DNA of 49,885 nucleotides from an uncultured Porphyromonadaceae bacterium (GTDB lineage Bacteria > Bacteroidota > Bacteroidia > Bacteroidales > Muribaculaceae). The stretch covers positions 1 through 49,885 of the forward strand of contig CAMWNR010000005.1 in the NCBI GenBank assembly GCA_947175665.1, written 5' to 3'. Made by a program: the position numbers and the translations under genes. A model generated the notes under the pieces. It had not been told where the DNA came from. It saw nothing but the letters and a program-made list of their open reading frames with translations, and did not search any database. Shown one piece after another: positions 1-49,885 of this stretch. Numbering within the stretch: position 1 is the stretch's first letter; every line of letters begins with the position of its first letter.

Positions 1-422
1 GTCCTCTCCCCGCGCAACTGGCCCAACCCCAACCACCCCCACCCCGCCGGGGCGTCCCGGGTGGGCCCCAGGGGGAGATCATCCGGCTCGGTGGGGGTAA
101 GATTTTCGGGGATAATTCTCCCGCCGAACCCGTAGGCATTAACCTTAGAGGGGTCGGAAAATCCAAGATTGCGCAGAGTGGCAGCGCTTACAAACTGCAT
201 ACCCGTACGGCCAATCTTGACTCTTACCCATTTTCCCTCAGCCAATTGAGACTGAGCGGCATAACGCTCTGCCCAAATGTCATCGGCGTTGCTATCGTCG
301 GTGCGTGTAAGTCCCGGAGTACTCCCGGAGAGAGCGCTCACAGAGCCGATAGCCGATAATAAAAAGAGCGCGGCAAATAACAATGGAAACAGATTGATTT
401 TATTTATATTTTTAAATTTCAC
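1..422 (-). CDS. PorU-like type IX secretion peptidase, N-terminal part (cut by window edge)
   Basis: Reading from a GTG at 422, the frame is open to the window edge (140 codons). An in-frame TAA lies five codons upstream of the GTG and no ATG lies nearby, so GTG is the only credible start. The product begins with a basic, then hydrophobic segment ending near SVSA (a signal peptide), followed by 'GKWVRVKIGRTGMQFV', 'LRNLGFSDPSKVNAYGFGG' and 'IIPENL'. That matches the conserved N-terminal region of PorU-type C25 peptidases, which process cargo of the type IX secretion system at the outer membrane in Bacteroidetes. The catalytic domain would lie beyond the window. The last ~95 bases at the edge are very GC-rich and read unlike the family. 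Family is inferred from these motifs only. Confidence 0.6.
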   Translation of the reverse strand, partial: MKFKNINKINLFPLLFAALFLLSAIGSVSALSGSTPGLTRTDDSNADDIWAERYAAQSQLAEGKWVRVKIGRTGMQFVSAATLRNLGFSDPSKVNAYGFGGRIIPENLTPTEPDDLPLGPTRDAPAGWGWLGLGQLRGER

Positions 423-513
423 AGCGATGTCTGATTAGTATAAAGTCTTTTCTACCATAAATGTAACGCCCCGGATATATAAATATTGCCTGATTAACAC
501 TAATTAAGACCTT

Positions 514-541
514 AGAGTGTGTTTGCTGTTAAATGATTTTA
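514..541. repeat. 28-bp dispersed repeat, copy 1
   Basis: This 28-bp stretch begins AGAGTGTGTTTGCT and ends TTAAATGATTTTA. It recurs at 14502-14529 in the same orientation with one mismatch. Both copies sit in AT-rich intergenic DNA. Function unknown. Confidence 0.7.
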
Positions 542-608
542 GGGGTCAAGTACAAAAGTCGGTTACAATTGTAAAAATAACACCCGAAACATGTATCGTG
601 GTGCAACA

Positions 609-905
609 TCCCGCGTAGCGGGATTTCAGCATAGGCACGTATCAGCAAAAATCTTTGATTTTTGCTGGTGCGTGTACCCCTATGCCTCCCCTCGATTAAT
701 GTGCCGCGTTAGCGGTACTTCAACGCCCCGCAAACACCCCCTTAAACACCATCACCGTTTTACACTCCTTAGACATTATCCCCGTTTTAAGAAGTACCGC
801 TAACGCGGCACGTGGATGTGTGGTGGGGCTACGCGGGTACACGCACCAGCAAAAATCGATAGATTTTTGCTGATACGTGCCTATGCTGAATGCCTGCTCT
901 GCAGG
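609..905. repeat. Nested palindrome made of two inverted repeat units
   Basis: Three perfect inverted-repeat pairs are nested: 627-653 with 862-888 (27 bp), 657-679 with 835-857 (23 bp) and 701-720 with 792-811 (20 bp). Each outer arm also folds on itself (CAGCAAAAATC paired with GATTTTTGCTG). Local hairpins occur at CCCGCG-TAG-CGGG near 610 and GCCTGC-TCT-GCAGGC at 891-905. The layout is a pair of REP-like units in inverted orientation, able to form a cruciform in DNA or a long hairpin in RNA. It lies between the divergent PorU-like start and the 3' end of the lysozyme gene. Confidence 0.75.
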
Positions 906-1093
906 CGGCTTACGCAAGACCCGTTACGAAACCATCTCAACCCGAAGGGTGATAATGAAAAAGTTCCGTACGCCTGCGGCAAAACCTCAGTTCTTCTCCG
1001 TCATATCCTAAAATCGGTTTTCTTACGGTGGGATGAGAACTGGCGTACTGTTCGTAGCACTATACTCAGGCGAGCCATAACAAGTGCCGGGGT

Positions 1094-1867
1094 CTATGGG
1101 GTGTCGTAGGGCCATTGCGCTCCTTGCAGGTAATTATCCCATTCGCGACGGGAGCCGCAGAATACATCAAGGTCTACATCACCTCTTATCCCTTTGACGC
1201 GACCTCGGTGATAATACTGGCGGAAAGTCCACTCTGCATCGATAGGTGAGGAATTTAACGAACATATCCAGAGGCAAGCACCGGGTGCCGTGTCACGTAT
1301 GTATTGATAATATCCCGCACGGGTGCAATAAAAAGTAACTCTGTAGCCTGATATGTTGAGATACTGCACCATCGCTTCGAGACGGCGTGAAATCTGCAAC
1401 GAATCAACACCTGCGGCGTTGTTGCTCTCCTCAACATCTATGGCTACACCCAAGTCGAGATGACGATTACCGATCGCTTTAATCAGATTCTTGGCCTGAG
1501 CCACACCACCTACATCAAATCGAAAATAATGGTAAGCCCCGATTTTCAGTCCGGCATGCGAGGCCTTATCATAATTGATACGGAAATTCTTATCTTTAAA
1601 GGTATCACCCTCAGAGGCTTTGATGAAGATAAAATCAATTCCGTCGGCCGCGGCCGCATCCAGATTCATCATGCCGTTGTGAGCCGACACGTCAATCCCC
1701 CTTACCGGAAATTCCTCCGGATCGATATAGGGTGGAGAGGTCATAAATTCGTTGTAAGCCCAACGAGATACAAATATGAGCAGTATTGCCACAACGATAA
1801 AGAGCAGCGAGATCTTAAGATCCTGCAACTTACTTACAATTGCTGCAAATGTTGACAACCTGCTCAT
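1094..1867 (-). CDS. Membrane-anchored glycoside hydrolase family 25 lysozyme
   Basis: This 257-residue protein has one N-terminal membrane segment (about residues 19-35) and then a GH25 (1,4-beta-N-acetylmuramidase) domain. The GH25 signatures are visible: 'GIDVSAHNG' with Asp59, 'FIKASEGDTF', 'IGAYHYFRF', and 'AIDVEES' with Asp144 and Glu146 in the active-site strand. The family cleaves peptidoglycan between MurNAc and GlcNAc. The N-terminal anchor implies action on the periplasmic side of the inner membrane. It is the last gene of a minus-strand run that starts at the CvpA-family gene, 36 bp after the GT11 gene. A role in wall remodelling rather than attack is inferred from the single anchor and housekeeping context. 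Confidence 0.9.
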   Translation of the reverse strand: MSRLSTFAAIVSKLQDLKISLLFIVVAILLIFVSRWAYNEFMTSPPYIDPEEFPVRGIDVSAHNGMMNLDAAAADGIDFIFIKASEGDTFKDKNFRINYDKASHAGLKIGAYHYFRFDVGGVAQAKNLIKAIGNRHLDLGVAIDVEESNNAAGVDSLQISRRLEAMVQYLNISGYRVTFYCTRAGYYQYIRDTAPGACLWICSLNSSPIDAEWTFRQYYHRGRVKGIRGDVDLDVFCGSRREWDNYLQGAQWPYDTP

Positions 1868-1903
1868 GTTACCTCCTATAATGTGACTTTTAAAACAATG
1901 CGA

Positions 1904-2830
1904 TTAATTTGGTATCATTATCGCTTCAGGTATTTTCTCCTTCCAATGGTGCGACTCCTTACAGTCCGGTATTATGAGGCATCCATCCGCACGGTTAAGC
2001 AGGTAAGCATATTTACCGAAACTGCCGGCTGAGGATATTTTATGTTTACACCTTGAGAGCAACCATAAATCCACATACCCTTTAGATGCATCATTTTGAT
2101 CCTGAACAAGATACTCGCCCTGAGGGAGAGCAGGGAGCAACTCCTCTTTAACCCAGTCAGGCTCATCGCTGAATATAAAGAATTTAAGATTCTCACCACT
2201 GTATTTCTCTCTTAAAAACTCGATAGCCCTGATGAAATACTCTTTTGAAGCGGGAGCACCGTAAGAAGGTAAATATCGTGTCAAGTCACCCCGGCGTACA
2301 TGGATTCCTACACTCTGCTCCTCGTTTTCGATTAAATCAGCCAAATGTAAATCACAGTCAGAGAGGTTTACGGGGTTACACTTGAAAATACGAGACATAT
2401 CATGAAAGAAATCCTTATCGCCCGGCAGGTAGCCGGAGATGTAAAGCGGGGGTTGAAGTTTCTTCCAACTAAACTTACTGTTTTGCCAATCAGGAGTATA
2501 GGTATACAGCAAGCGGTAAAGCCGTAATTTAAGGGGGTTGATGCGCGTGGGTACTTTCAGGTCCGGAAAAAGATTAAGCAAGTCAAAATTTCTGACCTGA
2601 ATACCATCGATATCCTTCCCGCACTCCTTAAACCAAACCAGATCGTAGACCAGATTGGGGTCGCTGTTCTCACGGAGTATCTCACCTGCAATATAGTGAT
2701 GCATCTGTGAGGAGATACCCCCGTCAACTTTAATAATAATGCCGGGAGTCAGCAAACCGGTGGAATGCAGTAATTTAGCCACCGGAGAGGCGATAGTGGT
2801 CAGAACTTTTCTTATAAAGTTATCTCTCAT
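1904..2830 (-). CDS. Glycosyltransferase family 11, alpha-1,2-fucosyltransferase-like
   Basis: This 308-residue protein carries the GT11 hallmark HVRRGD at residues 177-182 in 'VGIHVRRGD', the GDP-fucose binding motif of alpha-1,2-fucosyltransferases. It is followed by 'FIFSDEPDWVKEELL' and 'WLLSRCKHKISSAGSFG', typical of the family C-terminal half. It would transfer fucose from GDP-fucose to a surface glycan such as capsule or LPS. The ATG overlaps the sufS stop codon (ATGA), so translation is probably coupled to sufS. No glycan-synthesis cluster surrounds it, which is odd for a fucosyltransferase. Family assignment is firm; acceptor and linkage are not known. Confidence 0.85.
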   Translation of the reverse strand: MRDNFIRKVLTTIASPVAKLLHSTGLLTPGIIIKVDGGISSQMHHYIAGEILRENSDPNLVYDLVWFKECGKDIDGIQVRNFDLLNLFPDLKVPTRINPLKLRLYRLLYTYTPDWQNSKFSWKKLQPPLYISGYLPGDKDFFHDMSRIFKCNPVNLSDCDLHLADLIENEEQSVGIHVRRGDLTRYLPSYGAPASKEYFIRAIEFLREKYSGENLKFFIFSDEPDWVKEELLPALPQGEYLVQDQNDASKGYVDLWLLSRCKHKISSAGSFGKYAYLLNRADGCLIIPDCKESHHWKEKIPEAIMIPN

Positions 2831-4068
2831 GAAAGCATCATATTAACTCTTTCGACAGCGCGCACGAAAGTCTCCACTTCCTCCTCGGTATTATAAGCGG
2901 CAAAAGAGGCTCTGACCGTGCCGGGGATGCCTAAACGCTCCATAAGAGGTTGGGCGCAATGATGACCTGTGCGCACGGCGATACCCAGCCCGTCGAGGAG
3001 CATACCGACATCATACGGGTGTTCATTTCCTATCAGAAATGACAGGACTGCACTCTTGTGAGCGGCCTCTCCGAATATCCTGATACCGGGTATACGGTCG
3101 CGGAGCATATCGGTAGCCAACCGGAGCAGATGATCCTCATGAGATTCTATAGCGGCGAGACCGTACTCTTCAATAAACTCAAAGCACTTGCTAAAGGCGG
3201 CGATACCTACAAAATCAGGTGTGCCGGCTTCAAATTTAAAAGGGAGATCAGCGTATGTAGTACCATCAAAAGATACATGGGCGATCATCTCACCCCCACC
3301 TTGATAAGGGGGCATCTTTTCGAGCAATTCCTCTTTACCGTAAAGTACTCCTATACCTGCCGGACCGTACATCTTATGCGAAGAGAAAACATAAAAATCG
3401 CAATCGAGGGCTTGCATATCGAGAGAGAGATGAGGGGAAGCCTGCGCGCCGTCAACCAGCACCGGCACTCCATGCGAGTGGGCGATGCTTACCATCTCCT
3501 CGACGGGATTTATGGTGCCTAAAACGTTAGACACATGCGTAAATGCTGCCATGACAGTACGCTCGTTAAAGAGCGAGCGATATTGGTCGAGATCCAACTC
3601 ACCGCGGTCATTTATGTCGACTACCTTAATCGAGAGGTTACGATGTTTGCAAAGAAGTTGCCAAGGTACTATATTAGCATGATGCTCCATTACGGTAAGG
3701 ATAATCTCCCCTCCGGCGGGAAAAGATTGTCCGAAAGAAGCAGCCACAAGGTTTATAGCCTCGGTAGCACCGCGGGTGAAGATAACCTCTTTGACAGAGC
3801 GCGCGTTGATATAACGGACCACTTCACGACGGGTATGTTCCTGAAGTTCGGTAGCCTCCTGGGAGAGAGTATGCACTCCCCGGTGTACATTGGCCTTATG
3901 ATTGAGATACACAGACTCCACAGCATCTATCACCCTGCGGGGTGTCTGAGATGTAGCCGTATTGTCAAGATATACAAGCGGATGGCCGTTGACCGATCGT
4001 TGGAGTGATGGAAACTCGCTGCGGATAGCCATTACATCATAGTCAGTATTTTTAAATTGTGGAGACAT
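2827..4068 (-). CDS. sufS: Cysteine desulfurase SufS
   Basis: This 413-residue PLP enzyme has the PLP lysine in 'SSHKMYGPAGIGVLYG' (Lys232), the cofactor-contact 'HVSNVLGTINPV', and the catalytic cysteine in 'RTGHHCAQPL' (Cys371). It releases sulfur from L-cysteine as persulfide for Fe-S cluster assembly on the SUF scaffold. Length and motifs match group II desulfurases (SufS/CsdA). It follows sufD by 81 bp. A TAAGTAAGTA motif lies just upstream at 4084-4093. No sufE or sufU partner is visible in the window, so the sulfur acceptor must be encoded elsewhere. Confidence 0.95.
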   Translation of the reverse strand: MSPQFKNTDYDVMAIRSEFPSLQRSVNGHPLVYLDNTATSQTPRRVIDAVESVYLNHKANVHRGVHTLSQEATELQEHTRREVVRYINARSVKEVIFTRGATEAINLVAASFGQSFPAGGEIILTVMEHHANIVPWQLLCKHRNLSIKVVDINDRGELDLDQYRSLFNERTVMAAFTHVSNVLGTINPVEEMVSIAHSHGVPVLVDGAQASPHLSLDMQALDCDFYVFSSHKMYGPAGIGVLYGKEELLEKMPPYQGGGEMIAHVSFDGTTYADLPFKFEAGTPDFVGIAAFSKCFEFIEEYGLAAIESHEDHLLRLATDMLRDRIPGIRIFGEAAHKSAVLSFLIGNEHPYDVGMLLDGLGIAVRTGHHCAQPLMERLGIPGTVRASFAAYNTEEEVETFVRAVERVNMMLS

Positions 4069-4149
4069 AGTTAACTCAAATTATTAAGTAAGTATATTTG
4101 CTCGTTAATACCCCCGGGTGGAAGTGAGTATCGGTAGGTGTGCCGAAGT

Positions 4150-5511
4150 TTATTTCCCTACGGCCGGGCAATCGGAATCGCAATCGTGGCAACCTGCTGA
4201 TTTACCGGCAAACCGGCGCTCCACCATCTGGGTCAGGCGTTCGCGCAGACCCGGTATCTCAACAGAATCGATAACATCGGCCATAAACGCCTGCTTGAGC
4301 AGGAGGCGGGCCTGAGGTTCCGAAAGACCGCGGGTACGCATATAAAACATCTGCATCTCATCAAGTCGACCGGTAGCCGAACCGTGTGAGCATTTCACAT
4401 CATCATTATAGATCTCCAGTTGAGGTTTGGAGAACATCCGAGCCTCATCACTGCCGATAATATTTCGGTTGCTCTGGTAAGCCTCTGTTTTCTCGGCACC
4501 CGGTGCCACTTTAACCAAACCGGTAAATGCGCAACGCGCCTGATCATCGACTGAATATTTAAATAACTCCTCGGTTATGCACTTCGGGAAATCGTGATCC
4601 ACCCGAGAGTAAGTGTCTATGCGGCGCTCACGGTCAGCGATACCCATACCGTAGAGTCTGAGACGGCTACCCTCTTCTGCAAAGGCGCAGTGATACTCAT
4701 TGCGGGTTGTGCCGTTATAAATGGTCATACCGTTGATCACCACATTCGACTCACACTTCTGAGCCACCCATAATGTGGAGAGTCTGGTAGTAGATTCGGA
4801 AGACTCCTCCATATCATAATATTCAAAGTGTGCTCCGCGGTCAGCATATATCTCAATGGTCTGCAGAGCCATAAGAGGAGTATCGGGGGTGGAGGTGTGA
4901 TCACACACCAGAAGTTTTGCTTCCGAATCTGCCTCAGCCACAATAACGATGCGCCTTACGGTCATAAGATTTTCAGCACCACCGAGAAGGTTTACGAGTT
5001 GCAGCGGGCGCTCGATTTTAACTCCTGCCGGAATACGTATCCACAAGCCATCCTGACAGAGGAGGGTGGAAAGTGCGACAACAGGATTATAAGGATCTGC
5101 CAGACGGTTGTAATACTGTCTGACGGTATTGCAATCGGTAGTGGCAAACTGAGCCAAGGAACCAATCTCCACACCGGCCGGCAGAGTATCTACAGCCTCC
5201 GGACGAGACACAAAAGTATCATTGACCAGCATATAAAGCGAGGTGGTCATGCGAGGCACACCGCAATGAAAACTTTCGGCCGGATTAACCCTGAGAGGGA
5301 TGCGATTGATATTCAGACCGTAATTATGGCCCAGAATCTTAGGAAGGTCAGTGATTTCATAATTTTCACTCCCTAAGCGGGGGAGATGCAACTTCTTGAG
5401 AATATCGCAGGCAACCGGGCGGCATTCATTCAGCAAGGGTGCCGAATGAGAGTCAATCGCATCGCGATTTTGCTCAAAAAGGTCGATATATTGTTTTAGA
5501 GCCTCTTCCAT
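4150..5511 (-). CDS. sufD: Fe-S cluster assembly protein SufD
   Basis: This 453-residue protein has the SufB/SufD beta-helix core. Conserved pieces are 'EEGSRLRLYGMGIADRERR', 'ARCAFTGLVKVAPGAEKT' and 'DDVKCSHGSATGRLDEMQMF', followed by 'QARLLLKQAF'. SufD partners SufB and the ATPase SufC in the SUF scaffold complex in the cytoplasm. The N-terminal region is divergent, as usual for SufD versus SufB, and the length (453) fits SufD. Its ATG begins one base after the sufC stop, so the two are one operon. Because SufB and SufD are paralogues I checked for SufB identity; the short length and gene order (sufC-sufD-sufS) favour SufD. Confidence 0.9.
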   Translation of the reverse strand: MEEALKQYIDLFEQNRDAIDSHSAPLLNECRPVACDILKKLHLPRLGSENYEITDLPKILGHNYGLNINRIPLRVNPAESFHCGVPRMTTSLYMLVNDTFVSRPEAVDTLPAGVEIGSLAQFATTDCNTVRQYYNRLADPYNPVVALSTLLCQDGLWIRIPAGVKIERPLQLVNLLGGAENLMTVRRIVIVAEADSEAKLLVCDHTSTPDTPLMALQTIEIYADRGAHFEYYDMEESSESTTRLSTLWVAQKCESNVVINGMTIYNGTTRNEYHCAFAEEGSRLRLYGMGIADRERRIDTYSRVDHDFPKCITEELFKYSVDDQARCAFTGLVKVAPGAEKTEAYQSNRNIIGSDEARMFSKPQLEIYNDDVKCSHGSATGRLDEMQMFYMRTRGLSEPQARLLLKQAFMADVIDSVEIPGLRERLTQMVERRFAGKSAGCHDCDSDCPAVGK

Positions 5512-5512
5512 A

Positions 5513-6274
5513 TCAGTTTACGTTTTCGCCAAGTTCCTCTTTAATCCAGTCATAACCGCGCTCCTCAAGTTCGAGAGCGAGTTCCGGACCGGCAGTCTTC
5601 ACGATTTTACCTTTATACAGGATGTGAATAATGTCGGGTTTGATGTAATCGAGCAGGCGCTGATAGTGGGTGATTACTATAGTGGCGTTATTATCGGTTT
5701 TCAGTTTATTGACACCCTCAGCCACAATGCGCAGTGCATCGATATCCAGCCCGGAGTCAGTCTCATCGAGGATAGACAACTTCGGTTCGAGTACAGCCAT
5801 CTGGAAAATCTCGTTACGTTTCTTCTCACCACCAGAGAAACCCTCGTTGACGCTACGCGAAGCGAGTTTATTATCGAGTTCGACAATAGCGCGTTTCTCG
5901 CGCATCAACTTCAGAAATTCAGCGGCACTCATAGGAGATTTGCCAAAATATTCTCTTTTGGCATTCACAGCGGCGCGCATGAAATTCATCATAGACACAC
6001 CCGGGATCTCCACCGGATACTGGAATCCGAGAAATAACCCCTCATGGCTCCTTATCTCAGGTGCCATAGCGAGAAGATCCTTGCCATAAAATTCGGCGCT
6101 GCCTGATGTTACTGTATAAGCCGGATTACCGGCAAGAACCATAGAGAGAGTGGATTTGCCGGAGCCATTCGGACCCATAATAGCGTGCACCTCACCCGGA
6201 CGCACCTCGAGATTGATACCTTTGAGAATCTCCTTGCCGTTTATCTCGGCGTGCAGATCGCTTACCTTTAGCAT
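5513..6274 (-). CDS. sufC: Fe-S cluster assembly ATPase SufC
   Basis: This ABC-type ATPase has Walker A 'GPNGSGKST' (residues 34-42), the signature 'FSGGEKKRNE', and the SufC-specific Walker B stretch 'LSILDETDSGLD'. I place the start at the ATG at 6274, giving 253 residues and the family-typical N terminus 'MLKVSDLHAEINGKEIL'. The frame is open further upstream but that part overlaps the neighbouring gene in another frame and has no family similarity. SufC powers cluster assembly by the SufBCD complex. It sits 31 bp after the CvpA-family gene where sufB would be expected in this gene order. Confidence 0.93.
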   Translation of the reverse strand: MLKVSDLHAEINGKEILKGINLEVRPGEVHAIMGPNGSGKSTLSMVLAGNPAYTVTSGSAEFYGKDLLAMAPEIRSHEGLFLGFQYPVEIPGVSMMNFMRAAVNAKREYFGKSPMSAAEFLKLMREKRAIVELDNKLASRSVNEGFSGGEKKRNEIFQMAVLEPKLSILDETDSGLDIDALRIVAEGVNKLKTDNNATIVITHYQRLLDYIKPDIIHILYKGKIVKTAGPELALELEERGYDWIKEELGENVN

Positions 6275-6305
6275 GATATGATGTTCTATTTTAAATTTTA
6301 CGGTT

Positions 6306-6926
6306 TTATAATATGTCAGCGTATCGCGCGACATCATTGCATATATTAGAAACGCCTTCGGGTGCCGGATAGTTGGCAGAGATGCACTTTGCGGCGCGAA
6401 GTTGCTCCTCGTGGGCAAACTCATCAAAACTTTCCGACCCAAGACATGCGGGGGCTATCCATAATACTGCCTCAATAATATTGCCATCGTCAGATTTGCC
6501 ATGACGCATCAGAGCCGACTCCGGATTGAAGCCCACAAGAATATTATAGACTATAGATAGTTGCAATAAATAATTGACCAGACAGAAAAAAACTCCTAAC
6601 AGAGAGTCAAGCAATCCGCTCCCCATGTCTGCCACAGCCTTGCGAATAATAGCGGTGATGGTATCGAAAATGGCATAAACCACAGCAAATACCACCCCGG
6701 CACCGAGGTTGCTGGCGAGGTATTTTCCCCCTCTCTCAACCAAAAAAGCGGGGAGAACAGATGAGGCAATGTCTGTCGAGGCATCCATAAAGATATGTGC
6801 GCAAACTATGCCGAAAGCCATACCGAGTACAGAAGTCACCAATCCGGTAAGGCCGCATCGATAACCTCTGATTACAGCAAATGCTGCAACGCAGATAGCG
6901 ATGATATGATAAAGGGCATCTGTCAT
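6306..6926 (-). CDS. CvpA family membrane protein
   Basis: This 206-residue protein starts at the ATG at 6926 ('MTDALYHIIAICVAAFAVIRG'), which matches the N terminus of CvpA proteins better than an upstream in-frame start. It has four hydrophobic segments in its first ~140 residues, with the family feature 'RGYRCGLTGLV' after the first. The C-terminal ~50 residues are soluble. CvpA proteins are inner-membrane proteins linked to colicin V production in E. coli and to envelope stress; the biochemical role is unclear. It is the first gene of the minus-strand run leading to sufC, and its start region is divergent from the GT4 gene promoter. Confidence 0.8.
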   Translation of the reverse strand: MTDALYHIIAICVAAFAVIRGYRCGLTGLVTSVLGMAFGIVCAHIFMDASTDIASSVLPAFLVERGGKYLASNLGAGVVFAVVYAIFDTITAIIRKAVADMGSGLLDSLLGVFFCLVNYLLQLSIVYNILVGFNPESALMRHGKSDDGNIIEAVLWIAPACLGSESFDEFAHEEQLRAAKCISANYPAPEGVSNICNDVARYADIL

Positions 6927-6969
6927 GTCATACAAAATTAACGCTTTTCCTCCTACTATCAAAATTGAT

Positions 6970-7000
6970 TTTGTGAAATCACCTCTTGTAATTATATTTG
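6970..7000 (+). promoter_or_regulatory. Bacteroidetes-type promoter for the GT4 gene
   Basis: TTTG at 6970-6973 is followed after 19 bp by TATATTTG at 6993-7000, an exact match to the Bacteroidetes housekeeping consensus TTTG-N19/21-TAnnTTTG. Transcription would start near 7007 and leave a leader of about 78 nt. That leader begins with a 13-bp direct repeat (7007-7019 and 7027-7039). Confidence 0.65.
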
Positions 7001-7084
7001 TATCTCTTTATATAATCATATCAGTATTTATATAATCATGTTACTCTCTCTTACTCATCTTTTGCAAAATTATATCAGCGGCTT

Positions 7085-8389
7085 ATGAAACCAAAGCATA
7101 TACTCTTTCTGTTACCCGAATTTCCGATACTCGGCGGTATGGAGAAAATTACGGCCGGAGTGGCCGGAAAATTAGCGGAGCGCGGTCATCGGGTCACCAT
7201 TTATGCCGCTAAACCTACGCAGAGTGAGGTAAATATTCCTCTAAGCGATCTGATAACATTGCATTATACCGGAAATTGGAAAGACCGTAGCGAGGAGGCT
7301 CAAAAACTTATAGAGTATTTACATCAAGAGAGGGTGGATATAATCATCAACGAGTCGCTTGTGTCATCACCGGTGACAGATGTATTGGAGATAGTGAGGG
7401 AGCAAACGCATATACCTGTCATACAGGTATATCATGGTATGCCACGTGTGACCTATCACAGACCGAGGGCTGAGAATGAAGGGGTTCGGTATAAGAGATT
7501 GATAAAATCTATATTCTGGCCCTTATACTGTATCAGAAATCAGAAGCGATATGTAAGGGATATACGCAGGGTGTTACAATGCAGCGATATAATGGTGGTT
7601 TTATCGCCTGAATTTATAGAGAATATTTATGAGATAGCCGGTTCTGAATTTTTAAACTCCCTCACAGATAAGTCATGCGGGCATCAAGGCCACTCCAAGG
7701 TGGTATGTATCCCTAATTTTGTAGAATACATTCCACTGGAAGGCGTGGTGCAGGAGGAGGTGCAGGAGGATGTGCAGGAGGATGTAAAAGAGGATGTTAA
7801 GGAGGATATGTATAGGACTGCAGGCGGGTTTGCAAAGAGGGAGAACAGAATAATATATTGCGGCAGGATTCGGGAGAATCAGAAGCGCGTATCGAGAGTG
7901 CTCCGGATATGGGAGCGGACTGCGCCTTTATTTCCCGATTGGGAACTTGACCTGATAGGTGACGGGCCTGATATGAAGAGATATAAAAGGTATGTGAGAA
8001 AGAGAGGGATAGAGAGGGTTAATTTCCGGGGTTATATATCCCGACCGCGAGAGATGATGTATGCGAGTAAGATATTACTACTTACTTCTGACCATGAAGG
8101 TATGGGTCTGGTAGTAGCCGAGGCTCAGTTGTCGGGGTGTGTGCCTATAATATACAACTCTTTTGCGACGGCATCGCATCTTATAGAAAACGGTAAAGAC
8201 GGATTGCTGATACCACCATTTGAGGAGGATAAATTTATAAGGGGACTGCATCGGTTGATGCAATCCCCTGAAGAGTTAGATAGAATGAGTCGTAATGCGG
8301 AGGAGAATAGAGAAAAATATGACCCGGCTGGTATAGTGGATAAGTGGGAGGAGATAATCTGCGCTGTCACTTCTTCTTCTCCTCGGTAG
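7085..8389 (+). CDS. Glycosyltransferase family 4
   Basis: This 434-residue GT-B protein starts with 'ILFLLPEFPILGGMEK', the glycine-rich acceptor-side loop of GT4 enzymes. It carries the donor-site motif 'SDHEGMGLVVAEAQLSG', an E-x7-E pair, after 'VNFRGYISRPREMMY'. The likely job is transfer of a sugar from a nucleotide-sugar donor to a surface glycan. Between the two Rossmann halves, residues about 222-241 are an acidic repeat of V-[QK]-E-[DE] encoded by five 12-bp units. The gene stands alone on the plus strand behind its own promoter and its 3' end overlaps lgt by 23 bp tail to tail. Donor and acceptor cannot be told. Confidence 0.85.
   Translation: MKPKHILFLLPEFPILGGMEKITAGVAGKLAERGHRVTIYAAKPTQSEVNIPLSDLITLHYTGNWKDRSEEAQKLIEYLHQERVDIIINESLVSSPVTDVLEIVREQTHIPVIQVYHGMPRVTYHRPRAENEGVRYKRLIKSIFWPLYCIRNQKRYVRDIRRVLQCSDIMVVLSPEFIENIYEIAGSEFLNSLTDKSCGHQGHSKVVCIPNFVEYIPLEGVVQEEVQEDVQEDVKEDVKEDMYRTAGGFAKRENRIIYCGRIRENQKRVSRVLRIWERTAPLFPDWELDLIGDGPDMKRYKRYVRKRGIERVNFRGYISRPREMMYASKILLLTSDHEGMGLVVAEAQLSGCVPIIYNSFATASHLIENGKDGLLIPPFEEDKFIRGLHRLMQSPEELDRMSRNAEENREKYDPAGIVDKWEEIICAVTSSSPR
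7748..7807 (+). repeat. In-frame 12-bp minisatellite (five units) in the GT4 gene
   Basis: Five consecutive 12-bp units of the form GTG-CAG-GAG-GAT encode V-[QK]-E-[DE]. The first three are nearly identical; the last two have drifted (GTA-AAA and GTT-AAG). Since the unit is a multiple of three, gain or loss of units would change linker length without a frameshift. The repeat lies in the linker between the two GT-B domains. Confidence 0.85.
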
Positions 8390-9215
8390 CAAACCGATTA
8401 GGGAAGGTCCAGTGCTGTCGCGGTCGCACGAGAGCGTAGATGATCAGCCCGATACCGAGCAGAATAAAGGGGATGCTGAGCATCTGACCTAAATTCATAC
8501 CGTATTTTTCGATCATCTCAAATTCCGAAACGACCTGCACATTTTTAAGATATTCTATAAAGAATCTTGAGGCGAAAGTAACCAGAAAGAATACGCCGGT
8601 GAGCAACCACGGTCGCTCTTCGGCATTTCTCTTCCAGTACATCCACATCAGTAATCCGAACAGAAGCAGATAGCATCCCCCCTCATAGAGTTGAGTGGGG
8701 TGAGCGGGAAGGGTCTCGCCATTGCGCACAAATATAAATCCCCACGGCAGAGATGTGTACGCGCCGTAAATCTCACTATTCATCAGATTGCCGAAACGTA
8801 TCAGAGCCGCGACAAGCGCAACCGGCACTACAACCTTGTCAAAGACCCAGGAAGCAGGTTTCTTACTTACGGTCCATGAGAAAATAAAGAGTCCGATTAT
8901 ATTGCCGATAGTACCTCCGTGGCTGGCCAGCCCCCCATTCCATATCTTAAGAATCTCGGAGGGGTGAGCCGAATAATAATCCCACTCGTAAAAGAATACA
9001 TGACCCAGACGCGCACCTACAATAGTGCCGATTACCAGGAAAGTCAGGAGTATGCCGAGCCAACTCTCCGGGGCACCCTCGTGTTTAAACATCGCTGCTA
9101 CTATCTGATAGCCAATAAGAAAGCCTATAGCGAAGCAGAGCCCATACCAGCGAACTGATATGGGTCCTAATGAGAATAATATGGGGTCTGCATTCCAGAT
9201 AATTTCTGTCAGCAT
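8367..9215 (-). CDS. lgt: Prolipoprotein diacylglyceryl transferase
   Basis: This 282-residue membrane enzyme has seven predicted hydrophobic segments and the Lgt signatures: 'RWYGLCFAIGFLIGY' near the N terminus, 'GARLGHVFFYEWDYY', the region 'GLASHGGTIGNIIGLF' containing the HGG loop, and 'HPTQLYE'. Lgt attaches diacylglycerol from phosphatidylglycerol to the lipobox cysteine of prelipoproteins at the inner membrane. Several lipoproteins in this window (fimbrial proteins, S41 peptidase) would be its substrates. The start codon is directly preceded by ATAAGTAAGT, a half-site of the dispersed repeat found elsewhere here. It lies 31 bp after ackA on the same strand. Confidence 0.95.
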   Translation of the reverse strand: MLTEIIWNADPILFSLGPISVRWYGLCFAIGFLIGYQIVAAMFKHEGAPESWLGILLTFLVIGTIVGARLGHVFFYEWDYYSAHPSEILKIWNGGLASHGGTIGNIIGLFIFSWTVSKKPASWVFDKVVVPVALVAALIRFGNLMNSEIYGAYTSLPWGFIFVRNGETLPAHPTQLYEGGCYLLLFGLLMWMYWKRNAEERPWLLTGVFFLVTFASRFFIEYLKNVQVVSEFEMIEKYGMNLGQMLSIPFILLGIGLIIYALVRPRQHWTFPNRFATEEKKK

Positions 9216-9246
9216 ACTTACTTATACTATTAGAGAAAGAATACAC

Positions 9247-10446
9247 TTAGAGATTGCTGACTATCTCAGCGGTGTCGCGGGCGATCATCATCTCCTCATC
9301 GGTGGGGATAACCACTACTTTGACTTTTGAGTCCTTGCCTGAGATCTCGATCTCCTCACCGCGTACCTTATTAGCCTCAGCATTAAATGTAACACCGAGG
9401 TATTCGAGATGCTTGCATATTACCTCGCGGGTGCCGGTCTGATTCTCACCTACACCTCCGGTAAATACGATTACATCCACACCACCGAGCACTGCCACGT
9501 ATGCACCGATGTATTTAAGTATGCGATACTCATACATATCCAGAGCGAGTACGGCCTTTTCTTCGCCACGCTCTACAGCAGCCTCGATATCGCGCATATC
9601 GCTTGAAATCTCCGATACTCCGGCCACACCGCTCTCCTTGTTGATGAGTTTCATCACCCCTGCGGCATCAAGATTCAGACGCTCCATAAGGTAAACGAGC
9701 GCACCCGGATCCACATCACCTACACGGGTACCCATCATCAGACCTTCGGTGGGAGTCAGACCCATAGAGGTGTCGACAGAGATACCATCCTTGATAGCGG
9801 TTATAGAAGCGCCATTACCGATGTGGCAGGTTATGATGCGCTGTTTCTCGTAAGGTACTCCGAGAAATTCGCAAGCACGGCGTGATACATAACGGTGAGA
9901 TGTGCCGTGGAAACCGTAGCGGCGCACACCGTATTTCTCGTATGCCCAATAGGGGAGGGCATACATGTATGCTTTGGCGGGCATGGTCTGGTGAAATGCA
10001 GTGTCAAAGACACCTACCTGCGGCACATTGGGGAGAATGTCGGTCACAGCCTCGATACCGGTTACATTAGCCGGGTTATGAAGCGGTGCTACAGGATAGC
10101 ACTCCTTGACTTTCTCGATAACCTCGGGAGTGATGAGTACTGATTTGTTGAACTTCTCCATACCGTGTACGATACGGTGACCTACAGCACCGATCTCGTC
10201 AAAACTCTTGATCACACCCTCTTTGGGGTCGGTGAGAACATTCAGTACCTGGCGCACAGCCTCTTTGGCATCCGGCATATCAACCACGATAGTCTCCTTG
10301 GAGCCGTCGGGACGCTTGAACTTGAGAAAAGAATCCGGGAGCCCGATCTTTTCTACACCACCCTCGGCAAGAACACCCTTGGTATCAGAATCAATGAGTT
10401 TATATTTAACACTGCTTGAGCCGCAGTTAAGAACAAGAATCTTCAT
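9247..10446 (-). CDS. ackA: Acetate kinase
   Basis: This 399-residue protein begins 'MKILVLNCGSSSVKYKL', the acetate kinase signature, and has 'VFDTAFHQTMP', 'RYGFHGTSHRYV', 'CHIGNGAS' and 'DTSMGLTPTEGLMMGTR'. It phosphorylates ADP from acetyl phosphate to yield acetate and ATP, the final step of the Pta-AckA fermentation route. It is downstream of pta on the same strand, 43 bp apart, forming the usual pta-ackA operon. The gap contains a triplicated 13-bp repeat. Confidence 0.97.
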   Translation of the reverse strand: MKILVLNCGSSSVKYKLIDSDTKGVLAEGGVEKIGLPDSFLKFKRPDGSKETIVVDMPDAKEAVRQVLNVLTDPKEGVIKSFDEIGAVGHRIVHGMEKFNKSVLITPEVIEKVKECYPVAPLHNPANVTGIEAVTDILPNVPQVGVFDTAFHQTMPAKAYMYALPYWAYEKYGVRRYGFHGTSHRYVSRRACEFLGVPYEKQRIITCHIGNGASITAIKDGISVDTSMGLTPTEGLMMGTRVGDVDPGALVYLMERLNLDAAGVMKLINKESGVAGVSEISSDMRDIEAAVERGEEKAVLALDMYEYRILKYIGAYVAVLGGVDVIVFTGGVGENQTGTREVICKHLEYLGVTFNAEANKVRGEEIEISGKDSKVKVVVIPTDEEMMIARDTAEIVSNL

Positions 10447-10454
10447 TTTTTTTA

Positions 10455-10493
10455 TCTGAAATATTATTCTGAAATATTATTCTGAAATATTAT
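10455..10493. repeat. 13-bp tandem repeat, three copies, between pta and ackA
   Basis: TCTGAAATATTAT is present three times in perfect head-to-tail array (10455-10467, 10468-10480, 10481-10493). The pta stop codon (10490-10492 on the plus strand) lies inside the third copy, so copy number sets the spacing between pta and the ackA start. Confidence 0.9.
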
Positions 10494-11506
10494 TTTGCGT
10501 TTTTCTCACCGATAGCCTGATTACAGGTCACGATGATAGTATTGACGATATCCTCTACGGTAGCACCGCGCGACAGGTCATTGACCGGAGCGGCGAGACC
10601 TTGAAGAATCGGGCCGACAGCACCGGCACCTGCCAGACGCTGTACGAGTTTATATGCGATATTGCCTACTTCGAGAGAGGGGAATATAAGAGTATTGGCG
10701 TGTCCTGCCACCTCGCTGCCCGGAGCCTTTTTAGCAGCAACTTCGGGTACAATAGCGGCATCGCTCTGGAGTTCACCGTCGATCTTAAGCGCCGGATCCA
10801 TCTGTCTGGCGATCTCAACGGCATTGCGCACCTTATCAACACGTTCGTGAGAAGCGGAACCCCAGGTTGAGAAACTAAGCATAGCCACAACCGGATCAAG
10901 ACCTGCGATATTCTTGGTGGTCTTGGCGGTCTCAACTGCGATCTGTGCAAGTTCTTCGCTGGTAGGATCAGGCACTACAGCGCAGTCTGCAAAAACCAAC
11001 ATGCTATCCTGACCGTAAGGTACACCTTCGGGGAGGAGCATGATGAAGGCACCTGATACAACCGAAATGCCGGGCTTTGTCTTGAGAACCTGGAAAGCGG
11101 CGCGGAGTACATGAGAAGTAGGACTAAGCGCACCTGCTACCATACAATCTGCATCCTCACCCTTGATCATAAGGCACCCGAGGTAAAGCGGGTTCTTAAC
11201 CTGCTCGCGAGCCATCTCAAGAGTCACGCCCTTTTTCTTGCGCAATTCGTGAAAGAGAAGAGCATACTTCTCAGTAAAGGCTTCATCGTCAGGATTAATG
11301 AATGTAGCCTCAGCGATATGCTTGAGATTGAGTTTGTCGGCCTCAGCGATGATTTCATCTTTATGACCGATAAGGAATACATTAGCGATTTTCTTTTCAA
11401 TAATCTGATCAGCAGCCTGCAGAGTGCGAGGCTCTTTAGACTCAGGGAGCACGAGACGCTGGGGCATACCCTGCGCGGCAAGTGTGAGACGTTCGAATAA
11501 TGTCAT
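10490..11506 (-). CDS. pta: Phosphate acetyltransferase
   Basis: This 338-residue protein is a single-domain Pta: 'RLVLPESKEPRTLQAA', 'PLYLGCLMIKGEDADCMVAG', 'SFSTWGSASHERVDKV', 'DGELQSDAAIVP' and 'NTLIFPSLEVGNIAYKL' are family landmarks. It converts acetyl-CoA and phosphate to acetyl phosphate for AckA. It lacks the N-terminal DRTGG region of the long enterobacterial form. Its 5' leader probably contains the 197-bp repeat element at 11529-11725, because the best upstream -7 box on this strand is at 11799-11806. Confidence 0.96.
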   Translation of the reverse strand: MTLFERLTLAAQGMPQRLVLPESKEPRTLQAADQIIEKKIANVFLIGHKDEIIAEADKLNLKHIAEATFINPDDEAFTEKYALLFHELRKKKGVTLEMAREQVKNPLYLGCLMIKGEDADCMVAGALSPTSHVLRAAFQVLKTKPGISVVSGAFIMLLPEGVPYGQDSMLVFADCAVVPDPTSEELAQIAVETAKTTKNIAGLDPVVAMLSFSTWGSASHERVDKVRNAVEIARQMDPALKIDGELQSDAAIVPEVAAKKAPGSEVAGHANTLIFPSLEVGNIAYKLVQRLAGAGAVGPILQGLAAPVNDLSRGATVEDIVNTIIVTCNQAIGEKNAK

Positions 11507-11528
11507 GATACTGTATTTAAGTAAATTT

Positions 11529-11725
11529 ATAAGTAAGTAATGAAAATTAAACGATATTATAAAAGTAAGTAGTAAAAGAATATCTTGTGCAATAAAACTT
11601 AATCTTTTTGGCTAATTTCCAATTGTCACTCAGTCAGATACAAAGTATCTTCCTTCGCTCCGCATGGAAATTATCTCAAAAATCTTTAAGTTTTATTTGC
11701 ACATTAATTTTCGTTACTTACTTAT
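11529..11725. repeat. MITE-like element with 22-bp terminal inverted repeats, copy 1
   Basis: The 197-bp element begins ATAAGTAAGTAATGAAAATT and ends with the reverse complement of the same 22 bp with one mismatch. Inside is a second, imperfect palindrome centred near GATACAAAGTATC (about 11636-11650), so the whole element can fold into one long hairpin. A second copy, about 95% identical by eye, lies in inverted orientation at 20353-20550. No protein is encoded, so it would be non-autonomous. It lies in the 5' region of pta. Confidence 0.8.
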
Positions 11726-11798
11726 ATAATCGATAATATGATTGTCCCGTGCGCGCCGACAGGTGGAGGCTCAGGGCATCCGTGAGGTGAGAATAATG

Positions 11799-11806
11799 CA
11801 AAGATA
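11799..11806 (-). promoter_or_regulatory. Candidate -7 box for pta-ackA
   Basis: On the minus strand this reads TATCTTTG, an exact TAnnTTTG box. The expected -33 TTTG is only weakly present (TTTA-like, about 18 bp upstream). A start near 11792 would place the MITE-like element in the pta leader. Confidence 0.4.
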
Positions 11807-11861
11807 ATAAAAGAGGAGGGATTTTAAAACGGAATATCCGAATATTTGTCGGAATATTTTG

Positions 11862-11869
11862 TAATTTTG
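11862..11869 (+). promoter_or_regulatory. Candidate -7 box directly before the LptF/LptG-family gene
   Basis: TAATTTTG matches TAnnTTTG and ends four bases before the ATG at 11874. No TTTG lies at the usual 19-21 bp distance; one at 11845-11848 leaves only 13 bp. If used, the transcript would be nearly leaderless. Confidence 0.35.
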
Positions 11870-11873
11870 CATT

Positions 11874-13868
11874 ATGGTTTGGTTTAAGCGTCTGCATTGG
11901 TTTATGCTGAAGACTTTTCTTCCGCTTTTCGCGATGACTTTCTTCATCGTGCTATTCATCGTGCTGATGCAGTTCTTATGGCGCTATATAAATGACCTTG
12001 TAGGTAAAGGTCTGGGTATCGGGGTGATTGCCGAACTATTCTTTTACGCTGCCGTATCTATGGTGCCAATGGCATTGCCGCTTGCAATCTTGCTGGCCAG
12101 CCTTATGACCTTCGGCAACTTAGGTGAGAAATTCGAGTTGACAGCGATGAAGGCCTCGGGGATATCTCTGCTCCGTGTCATGGCTCCGCTGATAGTCACG
12201 GTAGGTATAATCGCTACCGGAGCATTCTTTTTTCAGAATGATGTTTTGCCTAAGGCTCAGGTGAAGATGTGGACTCTGCTATTCTCAATGCGTCAGAAAT
12301 CGCCTGAACTTGAAATACCCGAAAACGTCTTTTACGACAAGATACCCGGCTTCAACCTCTTTGTCAAAGATAAAAACCGTGACACCGGTATGCTACGCGG
12401 GGTTACGATCTATGATGTGAGCAAGGGAGGTGACAACGCCTCGGTAATAACGGCTGACTCAGCCGTACTCGCCTTTACGCCCGATATGCGTTACCTGTAT
12501 CTGCATCTATATGAGGGCGATCAGTTTGAAAACCTCAGAGATCAGAACAATAGCCGCATGAACGCGGTAAATACCCCTTTCAGACGAGAATCATTTGTGG
12601 ATAAGCAGGTGCTTATACCGTTTGATGCCAACTTCAATCGTCTTGATGAGGGTGGTATGAGAAGCCAGTATGTAGGTAAGAATATCTCGGAATTACAACA
12701 TACCATAGACTCCGTAAGCAAACGCATAGACTCCATAGGCAGAATTGAGGCCTCGCAACTAAAGCGTGATGAATTGCGTATGGTGACTGCAAGCCGATCC
12801 ACGCGAGGTGCAAGGTCGGCATCGCCCCGGGGGAAGGAGTATTATGCCGCAGAGGAGTATTATGCCAATGCTCCCGGTATATCGTCTGAGGCGCCTAAGC
12901 GTCAGGAATATCATGTCAAAGTAAATACCGACGGCGTGCCTGCGATAACTATGTCTGAATTGCTCGACTCACTCTCACCGATAAAGCATGTGGAGGTCAT
13001 AAACAATGCAATATCAATAAGTCAGCACCGACAGCAGATGATGCAATTTCGCGCTCAGGTAATGGCCGATGAGAAAAAGGTACTGCGCAGGCATGACATC
13101 GAACTATTGAAAAAATTCACTCTCTCGGTAGCCTGCATCATATTCTTCTTTATAGGGGCACCGTTAGGGGCGATAATAAGAAAAGGTGGTCTCGGTACAC
13201 CGCTTGTAATCTCGATACTCCTTTTTGTGGTGTACTATATCATAGACAACACCGGCTACAAAATGGCGCGTGACGGTAAAATCGAGGTCTGGGTGGGTAT
13301 ATGGTTGTCAACATTCATATTAGGCCCCTTAGGTGTATATGTCACCTGGAAAGCCATGAATGACGCTGCCGTATTTGATCCGGATAAGGTGAAAGGCTGG
13401 ATGCGTAAACTCATCGGTGCGAGAGGTAGTCGCAGTATAGCCTCAAAAGAGATAATCATAGAGGAGGTAGATACCCCCACCGCTATCGAAATGCTTGAAG
13501 CATTAATAAGAGAAGCGACCGATACAGGCAACCGTTATAAAAAACTTATAGGTTACCGCCGATACTGGATCGAAGGGATAAACTCCGCTGATGTGCAGAA
13601 TCTGTCAGCGACCCTCGAAGCGGCCGTAGGTTATCTTGCCAACTCACGTAATCCTCAGGTGATAAATGCTCTTGCAGACTTCCCGGTGCTAAGACAGGTA
13701 TGGGTATATCATCCGGTAAGAAAGCGTTGGCTCTCATGGGTGATGATGATTACGGTACCTCTGGGCCTGCCTATATATCTGGCGGGTCTTCAGGCACAAA
13801 AAGATCTGCGTGCAGACTGCACACAGATCATAGAGAGAAGTAGAAAAATAATAGATCTTCTGAAATAA
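11874..13868 (+). CDS. LptF/LptG family LPS-export permease (YjgP/YjgQ)
   Basis: This 664-residue protein has the LptF/LptG layout. Three N-terminal membrane segments lie within residues 14-115, with 'FLWRYINDLVGKGL' and 'ELTAMKASGISLLRVMAPL'. A periplasmic jellyroll-type region follows, then three further membrane segments around residues 415-495 with 'FFIGAPLGAIIRKGGLGTPL'. The family moves lipopolysaccharide from the inner membrane to the Lpt bridge together with LptB. A long linker in the periplasmic part (about residues 270-370) and a C-terminal cytoplasmic extension ending in one more hydrophobic segment make it longer than the ~360-residue enterobacterial form, as seen in Bacteroidetes. 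LptF and LptG cannot be told apart here. Confidence 0.88.
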   Translation: MVWFKRLHWFMLKTFLPLFAMTFFIVLFIVLMQFLWRYINDLVGKGLGIGVIAELFFYAAVSMVPMALPLAILLASLMTFGNLGEKFELTAMKASGISLLRVMAPLIVTVGIIATGAFFFQNDVLPKAQVKMWTLLFSMRQKSPELEIPENVFYDKIPGFNLFVKDKNRDTGMLRGVTIYDVSKGGDNASVITADSAVLAFTPDMRYLYLHLYEGDQFENLRDQNNSRMNAVNTPFRRESFVDKQVLIPFDANFNRLDEGGMRSQYVGKNISELQHTIDSVSKRIDSIGRIEASQLKRDELRMVTASRSTRGARSASPRGKEYYAAEEYYANAPGISSEAPKRQEYHVKVNTDGVPAITMSELLDSLSPIKHVEVINNAISISQHRQQMMQFRAQVMADEKKVLRRHDIELLKKFTLSVACIIFFFIGAPLGAIIRKGGLGTPLVISILLFVVYYIIDNTGYKMARDGKIEVWVGIWLSTFILGPLGVYVTWKAMNDAAVFDPDKVKGWMRKLIGARGSRSIASKEIIIEEVDTPTAIEMLEALIREATDTGNRYKKLIGYRRYWIEGINSADVQNLSATLEAAVGYLANSRNPQVINALADFPVLRQVWVYHPVRKRWLSWVMMITVPLGLPIYLAGLQAQKDLRADCTQIIERSRKIIDLLK

Positions 13869-13960
13869 TCTCACATATCAAAATCCCCGGTCAGGAGGAA
13901 TGTAAATACTCCGCCGCAATAGATAATGATGAGAGTCGGGATACGCGATATGCGGAAGAA

Positions 13961-14356
13961 TTACAACCGGGCGCGTATGGCATCGATGCGCTGCTGTATC
14001 TCATCGCGGGTGCGCTCAAGTTCGCGCAGTTCACGCTCATGGCGCATACGGTAGAAATTATTAAGTTTATCTTTAGCCTCATCGATAGCCGCGTGCATAC
14101 GCTCCATCTCCTTCTCGGTAAAATTTTCGGTAGTTTCGATCATCGTGGCGAGCGCAGAGGCATGGCGTATTACATCGGCAGCCGTCAACCCCTCAGGTTT
14201 TTGCCGGCGCAATTCATTACGGCGTTTCCATGCCATGATGGCAGAGTATCGGGTGGAAATCGGTTTTTGAAAGAATGCATCTCTCACTTCGGCAGGTTTA
14301 CCACTCAGATATTCATCCTGATATTTGTTGACAACATCTTCCTTAGTCTGTCGCAT
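13961..14356 (-). CDS. Small charged coiled-coil protein, unknown function
   Basis: This 131-residue protein is rich in Arg, Glu and Lys. Its C-terminal half ('MERMHAAIDEAKDKLNNF' and a long R/E-rich run) should form a coiled coil. The N-terminal part contains 'KEDVVNKYQDEYLSGKP' and 'RYSAIMAWKRRNEL'. I do not recognise a named family. It has no signal peptide or membrane segment. It is convergent with the LptF/LptG-family gene and divergent from the queF operon. Codon use is like its neighbours, so it looks like a resident gene. Confidence 0.6.
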   Translation of the reverse strand: MRQTKEDVVNKYQDEYLSGKPAEVRDAFFQKPISTRYSAIMAWKRRNELRRQKPEGLTAADVIRHASALATMIETTENFTEKEMERMHAAIDEAKDKLNNFYRMRHERELRELERTRDEIQQRIDAIRARL

Positions 14357-14628
14357 AAATTAATCTATTTTAATTGAAAAATTTTCCTCAGTATATAAAT
14401 ATTTTGTAAATTTACGAAATAAATCAATACCCTCATTATAAATGTTGACTTATTATAAATGTTGACTGCACTTCGGTTAATGAAATTTCATTACTTACTT
14501 AAGAGTGTGTTTGCTTTTAAATGATTTTAAGTCGCCTGCATGTTATAAAGGGGGTATGATGCGGTATGTAAAACCGCATGTTATATATACAGCAAATTGT
14601 ACAAAATAATATCAAAGCACTGATTGAT
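14357..14628. other. Intergenic region upstream of the que operon
   Basis: The gap holds a 16-bp direct repeat (ATTATAAATGTTGACT at 14435-14450 and 14452-14467), a TTACTTACTTAA half-site of the MITE-like repeat (14491-14502), the second copy of the 28-bp repeat, and a small hairpin with a 7-bp stem (ATGCGGT at 14559-14565, ACCGCAT at 14573-14579). No exact promoter pair was found. The hairpin does not fit the preQ1 riboswitch consensus. Confidence 0.5.
14502..14529. repeat. 28-bp dispersed repeat, copy 2
   Basis: It matches 514-541 in 27 of 28 positions and in the same orientation. Here it follows directly on a TTACTTACTTA motif. Confidence 0.7.
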
Positions 14629-15102
14629 ATGCGACAAGATGACGAATTGCAGGGAGTTACACTCCTCGGTAATCAAGGTGTGAAGTATCCCACTGACTAT
14701 GATCCCGCACTGCTTGAGACATTTATCAACAAGCATGAAGATAATGAATATGTAGTAACCTTCGACTGTCCGGAGTTTACTACATTGTGCCCCAAAACCG
14801 GCCAACCGGATTTCGGGCATATATACATATCTTATATACCTCGCGAGAGGATGGTAGAGAGCAAGAGTCTGAAACTATACCTTTTCTCATTTCGCAATCA
14901 CGGCGACTTTCACGAAGATTGTGTAAACATCATAATGAAAGATCTGCGAGCCCTGATGGATCCCCGATATATCGAAGTAAAAGGTATATTCATGCCCAGA
15001 GGAGGTATAAGCATTTATCCGTTTGCAAACTGGGGAGATGCCGAACATAAAGAACTTGAAAAGCAGCGCCGTCTGGATGCATTTCGCGAGGCGATTAAAT
15101 GA
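14629..15102 (+). CDS. queF: NADPH-dependent 7-cyano-7-deazaguanine (preQ0) reductase QueF
   Basis: This is a short-form QueF. The catalytic cysteine region is '[18 protein letters not shown]', followed by the QueF motif '[20 protein letters not shown]' and '[17 protein letters not shown]'. It reduces preQ0 to preQ1 with NADPH in queuosine synthesis. I take the ATG at 14629 (157 residues), where family similarity begins ('[12 protein letters not shown]'); an in-frame ATG at 14578 would add 17 residues and lies inside a small hairpin. Its stop overlaps the queC start by 4 bp. It is the first gene of queF-C-D-E. Confidence 0.93.
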
Positions 15103-15770
15103 AAGGTATTGAAATGGTAAAAGATTCGATAATAGTGGTATCCGGAGGTATGGACTCCGTGACGTTGCTTCATGAGTATAAAGATCGTATCGCGCTGGCA
15201 GTGACGTTTGATTATGGTTCCAATCATAACGCACGCGAGATAGAGTGCGCCCGCAAAAATTGTGAAATGCTCGGCATCGAACATCTGGTGATCCCGTTGC
15301 AGTTTATGAAGGATTATTTCAAAAGTTCGTTGTTGTCAGGAGCCGATGAAATCCCCGAGGGGAACTATGACGATGAGAATATGAAGAGTACGGTAGTACC
15401 TTTCCGCAACGGGATAATGCTGAGTGTGGCTTGCGGGTTGGCCGAAAGTCGCGGTCTGAAACATCTGCTTATAGCCAACCACGGTGGAGACCATGCCATA
15501 TACCCTGATTGCCGCAGAGGATTTGTAGATGCTATGAGTGAGGCTATGCAAAACGGTACATACGATCATGTATCTATCCTTGCCCCATATACCGATATTA
15601 CCAAAGGGGATATAGCGCGTATCGGCAAGCGTTTAGGCGTAGACTATGCACTGACTTACAGTTGCTATCGTGGCGAAGAGAAGCATTGCGGACGTTGCGG
15701 TACCTGTGTGGAGCGCAAGGAAGCGATGGAATACGCCGGTATAAAGGATCCTACAGAATATGTAAATTAA
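15099..15770 (+). CDS. queC: 7-cyano-7-deazaguanine synthase QueC
   Basis: This 223-residue protein has the PP-loop '[13 protein letters not shown]' near the N terminus and a C-terminal zinc site ('[17 protein letters not shown]', four cysteines). QueC uses ATP and ammonia to convert 7-carboxy-7-deazaguanine to preQ0. The ATG overlaps the end of queF (ATGA). A second in-frame ATG at 15114 ('[12 protein letters not shown]') would also give a normal N terminus. All motifs are intact. Confidence 0.95.
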
Positions 15771-15774
15771 TACA

Positions 15775-16107
15775 ATGTATTACGTAAAAAAAAGACTCGA
15801 AATATCGGCCGCCCATAAATTATGTCTCTCATACGAGAGCAAATGCACTCAACTCCACGGCCACAACTGGATAATAACAGTAGAGTGCAAATCAGAAACG
15901 CTTAATCAAGACGGAATGGTTACCGACTTTACACATGTAAAGGAGAAGATCAACGGTCTGCTTGATCATGCGGTACTGAATGATGTGATACCCGTAAACC
16001 CTACAGCCGAAAATATAGCCCGGTGGATAGTGGATAATGTGGAAAATGCGTGGCGTTGCGAAGTTCAGGAGAGCGAGGGTAATATCGCTATCTATGAGAA
16101 GGATTAA
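15775..16107 (+). CDS. queD: 6-carboxy-5,6,7,8-tetrahydropterin synthase QueD
   Basis: This 110-residue protein of the PTPS/QueD family has zinc ligands His14, His28 and His30 ('SAAHKL', 'QLHGHNW') and the catalytic Cys24. Further motifs are 'GMVTDFTHVKEKI' and 'LDHAVLND', and 'PTAENIARWI' marks the QueD C-terminal part. It makes 6-carboxytetrahydropterin from dihydroneopterin triphosphate. It sits 4 bp after queC and overlaps or abuts queE depending on the queE start. GTP cyclohydrolase I, the preceding enzyme, is not in the window. Confidence 0.95.
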   Translation: MYYVKKRLEISAAHKLCLSYESKCTQLHGHNWIITVECKSETLNQDGMVTDFTHVKEKINGLLDHAVLNDVIPVNPTAENIARWIVDNVENAWRCEVQESEGNIAIYEKD

Positions 16108-16126
16108 TGCAAGAGGAGGATTGGTA

Positions 16127-16720
16127 TTGAAACGTAAGATTAATGAGATATTCTATTCTCTGCAGGGCGAAGGCGCACACACCGGTATGCCGGTAGTGTT
16201 TGTACGCTTCTCCGGTTGCAATCTCAAGTGCCCTTTTTGCGACACTGCGCATCAGGATGGGGTGGAGATGGAAGATGAGGAGATATTGGCGCGTGTAGAG
16301 GAATATCCGACTGACCGGGTAGTGATTACGGGTGGTGAACCGTCATTATGGATAGATGATGCGTTTGTCGACATGCTACATAAAAACGGCAAGAAGGTTG
16401 CGATAGAGACCAATGGCACTCACCCTCTGCCCGACTCGATAGATTGGGTTACCTGTTCGCCCAAAGGGGGGATGGCTCCCGGAGGAGAGAATCTGAGAAT
16501 AGGTAGGGCAGACGAAATAAAAGTAGTGAATGTAGGTCAGGATCTGGAGCAATATTTCAGTTTGCCGATAGAGGGAGAGCCGTTGATGTTTCTGCAACCC
16601 TGCTATGTAGATGACCCTCAAGAGCGCGAGCGCAATATTCAAGATACCATCGCCCGGGTGAAACGCGATCCCCGCTGGCGCCTGTCGCTACAGACTCACC
16701 GCCTGCTCAACATCCCCTGA
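16127..16720 (+). CDS. queE: 7-carboxy-7-deazaguanine synthase QueE (radical SAM)
   Basis: The protein carries the radical SAM cluster motif 'CNLKCPFC' (CX3CX2C) after 'IFYSLQGEGAHTGMPVVFVR', then 'VVITGGEPSLW' and 'CSPKGG'. It rearranges 6-carboxytetrahydropterin to 7-carboxy-7-deazaguanine. I place the start at the TTG at 16127, giving 197 residues and the family N terminus 'KRKINEIFYSLQGEG'. AGGAGG lies about eight bases upstream, unusual in a genome that mostly lacks such sites. An in-frame ATG at 16094 overlaps queD and would add 11 residues. Confidence 0.9.
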   Translation: MKRKINEIFYSLQGEGAHTGMPVVFVRFSGCNLKCPFCDTAHQDGVEMEDEEILARVEEYPTDRVVITGGEPSLWIDDAFVDMLHKNGKKVAIETNGTHPLPDSIDWVTCSPKGGMAPGGENLRIGRADEIKVVNVGQDLEQYFSLPIEGEPLMFLQPCYVDDPQERERNIQDTIARVKRDPRWRLSLQTHRLLNIP

Positions 16721-16763
16721 TATTTCTTCTGCGTCCAAGGTGCGGTATATCTTGTATAGGGGG

Positions 16764-16815
16764 ATTAAATCAAAGACCCGAATCAGTTATGGCTGATTCG
16801 GGTCTTTGATTTAAT
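16764..16815. terminator. Bidirectional terminator-like palindrome between queE and the zinc-ribbon gene
   Basis: Arms 16764-16786 and 16793-16815 are perfect 23-bp inverted repeats around a 6-nt loop. They lie between two convergent genes. The palindrome is followed directly by GCCTGCTCTTTAGGC, related to the GCCTGCTCTGCAGGC hairpin at 891-905. Confidence 0.75.
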
Positions 16816-16853
16816 GCCTGCTCTTTAGGCAGGGGGTCAATGACACGGATTTT

Positions 16854-17675
16854 TTATTCGGCGGCTGCTGCTTTGCGGCGAGTGGCGCGCTTTGCTTTAG
16901 GTTGCTCTACGGGTACTTCTTCGATACCTACGAGTGAACCGTCGATAAGGATTCGACCGCAATACTCACATACGATAACCTTTTTATGCATCTTGATTTC
17001 GAGTTGACGCTGCGGGGGGATGCGGTTAAAGCAACCACCACAAGCCGAACGCTCAACTGTAACGATGCCAAGACCATTGCGAGCATTACTGCGGATACGC
17101 TTAAATGCCTTAAGAGTATAATCATCTACTTCCTTCTCAACTTCCTGAGCCTGAGCACGCAGATTCTCTTCTTCCTGTTTGGTCTCGCTTACAATCTCTT
17201 CAAGTTCTTTCTTCTTCTCTGCAAGACTGTGTTCCTGATCAGCGAGGTCAGCCTTAGCCTTTTCGATTTCAGCCTGTTTGCGTTCCATCTTAGCCTCAGC
17301 CTCACGGATATTCTTTTCGCATAATTCTATCTCCAGGCTTTCAAACTCCTTCTCCTTTTCAAGGAAAGAGTATTCGCGGTTATTGCGAACATTGTGGAGT
17401 TGATCTTCATACTTAGCGATTTTAGCAAGTCTCTCTTCGATTTCACCTTTCTTGCTATTGGCAAATGCCTTGAGATCTTCGATTTCGTCGGTATACTTCT
17501 GGATACGGGTCTGATAACGTACGATCTCATCTTCGAGATCCTTTACCTCATTGGGGAGTTCGCCGCGCAGAAACTTAATGCGGTCGATTTCCGAAAGGAG
17601 AGTCTGGAGGTGATAGAGCGATTTGAGGCGGTCCTCAACGCTGCGTTCTTTGTCGGTTTTCTTTTCAGAAGCCAT
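16854..17675 (-). CDS. C4-type zinc ribbon protein with long coiled coil
   Basis: This 273-residue protein has an extended coiled coil (about residues 25-185, rich in Glu, Lys and Leu heptads) and a C-terminal zinc ribbon with 'CGGC' and 'CEYC'. The connecting stretch 'NRIPPQRQLEIKMHKKVIV' is typical of the zf-RING_7/DUF164 family. Members are conserved across bacteria; a nucleic-acid-associated role has been suggested but is not established. The protein ends in a lysine/arginine/alanine-rich tail ('KAKRATRRKAAAAE'). It lies 24 bp after the Nif3-like gene, and the two are often neighbours in Bacteroidetes. Confidence 0.88.
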   Translation of the reverse strand: MASEKKTDKERSVEDRLKSLYHLQTLLSEIDRIKFLRGELPNEVKDLEDEIVRYQTRIQKYTDEIEDLKAFANSKKGEIEERLAKIAKYEDQLHNVRNNREYSFLEKEKEFESLEIELCEKNIREAEAKMERKQAEIEKAKADLADQEHSLAEKKKELEEIVSETKQEEENLRAQAQEVEKEVDDYTLKAFKRIRSNARNGLGIVTVERSACGGCFNRIPPQRQLEIKMHKKVIVCEYCGRILIDGSLVGIEEVPVEQPKAKRATRRKAAAAE

Positions 17676-17699
17676 ATTTATGATTTATGATTTTATATA

Positions 17700-18488
17700 T
17701 TAACTTATGTATGCCACCGGGTTTGATTCGGACTCAGAGAAGTAAATCACGCAATCCGGATAAGCCTCGCGTATGATGCGGGAGAGTATCTTGCGTGCGC
17801 ATAACTCGCTCTCATAGTGTCCGATGTCGGCCAGGAGGATCTTATATCCGTAAGATGTGAAGTCGTGATATTTAAGGTCTCCGGTGAGCATGGCATCAGC
17901 GCCTGCGGCGATAGCGTCTTTGATCATCGATGCTCCCGAACCACCGCATAGAGCCACTTTTCTGATTACAATCTGTCGAGATTGAGCGGAATATCTGAGA
18001 TGGCTCACATTAAACAGGTCTTTGACCTTGCGGAGAAATTCAAGTTTGGGAGTGGGTGTAATATCACCGACTACACCAAGGCCGGTATCCGGATTAACGG
18101 GATTGGGGCAAAGCACTTTCAGATTGCTCATCTTAAGCGTATGGGCTATCTCAAAACTTACACCTTCGGTAGCGGAATCAAGATTGGTGTGAGAGGCATA
18201 GATAGCGATATTATCGCGCAGTGCCTCAATTACAATCTTCTCAGTGGGAGTGCTACCGGTGACCCTCTTTAACCCGGCAAACAAGAGTGGATGATGACTG
18301 ACAATGAGATTACATTGGCGACGACGAGCCTCCTCCAGAACCTCCTCGGTGACATCCAGACAGAGCAGTATAGCGCTCACCGGCATTTCGGGATCACCTA
18401 CCTGCAGCCCGGTATTGTCATACGATTCCTGAAGACAAATTGGAGCAAACTCTTCGATGACAGATGCAATATCTTTGACTTTCAGCAT
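17700..18488 (-). CDS. Nif3-like dinuclear metal-centre protein
   Basis: This 262-residue protein has NIF3 family motifs: 'YDNTGLQVGDPE', 'LIVSHHPLLFAGLKR' with a metal-binding His pair, 'YASHTNLDSATEG', 'VALCGGSGASMI', 'ADAMLTGDLKYHD' and 'DIGHYESE'. These proteins form hexameric rings with a two-metal site, are annotated as GTP cyclohydrolase type 2 homologues, and have no agreed function. It is shorter than the ~365-residue form with an inserted domain. It starts 11 bp after the aspS stop on the same strand. Confidence 0.9.
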   Translation of the reverse strand: MLKVKDIASVIEEFAPICLQESYDNTGLQVGDPEMPVSAILLCLDVTEEVLEEARRRQCNLIVSHHPLLFAGLKRVTGSTPTEKIVIEALRDNIAIYASHTNLDSATEGVSFEIAHTLKMSNLKVLCPNPVNPDTGLGVVGDITPTPKLEFLRKVKDLFNVSHLRYSAQSRQIVIRKVALCGGSGASMIKDAIAAGADAMLTGDLKYHDFTSYGYKILLADIGHYESELCARKILSRIIREAYPDCVIYFSESESNPVAYIS

Positions 18489-18499
18489 ATTAATAAAGA

Positions 18500-20254
18500 T
18501 TAATCTTGAAGATCAAGTTTGAGTTGGAGTTCCTCAAGTTGAGCCGGATCGATGGGAGAGGGTGATTCGTTCATAATGTCACGACCGGAATTGTTTTTGG
18601 GGAATGCTATCACATCGCGGATAGTGTCAAGGCCGGCGAGGATAGATACAAAGCGGTCGAAGCCGAGTGCGAGACCACCGTGAGGGGGAGCACCGTATTT
18701 AAATGCATTCATGAGAAATCCGAACTGCTCCTTAGCCTTTTCGGGAGTGAAGCCGAGGAGTTCAAACATAGTATCCTGCAATTGGGCGTCATGTATACGG
18801 ATAGAACCACCACCGAGTTCGGTACCGTTTACTACGATGTCATACGCAGTAGCGCGGACGTTGCCGGTATCGGTGTGGAGCATCGGAATATCTTCGGGAT
18901 TGGGTGAAGTAAAGGGGTGATGCATAGCGTAATAGCGCTGTGTCTCCTCGTCCCATTCGAAGAGGGGGAAGTCTACTACCCAGAGCGGAGCAAACTTATT
19001 TTTATCGCGCATACCGAGGCGGTTGCCCATCTCAAGGCGAAGTTCACACAACTGCTTGCGGGCCTTCATGGTGTCGCCGGTAAGGATAAGGAGCAGATCG
19101 CCGGGGTTAGCCTCTGCGCGCTTACCCCACTCTTTAAGTTGCTCCTCGGTATAGAATTTGCCGACCGAACTCTTTACAGAACCGTCCTCTTCAAACTTAA
19201 CCCAGATAAGGCCTTTGGCGCCTACCTGCGGACGCTTTACAAAATCGGTAAGTTGGTCGATCTGCTTACGGGTATAAGATGCGCAACCGGGGGCACAGAT
19301 ACCTACAACTATCTGAGCATCATCGGCAACCGAGAATCCGTGACCCTGAGCGAGATCGGTAAACTCTACAAAGGGCATACCGAAGCGGATATCCGGTTTG
19401 TCAGAACCGTAATACTTCATGGCATCGGCCCATGTCATACGGGGGAAAGGTTCGGTAAAGTCAATATCCTTAACATATTTGAATATATGCTTTACGAGGC
19501 CTTCAAACATCTCAATTACATCCTCCTGTTCTACAAAACTCATTTCGCAGTCGATCTGAGTAAACTCAGGCTGACGGTCAGCACGAAGATCCTCATCGCG
19601 AAAACATTTTGCAATCTGGAAATAGCGGTCATAGCCGCTCACCATAAGCAACTGTTTGAAAAGTTGCGGAGACTGGGGGAGGGCATAAAACTCACCGGGG
19701 TTCATACGCGACGGTACTACAAAGTCACGTGCTCCCTCGGGGGTAGACTTAACCAGAATAGGAGTCTCGATCTCCAGGAAGCCGTTAGCATCAAGATACT
19801 TACGGATTTCAAAAGCCATCTTGTGGCGAAGTTCGAGATTTTTCTTCACGCAATTGCGACGCAAATCAAGATAGCGGTACTTCATGCGAAGATCATCGCC
19901 GCCATCAGTATTATCTTCGATGGTGAAGGGGGGGATCTCGGACTTATTGAGAATCTTCACATCAGTAGCGAAGATTTCTATATCACCGGTAGGGAGGTTG
20001 GGATTTTTTGAAGTGCGCTCTTCAACCTTACCCTTGATTTCAACTACATATTCACGGCCGAGAGTGTTGACTGCATCGCATAATTCAGGGTTAACTTCCT
20101 GATCAAACACAATCTGGGTTATGCCATAACGGTCGCGGAGGTCGAGAAATGTGAGTGACCCCATTTTTCTAATTCGCTGTACCCATCCGGCGAGTCTTAC
20201 CTCTTTGCCGGTATCGGCGATACGAAGTTCGCCACAAGTCTTGTCTCTAAACAT
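18500..20254 (-). CDS. aspS: Aspartyl-tRNA synthetase
   Basis: This 584-residue class II synthetase has an N-terminal OB-fold anticodon-binding domain ('[20 protein letters not shown]'), the catalytic motif 2 '[16 protein letters not shown]', the bacterial GAD insertion around residues 300-400, and motif 3 '[15 protein letters not shown]'. It charges tRNA-Asp. It is the first gene of the minus-strand set aspS, Nif3-like, zinc ribbon. A TAATTTTG -7 box lies 34 bp upstream of the start. Confidence 0.97.
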
Positions 20255-20287
20255 AATCTGACTTAATCTCTATAGAGTAATAACATA

Positions 20288-20295
20288 CAAAATTA
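20288..20295 (-). promoter_or_regulatory. Candidate -7 box for aspS
   Basis: The minus strand reads TAATTTTG, matching TAnnTTTG, 34 bp before the aspS ATG. No clear TTTG lies at the usual upstream distance. Confidence 0.4.
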
Positions 20296-20352
20296 AGAAA
20301 AAATCCTCACAATACCTTATATTAATCCGAAAAACTGAATAATTGAGGTATG

Positions 20353-20550
20353 ATAAGTAAGTAATTAAAATTAATGTGCATATAAAACTTCAATATTTTT
20401 GAGATAATTTCCATGCGGAGCGAAGGAAGATACTTTGTATCTGACTGAGTGACAATTGGAAATTAGCCAAAAAGATTTAGTTTTATTGCACAAGATATTC
20501 TTTTACTACTTACTTTTTTTAATATCGTTTAATTTTTATTACTTACTTAT
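20353..20550. repeat. MITE-like element with terminal inverted repeats, copy 2 (inverted)
   Basis: This 198-bp element is the reverse complement of 11529-11725 with few differences, including the same internal palindrome around GATACTTTGTATC. It lies between aspS and tRNA-Leu, upstream of both promoters. The remaining intergenic DNA (20255-20711) is AT-rich and holds only promoter elements. Confidence 0.8.
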
Positions 20551-20592
20551 AACACCTTATTATTAAAAAATTCTCAGATTAAGTAATATTTA

Positions 20593-20624
20593 TTTGGATA
20601 TTTGGCAAATTTGTATTTACTTTG
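20593..20624 (+). promoter_or_regulatory. Candidate promoter of tRNA-Leu
   Basis: TTTG at 20593-20596 is followed after 20 bp by TTACTTTG at 20617-20624, one mismatch from TAnnTTTG. Start of transcription near 20631 would leave about 80 nt before the tRNA. Confidence 0.5.
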
Positions 20625-20711
20625 CCGTGTAATTCCATCTGAGGTTTGAGGAATCAGAAATTCTGATATGTCGGATTTAAGATAGATTTGCTTTGTGTTT
20701 ATTCCATAGTG

Positions 20712-20793
20712 GCGCACGTGGCGTAATTGGTAGCCGCGCCAGACTTAGGATCTGGTGTCTTGCGACGTGGGGGTTCGAGTCCCTTCGTGCGCA
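20712..20793 (+). tRNA. tRNA-Leu (anticodon UAG)
   Basis: The acceptor arm GCGCACG (20712-20718) pairs with CGTGCGC (20786-20792), followed by discriminator A. The anticodon stem CCAGA/TCTGG encloses the loop CTTAGGA with anticodon TAG. The D-loop contains AATTGGTAG and the T-loop is TTCGAGT with a stem using two G-U pairs. A variable region of about 13 nt and total length of 82 nt fit a class II tRNA-Leu. CCA is not encoded. A Rho-independent terminator follows directly. Confidence 0.95.
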
Positions 20794-20794
20794 C

Positions 20795-20828
20795 AAAAAA
20801 GAGTTGCTTTTCCGGCAACTCTTTTTTT
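20795..20828 (+). terminator. Rho-independent terminator of tRNA-Leu
   Basis: The A-rich left arm ending GAGTTGC (20795-20807) pairs with GCAACTC followed by seven T (20815-20828), with a short loop. It begins two bases after the tRNA. Confidence 0.9.
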
Positions 20829-20880
20829 ATGTTTATCCCGTCGGCACTTCATTACGGGTCAATTACCAACCCCGGTTAAA

Positions 20881-21912
20881 TTATCGGTTTGAGAGGTGCC
20901 GTATGGCAGTATCGAGGATCGGGTCGCGACCTGCCGCGAAATCTTCAGGTGTAGAGTGGCACTCAAAGCCGGGGGTGGGGTCTACACCAAATTCGGTGAT
21001 AGTGCCATCCGGTCCGTAAAGAGGTGAGGCAGAGAAGCGTACCGACCATCCGTTAGGGAGTTCGCTACTGAATGGCAAACCTGATCCACCTCCGGTGCGC
21101 GCACCGATTACGGTAACTTGCGGCAGACTCTTCATAACAGCGGCAAAGGCGTTTGCCGCGCTATAACAGGCACGGTTGGTAAGCAGAACGATCGGCTTGT
21201 CGAGATATTTAACTCTCACATCCGGGGCCGGTGAGTAACTGAAAGGATAGGGGGTAGAAAAATCATTCTTGCCGGGGCCTGTCTTATGGCAGATACTCCC
21301 TCCCGGTATTTCCCGGTCTATAAATCTCCCTATCAGCACATCGATGTTGGTAAGCAATCCACCTCCGTTGTTACGTATATCAATAATCAACCCCTCGGTA
21401 TCATACATTATTGCCAGAGCATAGTCGAGAGCAGTCTCGGATATACCCGATGCAAACGAGGGGTAATAAAGGTATCCGATATTACCGTCGAGTACTTTAT
21501 AATTGAGTCCGGAAGTGCTATAATAATCGAAATCAAGATAATACTCCTGCAGCGTGCGAAGATTGAAATCTTGCGGATAATCACTCCACCACTTACGGTA
21601 ATAACTTGTGTCGAAGCGCGAAGTAAGATTGACATGACCGTCGCGAAGTTGGTCGAGCATTTCAGCGCAGAGACCGAATAATTGCAGGTCGCTCATATCG
21701 GGAGTGATTTTAGCGCGATATTGAGCGGTCACCTCATCCCAATCTATACCCTTCTCTTCAAGAAAGCAGTAGCGTGTGGCTATAATCTCTGCCAGCGCAT
21801 CAAAATTTCCATACGGATCGTCAGAATAACTTATATCATCCTTACACGCCGGGAGTATAAGCAGGTTCAGCAGTATCAGTGATGTCGTGAGTAAATTCCT
21901 GAAATATGACAT
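20881..21912 (-). CDS. S41 family peptidase lipoprotein
   Basis: With the ATG at 21912 the protein has 343 residues and a lipoprotein signal ending 'LLILPAC' (Cys23). The tail-specific protease (S41/CtpA) fold shows in 'EMLDQLRDGHVNL', 'LIIDIRNNGGG', 'KPIVLLTNRACYSAANAFAA' with the presumed nucleophilic Ser in YSAAN, and 'TVIGARTGGGSGLP'. It lacks an obvious PDZ domain. It is probably lipid-anchored in the periplasm or outer membrane and cleaves unfolded or misprocessed proteins. An in-frame ATG 45 bp upstream would put extra residues before the signal peptide, so I prefer 21912. Confidence 0.85.
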   Translation of the reverse strand: MSYFRNLLTTSLILLNLLILPACKDDISYSDDPYGNFDALAEIIATRYCFLEEKGIDWDEVTAQYRAKITPDMSDLQLFGLCAEMLDQLRDGHVNLTSRFDTSYYRKWWSDYPQDFNLRTLQEYYLDFDYYSTSGLNYKVLDGNIGYLYYPSFASGISETALDYALAIMYDTEGLIIDIRNNGGGLLTNIDVLIGRFIDREIPGGSICHKTGPGKNDFSTPYPFSYSPAPDVRVKYLDKPIVLLTNRACYSAANAFAAVMKSLPQVTVIGARTGGGSGLPFSSELPNGWSVRFSASPLYGPDGTITEFGVDPTPGFECHSTPEDFAAGRDPILDTAIRHLSNR

Positions 21913-21978
21913 TGGTAGATTGATAGTGGATGTTAATATATTAAGATATCCAGGCATCGTTGGCTCGTAACTGAAGTT

Positions 21979-22836
21979 TTATCTTCCACCGCCGGGTATA
22001 ATGCCGATATAGAGCATATTGCGGCATTGACGTTCTACGAGATTATTGGCAGTAGAGCGACGCCAATAGAGATGGTAACCCAACTCCATCGAGGTTTTGC
22101 CGAAGTCAAAAGAGACACCGGTGTTAAGATTAATCTGAGGGTAATTTCCCGGCCAGAGGGCATGAGCAAGACCATTGCGGTTGCCAAGCGATATTTCGTA
22201 ATAGGTTTCCCCATATCCGGGCATGAAGAAAGCCCCTGCCAGAGGTATGCTCAGTGACAGACGTGCGGTGACGGGCAGGCGCTTGATGTTGGTCTCCCAA
22301 AGCAGGTCGGTTCTCGCGGAGACGGCCGCCATAAGGTTGATGCTCACGGGGTTATTGCTGTTTTTAAGAAGAGCAAGGATACCTCCCTCGGTAGTTATGC
22401 CCGGACCTGCGGAGATAGTGAGACCGTAAGGAAGATGCCGGTAAGCCGCACAGTGCCATGCAAAGTTGATATCTATACCTTGCATAGAAGCGGTGCCACG
22501 CGGATTGAGCAATCCCAAAGCCGCACCGGCACCACCCTCGAAGTGCATACGCCACCAAGCGGGAGACTGCGGCAGGAGTTTGGTCCAGTAACCCGATAAT
22601 CCAAATCTGAAGCCGCTGTATTCTACGGGTGAGAGATACCGGCTGACCGCAGACATGGAGCCGCCCTCCACGGCATACAACCCTCTGACGGGGCGTTTGA
22701 TAAGAGGATCGTTGCAGGCATCGGTTATCTGTATCGCAGGTATACCCTGTAAATCTTGCCTGGTAGAATGGCTAAACAGGCTCAGCGGAAAAAATACCGC
22801 AAGGATAAGAGTGAAAATATAATTAACTATCCGCAT
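21979..22836 (-). CDS. Exported outer-membrane-type protein, DUF3316-like
   Basis: With the ATG at 22836 the protein has 285 residues and a signal peptide ('MRIVNYIFTLILAVFFPLSL'). The rest alternates short aromatic and glycine-rich strands ('FRFGLSGYWTKLL', 'HFEGGAGAALGLLNPRG', 'FDFGKTSMELGYHLYWRR'), as expected for a small beta barrel. It resembles DUF3316 proteins of Bacteroidetes, an assignment made from memory of the pattern and therefore tentative. It overlaps the 3' end of parC by 14 bp, so it is translated from the same transcript. Function unknown. Confidence 0.6.
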   Translation of the reverse strand: MRIVNYIFTLILAVFFPLSLFSHSTRQDLQGIPAIQITDACNDPLIKRPVRGLYAVEGGSMSAVSRYLSPVEYSGFRFGLSGYWTKLLPQSPAWWRMHFEGGAGAALGLLNPRGTASMQGIDINFAWHCAAYRHLPYGLTISAGPGITTEGGILALLKNSNNPVSINLMAAVSARTDLLWETNIKRLPVTARLSLSIPLAGAFFMPGYGETYYEISLGNRNGLAHALWPGNYPQINLNTGVSFDFGKTSMELGYHLYWRRSTANNLVERQCRNMLYIGIIPGGGR

Positions 22837-25633
22837 TGGCGAGATCAGTATCTTCCGAAAAATCAAATAATTCTCCCTGTATTGTCTGAGGGTTTAGCGA
22901 TTCAGGTTCGGCCGAAACCTCTTCGGCCTCGACTTCTTCTACATTTTCCTCATTGATTACACCGGCGGTCTGTTCGGGTTCGGGATACCTGAGCGGCTCG
23001 AGTTCGCGGATTTCACCCAGATGATAAGTGGTAATGCGCTTACCCTTGGCCTTATAACTCTTAATGCCGATAAACGACTCAGCATCGATCTCCAAAGCCG
23101 GACGCACAGCGTCATTGCCCGCAAAAGTCACCTCCAGTCTCGGATAATAAGTATCCGTGAGCAGCAGAATGCGCGACTGCTCATCAGAGCCGACAAAGCG
23201 CTGAGGTTTGGCTGACGGTTCGAAATTGAACCGCTTCAGATAAGGATTGCCTAAAGAGGCGTCATACAGAGCGAGAGTCCACACCTTATGAGGATCAAAC
23301 TTCTCAATTTTCAGAATATTATCATCAAAGTGGTTGGTATCGGAGTAGGTAGAAGTAAAGTATTCACCTGAGGTAGTTATCACCAATACCAGATCCTCAC
23401 CCTGAAAGATACCGAGGCTCTCACCGCGACCGTCATAGTTAAGGCGCAGCACATCGCGGTCAAACCATACTTCGCGACCCCCTAATGTCGAGCCGCCCTT
23501 CTTATCGAGAGTTATAGACTTGACGGCAAATTTAGTAACCAGGTTGCCTAACGACTCCTTACCCTTGATGGCAAGTTGGCTGAAATCAACCAGCAACTCC
23601 TTATTGCGCGGAGAGCGTCCCTGACTACCTTGTTCGCCGGTAAGGTTGACTTTAACGGTCTCAGCCTCACCATTAGGATTAACAGAGAGATACTCAATGC
23701 GCGAACCCGGTTTACCCTTGGTGATGTCATACTCCTTCTCGCGGGTAAGACCACGGATATGGAAGCGTTTCTTATAATACTCTCCATCCTTACCGTTACG
23801 GTAAATCACATTGTATACAGTGCGCTTGTCATCTTTCTTAAAAAGTCCGATATATCTTACTTTAGTACCCTTCTTACCGATATAGAGTTTATCCTGCACC
23901 TTGACAATCTTATATGTACCATCGCGGTAAATTATGAGAATGTCGTCAATATCCGAGCAGGTAAACTGAAATTCCCCCTCTTTAAGTCCGATACCGATGA
24001 AGTTACCCTCTTTGTCAAAAAAGAGTCTCTTATTAGCCTCGGCCACTTTTGTAGCCTCGATAGAGTCAAAACCGCGCAGAGTGGTAAGTCGGGGAAATCT
24101 TTCGCCATATTTCTCCTTAAGATGCTCATACCATCTGATGGTATACTCGTTGATATGCTCCACATCGTAGGATATCTGATCTATGTCGGCCTGCAGACGC
24201 GCAATTTTCTCATTGCTCTTATCAGAATTAAACTTCAGGATTCTACCCATCTTTATTTCCCACAGGCGCATGATGTCATCGCGTGTCAGAGCGCGATAGA
24301 AATCCTTTTTGAAAGGCTCCAACAGGGTATCGATACGATCTACGGCTGCATCCATATCGGGAGCCGCCTCGAGTTTGGAATCCTTATACATCCTGTTCTC
24401 GATAAAAATTTTTTCGAGCGAAGCGAAAAGCATGGACTCGCGATTCTCACCGAGTTTGATCTTGAGTTCATCGAGAAGCATAGATCGTGTATGCTTCACG
24501 CTAAACTTAAGGAGATCGCTCACTGTCAGGAAGTGAGGTTTGCGGTCCACGATAACGCAGCAACAGGGTGAGATGCTGATTTCGCAGTCGGTAAAGGCAT
24601 AGAGAGCATCAATAGCCTTATCAGAAGAAGTGCCGGGATTAAGATGCACCAATATCTCGGCCTGAGCCGAAGTATTGTCATCAACCTTGCGCACCTTGAT
24701 TTTACCCTTCTCCATAGCGGAAAGGATAGAAGAGATAAGAGTGGAGGTGTTTTTGCCGAAAGGTATTTCGGTAATAGCGAGGGTCTTATTATCTATTTTC
24801 TCGATTTTAGCACGAACTTTAACCGAACCGCCGCGAGCGCCATCGTTGTATTTCGAGGCATCAAGCAGGCCGGCTGTAGGGAAGTCGGGCAAGAGTTTGA
24901 AAGGTTCACCCTTTAGAAAAGCCACGGCCGCATCCAATATCTCATTAAAATTATGAGGGAGGATTTTAGACGACAGACCTACAGCGATACCCTCAACACC
25001 CTGGGCGAGGAGCAGGGGGAATTTGATAGGTAAAGTTACAGGTTCCTTTTTACGTCCGTCGTAAGAAAGGGTCCACTCCGTAATAGCAGGGGAGAACACG
25101 GTCTCCAACGCAAACTCCGACAGGCGTGCCTCAATATAACGGCCGGCAGCCGCCGAATCTCCCGTAAGAATATTACCCCAGTTGCCCTGAGTATCGATAA
25201 GTAATTGTTTCTGACCGAGTTGTACCAATGCGTCGCCAATCGAAGCGTCACCATGCGGATGATACTGCATGGTATTACCCACGATATTGGCAACCTTATT
25301 AAACTTGCCGTCATCGAGAGTCTGCATAGAGTGCAGGATACGTCGCTGCACAGGTTTTAAGCCATCCTCGATATGAGGTACCGCACGCTCCAAAATAACG
25401 TAAGAGGCATACTCCAGATACCAATTCTTAAACATACCTGACAGAGCCGTCCGTTTATCCCCCATACCGGGAATGGTATAACTCTTCACGGGATCCTCGG
25501 CGGCTACTTCACGCTCCTCAGATTCCGTACGGTCTAAGAGATCCTTCTCGATCTCCTCCTGATTTTCAGCCCTCTGTTCAGGCTGATTCAGCAAATCATC
25601 ATCGTTATTGATAGGGGGTAAAGAATTATTCAT
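22823..25633 (-). CDS. parC: DNA topoisomerase IV subunit A
   Basis: With the ATG at 25633 this is a 936-residue type IIA topoisomerase A subunit. The N-terminal part has 'YASYVILERAVPHIEDGLKP' and 'QYHPHGDASIGDAL', and the catalytic tyrosine is Tyr166 in 'AAAGRYIEARLSEF'. The C-terminal domain has degenerate beta-pinwheel blades ('GDEGSRIEY'-like strands) rather than a GyrA box, and together with 'VILERAVPHIEDGLKPVQRR' this points to ParC rather than GyrA. It works with ParE in decatenating chromosomes. An open stretch upstream of 25633 overlaps the promoter and lacks family similarity. The C-terminal ~50 residues are acidic. Confidence 0.88.
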   Translation of the reverse strand: MNNSLPPINNDDDLLNQPEQRAENQEEIEKDLLDRTESEEREVAAEDPVKSYTIPGMGDKRTALSGMFKNWYLEYASYVILERAVPHIEDGLKPVQRRILHSMQTLDDGKFNKVANIVGNTMQYHPHGDASIGDALVQLGQKQLLIDTQGNWGNILTGDSAAAGRYIEARLSEFALETVFSPAITEWTLSYDGRKKEPVTLPIKFPLLLAQGVEGIAVGLSSKILPHNFNEILDAAVAFLKGEPFKLLPDFPTAGLLDASKYNDGARGGSVKVRAKIEKIDNKTLAITEIPFGKNTSTLISSILSAMEKGKIKVRKVDDNTSAQAEILVHLNPGTSSDKAIDALYAFTDCEISISPCCCVIVDRKPHFLTVSDLLKFSVKHTRSMLLDELKIKLGENRESMLFASLEKIFIENRMYKDSKLEAAPDMDAAVDRIDTLLEPFKKDFYRALTRDDIMRLWEIKMGRILKFNSDKSNEKIARLQADIDQISYDVEHINEYTIRWYEHLKEKYGERFPRLTTLRGFDSIEATKVAEANKRLFFDKEGNFIGIGLKEGEFQFTCSDIDDILIIYRDGTYKIVKVQDKLYIGKKGTKVRYIGLFKKDDKRTVYNVIYRNGKDGEYYKKRFHIRGLTREKEYDITKGKPGSRIEYLSVNPNGEAETVKVNLTGEQGSQGRSPRNKELLVDFSQLAIKGKESLGNLVTKFAVKSITLDKKGGSTLGGREVWFDRDVLRLNYDGRGESLGIFQGEDLVLVITTSGEYFTSTYSDTNHFDDNILKIEKFDPHKVWTLALYDASLGNPYLKRFNFEPSAKPQRFVGSDEQSRILLLTDTYYPRLEVTFAGNDAVRPALEIDAESFIGIKSYKAKGKRITTYHLGEIRELEPLRYPEPEQTAGVINEENVEEVEAEEVSAEPESLNPQTIQGELFDFSEDTDLANADS

Positions 25634-25652
25634 GGAGTAATGGAATTTACAA

Positions 25653-25684
25653 CAAAAATAATAAAAAAACCGAATTAAAACAAA
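25653..25684 (-). promoter_or_regulatory. Promoter of parC
   Basis: On the minus strand, TTTG (25684-25681) is followed after 20 bp by TATTTTTG (25660-25653), an exact Bacteroidetes promoter. The start point would be about 12-15 bp before the parC ATG, giving a very short leader. Confidence 0.65.
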
Positions 25685-25810
25685 CTCCCCCCACACAAAA
25701 AACACCCGTCACTTCCCACGCCTCTTTTGGAATTGTCCGACACCACACGTAATCTGAAATAATATTAAAAGCCCATAACAATTTATAATCTTAAATTGTT
25801 ATTAATAAAA

Positions 25811-26491
25811 ATGAGTTATGACAAAATATCATCTGGAATCAATAGCCAAAAAACAGGCTTCAATAGAATTTTGGAAGAGGCAGCCTCTGAGGCTCGAAGA
25901 ATATCTCTCGCAATTCAAAAGATTGCGGGAACAACGTCTTGCAAGGGAGTCCAAATCCAAGGTCTGAAAAAATGGGCTATTAATAACCGGATTTGGATTA
26001 CAGATATAAAAAAGTTAGGTGAGTTTTCTGATCGCGGATCAGAAAACGAGGTTTATATGGATTCTGTCAATGGGGTTGTGAATAAACTTAACGACTTCAG
26101 ATATGCCGATGATAACCTGGAACCATTTTTTCAAAGAATAAATATTCACAATCGCATATTTCCCGATTGTTCTTACGTCCTTAAGGGGTTTGCCGAGAAC
26201 CAAGATGGTAAAATATGTGCTGTGCTTGAACAACCGTTCATTCGTGCTGACCGTGAAGCATCAATTGAGGAAATTGCCGGAGCGTTAGTTCTTATGGGTT
26301 TTATTCCAATGTGCGATGGTGAATACTTCACTAACGGGGAGATTGATATTTTTGATGCTTTGCCCAATAATGTGCTTCATGGTATAGATGGTAATCTTTT
26401 TTTTATTGATACGATTTGTCTTCCATCCGATGATAATTACATAGATACTTACAAGTCCCTTTCCCCTAATTGGGTTCCCTCCACAAAATAG
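25811..26491 (+). CDS. Stand-alone protein like the polyvalent-protein kinase domain
   Basis: This 226-residue protein starts at the ATG at 25811. Its first 40 residues ('SQKTGFNRILEEAASEARRI') resemble a short helical leader. Its core has 'LNDFRYADDNLEPFFQRI', 'HNRIFPDCSYVLKGF', 'ICAVLEQPFIRADREASIEE' and 'NNVLHGIDGNLFFIDTI'. These resemble the kinase-like domain described in polyvalent proteins of phages and conjugative elements (Kinase-PolyVal family): the NVLxxxDGxxxFIDP-like tail would correspond to the catalytic and metal loop, although the canonical HRD and DFG are not seen. It stands alone between parC and the fimbrial operon, has its own terminator, and is AT-richer than its neighbours. 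Kinase activity is not shown. Confidence 0.6.
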   Translation: MSYDKISSGINSQKTGFNRILEEAASEARRISLAIQKIAGTTSCKGVQIQGLKKWAINNRIWITDIKKLGEFSDRGSENEVYMDSVNGVVNKLNDFRYADDNLEPFFQRINIHNRIFPDCSYVLKGFAENQDGKICAVLEQPFIRADREASIEEIAGALVLMGFIPMCDGEYFTNGEIDIFDALPNNVLHGIDGNLFFIDTICLPSDDNYIDTYKSLSPNWVPSTK

Positions 26492-26809
26492 ATTTATATA
26501 AAAGCCCTTATTTCATTTATTGTTTACAGATTATAAATGAATCAAAATGCTTATTCCAAATTAAATCTGAAAAGAAAGTTGCGTGTGAAGGATGGAGTAT
26601 AAAAGAAAGAACAGTTTATTTCACTCAACTAATTGATTAACGGGTTGAAGAAAAGATAGAATCGGACTGTACCTAAATAGTTTTTTTAACTACCAAGGTA
26701 CAGTCCAACTTTTTATGGAACCATAATGGGTCGGGTGTTTGGTATTTACACAAGCCGGATATATGTTATGTGCCGAATCGTGATAATATCGGGATGGGAT
26801 ACGATAGTA
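26492..26809. other. Intergenic region downstream of the kinase-like gene
   Basis: These 318 bp hold one strong terminator (26664-26714). The remaining AT-rich sequence shows no gene. It separates the plus-strand kinase-like gene from the convergent end of the fimbrial operon. Confidence 0.6.
26664..26714 (+). terminator. Terminator of the kinase-like gene
   Basis: GGACTGTACCT (26664-26674) pairs perfectly with AGGTACAGTCC (26696-26706) and is followed by AACTTTTT. The loop contains an inner TAGTT/AACTA stem around a T-run. Confidence 0.75.
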
Positions 26810-28762
26810 TTATTTACATTTAATCAAACGTAAGGGGACATAAGAAGTCAAAGAAAATCTCATGCCATAGAAGTAATCGTAAGAGAGTCCCAATCCTGTA
26901 GCACGGATACCATCATGGTTAGTGACAGTGCTGCACAAAATATGAGCAAATGTATTTTTCTTCCAGATATTGCCGGTGGGTTTATTATTTTCCACTTTAA
27001 TTGCACCGGACATAGGGAACTTATATTCAATATAATTCTTGGACCAGTAGGATCTGTTGTCTACAATATCTTCTAAAGTAACATTTGAATCCTGTTTCAA
27101 TGCCTTGATTTTAATTGATACATAGTACTCTGTCATTGAGCCCGGGATAAGTTGCATCTCCCATTTGTATGCAGCATATTGATCGGTACCTTTGAAGCGA
27201 ATACCGTAAGCCGGACCTTCTGATATATAAGACCCGTTATTATCAAATTCAAATGTAGTAGTATTTACTCTGAATTCAAGAGTTTGTCTGCCGTTCGCAA
27301 AGATAGAAGCACCTGTAAAACCATTTTGGTTTTCAGTTTCAATATTTGCTTTGTTCTGTGAGAGATCCGCATTGTTTTTAAGATATACCCTTTCATCGAA
27401 CCAATCTGAGTATACGGAAGATACATTCAGACGTCCGCGTGGTGAATGAATGATTCGTTTATTATCTGCGTTATATTCCACCATCTCAGGAGTATATTCC
27501 GCATCGAAAAGAGGCACAAGGAGTTGGGTTTCACCGATGGTAGGTATGCGATAAGTATTATTCTCTACATCTGTAAACACCGCGTCATCGGCAAAAAAGC
27601 CTGATTTTTTAAAAGTATTAAAGTTAAAGTATGATGAGAGGTCTGCATCATTTGTAAGTTTGTCATAAAAAGTTACGACCTTATTACTTGTATCGAGGCT
27701 CTTGACATTATATTCAGTAAAGAGGTCATATACCATAAGGTTTTTGTTTAATTCTTCCTGTTCATCATCCGGGAGTATCAACGGAATATCTTCGTAGGCC
27801 AGATCTTCATCAGTATCCCAATCCAATACCTGAACGTCAAAATCAAGTTTACCTGCCTTGGTAAGTACGATACGGTAAAGATGATTACGTTTGATAGCAA
27901 GAGTGGTGCCGGCTGTAGCAGAAGGGTCTATGAGAGAGATCTCGTGTGTTTTGGTCTGATCACCCTCGGTATATTCGATTGTGAGTTTGGGGAGAGTCAT
28001 ATCACCTTTTACCGAATAATTCTCGTAAGTATAGATTTTCTTACTGTAAGTATTGCCGGTCTCTTTTTCACCTTCAAGGTTAAGATCATCATATTCTCTA
28101 TTTTCAAACCATTCACTCTGTGCTGACATTACATTGTCGGTAAGTACGGTGCTTCTAAGAGTGCGGTTGGTGAACGTAAGTTTATTTACGGTTATACCTT
28201 CTGCCTTGTTAACCAGGTCAAATCGTGCAGCGAGTCGCTCCATGTGAACCTCTCCGATACTCTGTTTCTCAGTGATACGTGTGGTAACCTTTTCAGGATA
28301 TTTGCTTACCATCAAAAACGTATTCGGAACATCCGGAGCCTGAGTAGCGACTATCTTTGCAAGACCGTAGGTTTCATCATCGGCCTTACTGCCAAGAGGT
28401 ATTTCCTCAAGAGATTTCTGCAGATAAGCGTCAGCATTCGCTACAAGATAGATGTTGTAAGTAGCATCTTTCTCAACTATAAAGGTGTACTCATTGGTGG
28501 TTCCTACTTGTGAGGCCTCAACAGTTTTGTAAAATCCATCATGAGTATCGTAAAGAACAGCCAACACATTACGTACGCTCTTTTCATCATCATCGGCGGC
28601 GACAGTTGTAGCACGAGTGATTGAACCGGCTGCTCCGGCCAGCCGTACATGTACACCGGGAGCATCCTGACCGTTATTACCCTGTATAATTTCCTCTTGT
28701 GCGCATCCGCCCAGCATAAGAGTTGCTGCCATAATGGCATAAAAGATTTTTTTTGCTTGCAT
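26810..28762 (-). CDS. Fimbrillin family lipoprotein (Mfa1/FimA-like), large
   Basis: This 650-residue protein has a lipoprotein signal ending 'LMLGGC' (Cys20) and then 'VHVRLAGAAGSITRATT', the start of a Bacteroidales fimbrillin N-terminal domain. Typical markers follow: 'VLAVLYDTHDGFYKTV', 'VEKDATYNIYLVANA', 'RLAARFDLVNKAEGITVNKL' and 'KRNHLYRIVLTKAGKLDFDV'. Subunits are lipidated, exported and, after Arg cleavage, polymerise by donor-strand exchange at the cell surface. It is the last gene of the operon and is larger than typical shaft subunits, so it may be a tip or accessory subunit. The C-terminal half has no recognised lectin motif. Confidence 0.8.
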   Translation of the reverse strand: MQAKKIFYAIMAATLMLGGCAQEEIIQGNNGQDAPGVHVRLAGAAGSITRATTVAADDDEKSVRNVLAVLYDTHDGFYKTVEASQVGTTNEYTFIVEKDATYNIYLVANADAYLQKSLEEIPLGSKADDETYGLAKIVATQAPDVPNTFLMVSKYPEKVTTRITEKQSIGEVHMERLAARFDLVNKAEGITVNKLTFTNRTLRSTVLTDNVMSAQSEWFENREYDDLNLEGEKETGNTYSKKIYTYENYSVKGDMTLPKLTIEYTEGDQTKTHEISLIDPSATAGTTLAIKRNHLYRIVLTKAGKLDFDVQVLDWDTDEDLAYEDIPLILPDDEQEELNKNLMVYDLFTEYNVKSLDTSNKVVTFYDKLTNDADLSSYFNFNTFKKSGFFADDAVFTDVENNTYRIPTIGETQLLVPLFDAEYTPEMVEYNADNKRIIHSPRGRLNVSSVYSDWFDERVYLKNNADLSQNKANIETENQNGFTGASIFANGRQTLEFRVNTTTFEFDNNGSYISEGPAYGIRFKGTDQYAAYKWEMQLIPGSMTEYYVSIKIKALKQDSNVTLEDIVDNRSYWSKNYIEYKFPMSGAIKVENNKPTGNIWKKNTFAHILCSTVTNHDGIRATGLGLSYDYFYGMRFSLTSYVPLRLIKCK

Positions 28763-28834
28763 GATATTCTGTTTTTCGTTAGAATAAAAGAAGTTGGATA
28801 AACTTTTATATTAATTATGTTGTAAGTTTTGCTC

Positions 28835-30010
28835 TCAGTCCGTAAGAGGTTCGTCGATCTCGATCAGGTTCCAGTCATCGACTATAAGAGTAGCGGATAC
28901 CTTACCTGCTATCGGTTCTGAGCCGTTGCCGAGAACAATAGTATAGAGATGATTACGCTCGGTATCTATAAACTTCTTATCGCCGCTTGTAAGGCGGAAA
29001 GGTATATCGAGCGACCCTTCATATTCAGTGCCATTAGCATCTACGGTATATTCGAGGTGTACTATGGCAGAAGATTCATCACTGTTGGAGCGTTCATAAA
29101 GGTAGAATGCTTTTTTTAGATTGACCTCTGTTTCAGATTCATTGTCTTTAAGATAAGAGAGCGGTAAAGAAATATTAGAATTCAGTTCAGTCTTTACTGT
29201 TGCCACATCTGCAAATAGCGGATTACCCTCTTGGTCTTGCAAGGGCCATAAATATGTTTTAACAGGAGCACCTTGCAGTTCCGCCTTTGTAATCTTAAGG
29301 TTAGGAGTCTGATAGCGGATATCAATACGCGATACAATGCGTTTTAGATTAACTTCTCCCTTTGGATTGGTTGCTGCGCCCATAGTGATTTCCTCATTGC
29401 CGTCAAAAGATGCTACACCCGTCATGGCGATACCCTTTTCGGGCGATGCCAACTGATCGGCAGTTGGATATACGGTTACAGGCTCGGATGTTTGTTCACC
29501 GTTTTCTTCCTCACTATCAGGAATTACTGTTTTTTCATTCAAGATAACAGCAGAGTACCAGTCATTATGGAAGCGATCTACACTCTCACCAAGTTTAACA
29601 TTAATAGTGGCATTGTTTGCAACAAAGTGATAAGAGTAAGTCTTACCCTCGTAAGATGCCGGAATAGTAATGGAGAATGTGTAACTACCGTCACCATTAT
29701 CTACGGGTGTAATGACATCTCTGCCTAATCCATCGGGATAGTTCATAATGCGAACAAGCGAGGTGGTCTTCTTACCCTCTTCATCTTTACCTACTTCATA
29801 CTCATAAAGAGTTAAACTGTTGATCTTATACTCAGCCTCATCGTGAAGCGCACGGGTATAATTAATTTTCTCACCGGCCGGTGTCGCTAATTTGAAGGTA
29901 ACAGATGTTAAACCATCAGAAGGATTCAGATCTGCCGGCAGTTCATTACTGCAGGAAGTCAACAGCAGCGCCCCCATGAGCGAGGCTGTAATGAATAATT
30001 TTCCTTTCAT
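28835..30010 (-). CDS. Fimbrillin family lipoprotein, shaft-type subunit
   Basis: This 391-residue protein has a lipoprotein signal ending 'LLLTSC' (Cys20), an N-terminal domain with 'SVTFKLATPAGEKINYTRAL' (a possible Arg processing site near residue 54), 'KINSLTLYEYEVG', 'SYHFVANNATINVKLGES' and 'RIVSRIDIRYQTP', and a C-terminal 'TERNHLYTIVLGNG' strand. It matches the Mfa1/FimA type of major fimbrial subunit in length and layout. It is third in the operon, 103 bp after the FimB/Mfa2 gene. Which fimbrillin forms the shaft cannot be told without a structure or expression data. Confidence 0.8.
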   Translation of the reverse strand: MKGKLFITASLMGALLLTSCSNELPADLNPSDGLTSVTFKLATPAGEKINYTRALHDEAEYKINSLTLYEYEVGKDEEGKKTTSLVRIMNYPDGLGRDVITPVDNGDGSYTFSITIPASYEGKTYSYHFVANNATINVKLGESVDRFHNDWYSAVILNEKTVIPDSEEENGEQTSEPVTVYPTADQLASPEKGIAMTGVASFDGNEEITMGAATNPKGEVNLKRIVSRIDIRYQTPNLKITKAELQGAPVKTYLWPLQDQEGNPLFADVATVKTELNSNISLPLSYLKDNESETEVNLKKAFYLYERSNSDESSAIVHLEYTVDANGTEYEGSLDIPFRLTSGDKKFIDTERNHLYTIVLGNGSEPIAGKVSATLIVDDWNLIEIDEPLTD

Positions 30011-30113
30011 TTTGTTTAAATTTGATTAGTTAAATAATTGATAAGATGTTTATTAATATTAATAAATTGCTTAATTCAATATGTAATATTTAATACCGGA
30101 GAGATATATTGGA

Positions 30114-31130
30114 TTATCCGAATATGCCACCATTTACCCAATCTTCGACAGTGGCTGAAATATCAGGAGATACATCGACACTCCCATTACCGCGGATTAC
30201 AAGGCGTATGCGATAATCCTGTACATGAGTATTCGATGGTTTCCATCCCCAACTACGGAATGCCCGGCTCAAGTCAATAGGTGGAGTAATTTCCTCTTCA
30301 CCAAATCTGATATGTAGTACCGGGATATTATCGTCTGTATATCTCAGTGTTATGAATTCGCCATACAGTTCACGTGATTTAAGGGGAACGCTAAGGGTAT
30401 GTGAAGTGTGGTGGTCACCGGAAGGTACGATAAACTCGCCGTTGCCTGTAGTGAGCGCGTTATCCGGATTCATTGAATAGCGTGTGGCTATTCCTTCGAG
30501 TTTCAATTCATACTCGCCAATGTATGGTGGCATATTAGTCCACTCCACCCTGATTTGCAGGTGGCAATGTATGTTATTCATAAAGGTCACTATCTGTGTG
30601 GGAGCATCCTCATCATTTTTTTCAAGACTCTTAGTAAAACCTTTGTTATCAACGATAAATCTTTTTATACCCCAATATAGTTCGTCTCCATTGTATATAG
30701 CATCCGGGACGCTCTTGTTGCGTATAGCGGTTGAGAGGAAAAAATTGTCTAATTTCTCTTCACCGCTATGCTGCAATAAGGTGAAGTCTGAAGCATTTCC
30801 CACAGTTATCATGGTATAAATCCCCTCATCAAGATATAAAGGTTGACGCTGGAGATCTGTACCCGGCTCCACTTTGCCAACGAAGTGTCCTGATTGGTCA
30901 TAAAGGTAGTGATCCAAAGTGTGAATATATTCGCGAAACTGATCACGCCCATAAGGGAGGTATCTGTACAGCATCACAGTACTGCCCGGACAGCATAAAT
31001 CTCTGTCATCGCTAAGTGAACAGGAGTTTAGAAGACACACTGAACTGATAGCCAGTAATATCTCACTGTACCTTAGACATATAATTGACCATATATCGCA
31101 CAATTGTCTCACTTTTTTAATTAAGTTCAC
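30114..31130 (-). CDS. FimB/Mfa2 family fimbrial anchor lipoprotein
   Basis: This 338-residue protein has a long signal peptide with lipobox 'LLNSC' (Cys37) followed by 'DRDLCC'. Sequence such as 'LDHYLYDQSGHFVGKVEPG' and 'LYLDEGIYTMITVGNA' is the hallmark of the FimB/Mfa2 family, which anchors the fimbrial base in the outer membrane and limits fibre length. Its start overlaps the 3' end of the DUF3575/OmpA-like gene by 14 bp, indicating translational coupling. Order anchor then fimbrillins is the usual one for these loci. Confidence 0.85.
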   Translation of the reverse strand: MNLIKKVRQLCDIWSIICLRYSEILLAISSVCLLNSCSLSDDRDLCCPGSTVMLYRYLPYGRDQFREYIHTLDHYLYDQSGHFVGKVEPGTDLQRQPLYLDEGIYTMITVGNASDFTLLQHSGEEKLDNFFLSTAIRNKSVPDAIYNGDELYWGIKRFIVDNKGFTKSLEKNDEDAPTQIVTFMNNIHCHLQIRVEWTNMPPYIGEYELKLEGIATRYSMNPDNALTTGNGEFIVPSGDHHTSHTLSVPLKSRELYGEFITLRYTDDNIPVLHIRFGEEEITPPIDLSRAFRSWGWKPSNTHVQDYRIRLVIRGNGSVDVSPDISATVEDWVNGGIFG

Positions 31131-32469
31131 TTTGGGTAGTATAAATTACTGAGATTACAGCATGTCTCAATGTCGGATAAAGTCTGCTTGAAATTTCATA
31201 GTAATCCTTATCTCCGATAAGTTTTTTTATCTCCGTTTCCAGTTTGTCAGGGTCGCTGATAGTTTTGCTTAATACTTCTATTTTAGATGCCTTAAGGCAG
31301 GAATCGGAATGTAATAGTTTGATCAGACCTTCCCAATCCTCGCTACTACCTGAAGTCTCAATCGGTATAGGTAAATCATACCTTGTATTAATCCATTTCT
31401 CCACAGATGCAGCACGTGATATAGATAGAGAGGTATTATAGTTATAGTGATGTTCGGGTGATGCGAACCCTGTGATTGTTATTGAGTTGATGCTCATTCC
31501 ATCAGAGGATTTAACGAGCCGGTCTATTAAATTGCCAAGACGTTTAAGTGCCTGATGGTTTTGTCGATAGTCCGGAAGTATCTCAGACACATTTACAGGA
31601 TAATGGATGGTAAAAATTGCTGTATCTTTACGTAGATTTATAATATCATTATCATGTATTGATTGTATCTTGTAATTGATGCTATCCTCAGGTTTAGGAT
31701 ACACTCTTATTGTGTCAAATATAATTGTGTGTATGGTATCTTGATATAGAGGGTTGGCAACAACGAGATTATTAAGCGGTTTCTTTCGAGAAGTACCGGA
31801 GGATGGGAATATATAAGAAATAGAAATAGCGGCCTTAGTCGGTCCGATATAATTTTTTGAAGCATATTTCAGGTGTTTACCGCAATTACCACAACGGTAT
31901 TTGTGGTAACTTATATGGACATATCCCACTCCGAGCGAAAAGTCCAAGGCCCAATGAGGTGCAAAACGCCACATATATCCATAACTCACTCCTGCACCTA
32001 AGAGGTATCCTTGGTAGCGGTTGTTTTTTAGAAATGAAGGAAATTTCAGGCTACCTATATTAAATTCGCCACCTACTAAATGAAGTCCTAAATAACTGCC
32101 ATGAAACGGGCTGCGAATCCAGTATCGCCCTTCCGGCATAATAATCCAATGATGTAATTTAGGATTGGCAGCGACACCTTCAGAATTATAGTAATTGGCA
32201 AAGTTAAATGCGTTATAGCCAAATGTAAACGCAAGTGACATTCTGGAGGAAAAGGGTAATTGTACTCCGATGTTAGGAGTCGACGATGCCCAGTAAAGAA
32301 GATTGGTATGTAAGGCCACGCGCTCCTTTTCATGTACGGGTTGAGTAAAATCAATTTGATCAGTGTGGGTGTCTGCTGACGTGTAAGCAACCACACTGAA
32401 CCACAACCCGGATAAAGAAAACAGTAGCGTACTTATCGATAGTGAGAGTTTGCACTTCTTGATTATCAT
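31117..32469 (-). CDS. DUF3575 / OmpA-like outer-membrane protein of the fimbrial operon
   Basis: With the ATG at 32469 the protein has 450 residues and a signal peptide ('MIIKKCKLSLSISTLLFSLS'). The N-terminal half is a DUF3575 barrel ('VALHTNLLYWASSTPNIGVQ', 'WIIMPEGRYWIRSPFHGSYL', 'LGAGVSYGYMWRFAPHWALD'). The C-terminal half has an OmpA-like fold ('INSITITGFASPEHHYNYN', 'SISRAASVEKWINTRYD'). Such proteins sit at the head of Bacteroidales fimbrial operons and are thought to help fimbria biogenesis in the outer membrane. Upstream in-frame codons exist but would bury the signal peptide. A long leader (about 370 nt) precedes it. Confidence 0.82.
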   Translation of the reverse strand: MIIKKCKLSLSISTLLFSLSGLWFSVVAYTSADTHTDQIDFTQPVHEKERVALHTNLLYWASSTPNIGVQLPFSSRMSLAFTFGYNAFNFANYYNSEGVAANPKLHHWIIMPEGRYWIRSPFHGSYLGLHLVGGEFNIGSLKFPSFLKNNRYQGYLLGAGVSYGYMWRFAPHWALDFSLGVGYVHISYHKYRCGNCGKHLKYASKNYIGPTKAAISISYIFPSSGTSRKKPLNNLVVANPLYQDTIHTIIFDTIRVYPKPEDSINYKIQSIHDNDIINLRKDTAIFTIHYPVNVSEILPDYRQNHQALKRLGNLIDRLVKSSDGMSINSITITGFASPEHHYNYNTSLSISRAASVEKWINTRYDLPIPIETSGSSEDWEGLIKLLHSDSCLKASKIEVLSKTISDPDKLETEIKKLIGDKDYYEISSRLYPTLRHAVISVIYTTQSELN

Positions 32470-32844
32470 ACCGGATGATACGGTAGAGAAAGCCATGGTT
32501 CCCTGATGGCATATCTCTACAGTTATAGATAGTAGATAAAAAAAGAAGCGCAGGAACCTCTTATCATTGTCGTCCCCGGATACAGGCTCTCGCATTGCCT
32601 TCTCAGAGGGGATGACAACGTACAGAGCCTACGCTATATATGTGTACTGCCGAGATCGGATTTTTCTCAAAATCCGATTCGTCAGAATACTACATATCCA
32701 CGTAGCATCTACCGCTGTCTGTCCTTGATCTGAGTAAGAATTTGCGAGATTCGTATCCTCAAGAACAGCGTTGATAAACGCCTTTTTTAATATGTCAGCA
32801 GACCCACTTATACCCAAATCGGGCTCTGTAAGCGATCCGCATCG
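32470..32844 (-). other. Long leader region of the fimbrial operon
   Basis: Between the candidate -7 box (32845-32852) and the first fimbrial ATG lie about 375 bp with no convincing gene. A weak 62-codon frame (32629-32817) needs a TTG start and matches nothing I recognise. A perfect hairpin with 10-bp arms (32655-32664 and 32669-32678) and a 4-nt loop could act as an attenuator. A short frame starting at an ATG near 32839 could encode a leader peptide of 15 residues. Confidence 0.45.
32655..32678. promoter_or_regulatory. Hairpin in the fimbrial leader
   Basis: ATCGGATTTT (32655-32664) and AAAATCCGAT (32669-32678) form a perfect 10-bp stem with loop TCTC. It may serve as a terminator or attenuator in front of the fimbrial genes; which strand uses it is not known. 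Confidence 0.5.
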
Positions 32845-32852
32845 GCAAAATT
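32845..32852 (-). promoter_or_regulatory. Candidate -7 box of the fimbrial operon
   Basis: The minus strand reads TAATTTTG, an exact TAnnTTTG box facing the fimbrial genes. The place where TTTG should stand (about 32872-32876) is inside the prophage end repeat and does not match. Confidence 0.45.
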
Positions 32853-32862
32853 ATATGGGCAT

Positions 32863-32880
32863 AAAAACGAAGCGAGCATT
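32863..32880. repeat. Putative transposase-binding site L1
   Basis: AAAAACGAAGCGAGCATT, 7 bp inside the presumed TG terminus. It recurs at 32955-32972 with one mismatch, 92 bp further in. Confidence 0.55.
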
Positions 32881-32954
32881 GTGTTGAGTGCTTGAAATGT
32901 GCGTAACTTGTTGATATGATTGAGGATGTGGGGTTGTGATGGTCTGGACGCGAC

Positions 32955-32972
32955 AAAAACGAAGCGTGCATT
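32955..32972. repeat. Putative transposase-binding site L2
   Basis: AAAAACGAAGCGTGCATT, the same orientation as L1. The L1-L2 spacing of 92 bp is close to that of the first two MuA sites at the left end of Mu. Confidence 0.55.
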
Positions 32973-33673
32973 TACTTGAATTTACTTTAATCGGGGTTTA
33001 ATTTTAGGGCTGTTCCCTTTAAGGGGCGTTTAATGCGGCTTTAATTCCTGTTGAATTGGCTTTAATTTCGTGCGGCTGCATGGCTGGTTTTTACCGGCTG
33101 TGTGGCCGCTTCTGTTGTGTGGGTGGTAGAATGAGCCAGGGCAAGGCAGAGGGCACGAGATTCAGCCATTTACGGCGTTTACGGGCATTGTGCCGGTTGG
33201 TTGGCAGGGTAGGGAGCAGCGACACGCTGTGCGCCCATGCGCATGAGTGATCCGGCAGAAGCGGGGGAGTGTTTAAGGGCTTTTGACCGGCTGTTAAATG
33301 GTGCCGACTGCATGATGCTCCGGGAGGTAAAAAATGGAGGTAGGGGAGTGGTCGAAACTGTGCTCGTTTCGTTTTCAAAATGGGGTTGGGCTTTCAGTTG
33401 GACATTCATTTGGGTACTCATACGCTACCCCATTCAAGACCCCATAAGGACAAAAATTTTACAAAAATCGGTATTTTTTGAGGTTTAAACACCCCTTTAA
33501 TACCAAAAATTGGCTGTTAAATAACGGTCTCAATTAGTTGTTAAGTTGCTGATAATAGGTACTTAATGTATTTAAGAGCGCAAAAATGAGTAAAAATCAG
33601 CGTGAAATCCCCTATTTTGGCTCCTTATGGGGTGTATGGGGAGGTCGAGGGTAGAACGCTGGCGCAAGTCGCA
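32973..33673. other. Prophage left-end non-coding region
   Basis: About 700 bp without a convincing gene. It begins with a cluster of five [AGC]TTTAAT motifs within roughly 90 bp (about 32,984-33,067), possible protein-binding sites at the phage end. An 11-bp inverted pair CCCCATAAGGA (33440-33450) and TCCTTATGGGG (33622-33632) brackets the part next to the repressor stop. Several open frames exist but have biased, low-complexity composition. Confidence 0.5.
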
Positions 33674-34195
33674 TTATCCGACATTTGCAGTAGTGCCAAT
33701 GGACACATCGCCAGCAGCTTTTCCCAATCTTTGCTCTAACAGTCTGATTCGTTCTTTGAGCATTCCAATATCTTCATGTAAATAACCAATTTCAACCTCT
33801 TTCTCTTTCAACTGGGCTGTTAAGTGTTGTATCAAGTCGGTATTATTAGTCTTAGTCGATTGTTGTTTCGTATCTGTCCGTCCTATTTCAAAAGTTGTTT
33901 TCATCTCCTTCTCCGTGCCATCGTCATCGGTATAAGGAGCTGTTAATTCGATTTCCTTTCGAATGTTAAACATTTCCATCGGAGGATCAGACTCTTCTCC
34001 AAAAAATAGCCATTCTGCGGATATATTCGCATTTGCGCAAACCTTGAAAAGAACATCGTACGATGGTTTCCCTTTTCTGACTCCAACAACATTCTCAACA
34101 ACAGTTGGACTAATGCCCACTGCTTTGGCAAAAGCCCTTTTATTTCCACGAAATAGGATTTTAATAATCCATTCAAATCTCTCGTTTATTGTCAT
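33674..34195 (-). CDS. Prophage repressor, helix-turn-helix (c-like)
   Basis: This 173-residue protein starts at the ATG at 34195 ('MTINERFEWIIKILF'). The first ~65 residues form an XRE-type helix-turn-helix: 'NKRAFAKAVGISPTVVENVV' then 'KPSYDVLFKVCANANISAEW' and 'LFFGEE', typical of Bacteroides phage repressors. Residues ~120-165 form a coiled coil ('LIQHLTAQLKEKEVEIGYLH') probably used for oligomerisation. It is transcribed away from the early operon. CGCAWWTGCG sites in the intergenic region and within its own coding sequence are candidate operators. It corresponds in position to the Mu c repressor but is not similar to it. Confidence 0.8.
   Translation of the reverse strand: MTINERFEWIIKILFRGNKRAFAKAVGISPTVVENVVGVRKGKPSYDVLFKVCANANISAEWLFFGEESDPPMEMFNIRKEIELTAPYTDDDGTEKEMKTTFEIGRTDTKQQSTKTNNTDLIQHLTAQLKEKEVEIGYLHEDIGMLKERIRLLEQRLGKAAGDVSIGTTANVG
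34023..34040. promoter_or_regulatory. Operator-like site inside the repressor gene
   Basis: ATATTCGCATTTGCGCAA contains CGCATTTGCG, the reverse complement of the CGCAAATGCG core of the main operator at 34241-34258, with the same ATATT flank. Confidence 0.4.
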
Positions 34196-34202
34196 AGTAA
34201 AT

Positions 34203-34266
34203 ATTCTCAAATGCGAAAAATAATTTGAAAAATATTTGATATATTCGCAAATGCGTATTATCTTTG
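34203..34266 (+). promoter_or_regulatory. Early promoter with overlapping repressor operators
   Basis: TTTG (34235-34238) and TATCTTTG (34259-34266) are separated by 20 bp and form an exact early promoter. The spacer contains ATATTCGCAAATGCGTAT (34241-34258), and a related ATTCTCAAATGCGA lies at 34203-34216 next to the repressor start. Repressor bound in the spacer would block the early promoter. Start of transcription would be near 34272. Confidence 0.65.
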
Positions 34267-34355
34267 CACCGTGTTACCACAGTAATCGGCTCCAAAGATA
34301 CAAAAAATTGGGCTGATGGACAATGATAACACCTATAATCTCAAAGTAAAAGGAT

Positions 34356-34556
34356 ATGAAAAGATATTATTACCAACTTGTGGATGAGCAGTATGATGAG
34401 CTCGGTGCTTTCATACCTGACGGCAGTCACAAGGAGACAGCGGAGAATCGCGCCAAGGTTTGGATGCGTGAAAACAATGTATCTGAGGCCACGCTGGTAG
34501 TTAACAGCATGAGAACAGACAACATTTTGGATATGATACTAATAACAATAAAGTAA
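34356..34556 (+). CDS. Small early phage protein, unknown
   Basis: This 66-residue protein ('MKRYYYQLVDEQYDELGAF') is the first gene of the early operon, in the position where Mu carries ner. It shows no helix-turn-helix and I do not recognise a family. The N terminus resembles a short beta hairpin and the middle is helical ('ETAENRAKVWMRENNVSEAT'). It is preceded by AGTAAAAGGATATG, one of five similar start-site sequences in this operon. Confidence 0.6.
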   Translation: MKRYYYQLVDEQYDELGAFIPDGSHKETAENRAKVWMRENNVSEATLVVNSMRTDNILDMILITIK

Positions 34557-34562
34557 AAGGAC

Positions 34563-34952
34563 ATGAGAACAACAGCAGCGCGTTACATTGACGCAACGGA
34601 GGAAACGACTGCGAAGCTCGCAAAGACATTCCAGTGTACGCCAAAATTTGTGTATTTAGCACTCACATACCGGTCGGACACAGAAAAAGCCCGCAAAATC
34701 CGCTTTACGGCAGTAAACAATTATGGGGCAACTCCCATGTGTCATTATCCGGAGTGTGAAACGCTCCACGATACGACCGAGGATGGACGGCAGATAATGC
34801 GCCAGGTTTTTAACAACGGCGCAGTGCTGAGGGTAGACAAGTGCACCGGGGAAGCATGGATCACCAACCGCCGGAGTGAGAGAGTGGTGAACAGGCAGTG
34901 CATAACAATTCCTGATCTGTCAGAGATTCAGGTATTAGCAGAAAATATGTGA
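34563..34952 (+). CDS. Early phage protein, unknown
   Basis: This 129-residue protein lies 6 bp after the previous gene and is preceded by AGTAAAAGGACATG. The N terminus is helical ('TEETTAKLAKTFQCTPKFVY') and resembles a short DNA-binding helix pair, followed by 'RKIRFTAVNNYGATPMC'. Two Cys residues ('CHYPECE') might bind metal. No family is recognised. The C-terminal 'WITNRRSERVVNRQC' is basic. Translation runs on to within 4 bp of the next gene. Confidence 0.6.
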   Translation: MRTTAARYIDATEETTAKLAKTFQCTPKFVYLALTYRSDTEKARKIRFTAVNNYGATPMCHYPECETLHDTTEDGRQIMRQVFNNGAVLRVDKCTGEAWITNRRSERVVNRQCITIPDLSEIQVLAENM

Positions 34953-34956
34953 TGTT

Positions 34957-35511
34957 ATGGAGACAGTAAAAGGGATAACCTGCATAAGCTACGCAGAGCT
35001 CACAGGTGGAATTATCACTGCATCCAACCTTAAAGCAATGGTTAGACGTGGGAAAATAAATCAGACTCGGCGCGGAGGAAATGGAAGAACAGCACTATAT
35101 GATATTGAAAGTCTTCCTGTGAGATTGCAGGTTGAGGTGTACCGCAGATACGGCAACCCCTATGTTGTTTCATTAGGGGAAATAACCCCGAACCCTGCTG
35201 ATGTTGCGTATTATTCGTGCATTGAACTTCCCAATGGTAAAAAGTTACCGCATGAATATGTTGAAAAATATTCTTATGGTTGTGCTGTACTTTCGCGGTG
35301 CATGGAATTGCATGCTGCTAAAAAAGTCACATGGGAGAAGCTGGCCGAAGCTGTAAAAGGTCTTCCTATCAAATATAAAATTGGATTGCCGAAAAGCGCA
35401 CAGGTTTTACATAGAAAAGCGATAGCCTACATTAAACAAGGCCCCGGATGCCTTGTAAGTTTGAAATTCGGTAACTCTAACGCCTCAAAGTCGCGATATG
35501 GAGATAATTGA
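34957..35511 (+). CDS. Stand-alone paralogue of the transposase N-terminal domain
   Basis: This 184-residue protein is a paralogue of the N-terminal ~197 residues of the transposase encoded next door. The first 65 residues align without gaps and about half are identical: 'CISYAELTGGIITASNL' versus 'CISHAELTGRIITTANL', 'RRGGNGRTALYDIESLP' versus 'RKGGNGRVALYEVDSFP'. The middle ('LPNGKKLPHEYVEKYSYG') and end ('VSLKFGNSNASKS') also match. It stops before the catalytic core. Its stop overlaps the transposase start by 14 bp. The domain should bind phage DNA, so a regulator of transposition (competitor or co-binder) is a fair inference. The coding sequence is AT-richer than the transposase, showing old divergence. 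Confidence 0.8.
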   Translation: METVKGITCISYAELTGGIITASNLKAMVRRGKINQTRRGGNGRTALYDIESLPVRLQVEVYRRYGNPYVVSLGEITPNPADVAYYSCIELPNGKKLPHEYVEKYSYGCAVLSRCMELHAAKKVTWEKLAEAVKGLPIKYKIGLPKSAQVLHRKAIAYIKQGPGCLVSLKFGNSNASKSRYGDN

Positions 35512-37510
35512 TGGTAAGGTTTGCATAAGTCACGCGGAACTCACGGGGCGGATTATCACGACGGCCAACCTTAACAATCTGGTGCACCGTGGTAAAGTCA
35601 AGCAGGTGCGAAAAGGCGGTAACGGCAGAGTTGCGCTTTATGAGGTTGACAGTTTTCCTATGAAGTGGCGCACTGAAATATACCAGCGCAACCCGGACGC
35701 AAAGGAGCAGGCCGAGAGCAAGGAATTTTTAGACACGATCCAGCCCGACGGGGCGGCCCTTAACTTTTTCGAGGGTTACACCCTGGCCGACGGCCGGAAC
35801 CTGCCAGCCGACAAGGTTCTGGAGTATTCGGCAAACGCCGCAATTATGAACGCTTTCCGTGCGTGCTGGGATGCTCATGTGAGCAAGCGGCAGCGCAGCG
35901 GCAAAAAGGCGCTGGCGGCAAAAGAATTTTGGGCGCGTGCAGCTGCTTCGCTTCCGCGACTGGCTGACCGCTGGCCTCATTCACTGCCCGGGAGTGCACG
36001 CCGTCTGCAAATGAAGATGGCCGAGTATGTGGAGCAAGGTTACGCCTGCTTCATATCGGGCAAATTTGAAAATGTCAATGCAGGTAAGGTTATTGATGAG
36101 GACAGAGAGGCCGTAATAACGGCACTTCTGGCGCATCATAACAACCTCCCTGACACCTTAATCGCAAAATACTATAACAATTTTGCAAAGGCTAAAGAAT
36201 GGCGTACTATTTCAGCAGGAAGTGTTGGCGTATGGCGCAAGAAGCTGGCACCGGTTATATTGGCCGGGCGTCTGGGAGTGTCGAACTTCCGCAACAACGT
36301 GACAATGCAGGTGAAGCGCAGCCGCCCGAGCACACCGCTGCTGATGTGGTCGCTTGACGGCTGGACTGTGGAGCTGCTGTATCAGGCAACCAAGCAGGAC
36401 AAAAAGGGGCATAACGTAACGACCTACACCAACCGCCTGACGCTGGTTGTGGTTCTGGACGTGTTCAACAATTACCCGATCGGCTACGCCATTGGCACCC
36501 ATGAGAGTCCGGCATTGATTAAAGAGGCTTTGAGGAACGCAGCCAAGCATACCGCCGAGCTGACCGGGCAAATGCTCCGGGCGAACCAGATACAGAGCGA
36601 CCGCTACGCTATCAAGACAATGCAGGATCTTTATGCGGTGATGGGCGGCAAGGTAACGCCGGCACAGGCACACAACGCGAAAGCGAAGCCGGTGGAGCCT
36701 TATTTCAACTATCTCAATACAAACTACTGTATCAGGTGCAACAACTGGTCGGGGTTCGGAGTAACTACAAATCCGAAGCGGCAGCCGAACAGCGACGCGC
36801 TCAACCGCATACGCCACCAGTTCCCCGATGAAGCAGGACTCCGCGCCCAGATTGATGAAATGATGCGGCTGGAGCGCATGGGAAAATATGAGGCGTTTAT
36901 GGCCGGGCTGGATATGCTGAAACCGGAACACCGCCTGCCCCTGAGCCGTGAAAGCTATCTGCTGAATTTCGGTGCTGAAACCGGCTTTAAGAATGTGCTC
37001 GAGGGTTGCGGACTTCGCCCGACCATTTTAGGGGTCAAGCGTGATTATGATTGTTTTGATCTGGACTTCCGCGACCATGCGACAGAACGCTGGACGGTAT
37101 TGTATGATCCTGACGACCTGCACACGGTTCTGGCCGTGAATGAGGCAGGCACACGCCGCTACATGATGGAGGAGAAGTATGTGCAGCCGATGGCATTAGC
37201 GGACCGCCGACCCGGTGACGCTGAGCAGCTCCAGAGAGTGCGCGACTTCAACAAAGAGCTGGAAGCACGGACAGCCGAGCGCATGGGCGAGGCATACCGA
37301 CGCACCGAGCAGATAATCGCCGGCACTCCGGCACTTCGCGGCAGCATTGAGGACAGGCTTCTGATTACTGACAGCCGCGGACAGCACAAAGACCGCCGGA
37401 GCGAAAAGCGACTGACCGCAGCCGACATTAAAGAGCTGGAGGTTGAAGCGGTGGAAGTGCCGATCGCACAGCCCGGCGATGATTACGACTTTGATTATAA
37501 TAACTTCTAA
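35498..37510 (+). CDS. Mu-type DDE transposase (A protein)
   Basis: This 670-residue protein has an N-terminal DNA-binding region (residues 1-200) and a catalytic rve-type core with Asp287 ('LLMWSLDGWTVELL'), Asp368 ('IQSDRY') and Glu400 ('KPVEPYFNYLN'); the second core strand reads 'LTLVVVLDVFNNYPIGYAIG'. A beta-barrel-like domain follows ('ERWTVLYDPDDLHTVLAV'), then a charged C-terminal tail that could contact the MuB-like ATPase. It would cut and join phage ends during integration and replicative transposition. The MuB-like gene follows 12 bp later. Residue roles are by analogy with MuA. Confidence 0.9.
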   Translation: MEIIDGKVCISHAELTGRIITTANLNNLVHRGKVKQVRKGGNGRVALYEVDSFPMKWRTEIYQRNPDAKEQAESKEFLDTIQPDGAALNFFEGYTLADGRNLPADKVLEYSANAAIMNAFRACWDAHVSKRQRSGKKALAAKEFWARAAASLPRLADRWPHSLPGSARRLQMKMAEYVEQGYACFISGKFENVNAGKVIDEDREAVITALLAHHNNLPDTLIAKYYNNFAKAKEWRTISAGSVGVWRKKLAPVILAGRLGVSNFRNNVTMQVKRSRPSTPLLMWSLDGWTVELLYQATKQDKKGHNVTTYTNRLTLVVVLDVFNNYPIGYAIGTHESPALIKEALRNAAKHTAELTGQMLRANQIQSDRYAIKTMQDLYAVMGGKVTPAQAHNAKAKPVEPYFNYLNTNYCIRCNNWSGFGVTTNPKRQPNSDALNRIRHQFPDEAGLRAQIDEMMRLERMGKYEAFMAGLDMLKPEHRLPLSRESYLLNFGAETGFKNVLEGCGLRPTILGVKRDYDCFDLDFRDHATERWTVLYDPDDLHTVLAVNEAGTRRYMMEEKYVQPMALADRRPGDAEQLQRVRDFNKELEARTAERMGEAYRRTEQIIAGTPALRGSIEDRLLITDSRGQHKDRRSEKRLTAADIKELEVEAVEVPIAQPGDDYDFDYNNF

Positions 37511-37522
37511 AAGTAAAAGGAC

Positions 37523-38383
37523 ATGATAACAGCAGACGAGAAAAAACAGATAAGCGAACAGCTCCGCGCATACTGTGAGCAGAAAGGGAGCCAGAACAAA
37601 GCAGCTGCCAGCCTTAACGGTGTGAGTAGCGCGACGGTCAGCAAAGTGCTTGCCGGAAACTGGGACACAATAGCCGACGACATGTGGCGGAGCATAGCCG
37701 GACAGATAGGAGCCGGCAAGACTGCGGAGGGCTGGCACCTGGTGCCGACTCGGGCATACAAAGCAATGACGTTCACACTTGAAAGCTCCCAGCGTGATGC
37801 ACTGGTGGTGGGCGTTATCGGTGAAGCCGGAAGCGGCAAGACCGAAGCGATCAAGACCTACACGGCAGGAGGTCGCAACGTGTATCACCTGGTCTGCTCC
37901 GAGTATTGGAACCGGCGCACATTCATGGCAAAGGTGCTCCAGACAATGGGGGCGACTTACAGCGGCAACACAGTGGCCGACATGATGGACACGATTGTGG
38001 ACACGTTGAAGCGCAAGGAGTCGCCGCTGATAGTTCTGGACGAGGCGGACAAGCTGAGCGACCAGGTGCTCTATTTTTTCATTAGCCTGTATAATCAGCT
38101 TGAGGGACACTGCGGCATAATTATGACCGCTACCCGGTACCTGAAAGCGAGAATCGAAAAGGGACTGCGTCTGAACCGCAAGGGGTATGCTGAAATTTAC
38201 AGCCGCATAGGTCGCAAGTTTGTGGAACTGCCCCTGCTCAACAGCGAGGACGTGGCGGCCGTATGTGTGGCAAACGGCATTACAGATGCGAAAGCCATTA
38301 ACAGCATAGTGGACGAGGCAGACGGCGATCTGAGGCGCGTTAAACGCAGCGTATGGGCTAAGGTGAAAGGAGGTGCGAAATGA
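37523..38383 (+). CDS. MuB-like target-DNA activator ATPase
   Basis: This 286-residue AAA+ protein has an N-terminal helix-turn-helix ('NKAAASLNGVSSATVSKVLA'), Walker A 'GEAGSGKT' (residues 100-107), Walker B 'LIVLDEAD' and sensor-like 'GIIMTATRYLKARIEKG'. This order matches Mu B, which binds target DNA as ATP-bound filaments and stimulates the transposase. It is preceded by AGTAAAAGGACATG and follows the transposase closely. It overlaps the next gene by 4 bp. Confidence 0.88.
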   Translation: MITADEKKQISEQLRAYCEQKGSQNKAAASLNGVSSATVSKVLAGNWDTIADDMWRSIAGQIGAGKTAEGWHLVPTRAYKAMTFTLESSQRDALVVGVIGEAGSGKTEAIKTYTAGGRNVYHLVCSEYWNRRTFMAKVLQTMGATYSGNTVADMMDTIVDTLKRKESPLIVLDEADKLSDQVLYFFISLYNQLEGHCGIIMTATRYLKARIEKGLRLNRKGYAEIYSRIGRKFVELPLLNSEDVAAVCVANGITDAKAINSIVDEADGDLRRVKRSVWAKVKGGAK

Positions 38384-38607
38384 GCAAGAGTACAAAGACC
38401 CTGACAGAAGACCAACTGGCAGATCTCAGTTGGGAAATGCAAAAAATCGTAAGCCAGTGCAATACAATAGGTGAAGCGATGAAACTATGGGTTAGTTCAA
38501 TGTCGGCTTTTGTTGAATTTCATGTGAGTGATAAGCCCAGACGCGGTGAAATCATGGATGCGTGTATTAAGCAACTGCGTAAGTTCAAAAAGCAAATGCA
38601 GAAGTAA
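38380..38607 (+). CDS. Small early phage protein, unknown
   Basis: This 75-residue, mostly helical protein ('TEDQLADLSWEMQKIVSQCN', then 'MDACIKQLRKFKKQMQK') overlaps the MuB-like gene (ATGA) and ends 6 bp before the next gene. No family recognised. A basic C terminus could contact DNA or RNA. Confidence 0.6.
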   Translation: MSKSTKTLTEDQLADLSWEMQKIVSQCNTIGEAMKLWVSSMSAFVEFHVSDKPRRGEIMDACIKQLRKFKKQMQK

Positions 38608-38613
38608 AGACTC

Positions 38614-39255
38614 ATGAGCAGAGCGATAAGTAATAAAAACGTGCTGGCAGCGCAGTTTGAGACCGCAGAATTTACTGGCGCATATCTGGCAAGTTTCGGC
38701 CGTCCCGAACTGCGGGGCGCGTGGATAGTTTGGGGCGGTAGCGGTTCAGGTAAAACCACGTTCACGCTCATGCTCTGCAAGTATCTGGCAGGCTTCCGGC
38801 GTGTGGCATACAACTCACTCGAGCAAGGGTTGAGCCTGTCGCTTCAAAAGGCGTGGGAGCGCGTGGCAATGGAGGAAGCCGGCAGGAACATTATTCTGCT
38901 GAATAAGGAGGAACTCCCGGATCTTCGCACACGACTTGCCAAACGTAAGAGCCCCGAAATAATCGTAATTGACAGTGTGCAGTATTTGGACGGTTTCACA
39001 AAGAAGCAATACAAGGACTTAAAAAATGACTTCCCCGATAAGTTATTCATTTTTATATGTCAAGATAAAAACGGCAACCCTAAAGGGAATATGGGCGACC
39101 ACATACGTTATGACGCGGACATAAAAATCCGTGTAGAGGGTTACAAAGCCTTTGTAACTACCCGATACGAGGACTCTGAAAAGGGCGAGGGTGGCGCCGA
39201 CTTCATAATCTGGGAAAAGGGAGCCGCCGACTACTGGGCACAACAAATTAAATAA
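38614..39255 (+). CDS. Second P-loop ATPase of the early operon
   Basis: This 213-residue protein has Walker A 'GGSGSGKTTF' (residues 41-50), Walker B-like 'PEIIVIDSVQYLDGF', and 'LFIFICQDKNGNPKGNMGDH', a RecA/DnaB-like core ('SLEQGLSLSLQKAWERV' is the motif-1a region). It is unrelated in motif order to the MuB-like protein and lacks its helix-turn-helix. Such RecA-like ATPases are seen as phage-encoded recombination or helicase-loading factors. Its exact role is unknown; position suggests DNA replication or transposition. It is not present in Mu itself. Confidence 0.7.
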   Translation: MSRAISNKNVLAAQFETAEFTGAYLASFGRPELRGAWIVWGGSGSGKTTFTLMLCKYLAGFRRVAYNSLEQGLSLSLQKAWERVAMEEAGRNIILLNKEELPDLRTRLAKRKSPEIIVIDSVQYLDGFTKKQYKDLKNDFPDKLFIFICQDKNGNPKGNMGDHIRYDADIKIRVEGYKAFVTTRYEDSEKGEGGADFIIWEKGAADYWAQQIK

Positions 39256-39296
39256 GCCGGTGTCCGGCTGACAATTTTACATTAGATACTGAAAAC

Positions 39297-39785
39297 ATGG
39301 CAAAAAAGGAAAATAAAACTATGGATCAAATACAGCGCGGACTCCTGAAAAAGTTCCACACCCTTTGCACTGTGCTGGGGCTTGATGATGAAGCGAAGCG
39401 CGCGATCCTGGCAAGCTGGGGCGTTGAGAGCAGCCGCGACCTGAGCCAACACCAGCTCATAGATATTTGCGCGAAACTGAGCGAACAGGTGGATCACAAG
39501 CAGGGCACTGCCCGACTGGATAAACTACGTAAACAGGTAATTGCGGCAATCGGTCGATGGCTTCGGGAAACCGGGCAGGCCGAAAGTATAAGCATAATAA
39601 AAGGCATTGCGATGCGCGCCAGCGGTTACAATGACTTCAACAAGATACCGAGGGAGCGACTACGCAACCTCATAGCGACATTTAACAACAAGATCAAGGA
39701 CGCCCGGGCGGTCGATGCGCTGACTGATGCGCTTCTGATGCAACAGCTTTCCGCCGGTGGTGAAATTGATCCTACACTTAATTAA
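39297..39785 (+). CDS. GemA-like regulatory protein (Mu gp16 family, DUF1018)
   Basis: This 162-residue protein has the GemA/gp16 layout: a helical N terminus ('IQRGLLKKFHTLCTVLGLDD' and 'ILASWGVESSRDLSQHQLID'), then 'LDKLRKQVIAAIGRWLRETG', the conserved middle, and a helical end 'IPRERLRNLIATFNNKIKDA'. In Mu, GemA affects host gene expression and DNA supercoiling. An in-frame ATG at 39321 is an alternative start. It is in the usual place after the transposition genes. Confidence 0.8.
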   Translation: MAKKENKTMDQIQRGLLKKFHTLCTVLGLDDEAKRAILASWGVESSRDLSQHQLIDICAKLSEQVDHKQGTARLDKLRKQVIAAIGRWLRETGQAESISIIKGIAMRASGYNDFNKIPRERLRNLIATFNNKIKDARAVDALTDALLMQQLSAGGEIDPTLN

Positions 39786-39791
39786 GAGCCG

Positions 39792-40067
39792 ATGAAAAAG
39801 AAAATTTTCAAATTCCTAAACGGTGTTGCATATCCGCGTTATGATGGCTACCGTGTTAGAGTTGGCCGGAAATGGGAAATATCAGACAGCATTGATCTTG
39901 AAAATCATTGGCAATTAGTAAAGAGTTGTCGAGTTCATGACTATTGCTTCCCATTAGTTCAATTTGATAAGGAGACCCACGAGCTAATTTTAGTTGGTGA
40001 AAAGGTTGGAAGCGAAAATCATATCAGACAATTTATTCCAAACGGTAATATTTTCATAACGAGATAA
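39792..40067 (+). CDS. Small phage protein, unknown
   Basis: This 91-residue protein ('MKKKIFKFLNGVAYPRYDGY') starts 6 bp after gemA and its stop overlaps the next start by one base (TAATG). It is AT-rich relative to its neighbours. It has short beta strands ('HELILVGEKVG', 'GNIFITR') and no recognised domain. Confidence 0.6.
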   Translation: MKKKIFKFLNGVAYPRYDGYRVRVGRKWEISDSIDLENHWQLVKSCRVHDYCFPLVQFDKETHELILVGEKVGSENHIRQFIPNGNIFITR

Positions 40068-40231
40068 TGAGCAAGGAACTTGAAAAGATAACAGCCATGA
40101 TCCGGGAGCAGACGGAGGGAATGGCAGAAAATGCCAAAATCGAGCTGCTGGACGCTCTGGCATGGTGGGCGAGTGAGGAAGCAGGATCATTAAACTTTGA
40201 CTCCCCCGACGCCGAGAATTACGATGAATAA
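40067..40231 (+). CDS. Short acidic phage protein, unknown
   Basis: A 54-codon frame starts in the TAATG of the previous stop and ends TAA at 40229-40231. The product 'MSKELEKITAMIREQTEGMA' continues with helices ('IELLDALAWWASEEAG') and ends acidic. The one-base overlap and clean codon use favour a real gene. Function unknown. Confidence 0.55.
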   Translation: MSKELEKITAMIREQTEGMAENAKIELLDALAWWASEEAGSLNFDSPDAENYDE

Positions 40232-40305
40232 CGCTGGGCGGTGTAAAAGGACAGACACCGAAACAGTTAAACACAATTTAATAACCGCTTAAACAGTATT
40301 AAAAC

Positions 40306-41043
40306 ATGAGCGAACAAAGACAAGTAACCATGACGGCAGAACAGCTTGCCAAGTGGGAAGCCTTTCAGGAGGCGGAAGCAAAAAAGGAAGCTGCGGAACG
40401 CCGCAGACAGCAGCGCGAGACTTACGCGCAGATGGTCGACGAGGAACTGGCGACGGCTATTCCGGAACTTATGAACCTGAGCGCCGGGATAAAGACCGTA
40501 AAAGAGGTGGTGTTCGGTAACTTCGCAGCAATTATTGACATGAAAGCGGAGTTATTTGGGACAAAGGACGGCGGCCAGTATAGCCATACATTCACAAACA
40601 GCGAAAGCACACTGCGCTTAACGCTGGGCGTCAATACCGTGGACGGGTACCGTGACACGGTGGAAGATGGTATCGCAATGGTGCGCGGCTATATTGAGAG
40701 CCTGGCGACCGATGACAAGACCCAGACGCTTGTGTCGGCAGTACTGCGGCTTCTGAGTCGTGATGGGCAGGGCAATCTCAAGGCCAGCCGCGTGCTCCAA
40801 CTCCGTAAAATGGCAGAGGAAAGCGGTAACGAGCAATTCCTGGAGGGTGTGAAGATAATCGAAGAAAGTTATCAGCCAAACGAGACGCGCCGATATATCC
40901 GCGCCATGCGCAAAGACCCTAAGACCGGGGCATGGCGTAATATTCCGCTGGGGATAACAGACGTTGACCTCTTGCCGGAAAATGAAACAGCCCCGGATCC
41001 TGATGCAGAAGCGGAGGGAACCGAGGCAGAGGTAACGGAATAA
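40306..41043 (+). CDS. DUF3164 family phage protein
   Basis: This 245-residue protein has DUF3164 features: a charged N-terminal helix, 'VFGNFAAIIDMKAELFGTKD', 'SHTFTNSESTLRLTLGVNTV', 'KASRVLQLRKMAEESGNEQF' and 'RKDPKTGAWRNIPLGIT'. The family is common in Mu-like phage early regions of many bacteria and its function is not known. A GTAAAAGGACA motif lies about 60 bp upstream. Confidence 0.8.
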   Translation: MSEQRQVTMTAEQLAKWEAFQEAEAKKEAAERRRQQRETYAQMVDEELATAIPELMNLSAGIKTVKEVVFGNFAAIIDMKAELFGTKDGGQYSHTFTNSESTLRLTLGVNTVDGYRDTVEDGIAMVRGYIESLATDDKTQTLVSAVLRLLSRDGQGNLKASRVLQLRKMAEESGNEQFLEGVKIIEESYQPNETRRYIRAMRKDPKTGAWRNIPLGITDVDLLPENETAPDPDAEAEGTEAEVTE

Positions 41044-41129
41044 AAAAGCCGCGCCAACGTGGACCGAAGCCGACGCCAGCGCTGAGCCTTGTGTAAAAGG
41101 ACAGTGCAAAGATACAAATAATCTGGTAA

Positions 41130-41363
41130 ATGGCAAAGAGGAAACGGCATAAATCCACGTTGGCGCGGGCTGAAAAGATAAAAGCCCTCACCGCTCTGTA
41201 TTATGAAGCAGGGAACCAAGCGAAATGCTACAAGGCTGTGTGGCGGCGCTGGATTGAGCCTGAATTTGGTATTTGCTACCGCACATATCTGAATATGCTG
41301 GGGCTTGAGCCGGAGGCCGGCAGCCAAATAATTAACCAACTCTCGATATTCGACGATATCTAA
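41130..41363 (+). CDS. Small basic phage protein, unknown
   Basis: This 77-residue protein ('MAKRKRHKSTLARAEKIKAL') is basic in its first 25 residues and may bind nucleic acid; 'CYRTYLNMLGLE' could be a recognition helix. It is the last early gene, just before a terminator. GTAAAAGGACA lies at 41093-41103. No family recognised. In Mu the activator of middle/late transcription sits near this position, but no similarity to Mor or C is seen. Confidence 0.55.
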   Translation: MAKRKRHKSTLARAEKIKALTALYYEAGNQAKCYKAVWRRWIEPEFGICYRTYLNMLGLEPEAGSQIINQLSIFDDI

Positions 41364-41368
41364 AATAC

Positions 41369-41397
41369 ACCCCCGACGGACACGGAATCCGCCGGGG
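41369..41397. terminator. Terminator between convergent early and late operons
   Basis: CCCCCGACGGA (41369-41379) and TCCGCCGGGGG (41387-41397) form an 11-bp stem with one mismatch and a 7-nt loop. It lies just after the last early gene and the last late gene, and is followed by CGTTTGTTG. Confidence 0.75.
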
Positions 41398-41409
41398 GCG
41401 TTTGTTGTA

Positions 41410-41898
41410 TTACTGAACTACTGAAATCGCGGCAGAGAGCCCCGTAAAAGGCCTGTCGCGCCTCATGGCAGTTAGGTCCTGGGCTGATGTGCGGAAGCAC
41501 TCAACATCTTCCACAATTTCATCGTGCGCGTGATTGGTTGCCGATATTGTGTGCATGAAGCCAGCGAAGTTTTCACCGCGTAGCCCCTGCATGGCGGTGT
41601 TAATACTGTTGATAAGGTCGAACCTTACCAGAGCTTCGGCCATTGCCGGGTCCTGGCTTCCGTGTATTCCTTTTATTGCGCGGCTGAGAATGTGGAGCCG
41701 GACATTGATGTCGGCACGGCGCGCCCCGGTGTTCTGCTGGTGCCATTCGATAACCTCAAACTCAACGAACACCGAGGGGAGCGGATAGACAGAACCGCCG
41801 GCAAAATGTGCGCCGTTGTCATTCCAGAGGTCCACATAAGTAATGCCGGGCACTGTAAGCAGTTTTTCGGCGATGGCTGTAAAAATCTGTTTTCTCAT
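41410..41898 (-). CDS. Phage tail-completion-type protein, Mu gp37-region-like
   Basis: This 162-residue protein ('MRKQIFTAIAEKLLTVPGIT') resembles small tail-terminator/connector proteins of Mu-like phages: an N-terminal helix, a beta sheet region ('PLPSVFVEFEVIEWHQQ', 'ADINVRLHILSRA'), a helix 'ALVRFDLINSINTAMQGL' and a last strand 'LSAAISVV'. It overlaps gpG by 4 bp and is the last late gene before the terminator. Assignment rests on context and fold pattern. Confidence 0.55.
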   Translation of the reverse strand: MRKQIFTAIAEKLLTVPGITYVDLWNDNGAHFAGGSVYPLPSVFVEFEVIEWHQQNTGARRADINVRLHILSRAIKGIHGSQDPAMAEALVRFDLINSINTAMQGLRGENFAGFMHTISATNHAHDEIVEDVECFRTSAQDLTAMRRDRPFTGLSAAISVVQ

Positions 41899-42353
41899 TG
41901 TCGTAAAAAGTCAGTTAATGAAAGATTAAACCGCTGGAGATTGTCGTCGATAACTCCCCGGATTATGCGCTGAGTGTCGGGGCCGTCACCGATGAACTGA
42001 CGCTGCGGCATGTTGAATTTGCGCTGATGGGCGCGGACGGTGTAAACCTTACCTTTTTTAGATCGGCGCGTGTGAGCCCTAACCATTTTATAGCCGGTTC
42101 CGCCCTCATTGTGCAGTGAGGTGTAAGGCATGGCAGAGAAGAATCGCACGCCATCGCCAGAGACTTGGCCCTGAGTGGAGCTACGCATTTTGCCGGAGAC
42201 CATCAGGAGGGAACCGCGCGGGTAGTGATGGGCGCGAGGCTTCCACTTGTCAGAGAAAAACGCCTTACGCTCAAAGTTGCGGTCGAACTCTTCGGAGAGG
42301 TCCACGCGCATGTCGCTGAGAATGTCGGCTTTTAATTTTTGCGGGTCAAGCAT
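41895..42353 (-). CDS. Phage virion morphogenesis protein, Mu gpG-like
   Basis: This 152-residue protein has 'HHYPRGSLLMVSGKMRSS', 'LHNEGGTGYKMVRAHTRR' and the family signature 'NMPQRQFIGD' (PQRxFLG-type). Such gpG/tail-completion proteins help join head and tail. It follows gpF after an unusual 152-bp non-coding gap that has lower GC than the surrounding late genes, and overlaps the next gene by 4 bp. Confidence 0.75.
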   Translation of the reverse strand: MLDPQKLKADILSDMRVDLSEEFDRNFERKAFFSDKWKPRAHHYPRGSLLMVSGKMRSSTQGQVSGDGVRFFSAMPYTSLHNEGGTGYKMVRAHTRRSKKGKVYTVRAHQRKFNMPQRQFIGDGPDTQRIIRGVIDDNLQRFNLSLTDFLRQ

Positions 42354-42382
42354 TGTGAATTAGAAATTTATTATTAACTTTG
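42352..42382 (+). promoter_or_regulatory. Opposite-strand promoter inside the late operon
   Basis: ATTG (42352-42355) is followed after 19 bp by TAACTTTG (42375-42382), an exact TAnnTTTG box with one mismatch in the -33 box. It points against the late genes into the gpG-gpF gap and would start a transcript near 42389. Confidence 0.5.
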
Positions 42383-42388
42383 CGGTAA

Positions 42389-42535
42389 TTCAAGGGGAAG
42401 CCTAAGCCTTTGATGGTGGAAACTTGAAGAAGTCCGGTAGTCCTACATTCCGGCAGTTATAAGAAAGGCTTTGAATTTCCTACCGGATTGCAGTTCCGGA
42501 TTTGGCTATTCAGGGTCTTTCGTTTTTATAAGACC
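42389..42535 (+). ncRNA. Candidate structured RNA in the gpG-gpF gap
   Basis: The predicted transcript starts with AATTCA (42387-42392) and AAGCCTTT (42404-42411), which pair together with AAAGGCTTTGAATT (42464-42477), 14 bp with one bulge. TCCGGTAG (42433-42440) pairs with CTACCGGA (42480-42487). Since the second left arm lies inside the first hairpin and its partner outside, the pairs interleave as in an H-type pseudoknot. A hairpin GGTCTT/AAGACC (42514-42519, 42530-42535) could end it, within the 3' end of gpF. No protein is encoded. Function unknown; this is a prediction by eye. Confidence 0.4.
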
Positions 42536-43774
42536 AGTGGCGACTTTGGGATTATCACTGCAAGAGTAAAGGAAGCATCGACCGTCAATATATTCTCGTA
42601 CAAGTAGCCATGATTTTTCACCACATAGTTCAATTTCAAAAACATGAGAGTTTTTGAGACCTTTTTTGACGTAAGTTGGATTAATACCGAGATAACGTGC
42701 TGAATTAAATACCCGTTTAATATCCAATAAGAGCTCGTTTTTCTCACGGTAAAACTTGTGTGGCTGATTAAGGAACTCTTTGACGGTGGAACCAGACATA
42801 TTGGGACGTATTGGAAATTCAGGATTTTCAAGAGGCTCATTGAGTTTATCTGCCATATATTCCCGAATTTCACGGCGGCGCTTTGCGATATATTCGCGTT
42901 CTTGCTCTTCGGCCATCTGCTCAATCACCTTTTTGGCTTCTTCCGGGGCTTTGTAATACGGATGTTTGGGAGGGAACAATTTCAGCTCCTTTCCGGGATT
43001 GAAGCGGAAAATCTGCTGTTTGGCCGCTTCGGTGCAGTTGTTGCCGCGCAGCATTGCAAGATCCGGGTCTGATTCAGGATATTTATCCTTTCGCACCTGC
43101 ACCACGTCACACCTGCACCCCCATCCATTGGGCGGAAAAAACTCTCTCCAGAAAGGGTCGAGTACTGGAAGGGTTGTGTTGTGGAGGATTGCATGATCTT
43201 CGCGCACGCGGTCGTCCATGGCCGTTCGGTACTGGAGGTCATAGCGGTCAGCCTCACGGACAAATCGCTCCCATTTTTCAGCCATGATAGCCGAGCGGAC
43301 TGCATAATTATATTCGGCACGGAGATAATTATGATTATAGCGGTTATTAACCTGCTCCACGTCCTTGCGGAACGTCTCAAACGGTTTAATCTCGCCTTTG
43401 TCGGTAGTCAGGGACAGACCGACCTCGCGCAGCGTGTGGAAAGCCTTGAAACCGGAGAAAATAAAAGCATTATTTTCGAGGGCATAACGCACCACCTCCG
43501 TGACCTCATGGGGCACACCGGAACAGATCGCAGTGTTAAACTGTTTCAGAGTTTCGGCAATGAGGCGGCGTGCTTCCGGGGTGTTTAGTTGTGACGTGTC
43601 GAAGCCTCCGGCATTGTAAACCATACCGGCAGCGTCAAAAAAGGCCGTGTCGTCAAAATCTGGCTTGTCTGTGGCGTCCGCGAGTTCCAGCAAGTCATTT
43701 TCATACAGAGAACCTAAAGCGGCGTTAAAAGAGAGATAAGAGCGGCGAAGCCCCGTCGTGTCAGCCAGTCTCAT
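42506..43774 (-). CDS. Mu gpF-like minor head protein with C-terminal PBECR-type nuclease domain
   Basis: Residues 1-260 of this 422-residue protein are gpF/SPP1 gp7-like: 'AMDDRVREDHAILHN' and 'FFPPNGWGCRCDVVQVRKD' are the family core. A charged linker (about 275-315) leads to a second domain, residues about 318-410: 'MSGSTVKEFLNQPHKFYREK', 'NELLLDIKRVFNSARYLG', 'HVFEIELCGEKSWLLVREYI' and 'FLYSCSD'. This resembles the phage Barnase-EndoU-ColicinE5/D-RelE-like (PBECR) nucleases reported on polyvalent and head proteins; His339, His377, Arg393 and Tyr403 are candidate catalytic residues. The C-terminal part is clearly AT-richer than the rest of the late operon. A nuclease carried into the cell with the head or used in conflict is inferred. 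Confidence 0.75.
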   Translation of the reverse strand: MRLADTTGLRRSYLSFNAALGSLYENDLLELADATDKPDFDDTAFFDAAGMVYNAGGFDTSQLNTPEARRLIAETLKQFNTAICSGVPHEVTEVVRYALENNAFIFSGFKAFHTLREVGLSLTTDKGEIKPFETFRKDVEQVNNRYNHNYLRAEYNYAVRSAIMAEKWERFVREADRYDLQYRTAMDDRVREDHAILHNTTLPVLDPFWREFFPPNGWGCRCDVVQVRKDKYPESDPDLAMLRGNNCTEAAKQQIFRFNPGKELKLFPPKHPYYKAPEEAKKVIEQMAEEQEREYIAKRRREIREYMADKLNEPLENPEFPIRPNMSGSTVKEFLNQPHKFYREKNELLLDIKRVFNSARYLGINPTYVKKGLKNSHVFEIELCGEKSWLLVREYIDGRCFLYSCSDNPKVATGLIKTKDPE

Positions 43775-43794
43775 TGTTGAGATTTGCGCGGGGC

Positions 43795-45039
43795 TTAGTC
43801 GAAAAAACGGTCTGGTTGTGTCTTAGCCTCACGCGGCGCGTCGATGGTTACGCCATATTTTTCCGTGAAGTATTCCGGCGGAATTTGGTAATACTCCAGA
43901 ACCAGGCGCTCAATTTCGCGCTGTTCGGCCGGTGAGTAACTTGTGGCATTGTTCCACTGGAAGCGGCACCCTTTGACCGGGAAGCCGTGCCGCTCCATGA
44001 GGGGGAGCAACTTTCCGTTGATAACGTGGGCGCACATAGTTGCGTCGCTTTCGGTGGTGCGCTCAAAAATTTCGAGGTGCACTTCGGACTGAGAGAGCGA
44101 GGAACCGGAGTCGATTGTCATAGTCTGATTTAACACAACCTTTGACAGTTCGGAGTTGCAACGGTCCACTCTCTTGTCATAGACATTGTAAGCGTCTCCG
44201 CGGCTGCTTTCCTTAATTTCAATTTCTGTGCCGTCGGTAGTGACGATGTATTGAGCCGCGCCCATGTCGCGGAGTGCTGCTTCGGTTCTGGCGCGCTCCG
44301 CGTCGTCCAGACCATTGACGCGGGCTATTCGCATAGGCATACCGAAAATTTCACCGAACACGTCCCAATACGCCAGCATGTTCTTTTTGCTGATACATGA
44401 GGGGGCACACTTGAGAAGCAATCCCAAGTCGCGGGGTCTGCCTACTTCCACGCACCAGTTGGCAATATCGCCCTCACGGTAAGGAATACCGTTGCGCCAG
44501 TCGTCGCCGGGGTTTCGTACTAAGACACCGTACTCAGGCACAACGTGTTTGCGGGGCACGAGTTCCACGCCGTCAAATCGCATGTGGCCGTCGTCGCGCA
44601 CAACGTCGCCCAACTGTATGAGGGTAGGCCCCCAATATATGGAGTCCAGACAGAGATCGAGGTAGTCTAGAAACCAGGAAGTTTGGAGCAGTTTGGTGGC
44701 TTCTGTGTTTTCCTTTCCGTCGGCGCCAACGAGGCGGAAATCCTTTTGCAAGACCTTACCTTTGCGCTGGGCTATACAGCCGGAGAGATGTGCGTCGAGT
44801 ATGCAATCAGCGTAAATGTCATAAAGACGGCAGCGGTTAGGGTTTTCTATGTCGATGGCTATCTGATTGGCAGCGCGCCAGTCTGCAATGTCCTTTTTAG
44901 TCAGGCTGTCGGTCTGCTGCTGGAGGTTTGCTGTGAGTTTTACGCCCTGTTTGGAACTGACACGGCGTGCAAGTTCCACCAGTTCTGAGCGAGAGGGGTG
45001 AGAGAAATAGTTGCGTATAGATGTAATAATATTTGCCAT
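43795..45039 (-). CDS. Phage portal protein, DUF935 (Mu gp29-like)
   Basis: This 414-residue protein has DUF935 markers: 'DIYADCILDAHLSGCIAQRK', 'GKVLQKDFRLVG', 'LVPRKHVVPEYGV', 'LAYWDVFGEIFGMPMRIARV', 'QTMTIDSGSSLSQSEVHLEI' and 'PPEYFTEKYGVTID'. It forms the dodecameric portal for DNA packaging. gpF follows after 20 bp. Its place after the baseplate genes rather than right after terminase is unusual for a Mu-type order. Confidence 0.88.
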   Translation of the reverse strand: MANIITSIRNYFSHPSRSELVELARRVSSKQGVKLTANLQQQTDSLTKKDIADWRAANQIAIDIENPNRCRLYDIYADCILDAHLSGCIAQRKGKVLQKDFRLVGADGKENTEATKLLQTSWFLDYLDLCLDSIYWGPTLIQLGDVVRDDGHMRFDGVELVPRKHVVPEYGVLVRNPGDDWRNGIPYREGDIANWCVEVGRPRDLGLLLKCAPSCISKKNMLAYWDVFGEIFGMPMRIARVNGLDDAERARTEAALRDMGAAQYIVTTDGTEIEIKESSRGDAYNVYDKRVDRCNSELSKVVLNQTMTIDSGSSLSQSEVHLEIFERTTESDATMCAHVINGKLLPLMERHGFPVKGCRFQWNNATSYSPAEQREIERLVLEYYQIPPEYFTEKYGVTIDAPREAKTQPDRFFD

Positions 45040-45051
45040 TGGTAATAAATA

Positions 45052-45711
45052 TCAGGTTAAACGGATATTGCCTTTGCTGTCGAGCCGGAGCGCACCAGTA
45101 GTCGAAAGGCGGCAGCGGGGTGGAACTACTTCAATGCAAAGGGTGTTATAAATAGCCGTGTCAGAAGTAGCAACGGCGTTGATATTTGATTTGCCGAGGC
45201 GCACCGGTGTGACATTGCCGTCGGGGGTGACGTTGACCGCCTGGTGGTCGCCGATGAACAGCACCGAGCCGAGACTGAACCGTGGAAAGAGCCGGGCGTC
45301 GATATGCTGGGGCACACGGTTACGCAGCGTAATGAGCACCGGGGTGCTTGTAATGTCGATGCGCAAAGGGCGTGAGAGGCTCTGTCCGGAAAGTTGGGCG
45401 ATAAGGGCTTCAACCCGTGCGCGAGCCGATTCGGACTTCTGAATTTCCGCGGCAACTTTGTTTGTCGCTTCCGTCGTCGCCCCGGTGAGGCGCTGGTCGA
45501 TGTCGTTCTGAATTTCGGGTACGTTGGTGGAAAGGAACAGCCCGACCGCTTTGTTGATGTCGCCGCAGGCTTCCACCAGGGAGGCAAACAACTGGCCGAC
45601 CTGACGGGCAGAAACGGACTTAGCCTCCACCGCGTCGCGTATGGCTTCGGCTTTTGTAAGCAGATCGGCGGTATCAAGCCGCTGCAAGTCGTTGGGGGTG
45701 AGATTTGCCAT
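45052..45711 (-). CDS. Phage structural protein of unknown role
   Basis: This 219-residue protein has a helical N-terminal half ('QVGQLFASLVEACGDINKAV', 'TNKVAAEIQKSESARARVEA') and a beta-rich C-terminal half ('PVLITLRNRVPQHIDARLF', 'CRLSTTGALRLDSKGNIRLT'). The layout (coiled stem, then compact beta domain) suits a tail fibre or baseplate accessory protein. No family recognised. It is 12 bp before the portal gene and its ATG directly follows the stop codon of a 21-residue mini-ORF. Confidence 0.5.
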   Translation of the reverse strand: MANLTPNDLQRLDTADLLTKAEAIRDAVEAKSVSARQVGQLFASLVEACGDINKAVGLFLSTNVPEIQNDIDQRLTGATTEATNKVAAEIQKSESARARVEALIAQLSGQSLSRPLRIDITSTPVLITLRNRVPQHIDARLFPRFSLGSVLFIGDHQAVNVTPDGNVTPVRLGKSNINAVATSDTAIYNTLCIEVVPPRCRLSTTGALRLDSKGNIRLT

Positions 45712-45777
45712 TTACAAAGGATTTTGAATCCCGGCTACATTCGGCATAATCAAAATAAATTTTGCTTCTGCGTTCAT
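45712..45777 (-). CDS. Mini-ORF in repeat element R1 (21 residues), possible leader peptide
   Basis: ATG at 45777 to TAA at 45714-45712 encodes 21 residues (M-N-A-E-A-K-F-I-L-I-M-P-N-V-A-G-I...). The stop is followed immediately by the ATG of the 219-residue protein. A sister mini-ORF (47127-47189) shares most of its sequence. Translation is unproven; the frame could be incidental to a DNA or RNA element. Confidence 0.3.
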   Translation of the reverse strand: MNAEAKFILIMPNVAGIQNPL

Positions 45778-45784
45778 TTGCACG
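45732..45784. repeat. 53-bp late-region repeat R1
   Basis: Differs at two positions from R2 (47144-47196). On the late-transcript strand it begins CGTGCAAATGAACGCAGAAG. Each copy lies in a gap between late genes. Confidence 0.85.
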
Positions 45785-45809
45785 GGAATTTTAGAATATG
45801 AAAAAAGGG

Positions 45810-46235
45810 TTAAGAAAATATTTCGCTGAAAGGGTTATCGAAAATACGTGTAAATTCGCGGGTAGATTCCGGGGTGATGGCTTCCCCTTTTTCGAGAGCC
45901 TCCAGCACTTCCTCCAGTTTGTCGGGTATGGCCGTTTCCGGGTCCAGCCTTTGAACTTTTCGCAGCGGTCGCGGGGTGCCGGTCTGATACAGGAGTTCCA
46001 GATAATCGGCACGGTCAATATCAGTTGCCGGTGTGATTGACTGGAGCGCGTAAGCCGAACGGACGGACTGGCTAACCACGTCCTCCACCTCATAATTGAG
46101 CACCTGACCGTCTGACAGTTGGGAGGTCACGGAAATGCCGTTGCGGACAGCAAGGGCAAAGAGCCCGGCGAGAGAGCCGAGCGCAAGCAGCGCGATGTCG
46201 GGTAGCGATTGGCGGTCGTTTACAATTATCTGCAT
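45810..46235 (-). CDS. Phage tail protein with LysM-like N-terminal domain
   Basis: This 141-residue protein begins 'MQIIVNDRQSLPDIALLALG' and 'LFALAVRNGISVTSQLSDGQ', similar to LysM-type domains of phage tail proteins. The rest is charged and helical ('PDKLEEVLEALEKGEAITPE'). It sits between the baseplate protein and the 219-residue protein. It probably acts in baseplate or tail assembly; no catalytic motif is visible. Confidence 0.5.
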   Translation of the reverse strand: MQIIVNDRQSLPDIALLALGSLAGLFALAVRNGISVTSQLSDGQVLNYEVEDVVSQSVRSAYALQSITPATDIDRADYLELLYQTGTPRPLRKVQRLDPETAIPDKLEEVLEALEKGEAITPESTREFTRIFDNPFSEIFS

Positions 46236-46239
46236 AGGG

Positions 46240-46518
46240 TCATGTAATATTTACGACACCTTCCGGGGAGAGTGTCAGGTTATTAACTTCCAGCCCACAG
46301 GCGCGTAGCATTTTTTTAGCATTGCCCGGCCAGAACGGATCGGGCGCGCCGGAAAGCATGAGCCTTGCTTCCGCACCTAACAGGGGGTGTTCCTTGAACT
46401 CGCCCCGGCAGGCGGTCAGGACAATTTCAGCAATAAAGTTTTCAGCCGGAGCGACCACAGCCCCGGAAGAGCACACCAGCAGGTCGCCGGTGTCGGTATC
46501 AATTTGCAGACCTGTCAT
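46240..46518 (-). CDS. Baseplate wedge protein, gp25/gp46-like
   Basis: This 92-residue protein ('MTGLQIDTDTGDLLVCSSGA', 'ENFIAEIVLTACRGEFKEHP', 'LLGAEARLMLSG') resembles small Mu gp46 or T4 gp25-type baseplate proteins, with the typical 'D..TGDL' start and 'GEFxxxPxxG' region. It overlaps the spike gene by 4 bp. Confidence 0.65.
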   Translation of the reverse strand: MTGLQIDTDTGDLLVCSSGAVVAPAENFIAEIVLTACRGEFKEHPLLGAEARLMLSGAPDPFWPGNAKKMLRACGLEVNNLTLSPEGVVNIT

Positions 46519-47117
46519 TGCGTTACTTTTTTATTTTCGTAGTCGCCGCGATTTGTAAGTGTGAGTTGTGAACCGAACCAGGAACCGGCGGCAGTCTTAA
46601 GAGCAGCCCCGCCGTCCTGGGCAGTCACAACCCACTCGGAAAAGGCGGATTTTAATTTGTTGATGTCGTTTTCAATGAGGTTAAGGCGTTTTGTCAGGTC
46701 CTTAACCTTGACAAGACCGCCGAGGTCACCACCGTTGAAAGTCACGGCGTTTTTATCCAGATGTGCGGAAATGTCGCCCACGTCGATACGTACTCCGTCG
46801 GCGTCCATGACGGCCGAGGTGTCGCCGATCACAATTTCGGCCGACTCTATTTTTTCAGTCAGCAGAACCGCGCCGGCGGCACCGTCCGCGATGAAGCCAA
46901 CGACAACAAAAGAGCCGATTTCAGGGAACAGGCAGAGACCGAAGTCAGCGCCCTGGTTAGCCTGAAGGTTGACACCGAGCAGGGGCGCGCCTTCATTGAT
47001 TGGGGAGCAGTCAACAGTGCGCGCGGATTTATCCACCGCGTCCACGGTGCACACCAGGGCGATGGTTTCACCGTCGGGCTGTGCCAGTTGCCGGATTATG
47101 TTTCGTAAATTCTGCAT
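46515..47117 (-). CDS. Baseplate spike/assembly protein, Mu gp45-like
   Basis: This 200-residue protein has an OB-fold-like start ('GETIALVCTVDAVDKSARTV', 'LCLFPEIGSFVVVGFIADGA'), a beta-helix-like repeat region ('AEIVIGDTSAVMDADGVRID', 'ISAHLDKNAVTFNGGDLGGL') and a helical stretch. This is the gpV/gp45 pattern of contractile-tail spikes. It follows mini-ORF R2 by 9 bp and lies after the hub gene, the natural order. Confidence 0.7.
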   Translation of the reverse strand: MQNLRNIIRQLAQPDGETIALVCTVDAVDKSARTVDCSPINEGAPLLGVNLQANQGADFGLCLFPEIGSFVVVGFIADGAAGAVLLTEKIESAEIVIGDTSAVMDADGVRIDVGDISAHLDKNAVTFNGGDLGGLVKVKDLTKRLNLIENDINKLKSAFSEWVVTAQDGGAALKTAAGSWFGSQLTLTNRGDYENKKVTQ

Positions 47118-47126
47118 AGTCTGAAA

Positions 47127-47189
47127 TTAACTTTGTTTAATATCGGCTGCATTCGGCATAATCAAAATAAATTTTGCTTCTGCGCTCAT
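47127..47189 (-). CDS. Mini-ORF in repeat element R2 (20 residues), possible leader peptide
   Basis: ATG at 47189 to TAA at 47129-47127 encodes 20 residues (M-S-A-E-A-K-F-I-L-I-M-P-N-A-A-D-I...), almost the same as the mini-ORF at 45712-45777. It fills the gap between the hub stop (47202) and the spike start (47117). Translation is unproven. Confidence 0.3.
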   Translation of the reverse strand: MSAEAKFILIMPNAADIKQS

Positions 47190-47196
47190 TTGCACG
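47144..47196. repeat. 53-bp late-region repeat R2
   Basis: Differs from R1 at two of 53 positions. The 18 bp TGCGCTCATTTGCACGAT at 47181-47198 recur exactly at 48968-48985 (R4). Confidence 0.85.
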
Positions 47197-47201
47197 ATAT
47201 T

Positions 47202-48155
47202 TCATTGTAGGCGGAGTCCGAGCGTTATTTCCTGGCGGAAGCCGGACGAACCGTATTTAATTACATTCTTTTTGACCTGGTAAACGCCCATTTTAGTGCC
47301 GTCGATAATAAGGCCGATGGCGTCCAGACAGTCAACCAGAGAAGCCCCAAAAGTGGTAAAAGAACCGGTGAGGCCGTCGCGTTTGAGGCGTTTGACTTCC
47401 TGCTGGGCCCAAGCCTTAAGTTCACTTTCAGTCTTGTTGTATGTGTGCAGCGTGCGGTGTTCGCCATCGGCGTCGCCGACCTCAACCTTAATTTTTTTGT
47501 TGTTAGGCATTAGGCTGACCGCCTTAACACGCAGGCGCATATTTTCCGCCTTTTGCTGCTGGAGGCTCTGGTCTGAAATGATGTTAAGCCCGGAGCGAAA
47601 CACTTGCGCGGGTGTGCTATCGCGCTCAAAGAGCACGCCACAGTAAAGAACCGGTTCCCCGTCCTCATATCGGAAAAATGAACGGATGCCCTGTTCTGAC
47701 AACTTGCCGAGCAGCGCGGCCACGGTGTCGGCTGTGACACGGTAGGCACCGAGCGACTGTTCGCCCATGACGTTGAGCCGGTAAGTTATTCCCTGATCCT
47801 TGAGCAGCGTTTCGATTGTAACTGAGCGGTAGGCTTTTTTCTGTGCCGGCATTTGTTTGAGTTTGTACATATCGTCCTCGCAGGTGATAACCACCGGCGT
47901 TTTGAAGCCTACGTCACGGACATAACCCACGAAAGCCAGTTGCAAATTGTCGTCGTAGCCCAGAGAGATGCGCACAGCGTCGCCACGGTGCACAGGAATT
48001 TCAGCCGAGCCGTCCCACTTCAATTTTTTAGGCAGTGTTATTTTGGCTTCGGCTGTGAGTTTTTCGGTGTCGCGTGTAATCTCCACGGCAGTAACGAAAT
48101 CGAGAGACCAGGAGCGATCTCCCTTAATTTCAATTTTAGCGCATAACTTAAACAT
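47202..48155 (-). CDS. Tail hub protein, gp44/gpD (late control)-like
   Basis: This 317-residue protein has the layout of contractile tail hub proteins (Mu gp44, P2 gpD): an N-terminal beta domain ('SLDFVTAVEITRDTEKLTAE', 'IPVHRGDAVRISLGYDDNLQ', 'FVGYVRDVGFKTPVVITCED'), a helical insertion 'SVTIETLLKDQGITYRL', and a later domain with 'MRLRVKAVSLMPNNKKIKVE' and 'GSFTTFGASLVDCLDAIGLI'. The next genes are spike and wedge, as expected. Its stop is followed by mini-ORF R2. Confidence 0.7.
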   Translation of the reverse strand: MFKLCAKIEIKGDRSWSLDFVTAVEITRDTEKLTAEAKITLPKKLKWDGSAEIPVHRGDAVRISLGYDDNLQLAFVGYVRDVGFKTPVVITCEDDMYKLKQMPAQKKAYRSVTIETLLKDQGITYRLNVMGEQSLGAYRVTADTVAALLGKLSEQGIRSFFRYEDGEPVLYCGVLFERDSTPAQVFRSGLNIISDQSLQQQKAENMRLRVKAVSLMPNNKKIKVEVGDADGEHRTLHTYNKTESELKAWAQQEVKRLKRDGLTGSFTTFGASLVDCLDAIGLIIDGTKMGVYQVKKNVIKYGSSGFRQEITLGLRLQ

Positions 48156-48187
48156 GGGTTAAACGGTATTTAATTGGCATTGAATAC

Positions 48188-48240
48188 CGGCAGCGCCTCA
48201 GCATAATCAAGCGGGCTTGCTTCTGCATTTGGCTTGCACG
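48188..48240. repeat. 53-bp late-region repeat R3 (diverged)
   Basis: Same length as R1 and R2 and shared blocks GCATAATC, TTGCTTCTGC and TTGCACG, with substitutions and short shifts between them. It lies in the 100-bp gap between the gp36-like and hub genes. The ATG-led frame of R1/R2 is not kept. Confidence 0.7.
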
Positions 48241-48255
48241 GTATTTAACGGGTGT

Positions 48256-48675
48256 TTAATAGTCGTATCTGTTGGGCTTCATGGAGCCGAAGCGCACGGG
48301 GTTCCGTGCGTCGTTGTCGCCGTCGGGGGATTGATACAGGGGTAAATTCGGGGAGGCTTTGCCTGCCTGAATGTCGCGGAGCCATTTAATAGAATCGTTG
48401 TATAGACATTCGCGGCGCTCATGCCCCATATTCTGAGGCAGACGGTGAATCATGAGCCATAGGGATATATTGACGGCGCACTGCACCAGCATGGCGTTAC
48501 GGTAGCAACCCTCAGCACTGAACACGCGATCCATATCGTAACGGTGTCGGAGATAAGAGCCTATTTGTTCCAAGGCGGCGGCTTCGGCAGTCAGTCGTAT
48601 TTCGTCGTTCTGTGTTATCTGCTTAAATTCGTATTCATCGCATACGCTGCTGTAATCGTCGAGTGTCAGGAACAT
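48256..48675 (-). CDS. DUF1320 / Mu gp36-like protein
   Basis: This 139-residue protein begins 'MFLTLDDYSSVCDEYEFKQI' and has 'AAALEQIGSYLRHRYDMDRV' and 'AVNISLWLMIHRLPQNMGHE', the pattern of DUF1320 head-tail connector proteins (Mu gp36). It overlaps the preceding 109-residue gene by 10 bp. In Mu the protein acts at the head-tail neck. Confidence 0.75.
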   Translation of the reverse strand: MFLTLDDYSSVCDEYEFKQITQNDEIRLTAEAAALEQIGSYLRHRYDMDRVFSAEGCYRNAMLVQCAVNISLWLMIHRLPQNMGHERRECLYNDSIKWLRDIQAGKASPNLPLYQSPDGDNDARNPVRFGSMKPNRYDY

Positions 48676-48995
48676 GGGCGCGAGATTTTGGGGGTTGCTT
48701 CAAAAATTGCTATTTCGCGGGCTTTTTCGGCAGTCAGACCGGGCAAACGTTTTTGCCGGATCAATTTTTTCACTCCCTGCATGGAAACACAGACCGGGCG
48801 GCCGTTATGAACGAGCACCAGGTATTTTTTACGGTAGAGGTCAGCGGAGCGCCGGGCTTCGCGGATCGCACGATTTTTGCGCCAGTCAAAGATGAGGGCG
48901 CGGAAAAATTCAGATATTGGCGCCGCCCAAAATCGGCGGCACTCGACAAAGCCCGGCGAGCCGGCTTTGCGCTCATTTGCACGATTTTTTACCAT
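48666..48995 (-). CDS. Small basic phage protein, unknown
   Basis: This 109-residue protein overlaps terminase by 7 bp and the gp36-like gene by 10 bp. The C-terminal part 'KKYLVLVHNGRPVCVSMQGV' then 'KKLIRQKRLPGLTAEKAREI' looks like a compact alpha/beta domain found in Bacteroidales phages. The first 15 codons coincide with repeat element R4 read in another frame. No function known. Confidence 0.6.
   Translation of the reverse strand: MVKNRANERKAGSPGFVECRRFWAAPISEFFRALIFDWRKNRAIREARRSADLYRKKYLVLVHNGRPVCVSMQGVKKLIRQKRLPGLTAEKAREIAIFEATPKISRPCS
48968..48985. repeat. Late-region repeat R4 (18-bp core)
   Basis: Exact copy of 18 bp of R2 (TGCGCTCATTTGCACGAT), located at the start of the 109-residue gene. 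It is coding here, in a different reading frame from the R1/R2 mini-ORFs. Confidence 0.65.
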
Positions 48996-49885
48996 GATAC
49001 ATTTTTAGCGTTAGGTCGCAACCCTATTGAGGTAGATTTAACAATATTTTTCTGGCGGGTGTCGCGCTGCAAAATCCATATAGCCCCCTCGTCAGCGTCC
49101 GGTGCGTCGTCGTGGCCGCGCATACCTTTTTCAAATGCAAGGGTCTGGTCTATGCCGGTGAGCATGTCAGGGTCGTCGCGCTGGCTTTCGTCGTAAAAGA
49201 CAAAGCCACGTTCCCAGAGAGGCGAAACGGCTTCAACGCGCTGGAACTTGTCAGGCTTTTTGCGTTTGTCGCCGGTCATTGGCAACTGATAGCCGCGAAG
49301 TTCCCCCTCACGCTGGAACTCGTCAAGGATAGTGTCCTGCATAAAATTGGCTTCCATATACCAGCGCACGGCAATGCCCTGAGCGCGCGCCCACTCGTAT
49401 AGGTCATAACACCACCGTACCATTTCGGCAACTGAGCACTGGCGCACAAAAGCACGGAGGTGCCAAAGTTGCGTCCCAGCCTTTCCCCAGAGTTTGGCAG
49501 CCTTAAAGTCATTTTTGTTAGAGCCCTTGAAACTGGGGTCGATGTAAAGCACAATTTCCGAGAACTTAGACCAAGCCGGACGTTTGGCCCAGCGGATCCA
49601 CTCGTTGCGGAACACGGCACCCTCAATTATAGGGTTATTCATGTATTCCTTTTGAAAAGCGCGATAACCGGCTACGTCGGCGAGTGCCTGCACTTCGGCG
49701 GGGGTCCATTTAGCAGCCCATGAGATGTTGCCGTCACGGTCATAGATATTCACGCGGGTAACGTGCACGCTCTTAATTTCGCACCACTTCGCCAGCACGG
49801 AATTTTTAGCAATCATATTGCCGACCATAAAGAAGCGGCCACGGCCGCCGTCGAGAGTGCCGAAAAGAGCGGAGCGCACCCAGTC
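48989..49885 (-). CDS. Phage terminase large subunit, C-terminal part (cut by window edge)
   Basis: The frame is open to the window edge; ~298 residues are visible. The RNase H-like nuclease domain shows in 'VLYIDPSFKGSNKNDFKAA' (metal-binding Asp), 'AVRWYMEANFMQDTILDEFQ', and 'RGHDDAPDADEGAIWIL' (last acidic residues). It begins with 'FFMVGNMIAKNSVLAKWCEI', the end of the ATPase domain. It cuts concatemeric or integrated phage DNA during headful packaging. The ATPase domain lies outside. Late genes follow it downstream. Confidence 0.88.
   Translation of the reverse strand, partial: DWVRSALFGTLDGGRGRFFMVGNMIAKNSVLAKWCEIKSVHVTRVNIYDRDGNISWAAKWTPAEVQALADVAGYRAFQKEYMNNPIIEGAVFRNEWIRWAKRPAWSKFSEIVLYIDPSFKGSNKNDFKAAKLWGKAGTQLWHLRAFVRQCSVAEMVRWCYDLYEWARAQGIAVRWYMEANFMQDTILDEFQREGELRGYQLPMTGDKRKKPDKFQRVEAVSPLWERGFVFYDESQRDDPDMLTGIDQTLAFEKGMRGHDDAPDADEGAIWILQRDTRQKNIVKSTSIGLRPNAKNVSW

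Follow-up and report, generated by a model that had tools for sequence, protein, structure and literature searches.

The window, i.e., the whole analysed stretch of 49,885 nucleotides, carries the left-hand portion of a transposable, Mu-like prophage from gut Bacteroidales, the contig end at position 49885 falling inside the phage. The left terminus TATGGGCAT (32854..32862, plus strand) was placed where homology to two other phages begins; the phage copy in genome G233, which belongs to another genus of the same family, is flanked by the 5-bp repeat AGATG. The end repeats that an earlier reading of the bare sequence (hereafter, the sequence-only reading) had put near 32863 and 32955 are real: sites L1 (32864..32878) and L2 (32956..32970) lie on the plus strand 92 bp apart, and a third, inverted end-type site, L3, is found at 33361..33375 on the minus strand, roughly 500 bp inward from the left terminus, a position conserved in the phages of G102 and G233. 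The exact right-end pattern, two end sites separated by 5–9 nt, was not found in the genome searched. Further inside, a minus-strand gene (33674..34210) encodes an HTH repressor (phrog_3037, transcriptional repressor, E 1.4e-7), and the plus-strand octamer TATCTTTG (34259..34266) is a Bacteroidetes-type -7 element (motif TAnnTTTG) of the probable early promoter. Downstream of it a 66-aa ORF, listed at 34356..34556 of the plus strand and having no weighty family match, precedes a conserved early gene of phrog_16858 type (34563..34952, plus strand), which usually abuts the transposase. Here the two are separated by a small gene of 184 codons (34957..35511, plus strand), after which come the MuA-type transposase of 670 aa (35498..37510, plus strand; phrog_310, E 3.7e-46), whose modelled residues 60–275 have the Mu transpososome among their best structural matches, and a MuB-like AAA ATPase (37523..38383, plus strand; phrog_296, E 1.2e-59). 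In the G233 prophage, the minus strand carries an IS transposase of DDE_Tnp_1 type (L036 1707–2828) that separates the early genes from the repressor, so that these genes may be severed from their promoter.

The small gene is an uninterrupted reading frame and, as the sequence-only reading stated, encodes only the N-terminal portion of a transposase-like protein. BLASTP aligned its product with residues 1–197 of its own transposase (37% identity, 199 columns, E 8e-39), so that transposase homology covers nearly its full length, and in PHROGs it matched positions 1–186 of 696 in the transposase profile 310. Since homology stops at transposase residue 197, the DDE catalytic core is absent, as had been noticed before, and so are domain III and the Igamma domain (transposase residues 199–263; 36092..36286, plus strand). 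The Ialpha winged helix known from MuA-type DDE transposases is present, whereas from the bipartite Ibeta+Igamma end-binding module only a homologous but diverged Ibeta remains: the protein stops just before Igamma, and half of the module is gone. The suggestion that it might serve as a target-immunity factor finds no support, as no ATPase match was detected in the small protein and the MuB-like gene stands separately at 37523. The small gene and the transposase do overlap, by 14 nt, but their co-expression, earlier said to be ensured by this, can only be presumed, the two units being separated by a 1-nt gap in two relatives (G233 and L102). Moreover, the plus-strand TAAGTTTG situated inside the window small gene, 42 nt upstream of the transposase ATG, and absent from the same two relatives, may allow separate transcription of the transposase. 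Likewise, the AT-richness is genuine (42.7% GC against 55.0% in the transposase), but as a sign of long separate maintenance it is weak evidence, since neighboring early genes are AT-rich too (41.8% GC in the 66-aa ORF, 38.5% in the repressor, and 49.5% in the 129-aa gene).

The search of other phages for the same pair, which the sequence-only reading had recommended, revealed intact orthologs in G233 (L036 3309–3848, 78% identity to the window small protein) and in the viral contig IMGVR_UViG_3300006154_000016 (L102 705–1241, 75% identity), both placed between the same two kinds of flanking genes; partner transposases of the window and G233 are 74% identical. For the three small-gene pairs, dN/dS equals 0.148, 0.182, and 0.151, and for separate halves of the gene it ranges from 0.117 to 0.226, all values being rough at dS of 0.80–0.97; this shows that the small gene is under purifying selection in three phages. 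Its absence from most relatives, its homology to the transposase N-terminus, and its truncated product might be taken as features of a non-functional remnant of tandem duplication. Three intact copies with 75–78% identity and dN/dS of about 0.15–0.18, i.e., neither broken nor released from selection as decaying pseudogenes are, render this explanation highly improbable. Neither of the two relatives bears the frameshifts that had been named beforehand as the sign of a decaying duplicate, and the proposal of a separate, retained gene holds. Its occurrence in two other phages together with the marks of selection indicates that we are dealing with a separate intact gene coding probably for a regulator or decoy rather than for a transposase.

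Other collections added no carriers. Viral contigs gave no further small gene with query P0001, and with queries A1 and A6 the sole true match was the L102/L179 contig; the match L055/L180 was discarded as an 893-aa protein unlike transposase. A search of genome contigs with query A1 returned 300 pattern matches and no relatives, and its negative outcome is weak since two known carrier genomes were missed as well. No further small gene appeared among 30 matched records of the phage collection, annotated as “transposase” (17), “MuA-like transposase” (7), in similar wording (1), as DDE-type (1), as “peptidase HslV family” (1), or not at all (3); the three unannotated ones, which were examined, all run on for some 670 aa beyond the beginning of the match, and the annotation of two others was viewed. 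A DNA search with the L102 small gene detected no additional copy, and two plasmid records both contained transposases, judging by length. Whole genomes, surveyed in overlapping sets of 111, 397, 393, 27, 101, 14, 34, and 11, yielded the small gene from G000 and G233 only, while candidate stand-alone domains in G334, in G784, and at the contig edges of G099 turned out to be broken or split transposases and were discarded. A 309-aa frame in G650, from another family of the order (L069 1447–2373), has a transposase-type N-terminus, ends near the point where the first catalytic residue would be expected, and is not continued by any transposase frame in the next 1.1 kb; it may be either another stand-alone N-terminus, longer than that of the small gene, or a transposase that has been broken.

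The two halves of the small protein differ in their relation to the transposase. Codons 1–66 (34957..35154, plus strand) encode an Ialpha-type winged helix, as indicated by fold matches, and codons 67–178 (35155..35490, plus strand) an Ibeta-type half, homologous by profile bits and strongly diverged by conserved positions and tree stem. Identity to the own transposase over residues 1–66 is 53% in the window, in line with the “about half” initially noted for the first 65 residues, 56% in G233, and 50% in L102, and after residue 66 it falls to 31, 28, and 26%, respectively. Compared with 28 transposases of the clade, small proteins have median identities of 52–57% (residues 25–66) and 27–29% (residues 67–197), whereas these transposases among themselves are alike in both segments (79 and 80%). 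Nevertheless, the second half alone scores 58.7–65.9 bits against the transposase profile in all three orthologs, while its shuffled copies reach at most 4.4 bits (519 of 600 shuffles reported). If positions shared by at least 80% of 48 transposases are considered conserved, all three small proteins keep 17 of 25 in Ialpha and 21 of 60 in the Ibeta half, 39 being missing. The predicted structure of the first 66 residues finds its best fold matches, with modest scores, in the Mu repressor and the MuA Ialpha winged helix; for the modelled second half there was no clear match among solved structures, and a sequence search of solved structures (query A4) gave nothing meaningful.

Phylogenies reproduce this asymmetry. 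When the entire N-terminus is used, the small genes of all three phages cluster together (100/100) on a stem of 1.76. In the Ialpha tree, built like the Ibeta one after dropping rows T_L144 and T_L133, they join the clade (97/97; the group includes the long row T_L140) with a stem of 0.38, and since neither the clade with small genes (p 0.54) nor that without them (p 0.508) is rejected, a position inside or beside the clade fits equally. The Ibeta tree keeps 28 clade transposases together without the small genes (100/98), whose stem reaches 3.01, although uniting both is not rejected (p 0.075). A swap of the Ibeta half from another known transposase is unsupported, as no donor was found: the best other profile matches were transposase frames with at most 53.6 bits, and tblastn in phages revealed 28–31% identity in seven records. 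We prefer long divergence over swap as the origin of this half. The contrast between halves should not be over-interpreted, however: over its initial 66 nt the small gene of G233 matches the start of the L099 transposase with 100% identity, so that in this copy recombination has refreshed part of Ialpha.

The position just before the transposase is a variable accessory slot, which houses the small gene in a minority of relatives. Usually the phrog_16858-type gene, forming the left border of the slot, ends 1–20 nt upstream of the transposase, and among 46 related loci the slot is empty in 34, contains a 74-nt spacer in 2, unrelated inserts in 7, and the small gene in 3. These loci, several of which belong to near-identical phages, were drawn from 156 rows, many representing the same place twice; scoring needs a phrog_16858-type gene in the row, and the count leaves out L152 and L155 (61–62-nt spacers) and the distant transposases, which scored about 108 bits at most. 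The unrelated inserts (L109 4571–5000, L101 3213–3657, L136 4572–5000, L133 4587–5000, L169 4550–5000, L131 994–1853, and L132 4141–5000) span 414–860 nt and have short ORFs on both strands. One minus-strand protein without assigned function is common to the inserts of L109, L136, and L133, and slot-gene proteins had no weighty family match in PHROGs (eight proteins), NCBIfam (five of those), or Pfam (one). On the minus strand, a TAnnTTTG lying no more than 30 nt upstream of the transposase ATG accompanies all seven inserts, 2 of 34 empty slots, neither of the two spacers, and 2 of 3 small-gene loci; we rejected it as a mark of unrelated inserts, since it does not cleanly separate them from the small gene. 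Between the window (35498–35695) and L109 (5001–5198), the Ialpha DNA of the transposase is 73% identical and the remainder 91–92%, which points to an exchange of the Ialpha domain.

Such a distribution bears on the possible roles of the product. Adjacency of the small gene and transposase in three of three cases would suit a positive partner subunit, either built into mixed complexes together with the transposase or linking the enhancer to the ends. Provided that it is active, the G102 phage speaks against this: 91.5% identical in DNA to the window phage across 2,889 columns counted from where the transposase begins, it has an unrelated insert in the slot and no small gene, which is thus optional for such phages. 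We regard a positive partner as very unlikely. The variable slot with unrelated inserts in 7 of 46 loci would rather fit cargo, namely, an anti-rival factor blocking related Mu-like phages that enter or share the host by occupying their enhancer with an Ialpha of the common type. Residues 1–66 are indeed closest to the transposase of another phage (67, 71, and 64% against 53, 56, and 50% for the own partner), and four MuA-type transposase genes coexist in G233, but this closer likeness may stem from recombination, and the gene, reading along the early operon, might not be expressed as long as the lysogen rests. We consider this possibility unlikely. Much the same degree of doubt applies to a regulator of early-operon transcription, Ner-like or a second repressor, acting on the early promoter and not directly on transposition: the winged helix with the Mu repressor among its best fold matches and the location in the early gene block speak for it, while the phage already has an HTH repressor and most relatives do without the small gene.

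The reading we tentatively favour, without regarding it as assured, is that of an accessory regulator whose Ialpha occupies enhancer/operator DNA and damps transposition. Expressed from the early promoter along with the transposase, the small protein would take up the enhancer/operator DNA that Ialpha domains of the transposase need for assembly and, having neither a full end-binding module nor a catalytic core, would hold these sites unproductively. Transposition, its own or that of a rival, would be damped or timed, much as the Mu repressor c can do through an Ialpha-type domain of its own, and the diverged Ibeta half could be re-purposed, e.g., to form dimers, bind a second DNA site, or contact a protein. 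Of the competition for end or enhancer sites envisaged by the sequence-only reading, it is the enhancer form, exerted through Ialpha, that appears better; competition for ends is less likely, as the protein does not reach Igamma and, of 60 conserved positions, 39 are missing from its Ibeta half.

A candidate for the DNA in question is an array of YTT(T/G)AA motifs with about 11-bp spacing directly after L2 (32974..33070, plus strand). Its lag-11 identity is 0.46 against a mean of 0.252 (sd 0.048, sampled maximum 0.44) in 100-bp stretches of the window, although in a scan of the left region with lags 10–12 the top score (0.50, lag 12) fell at 33349, away from the array. Of 38 L1–L2 pairs found, some being near-duplicates, 30 have at least five of these motifs after L2; among the eight others are hankyphage, distant phages whose motifs differ, and pairs that probably arose by chance. 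Other repeated motifs after L2 are TTGGAT/TTTGAT in L139, L141, and L169 and TTTACAT in hankyphage (L173). The array is present also in phages without the small gene, and its likeness to the CTTTT sites of Mu, about 15 bp apart where clustered, is loose. Our guess is that it could be the transposition enhancer of Bacteroidales Mu-like phages and a possible target of Ialpha. A bolder and rather unlikely variant is a cargo-borne enhancer decoy, in which Ialpha of the common type joined to a re-purposed Ibeta would jam transpososomes of rivals while the own transposase uses a shifted Ialpha. The string SRKKVVRVQR is present in the partner transposase of two of three carriers (G233 and the IMG/VR phage) and in no other aligned transposase, and the small proteins retain the common form RRGKI. 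If true, phages would be fighting one another through the transposition enhancer. A Mu-type transposase accompanied by a separately encoded and selected copy of its presumed enhancer-reading half makes Ialpha/enhancer control of Mu-type transposition testable in gut Bacteroidales and identifies the stretch immediately upstream of this gene as a variable accessory slot in these phages.

Partial transposase products regulating transposition are familiar from Tn5 Inh, IS1 InsA, and IS911 OrfA, which are encoded by the transposase gene itself, unlike the paralogous small gene. The 66-kDa and KP repressors of the P element lack catalytic parts, keep N-terminal DNA binding, and repress (PMC7776569); they arise from alternative splicing or small non-autonomous elements, whereas the small gene is a separate diverged gene beside the transposase, and the two families are unrelated. 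Transposable phages such as hankyphage are widespread in gut Bacteroidales; hankyphage has a master repressor of CI type and a MuA-like transposase that is variable (PMC12135933), and its record contained no match to the small protein other than this transposase. In MuA, domain I comprises Ialpha, Ibeta, and Igamma, followed by the DDE core and domain III, and the small protein is homologous over the first two subdomains, its Ibeta being far diverged. The nearest parallel is the Mu repressor c (1qpm), a separate protein with a winged helix of the same kind as the transposase Ialpha, as the fold match predicts for the small protein too; computed on the Mu record, it shares 42% identity with MuA over 52 residues, i.e., over Ialpha. 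According to PMC3820752, its affinity for the Mu ends is lower than that of MuA but it does bind them, which leaves some room for end competition by the small protein, and inhibition of Mu transposition by the repressor is named in the title of a paper cited there. Differences are nevertheless evident. The gene c is located on the minus strand at the left end, a divergent place held here by the unrelated HTH gene, while the small gene lies on the plus strand in the early block before the transposase and, unlike c, has an Ibeta-type half. A pair of transposase and separate N-terminal paralog was not found among the open-access papers listed by the literature searches. Thus a stand-alone Ialpha-type protein is already known from the Mu repressor c, and what appears to be new is a paralog gene combining Ialpha and Ibeta just before the transposase.
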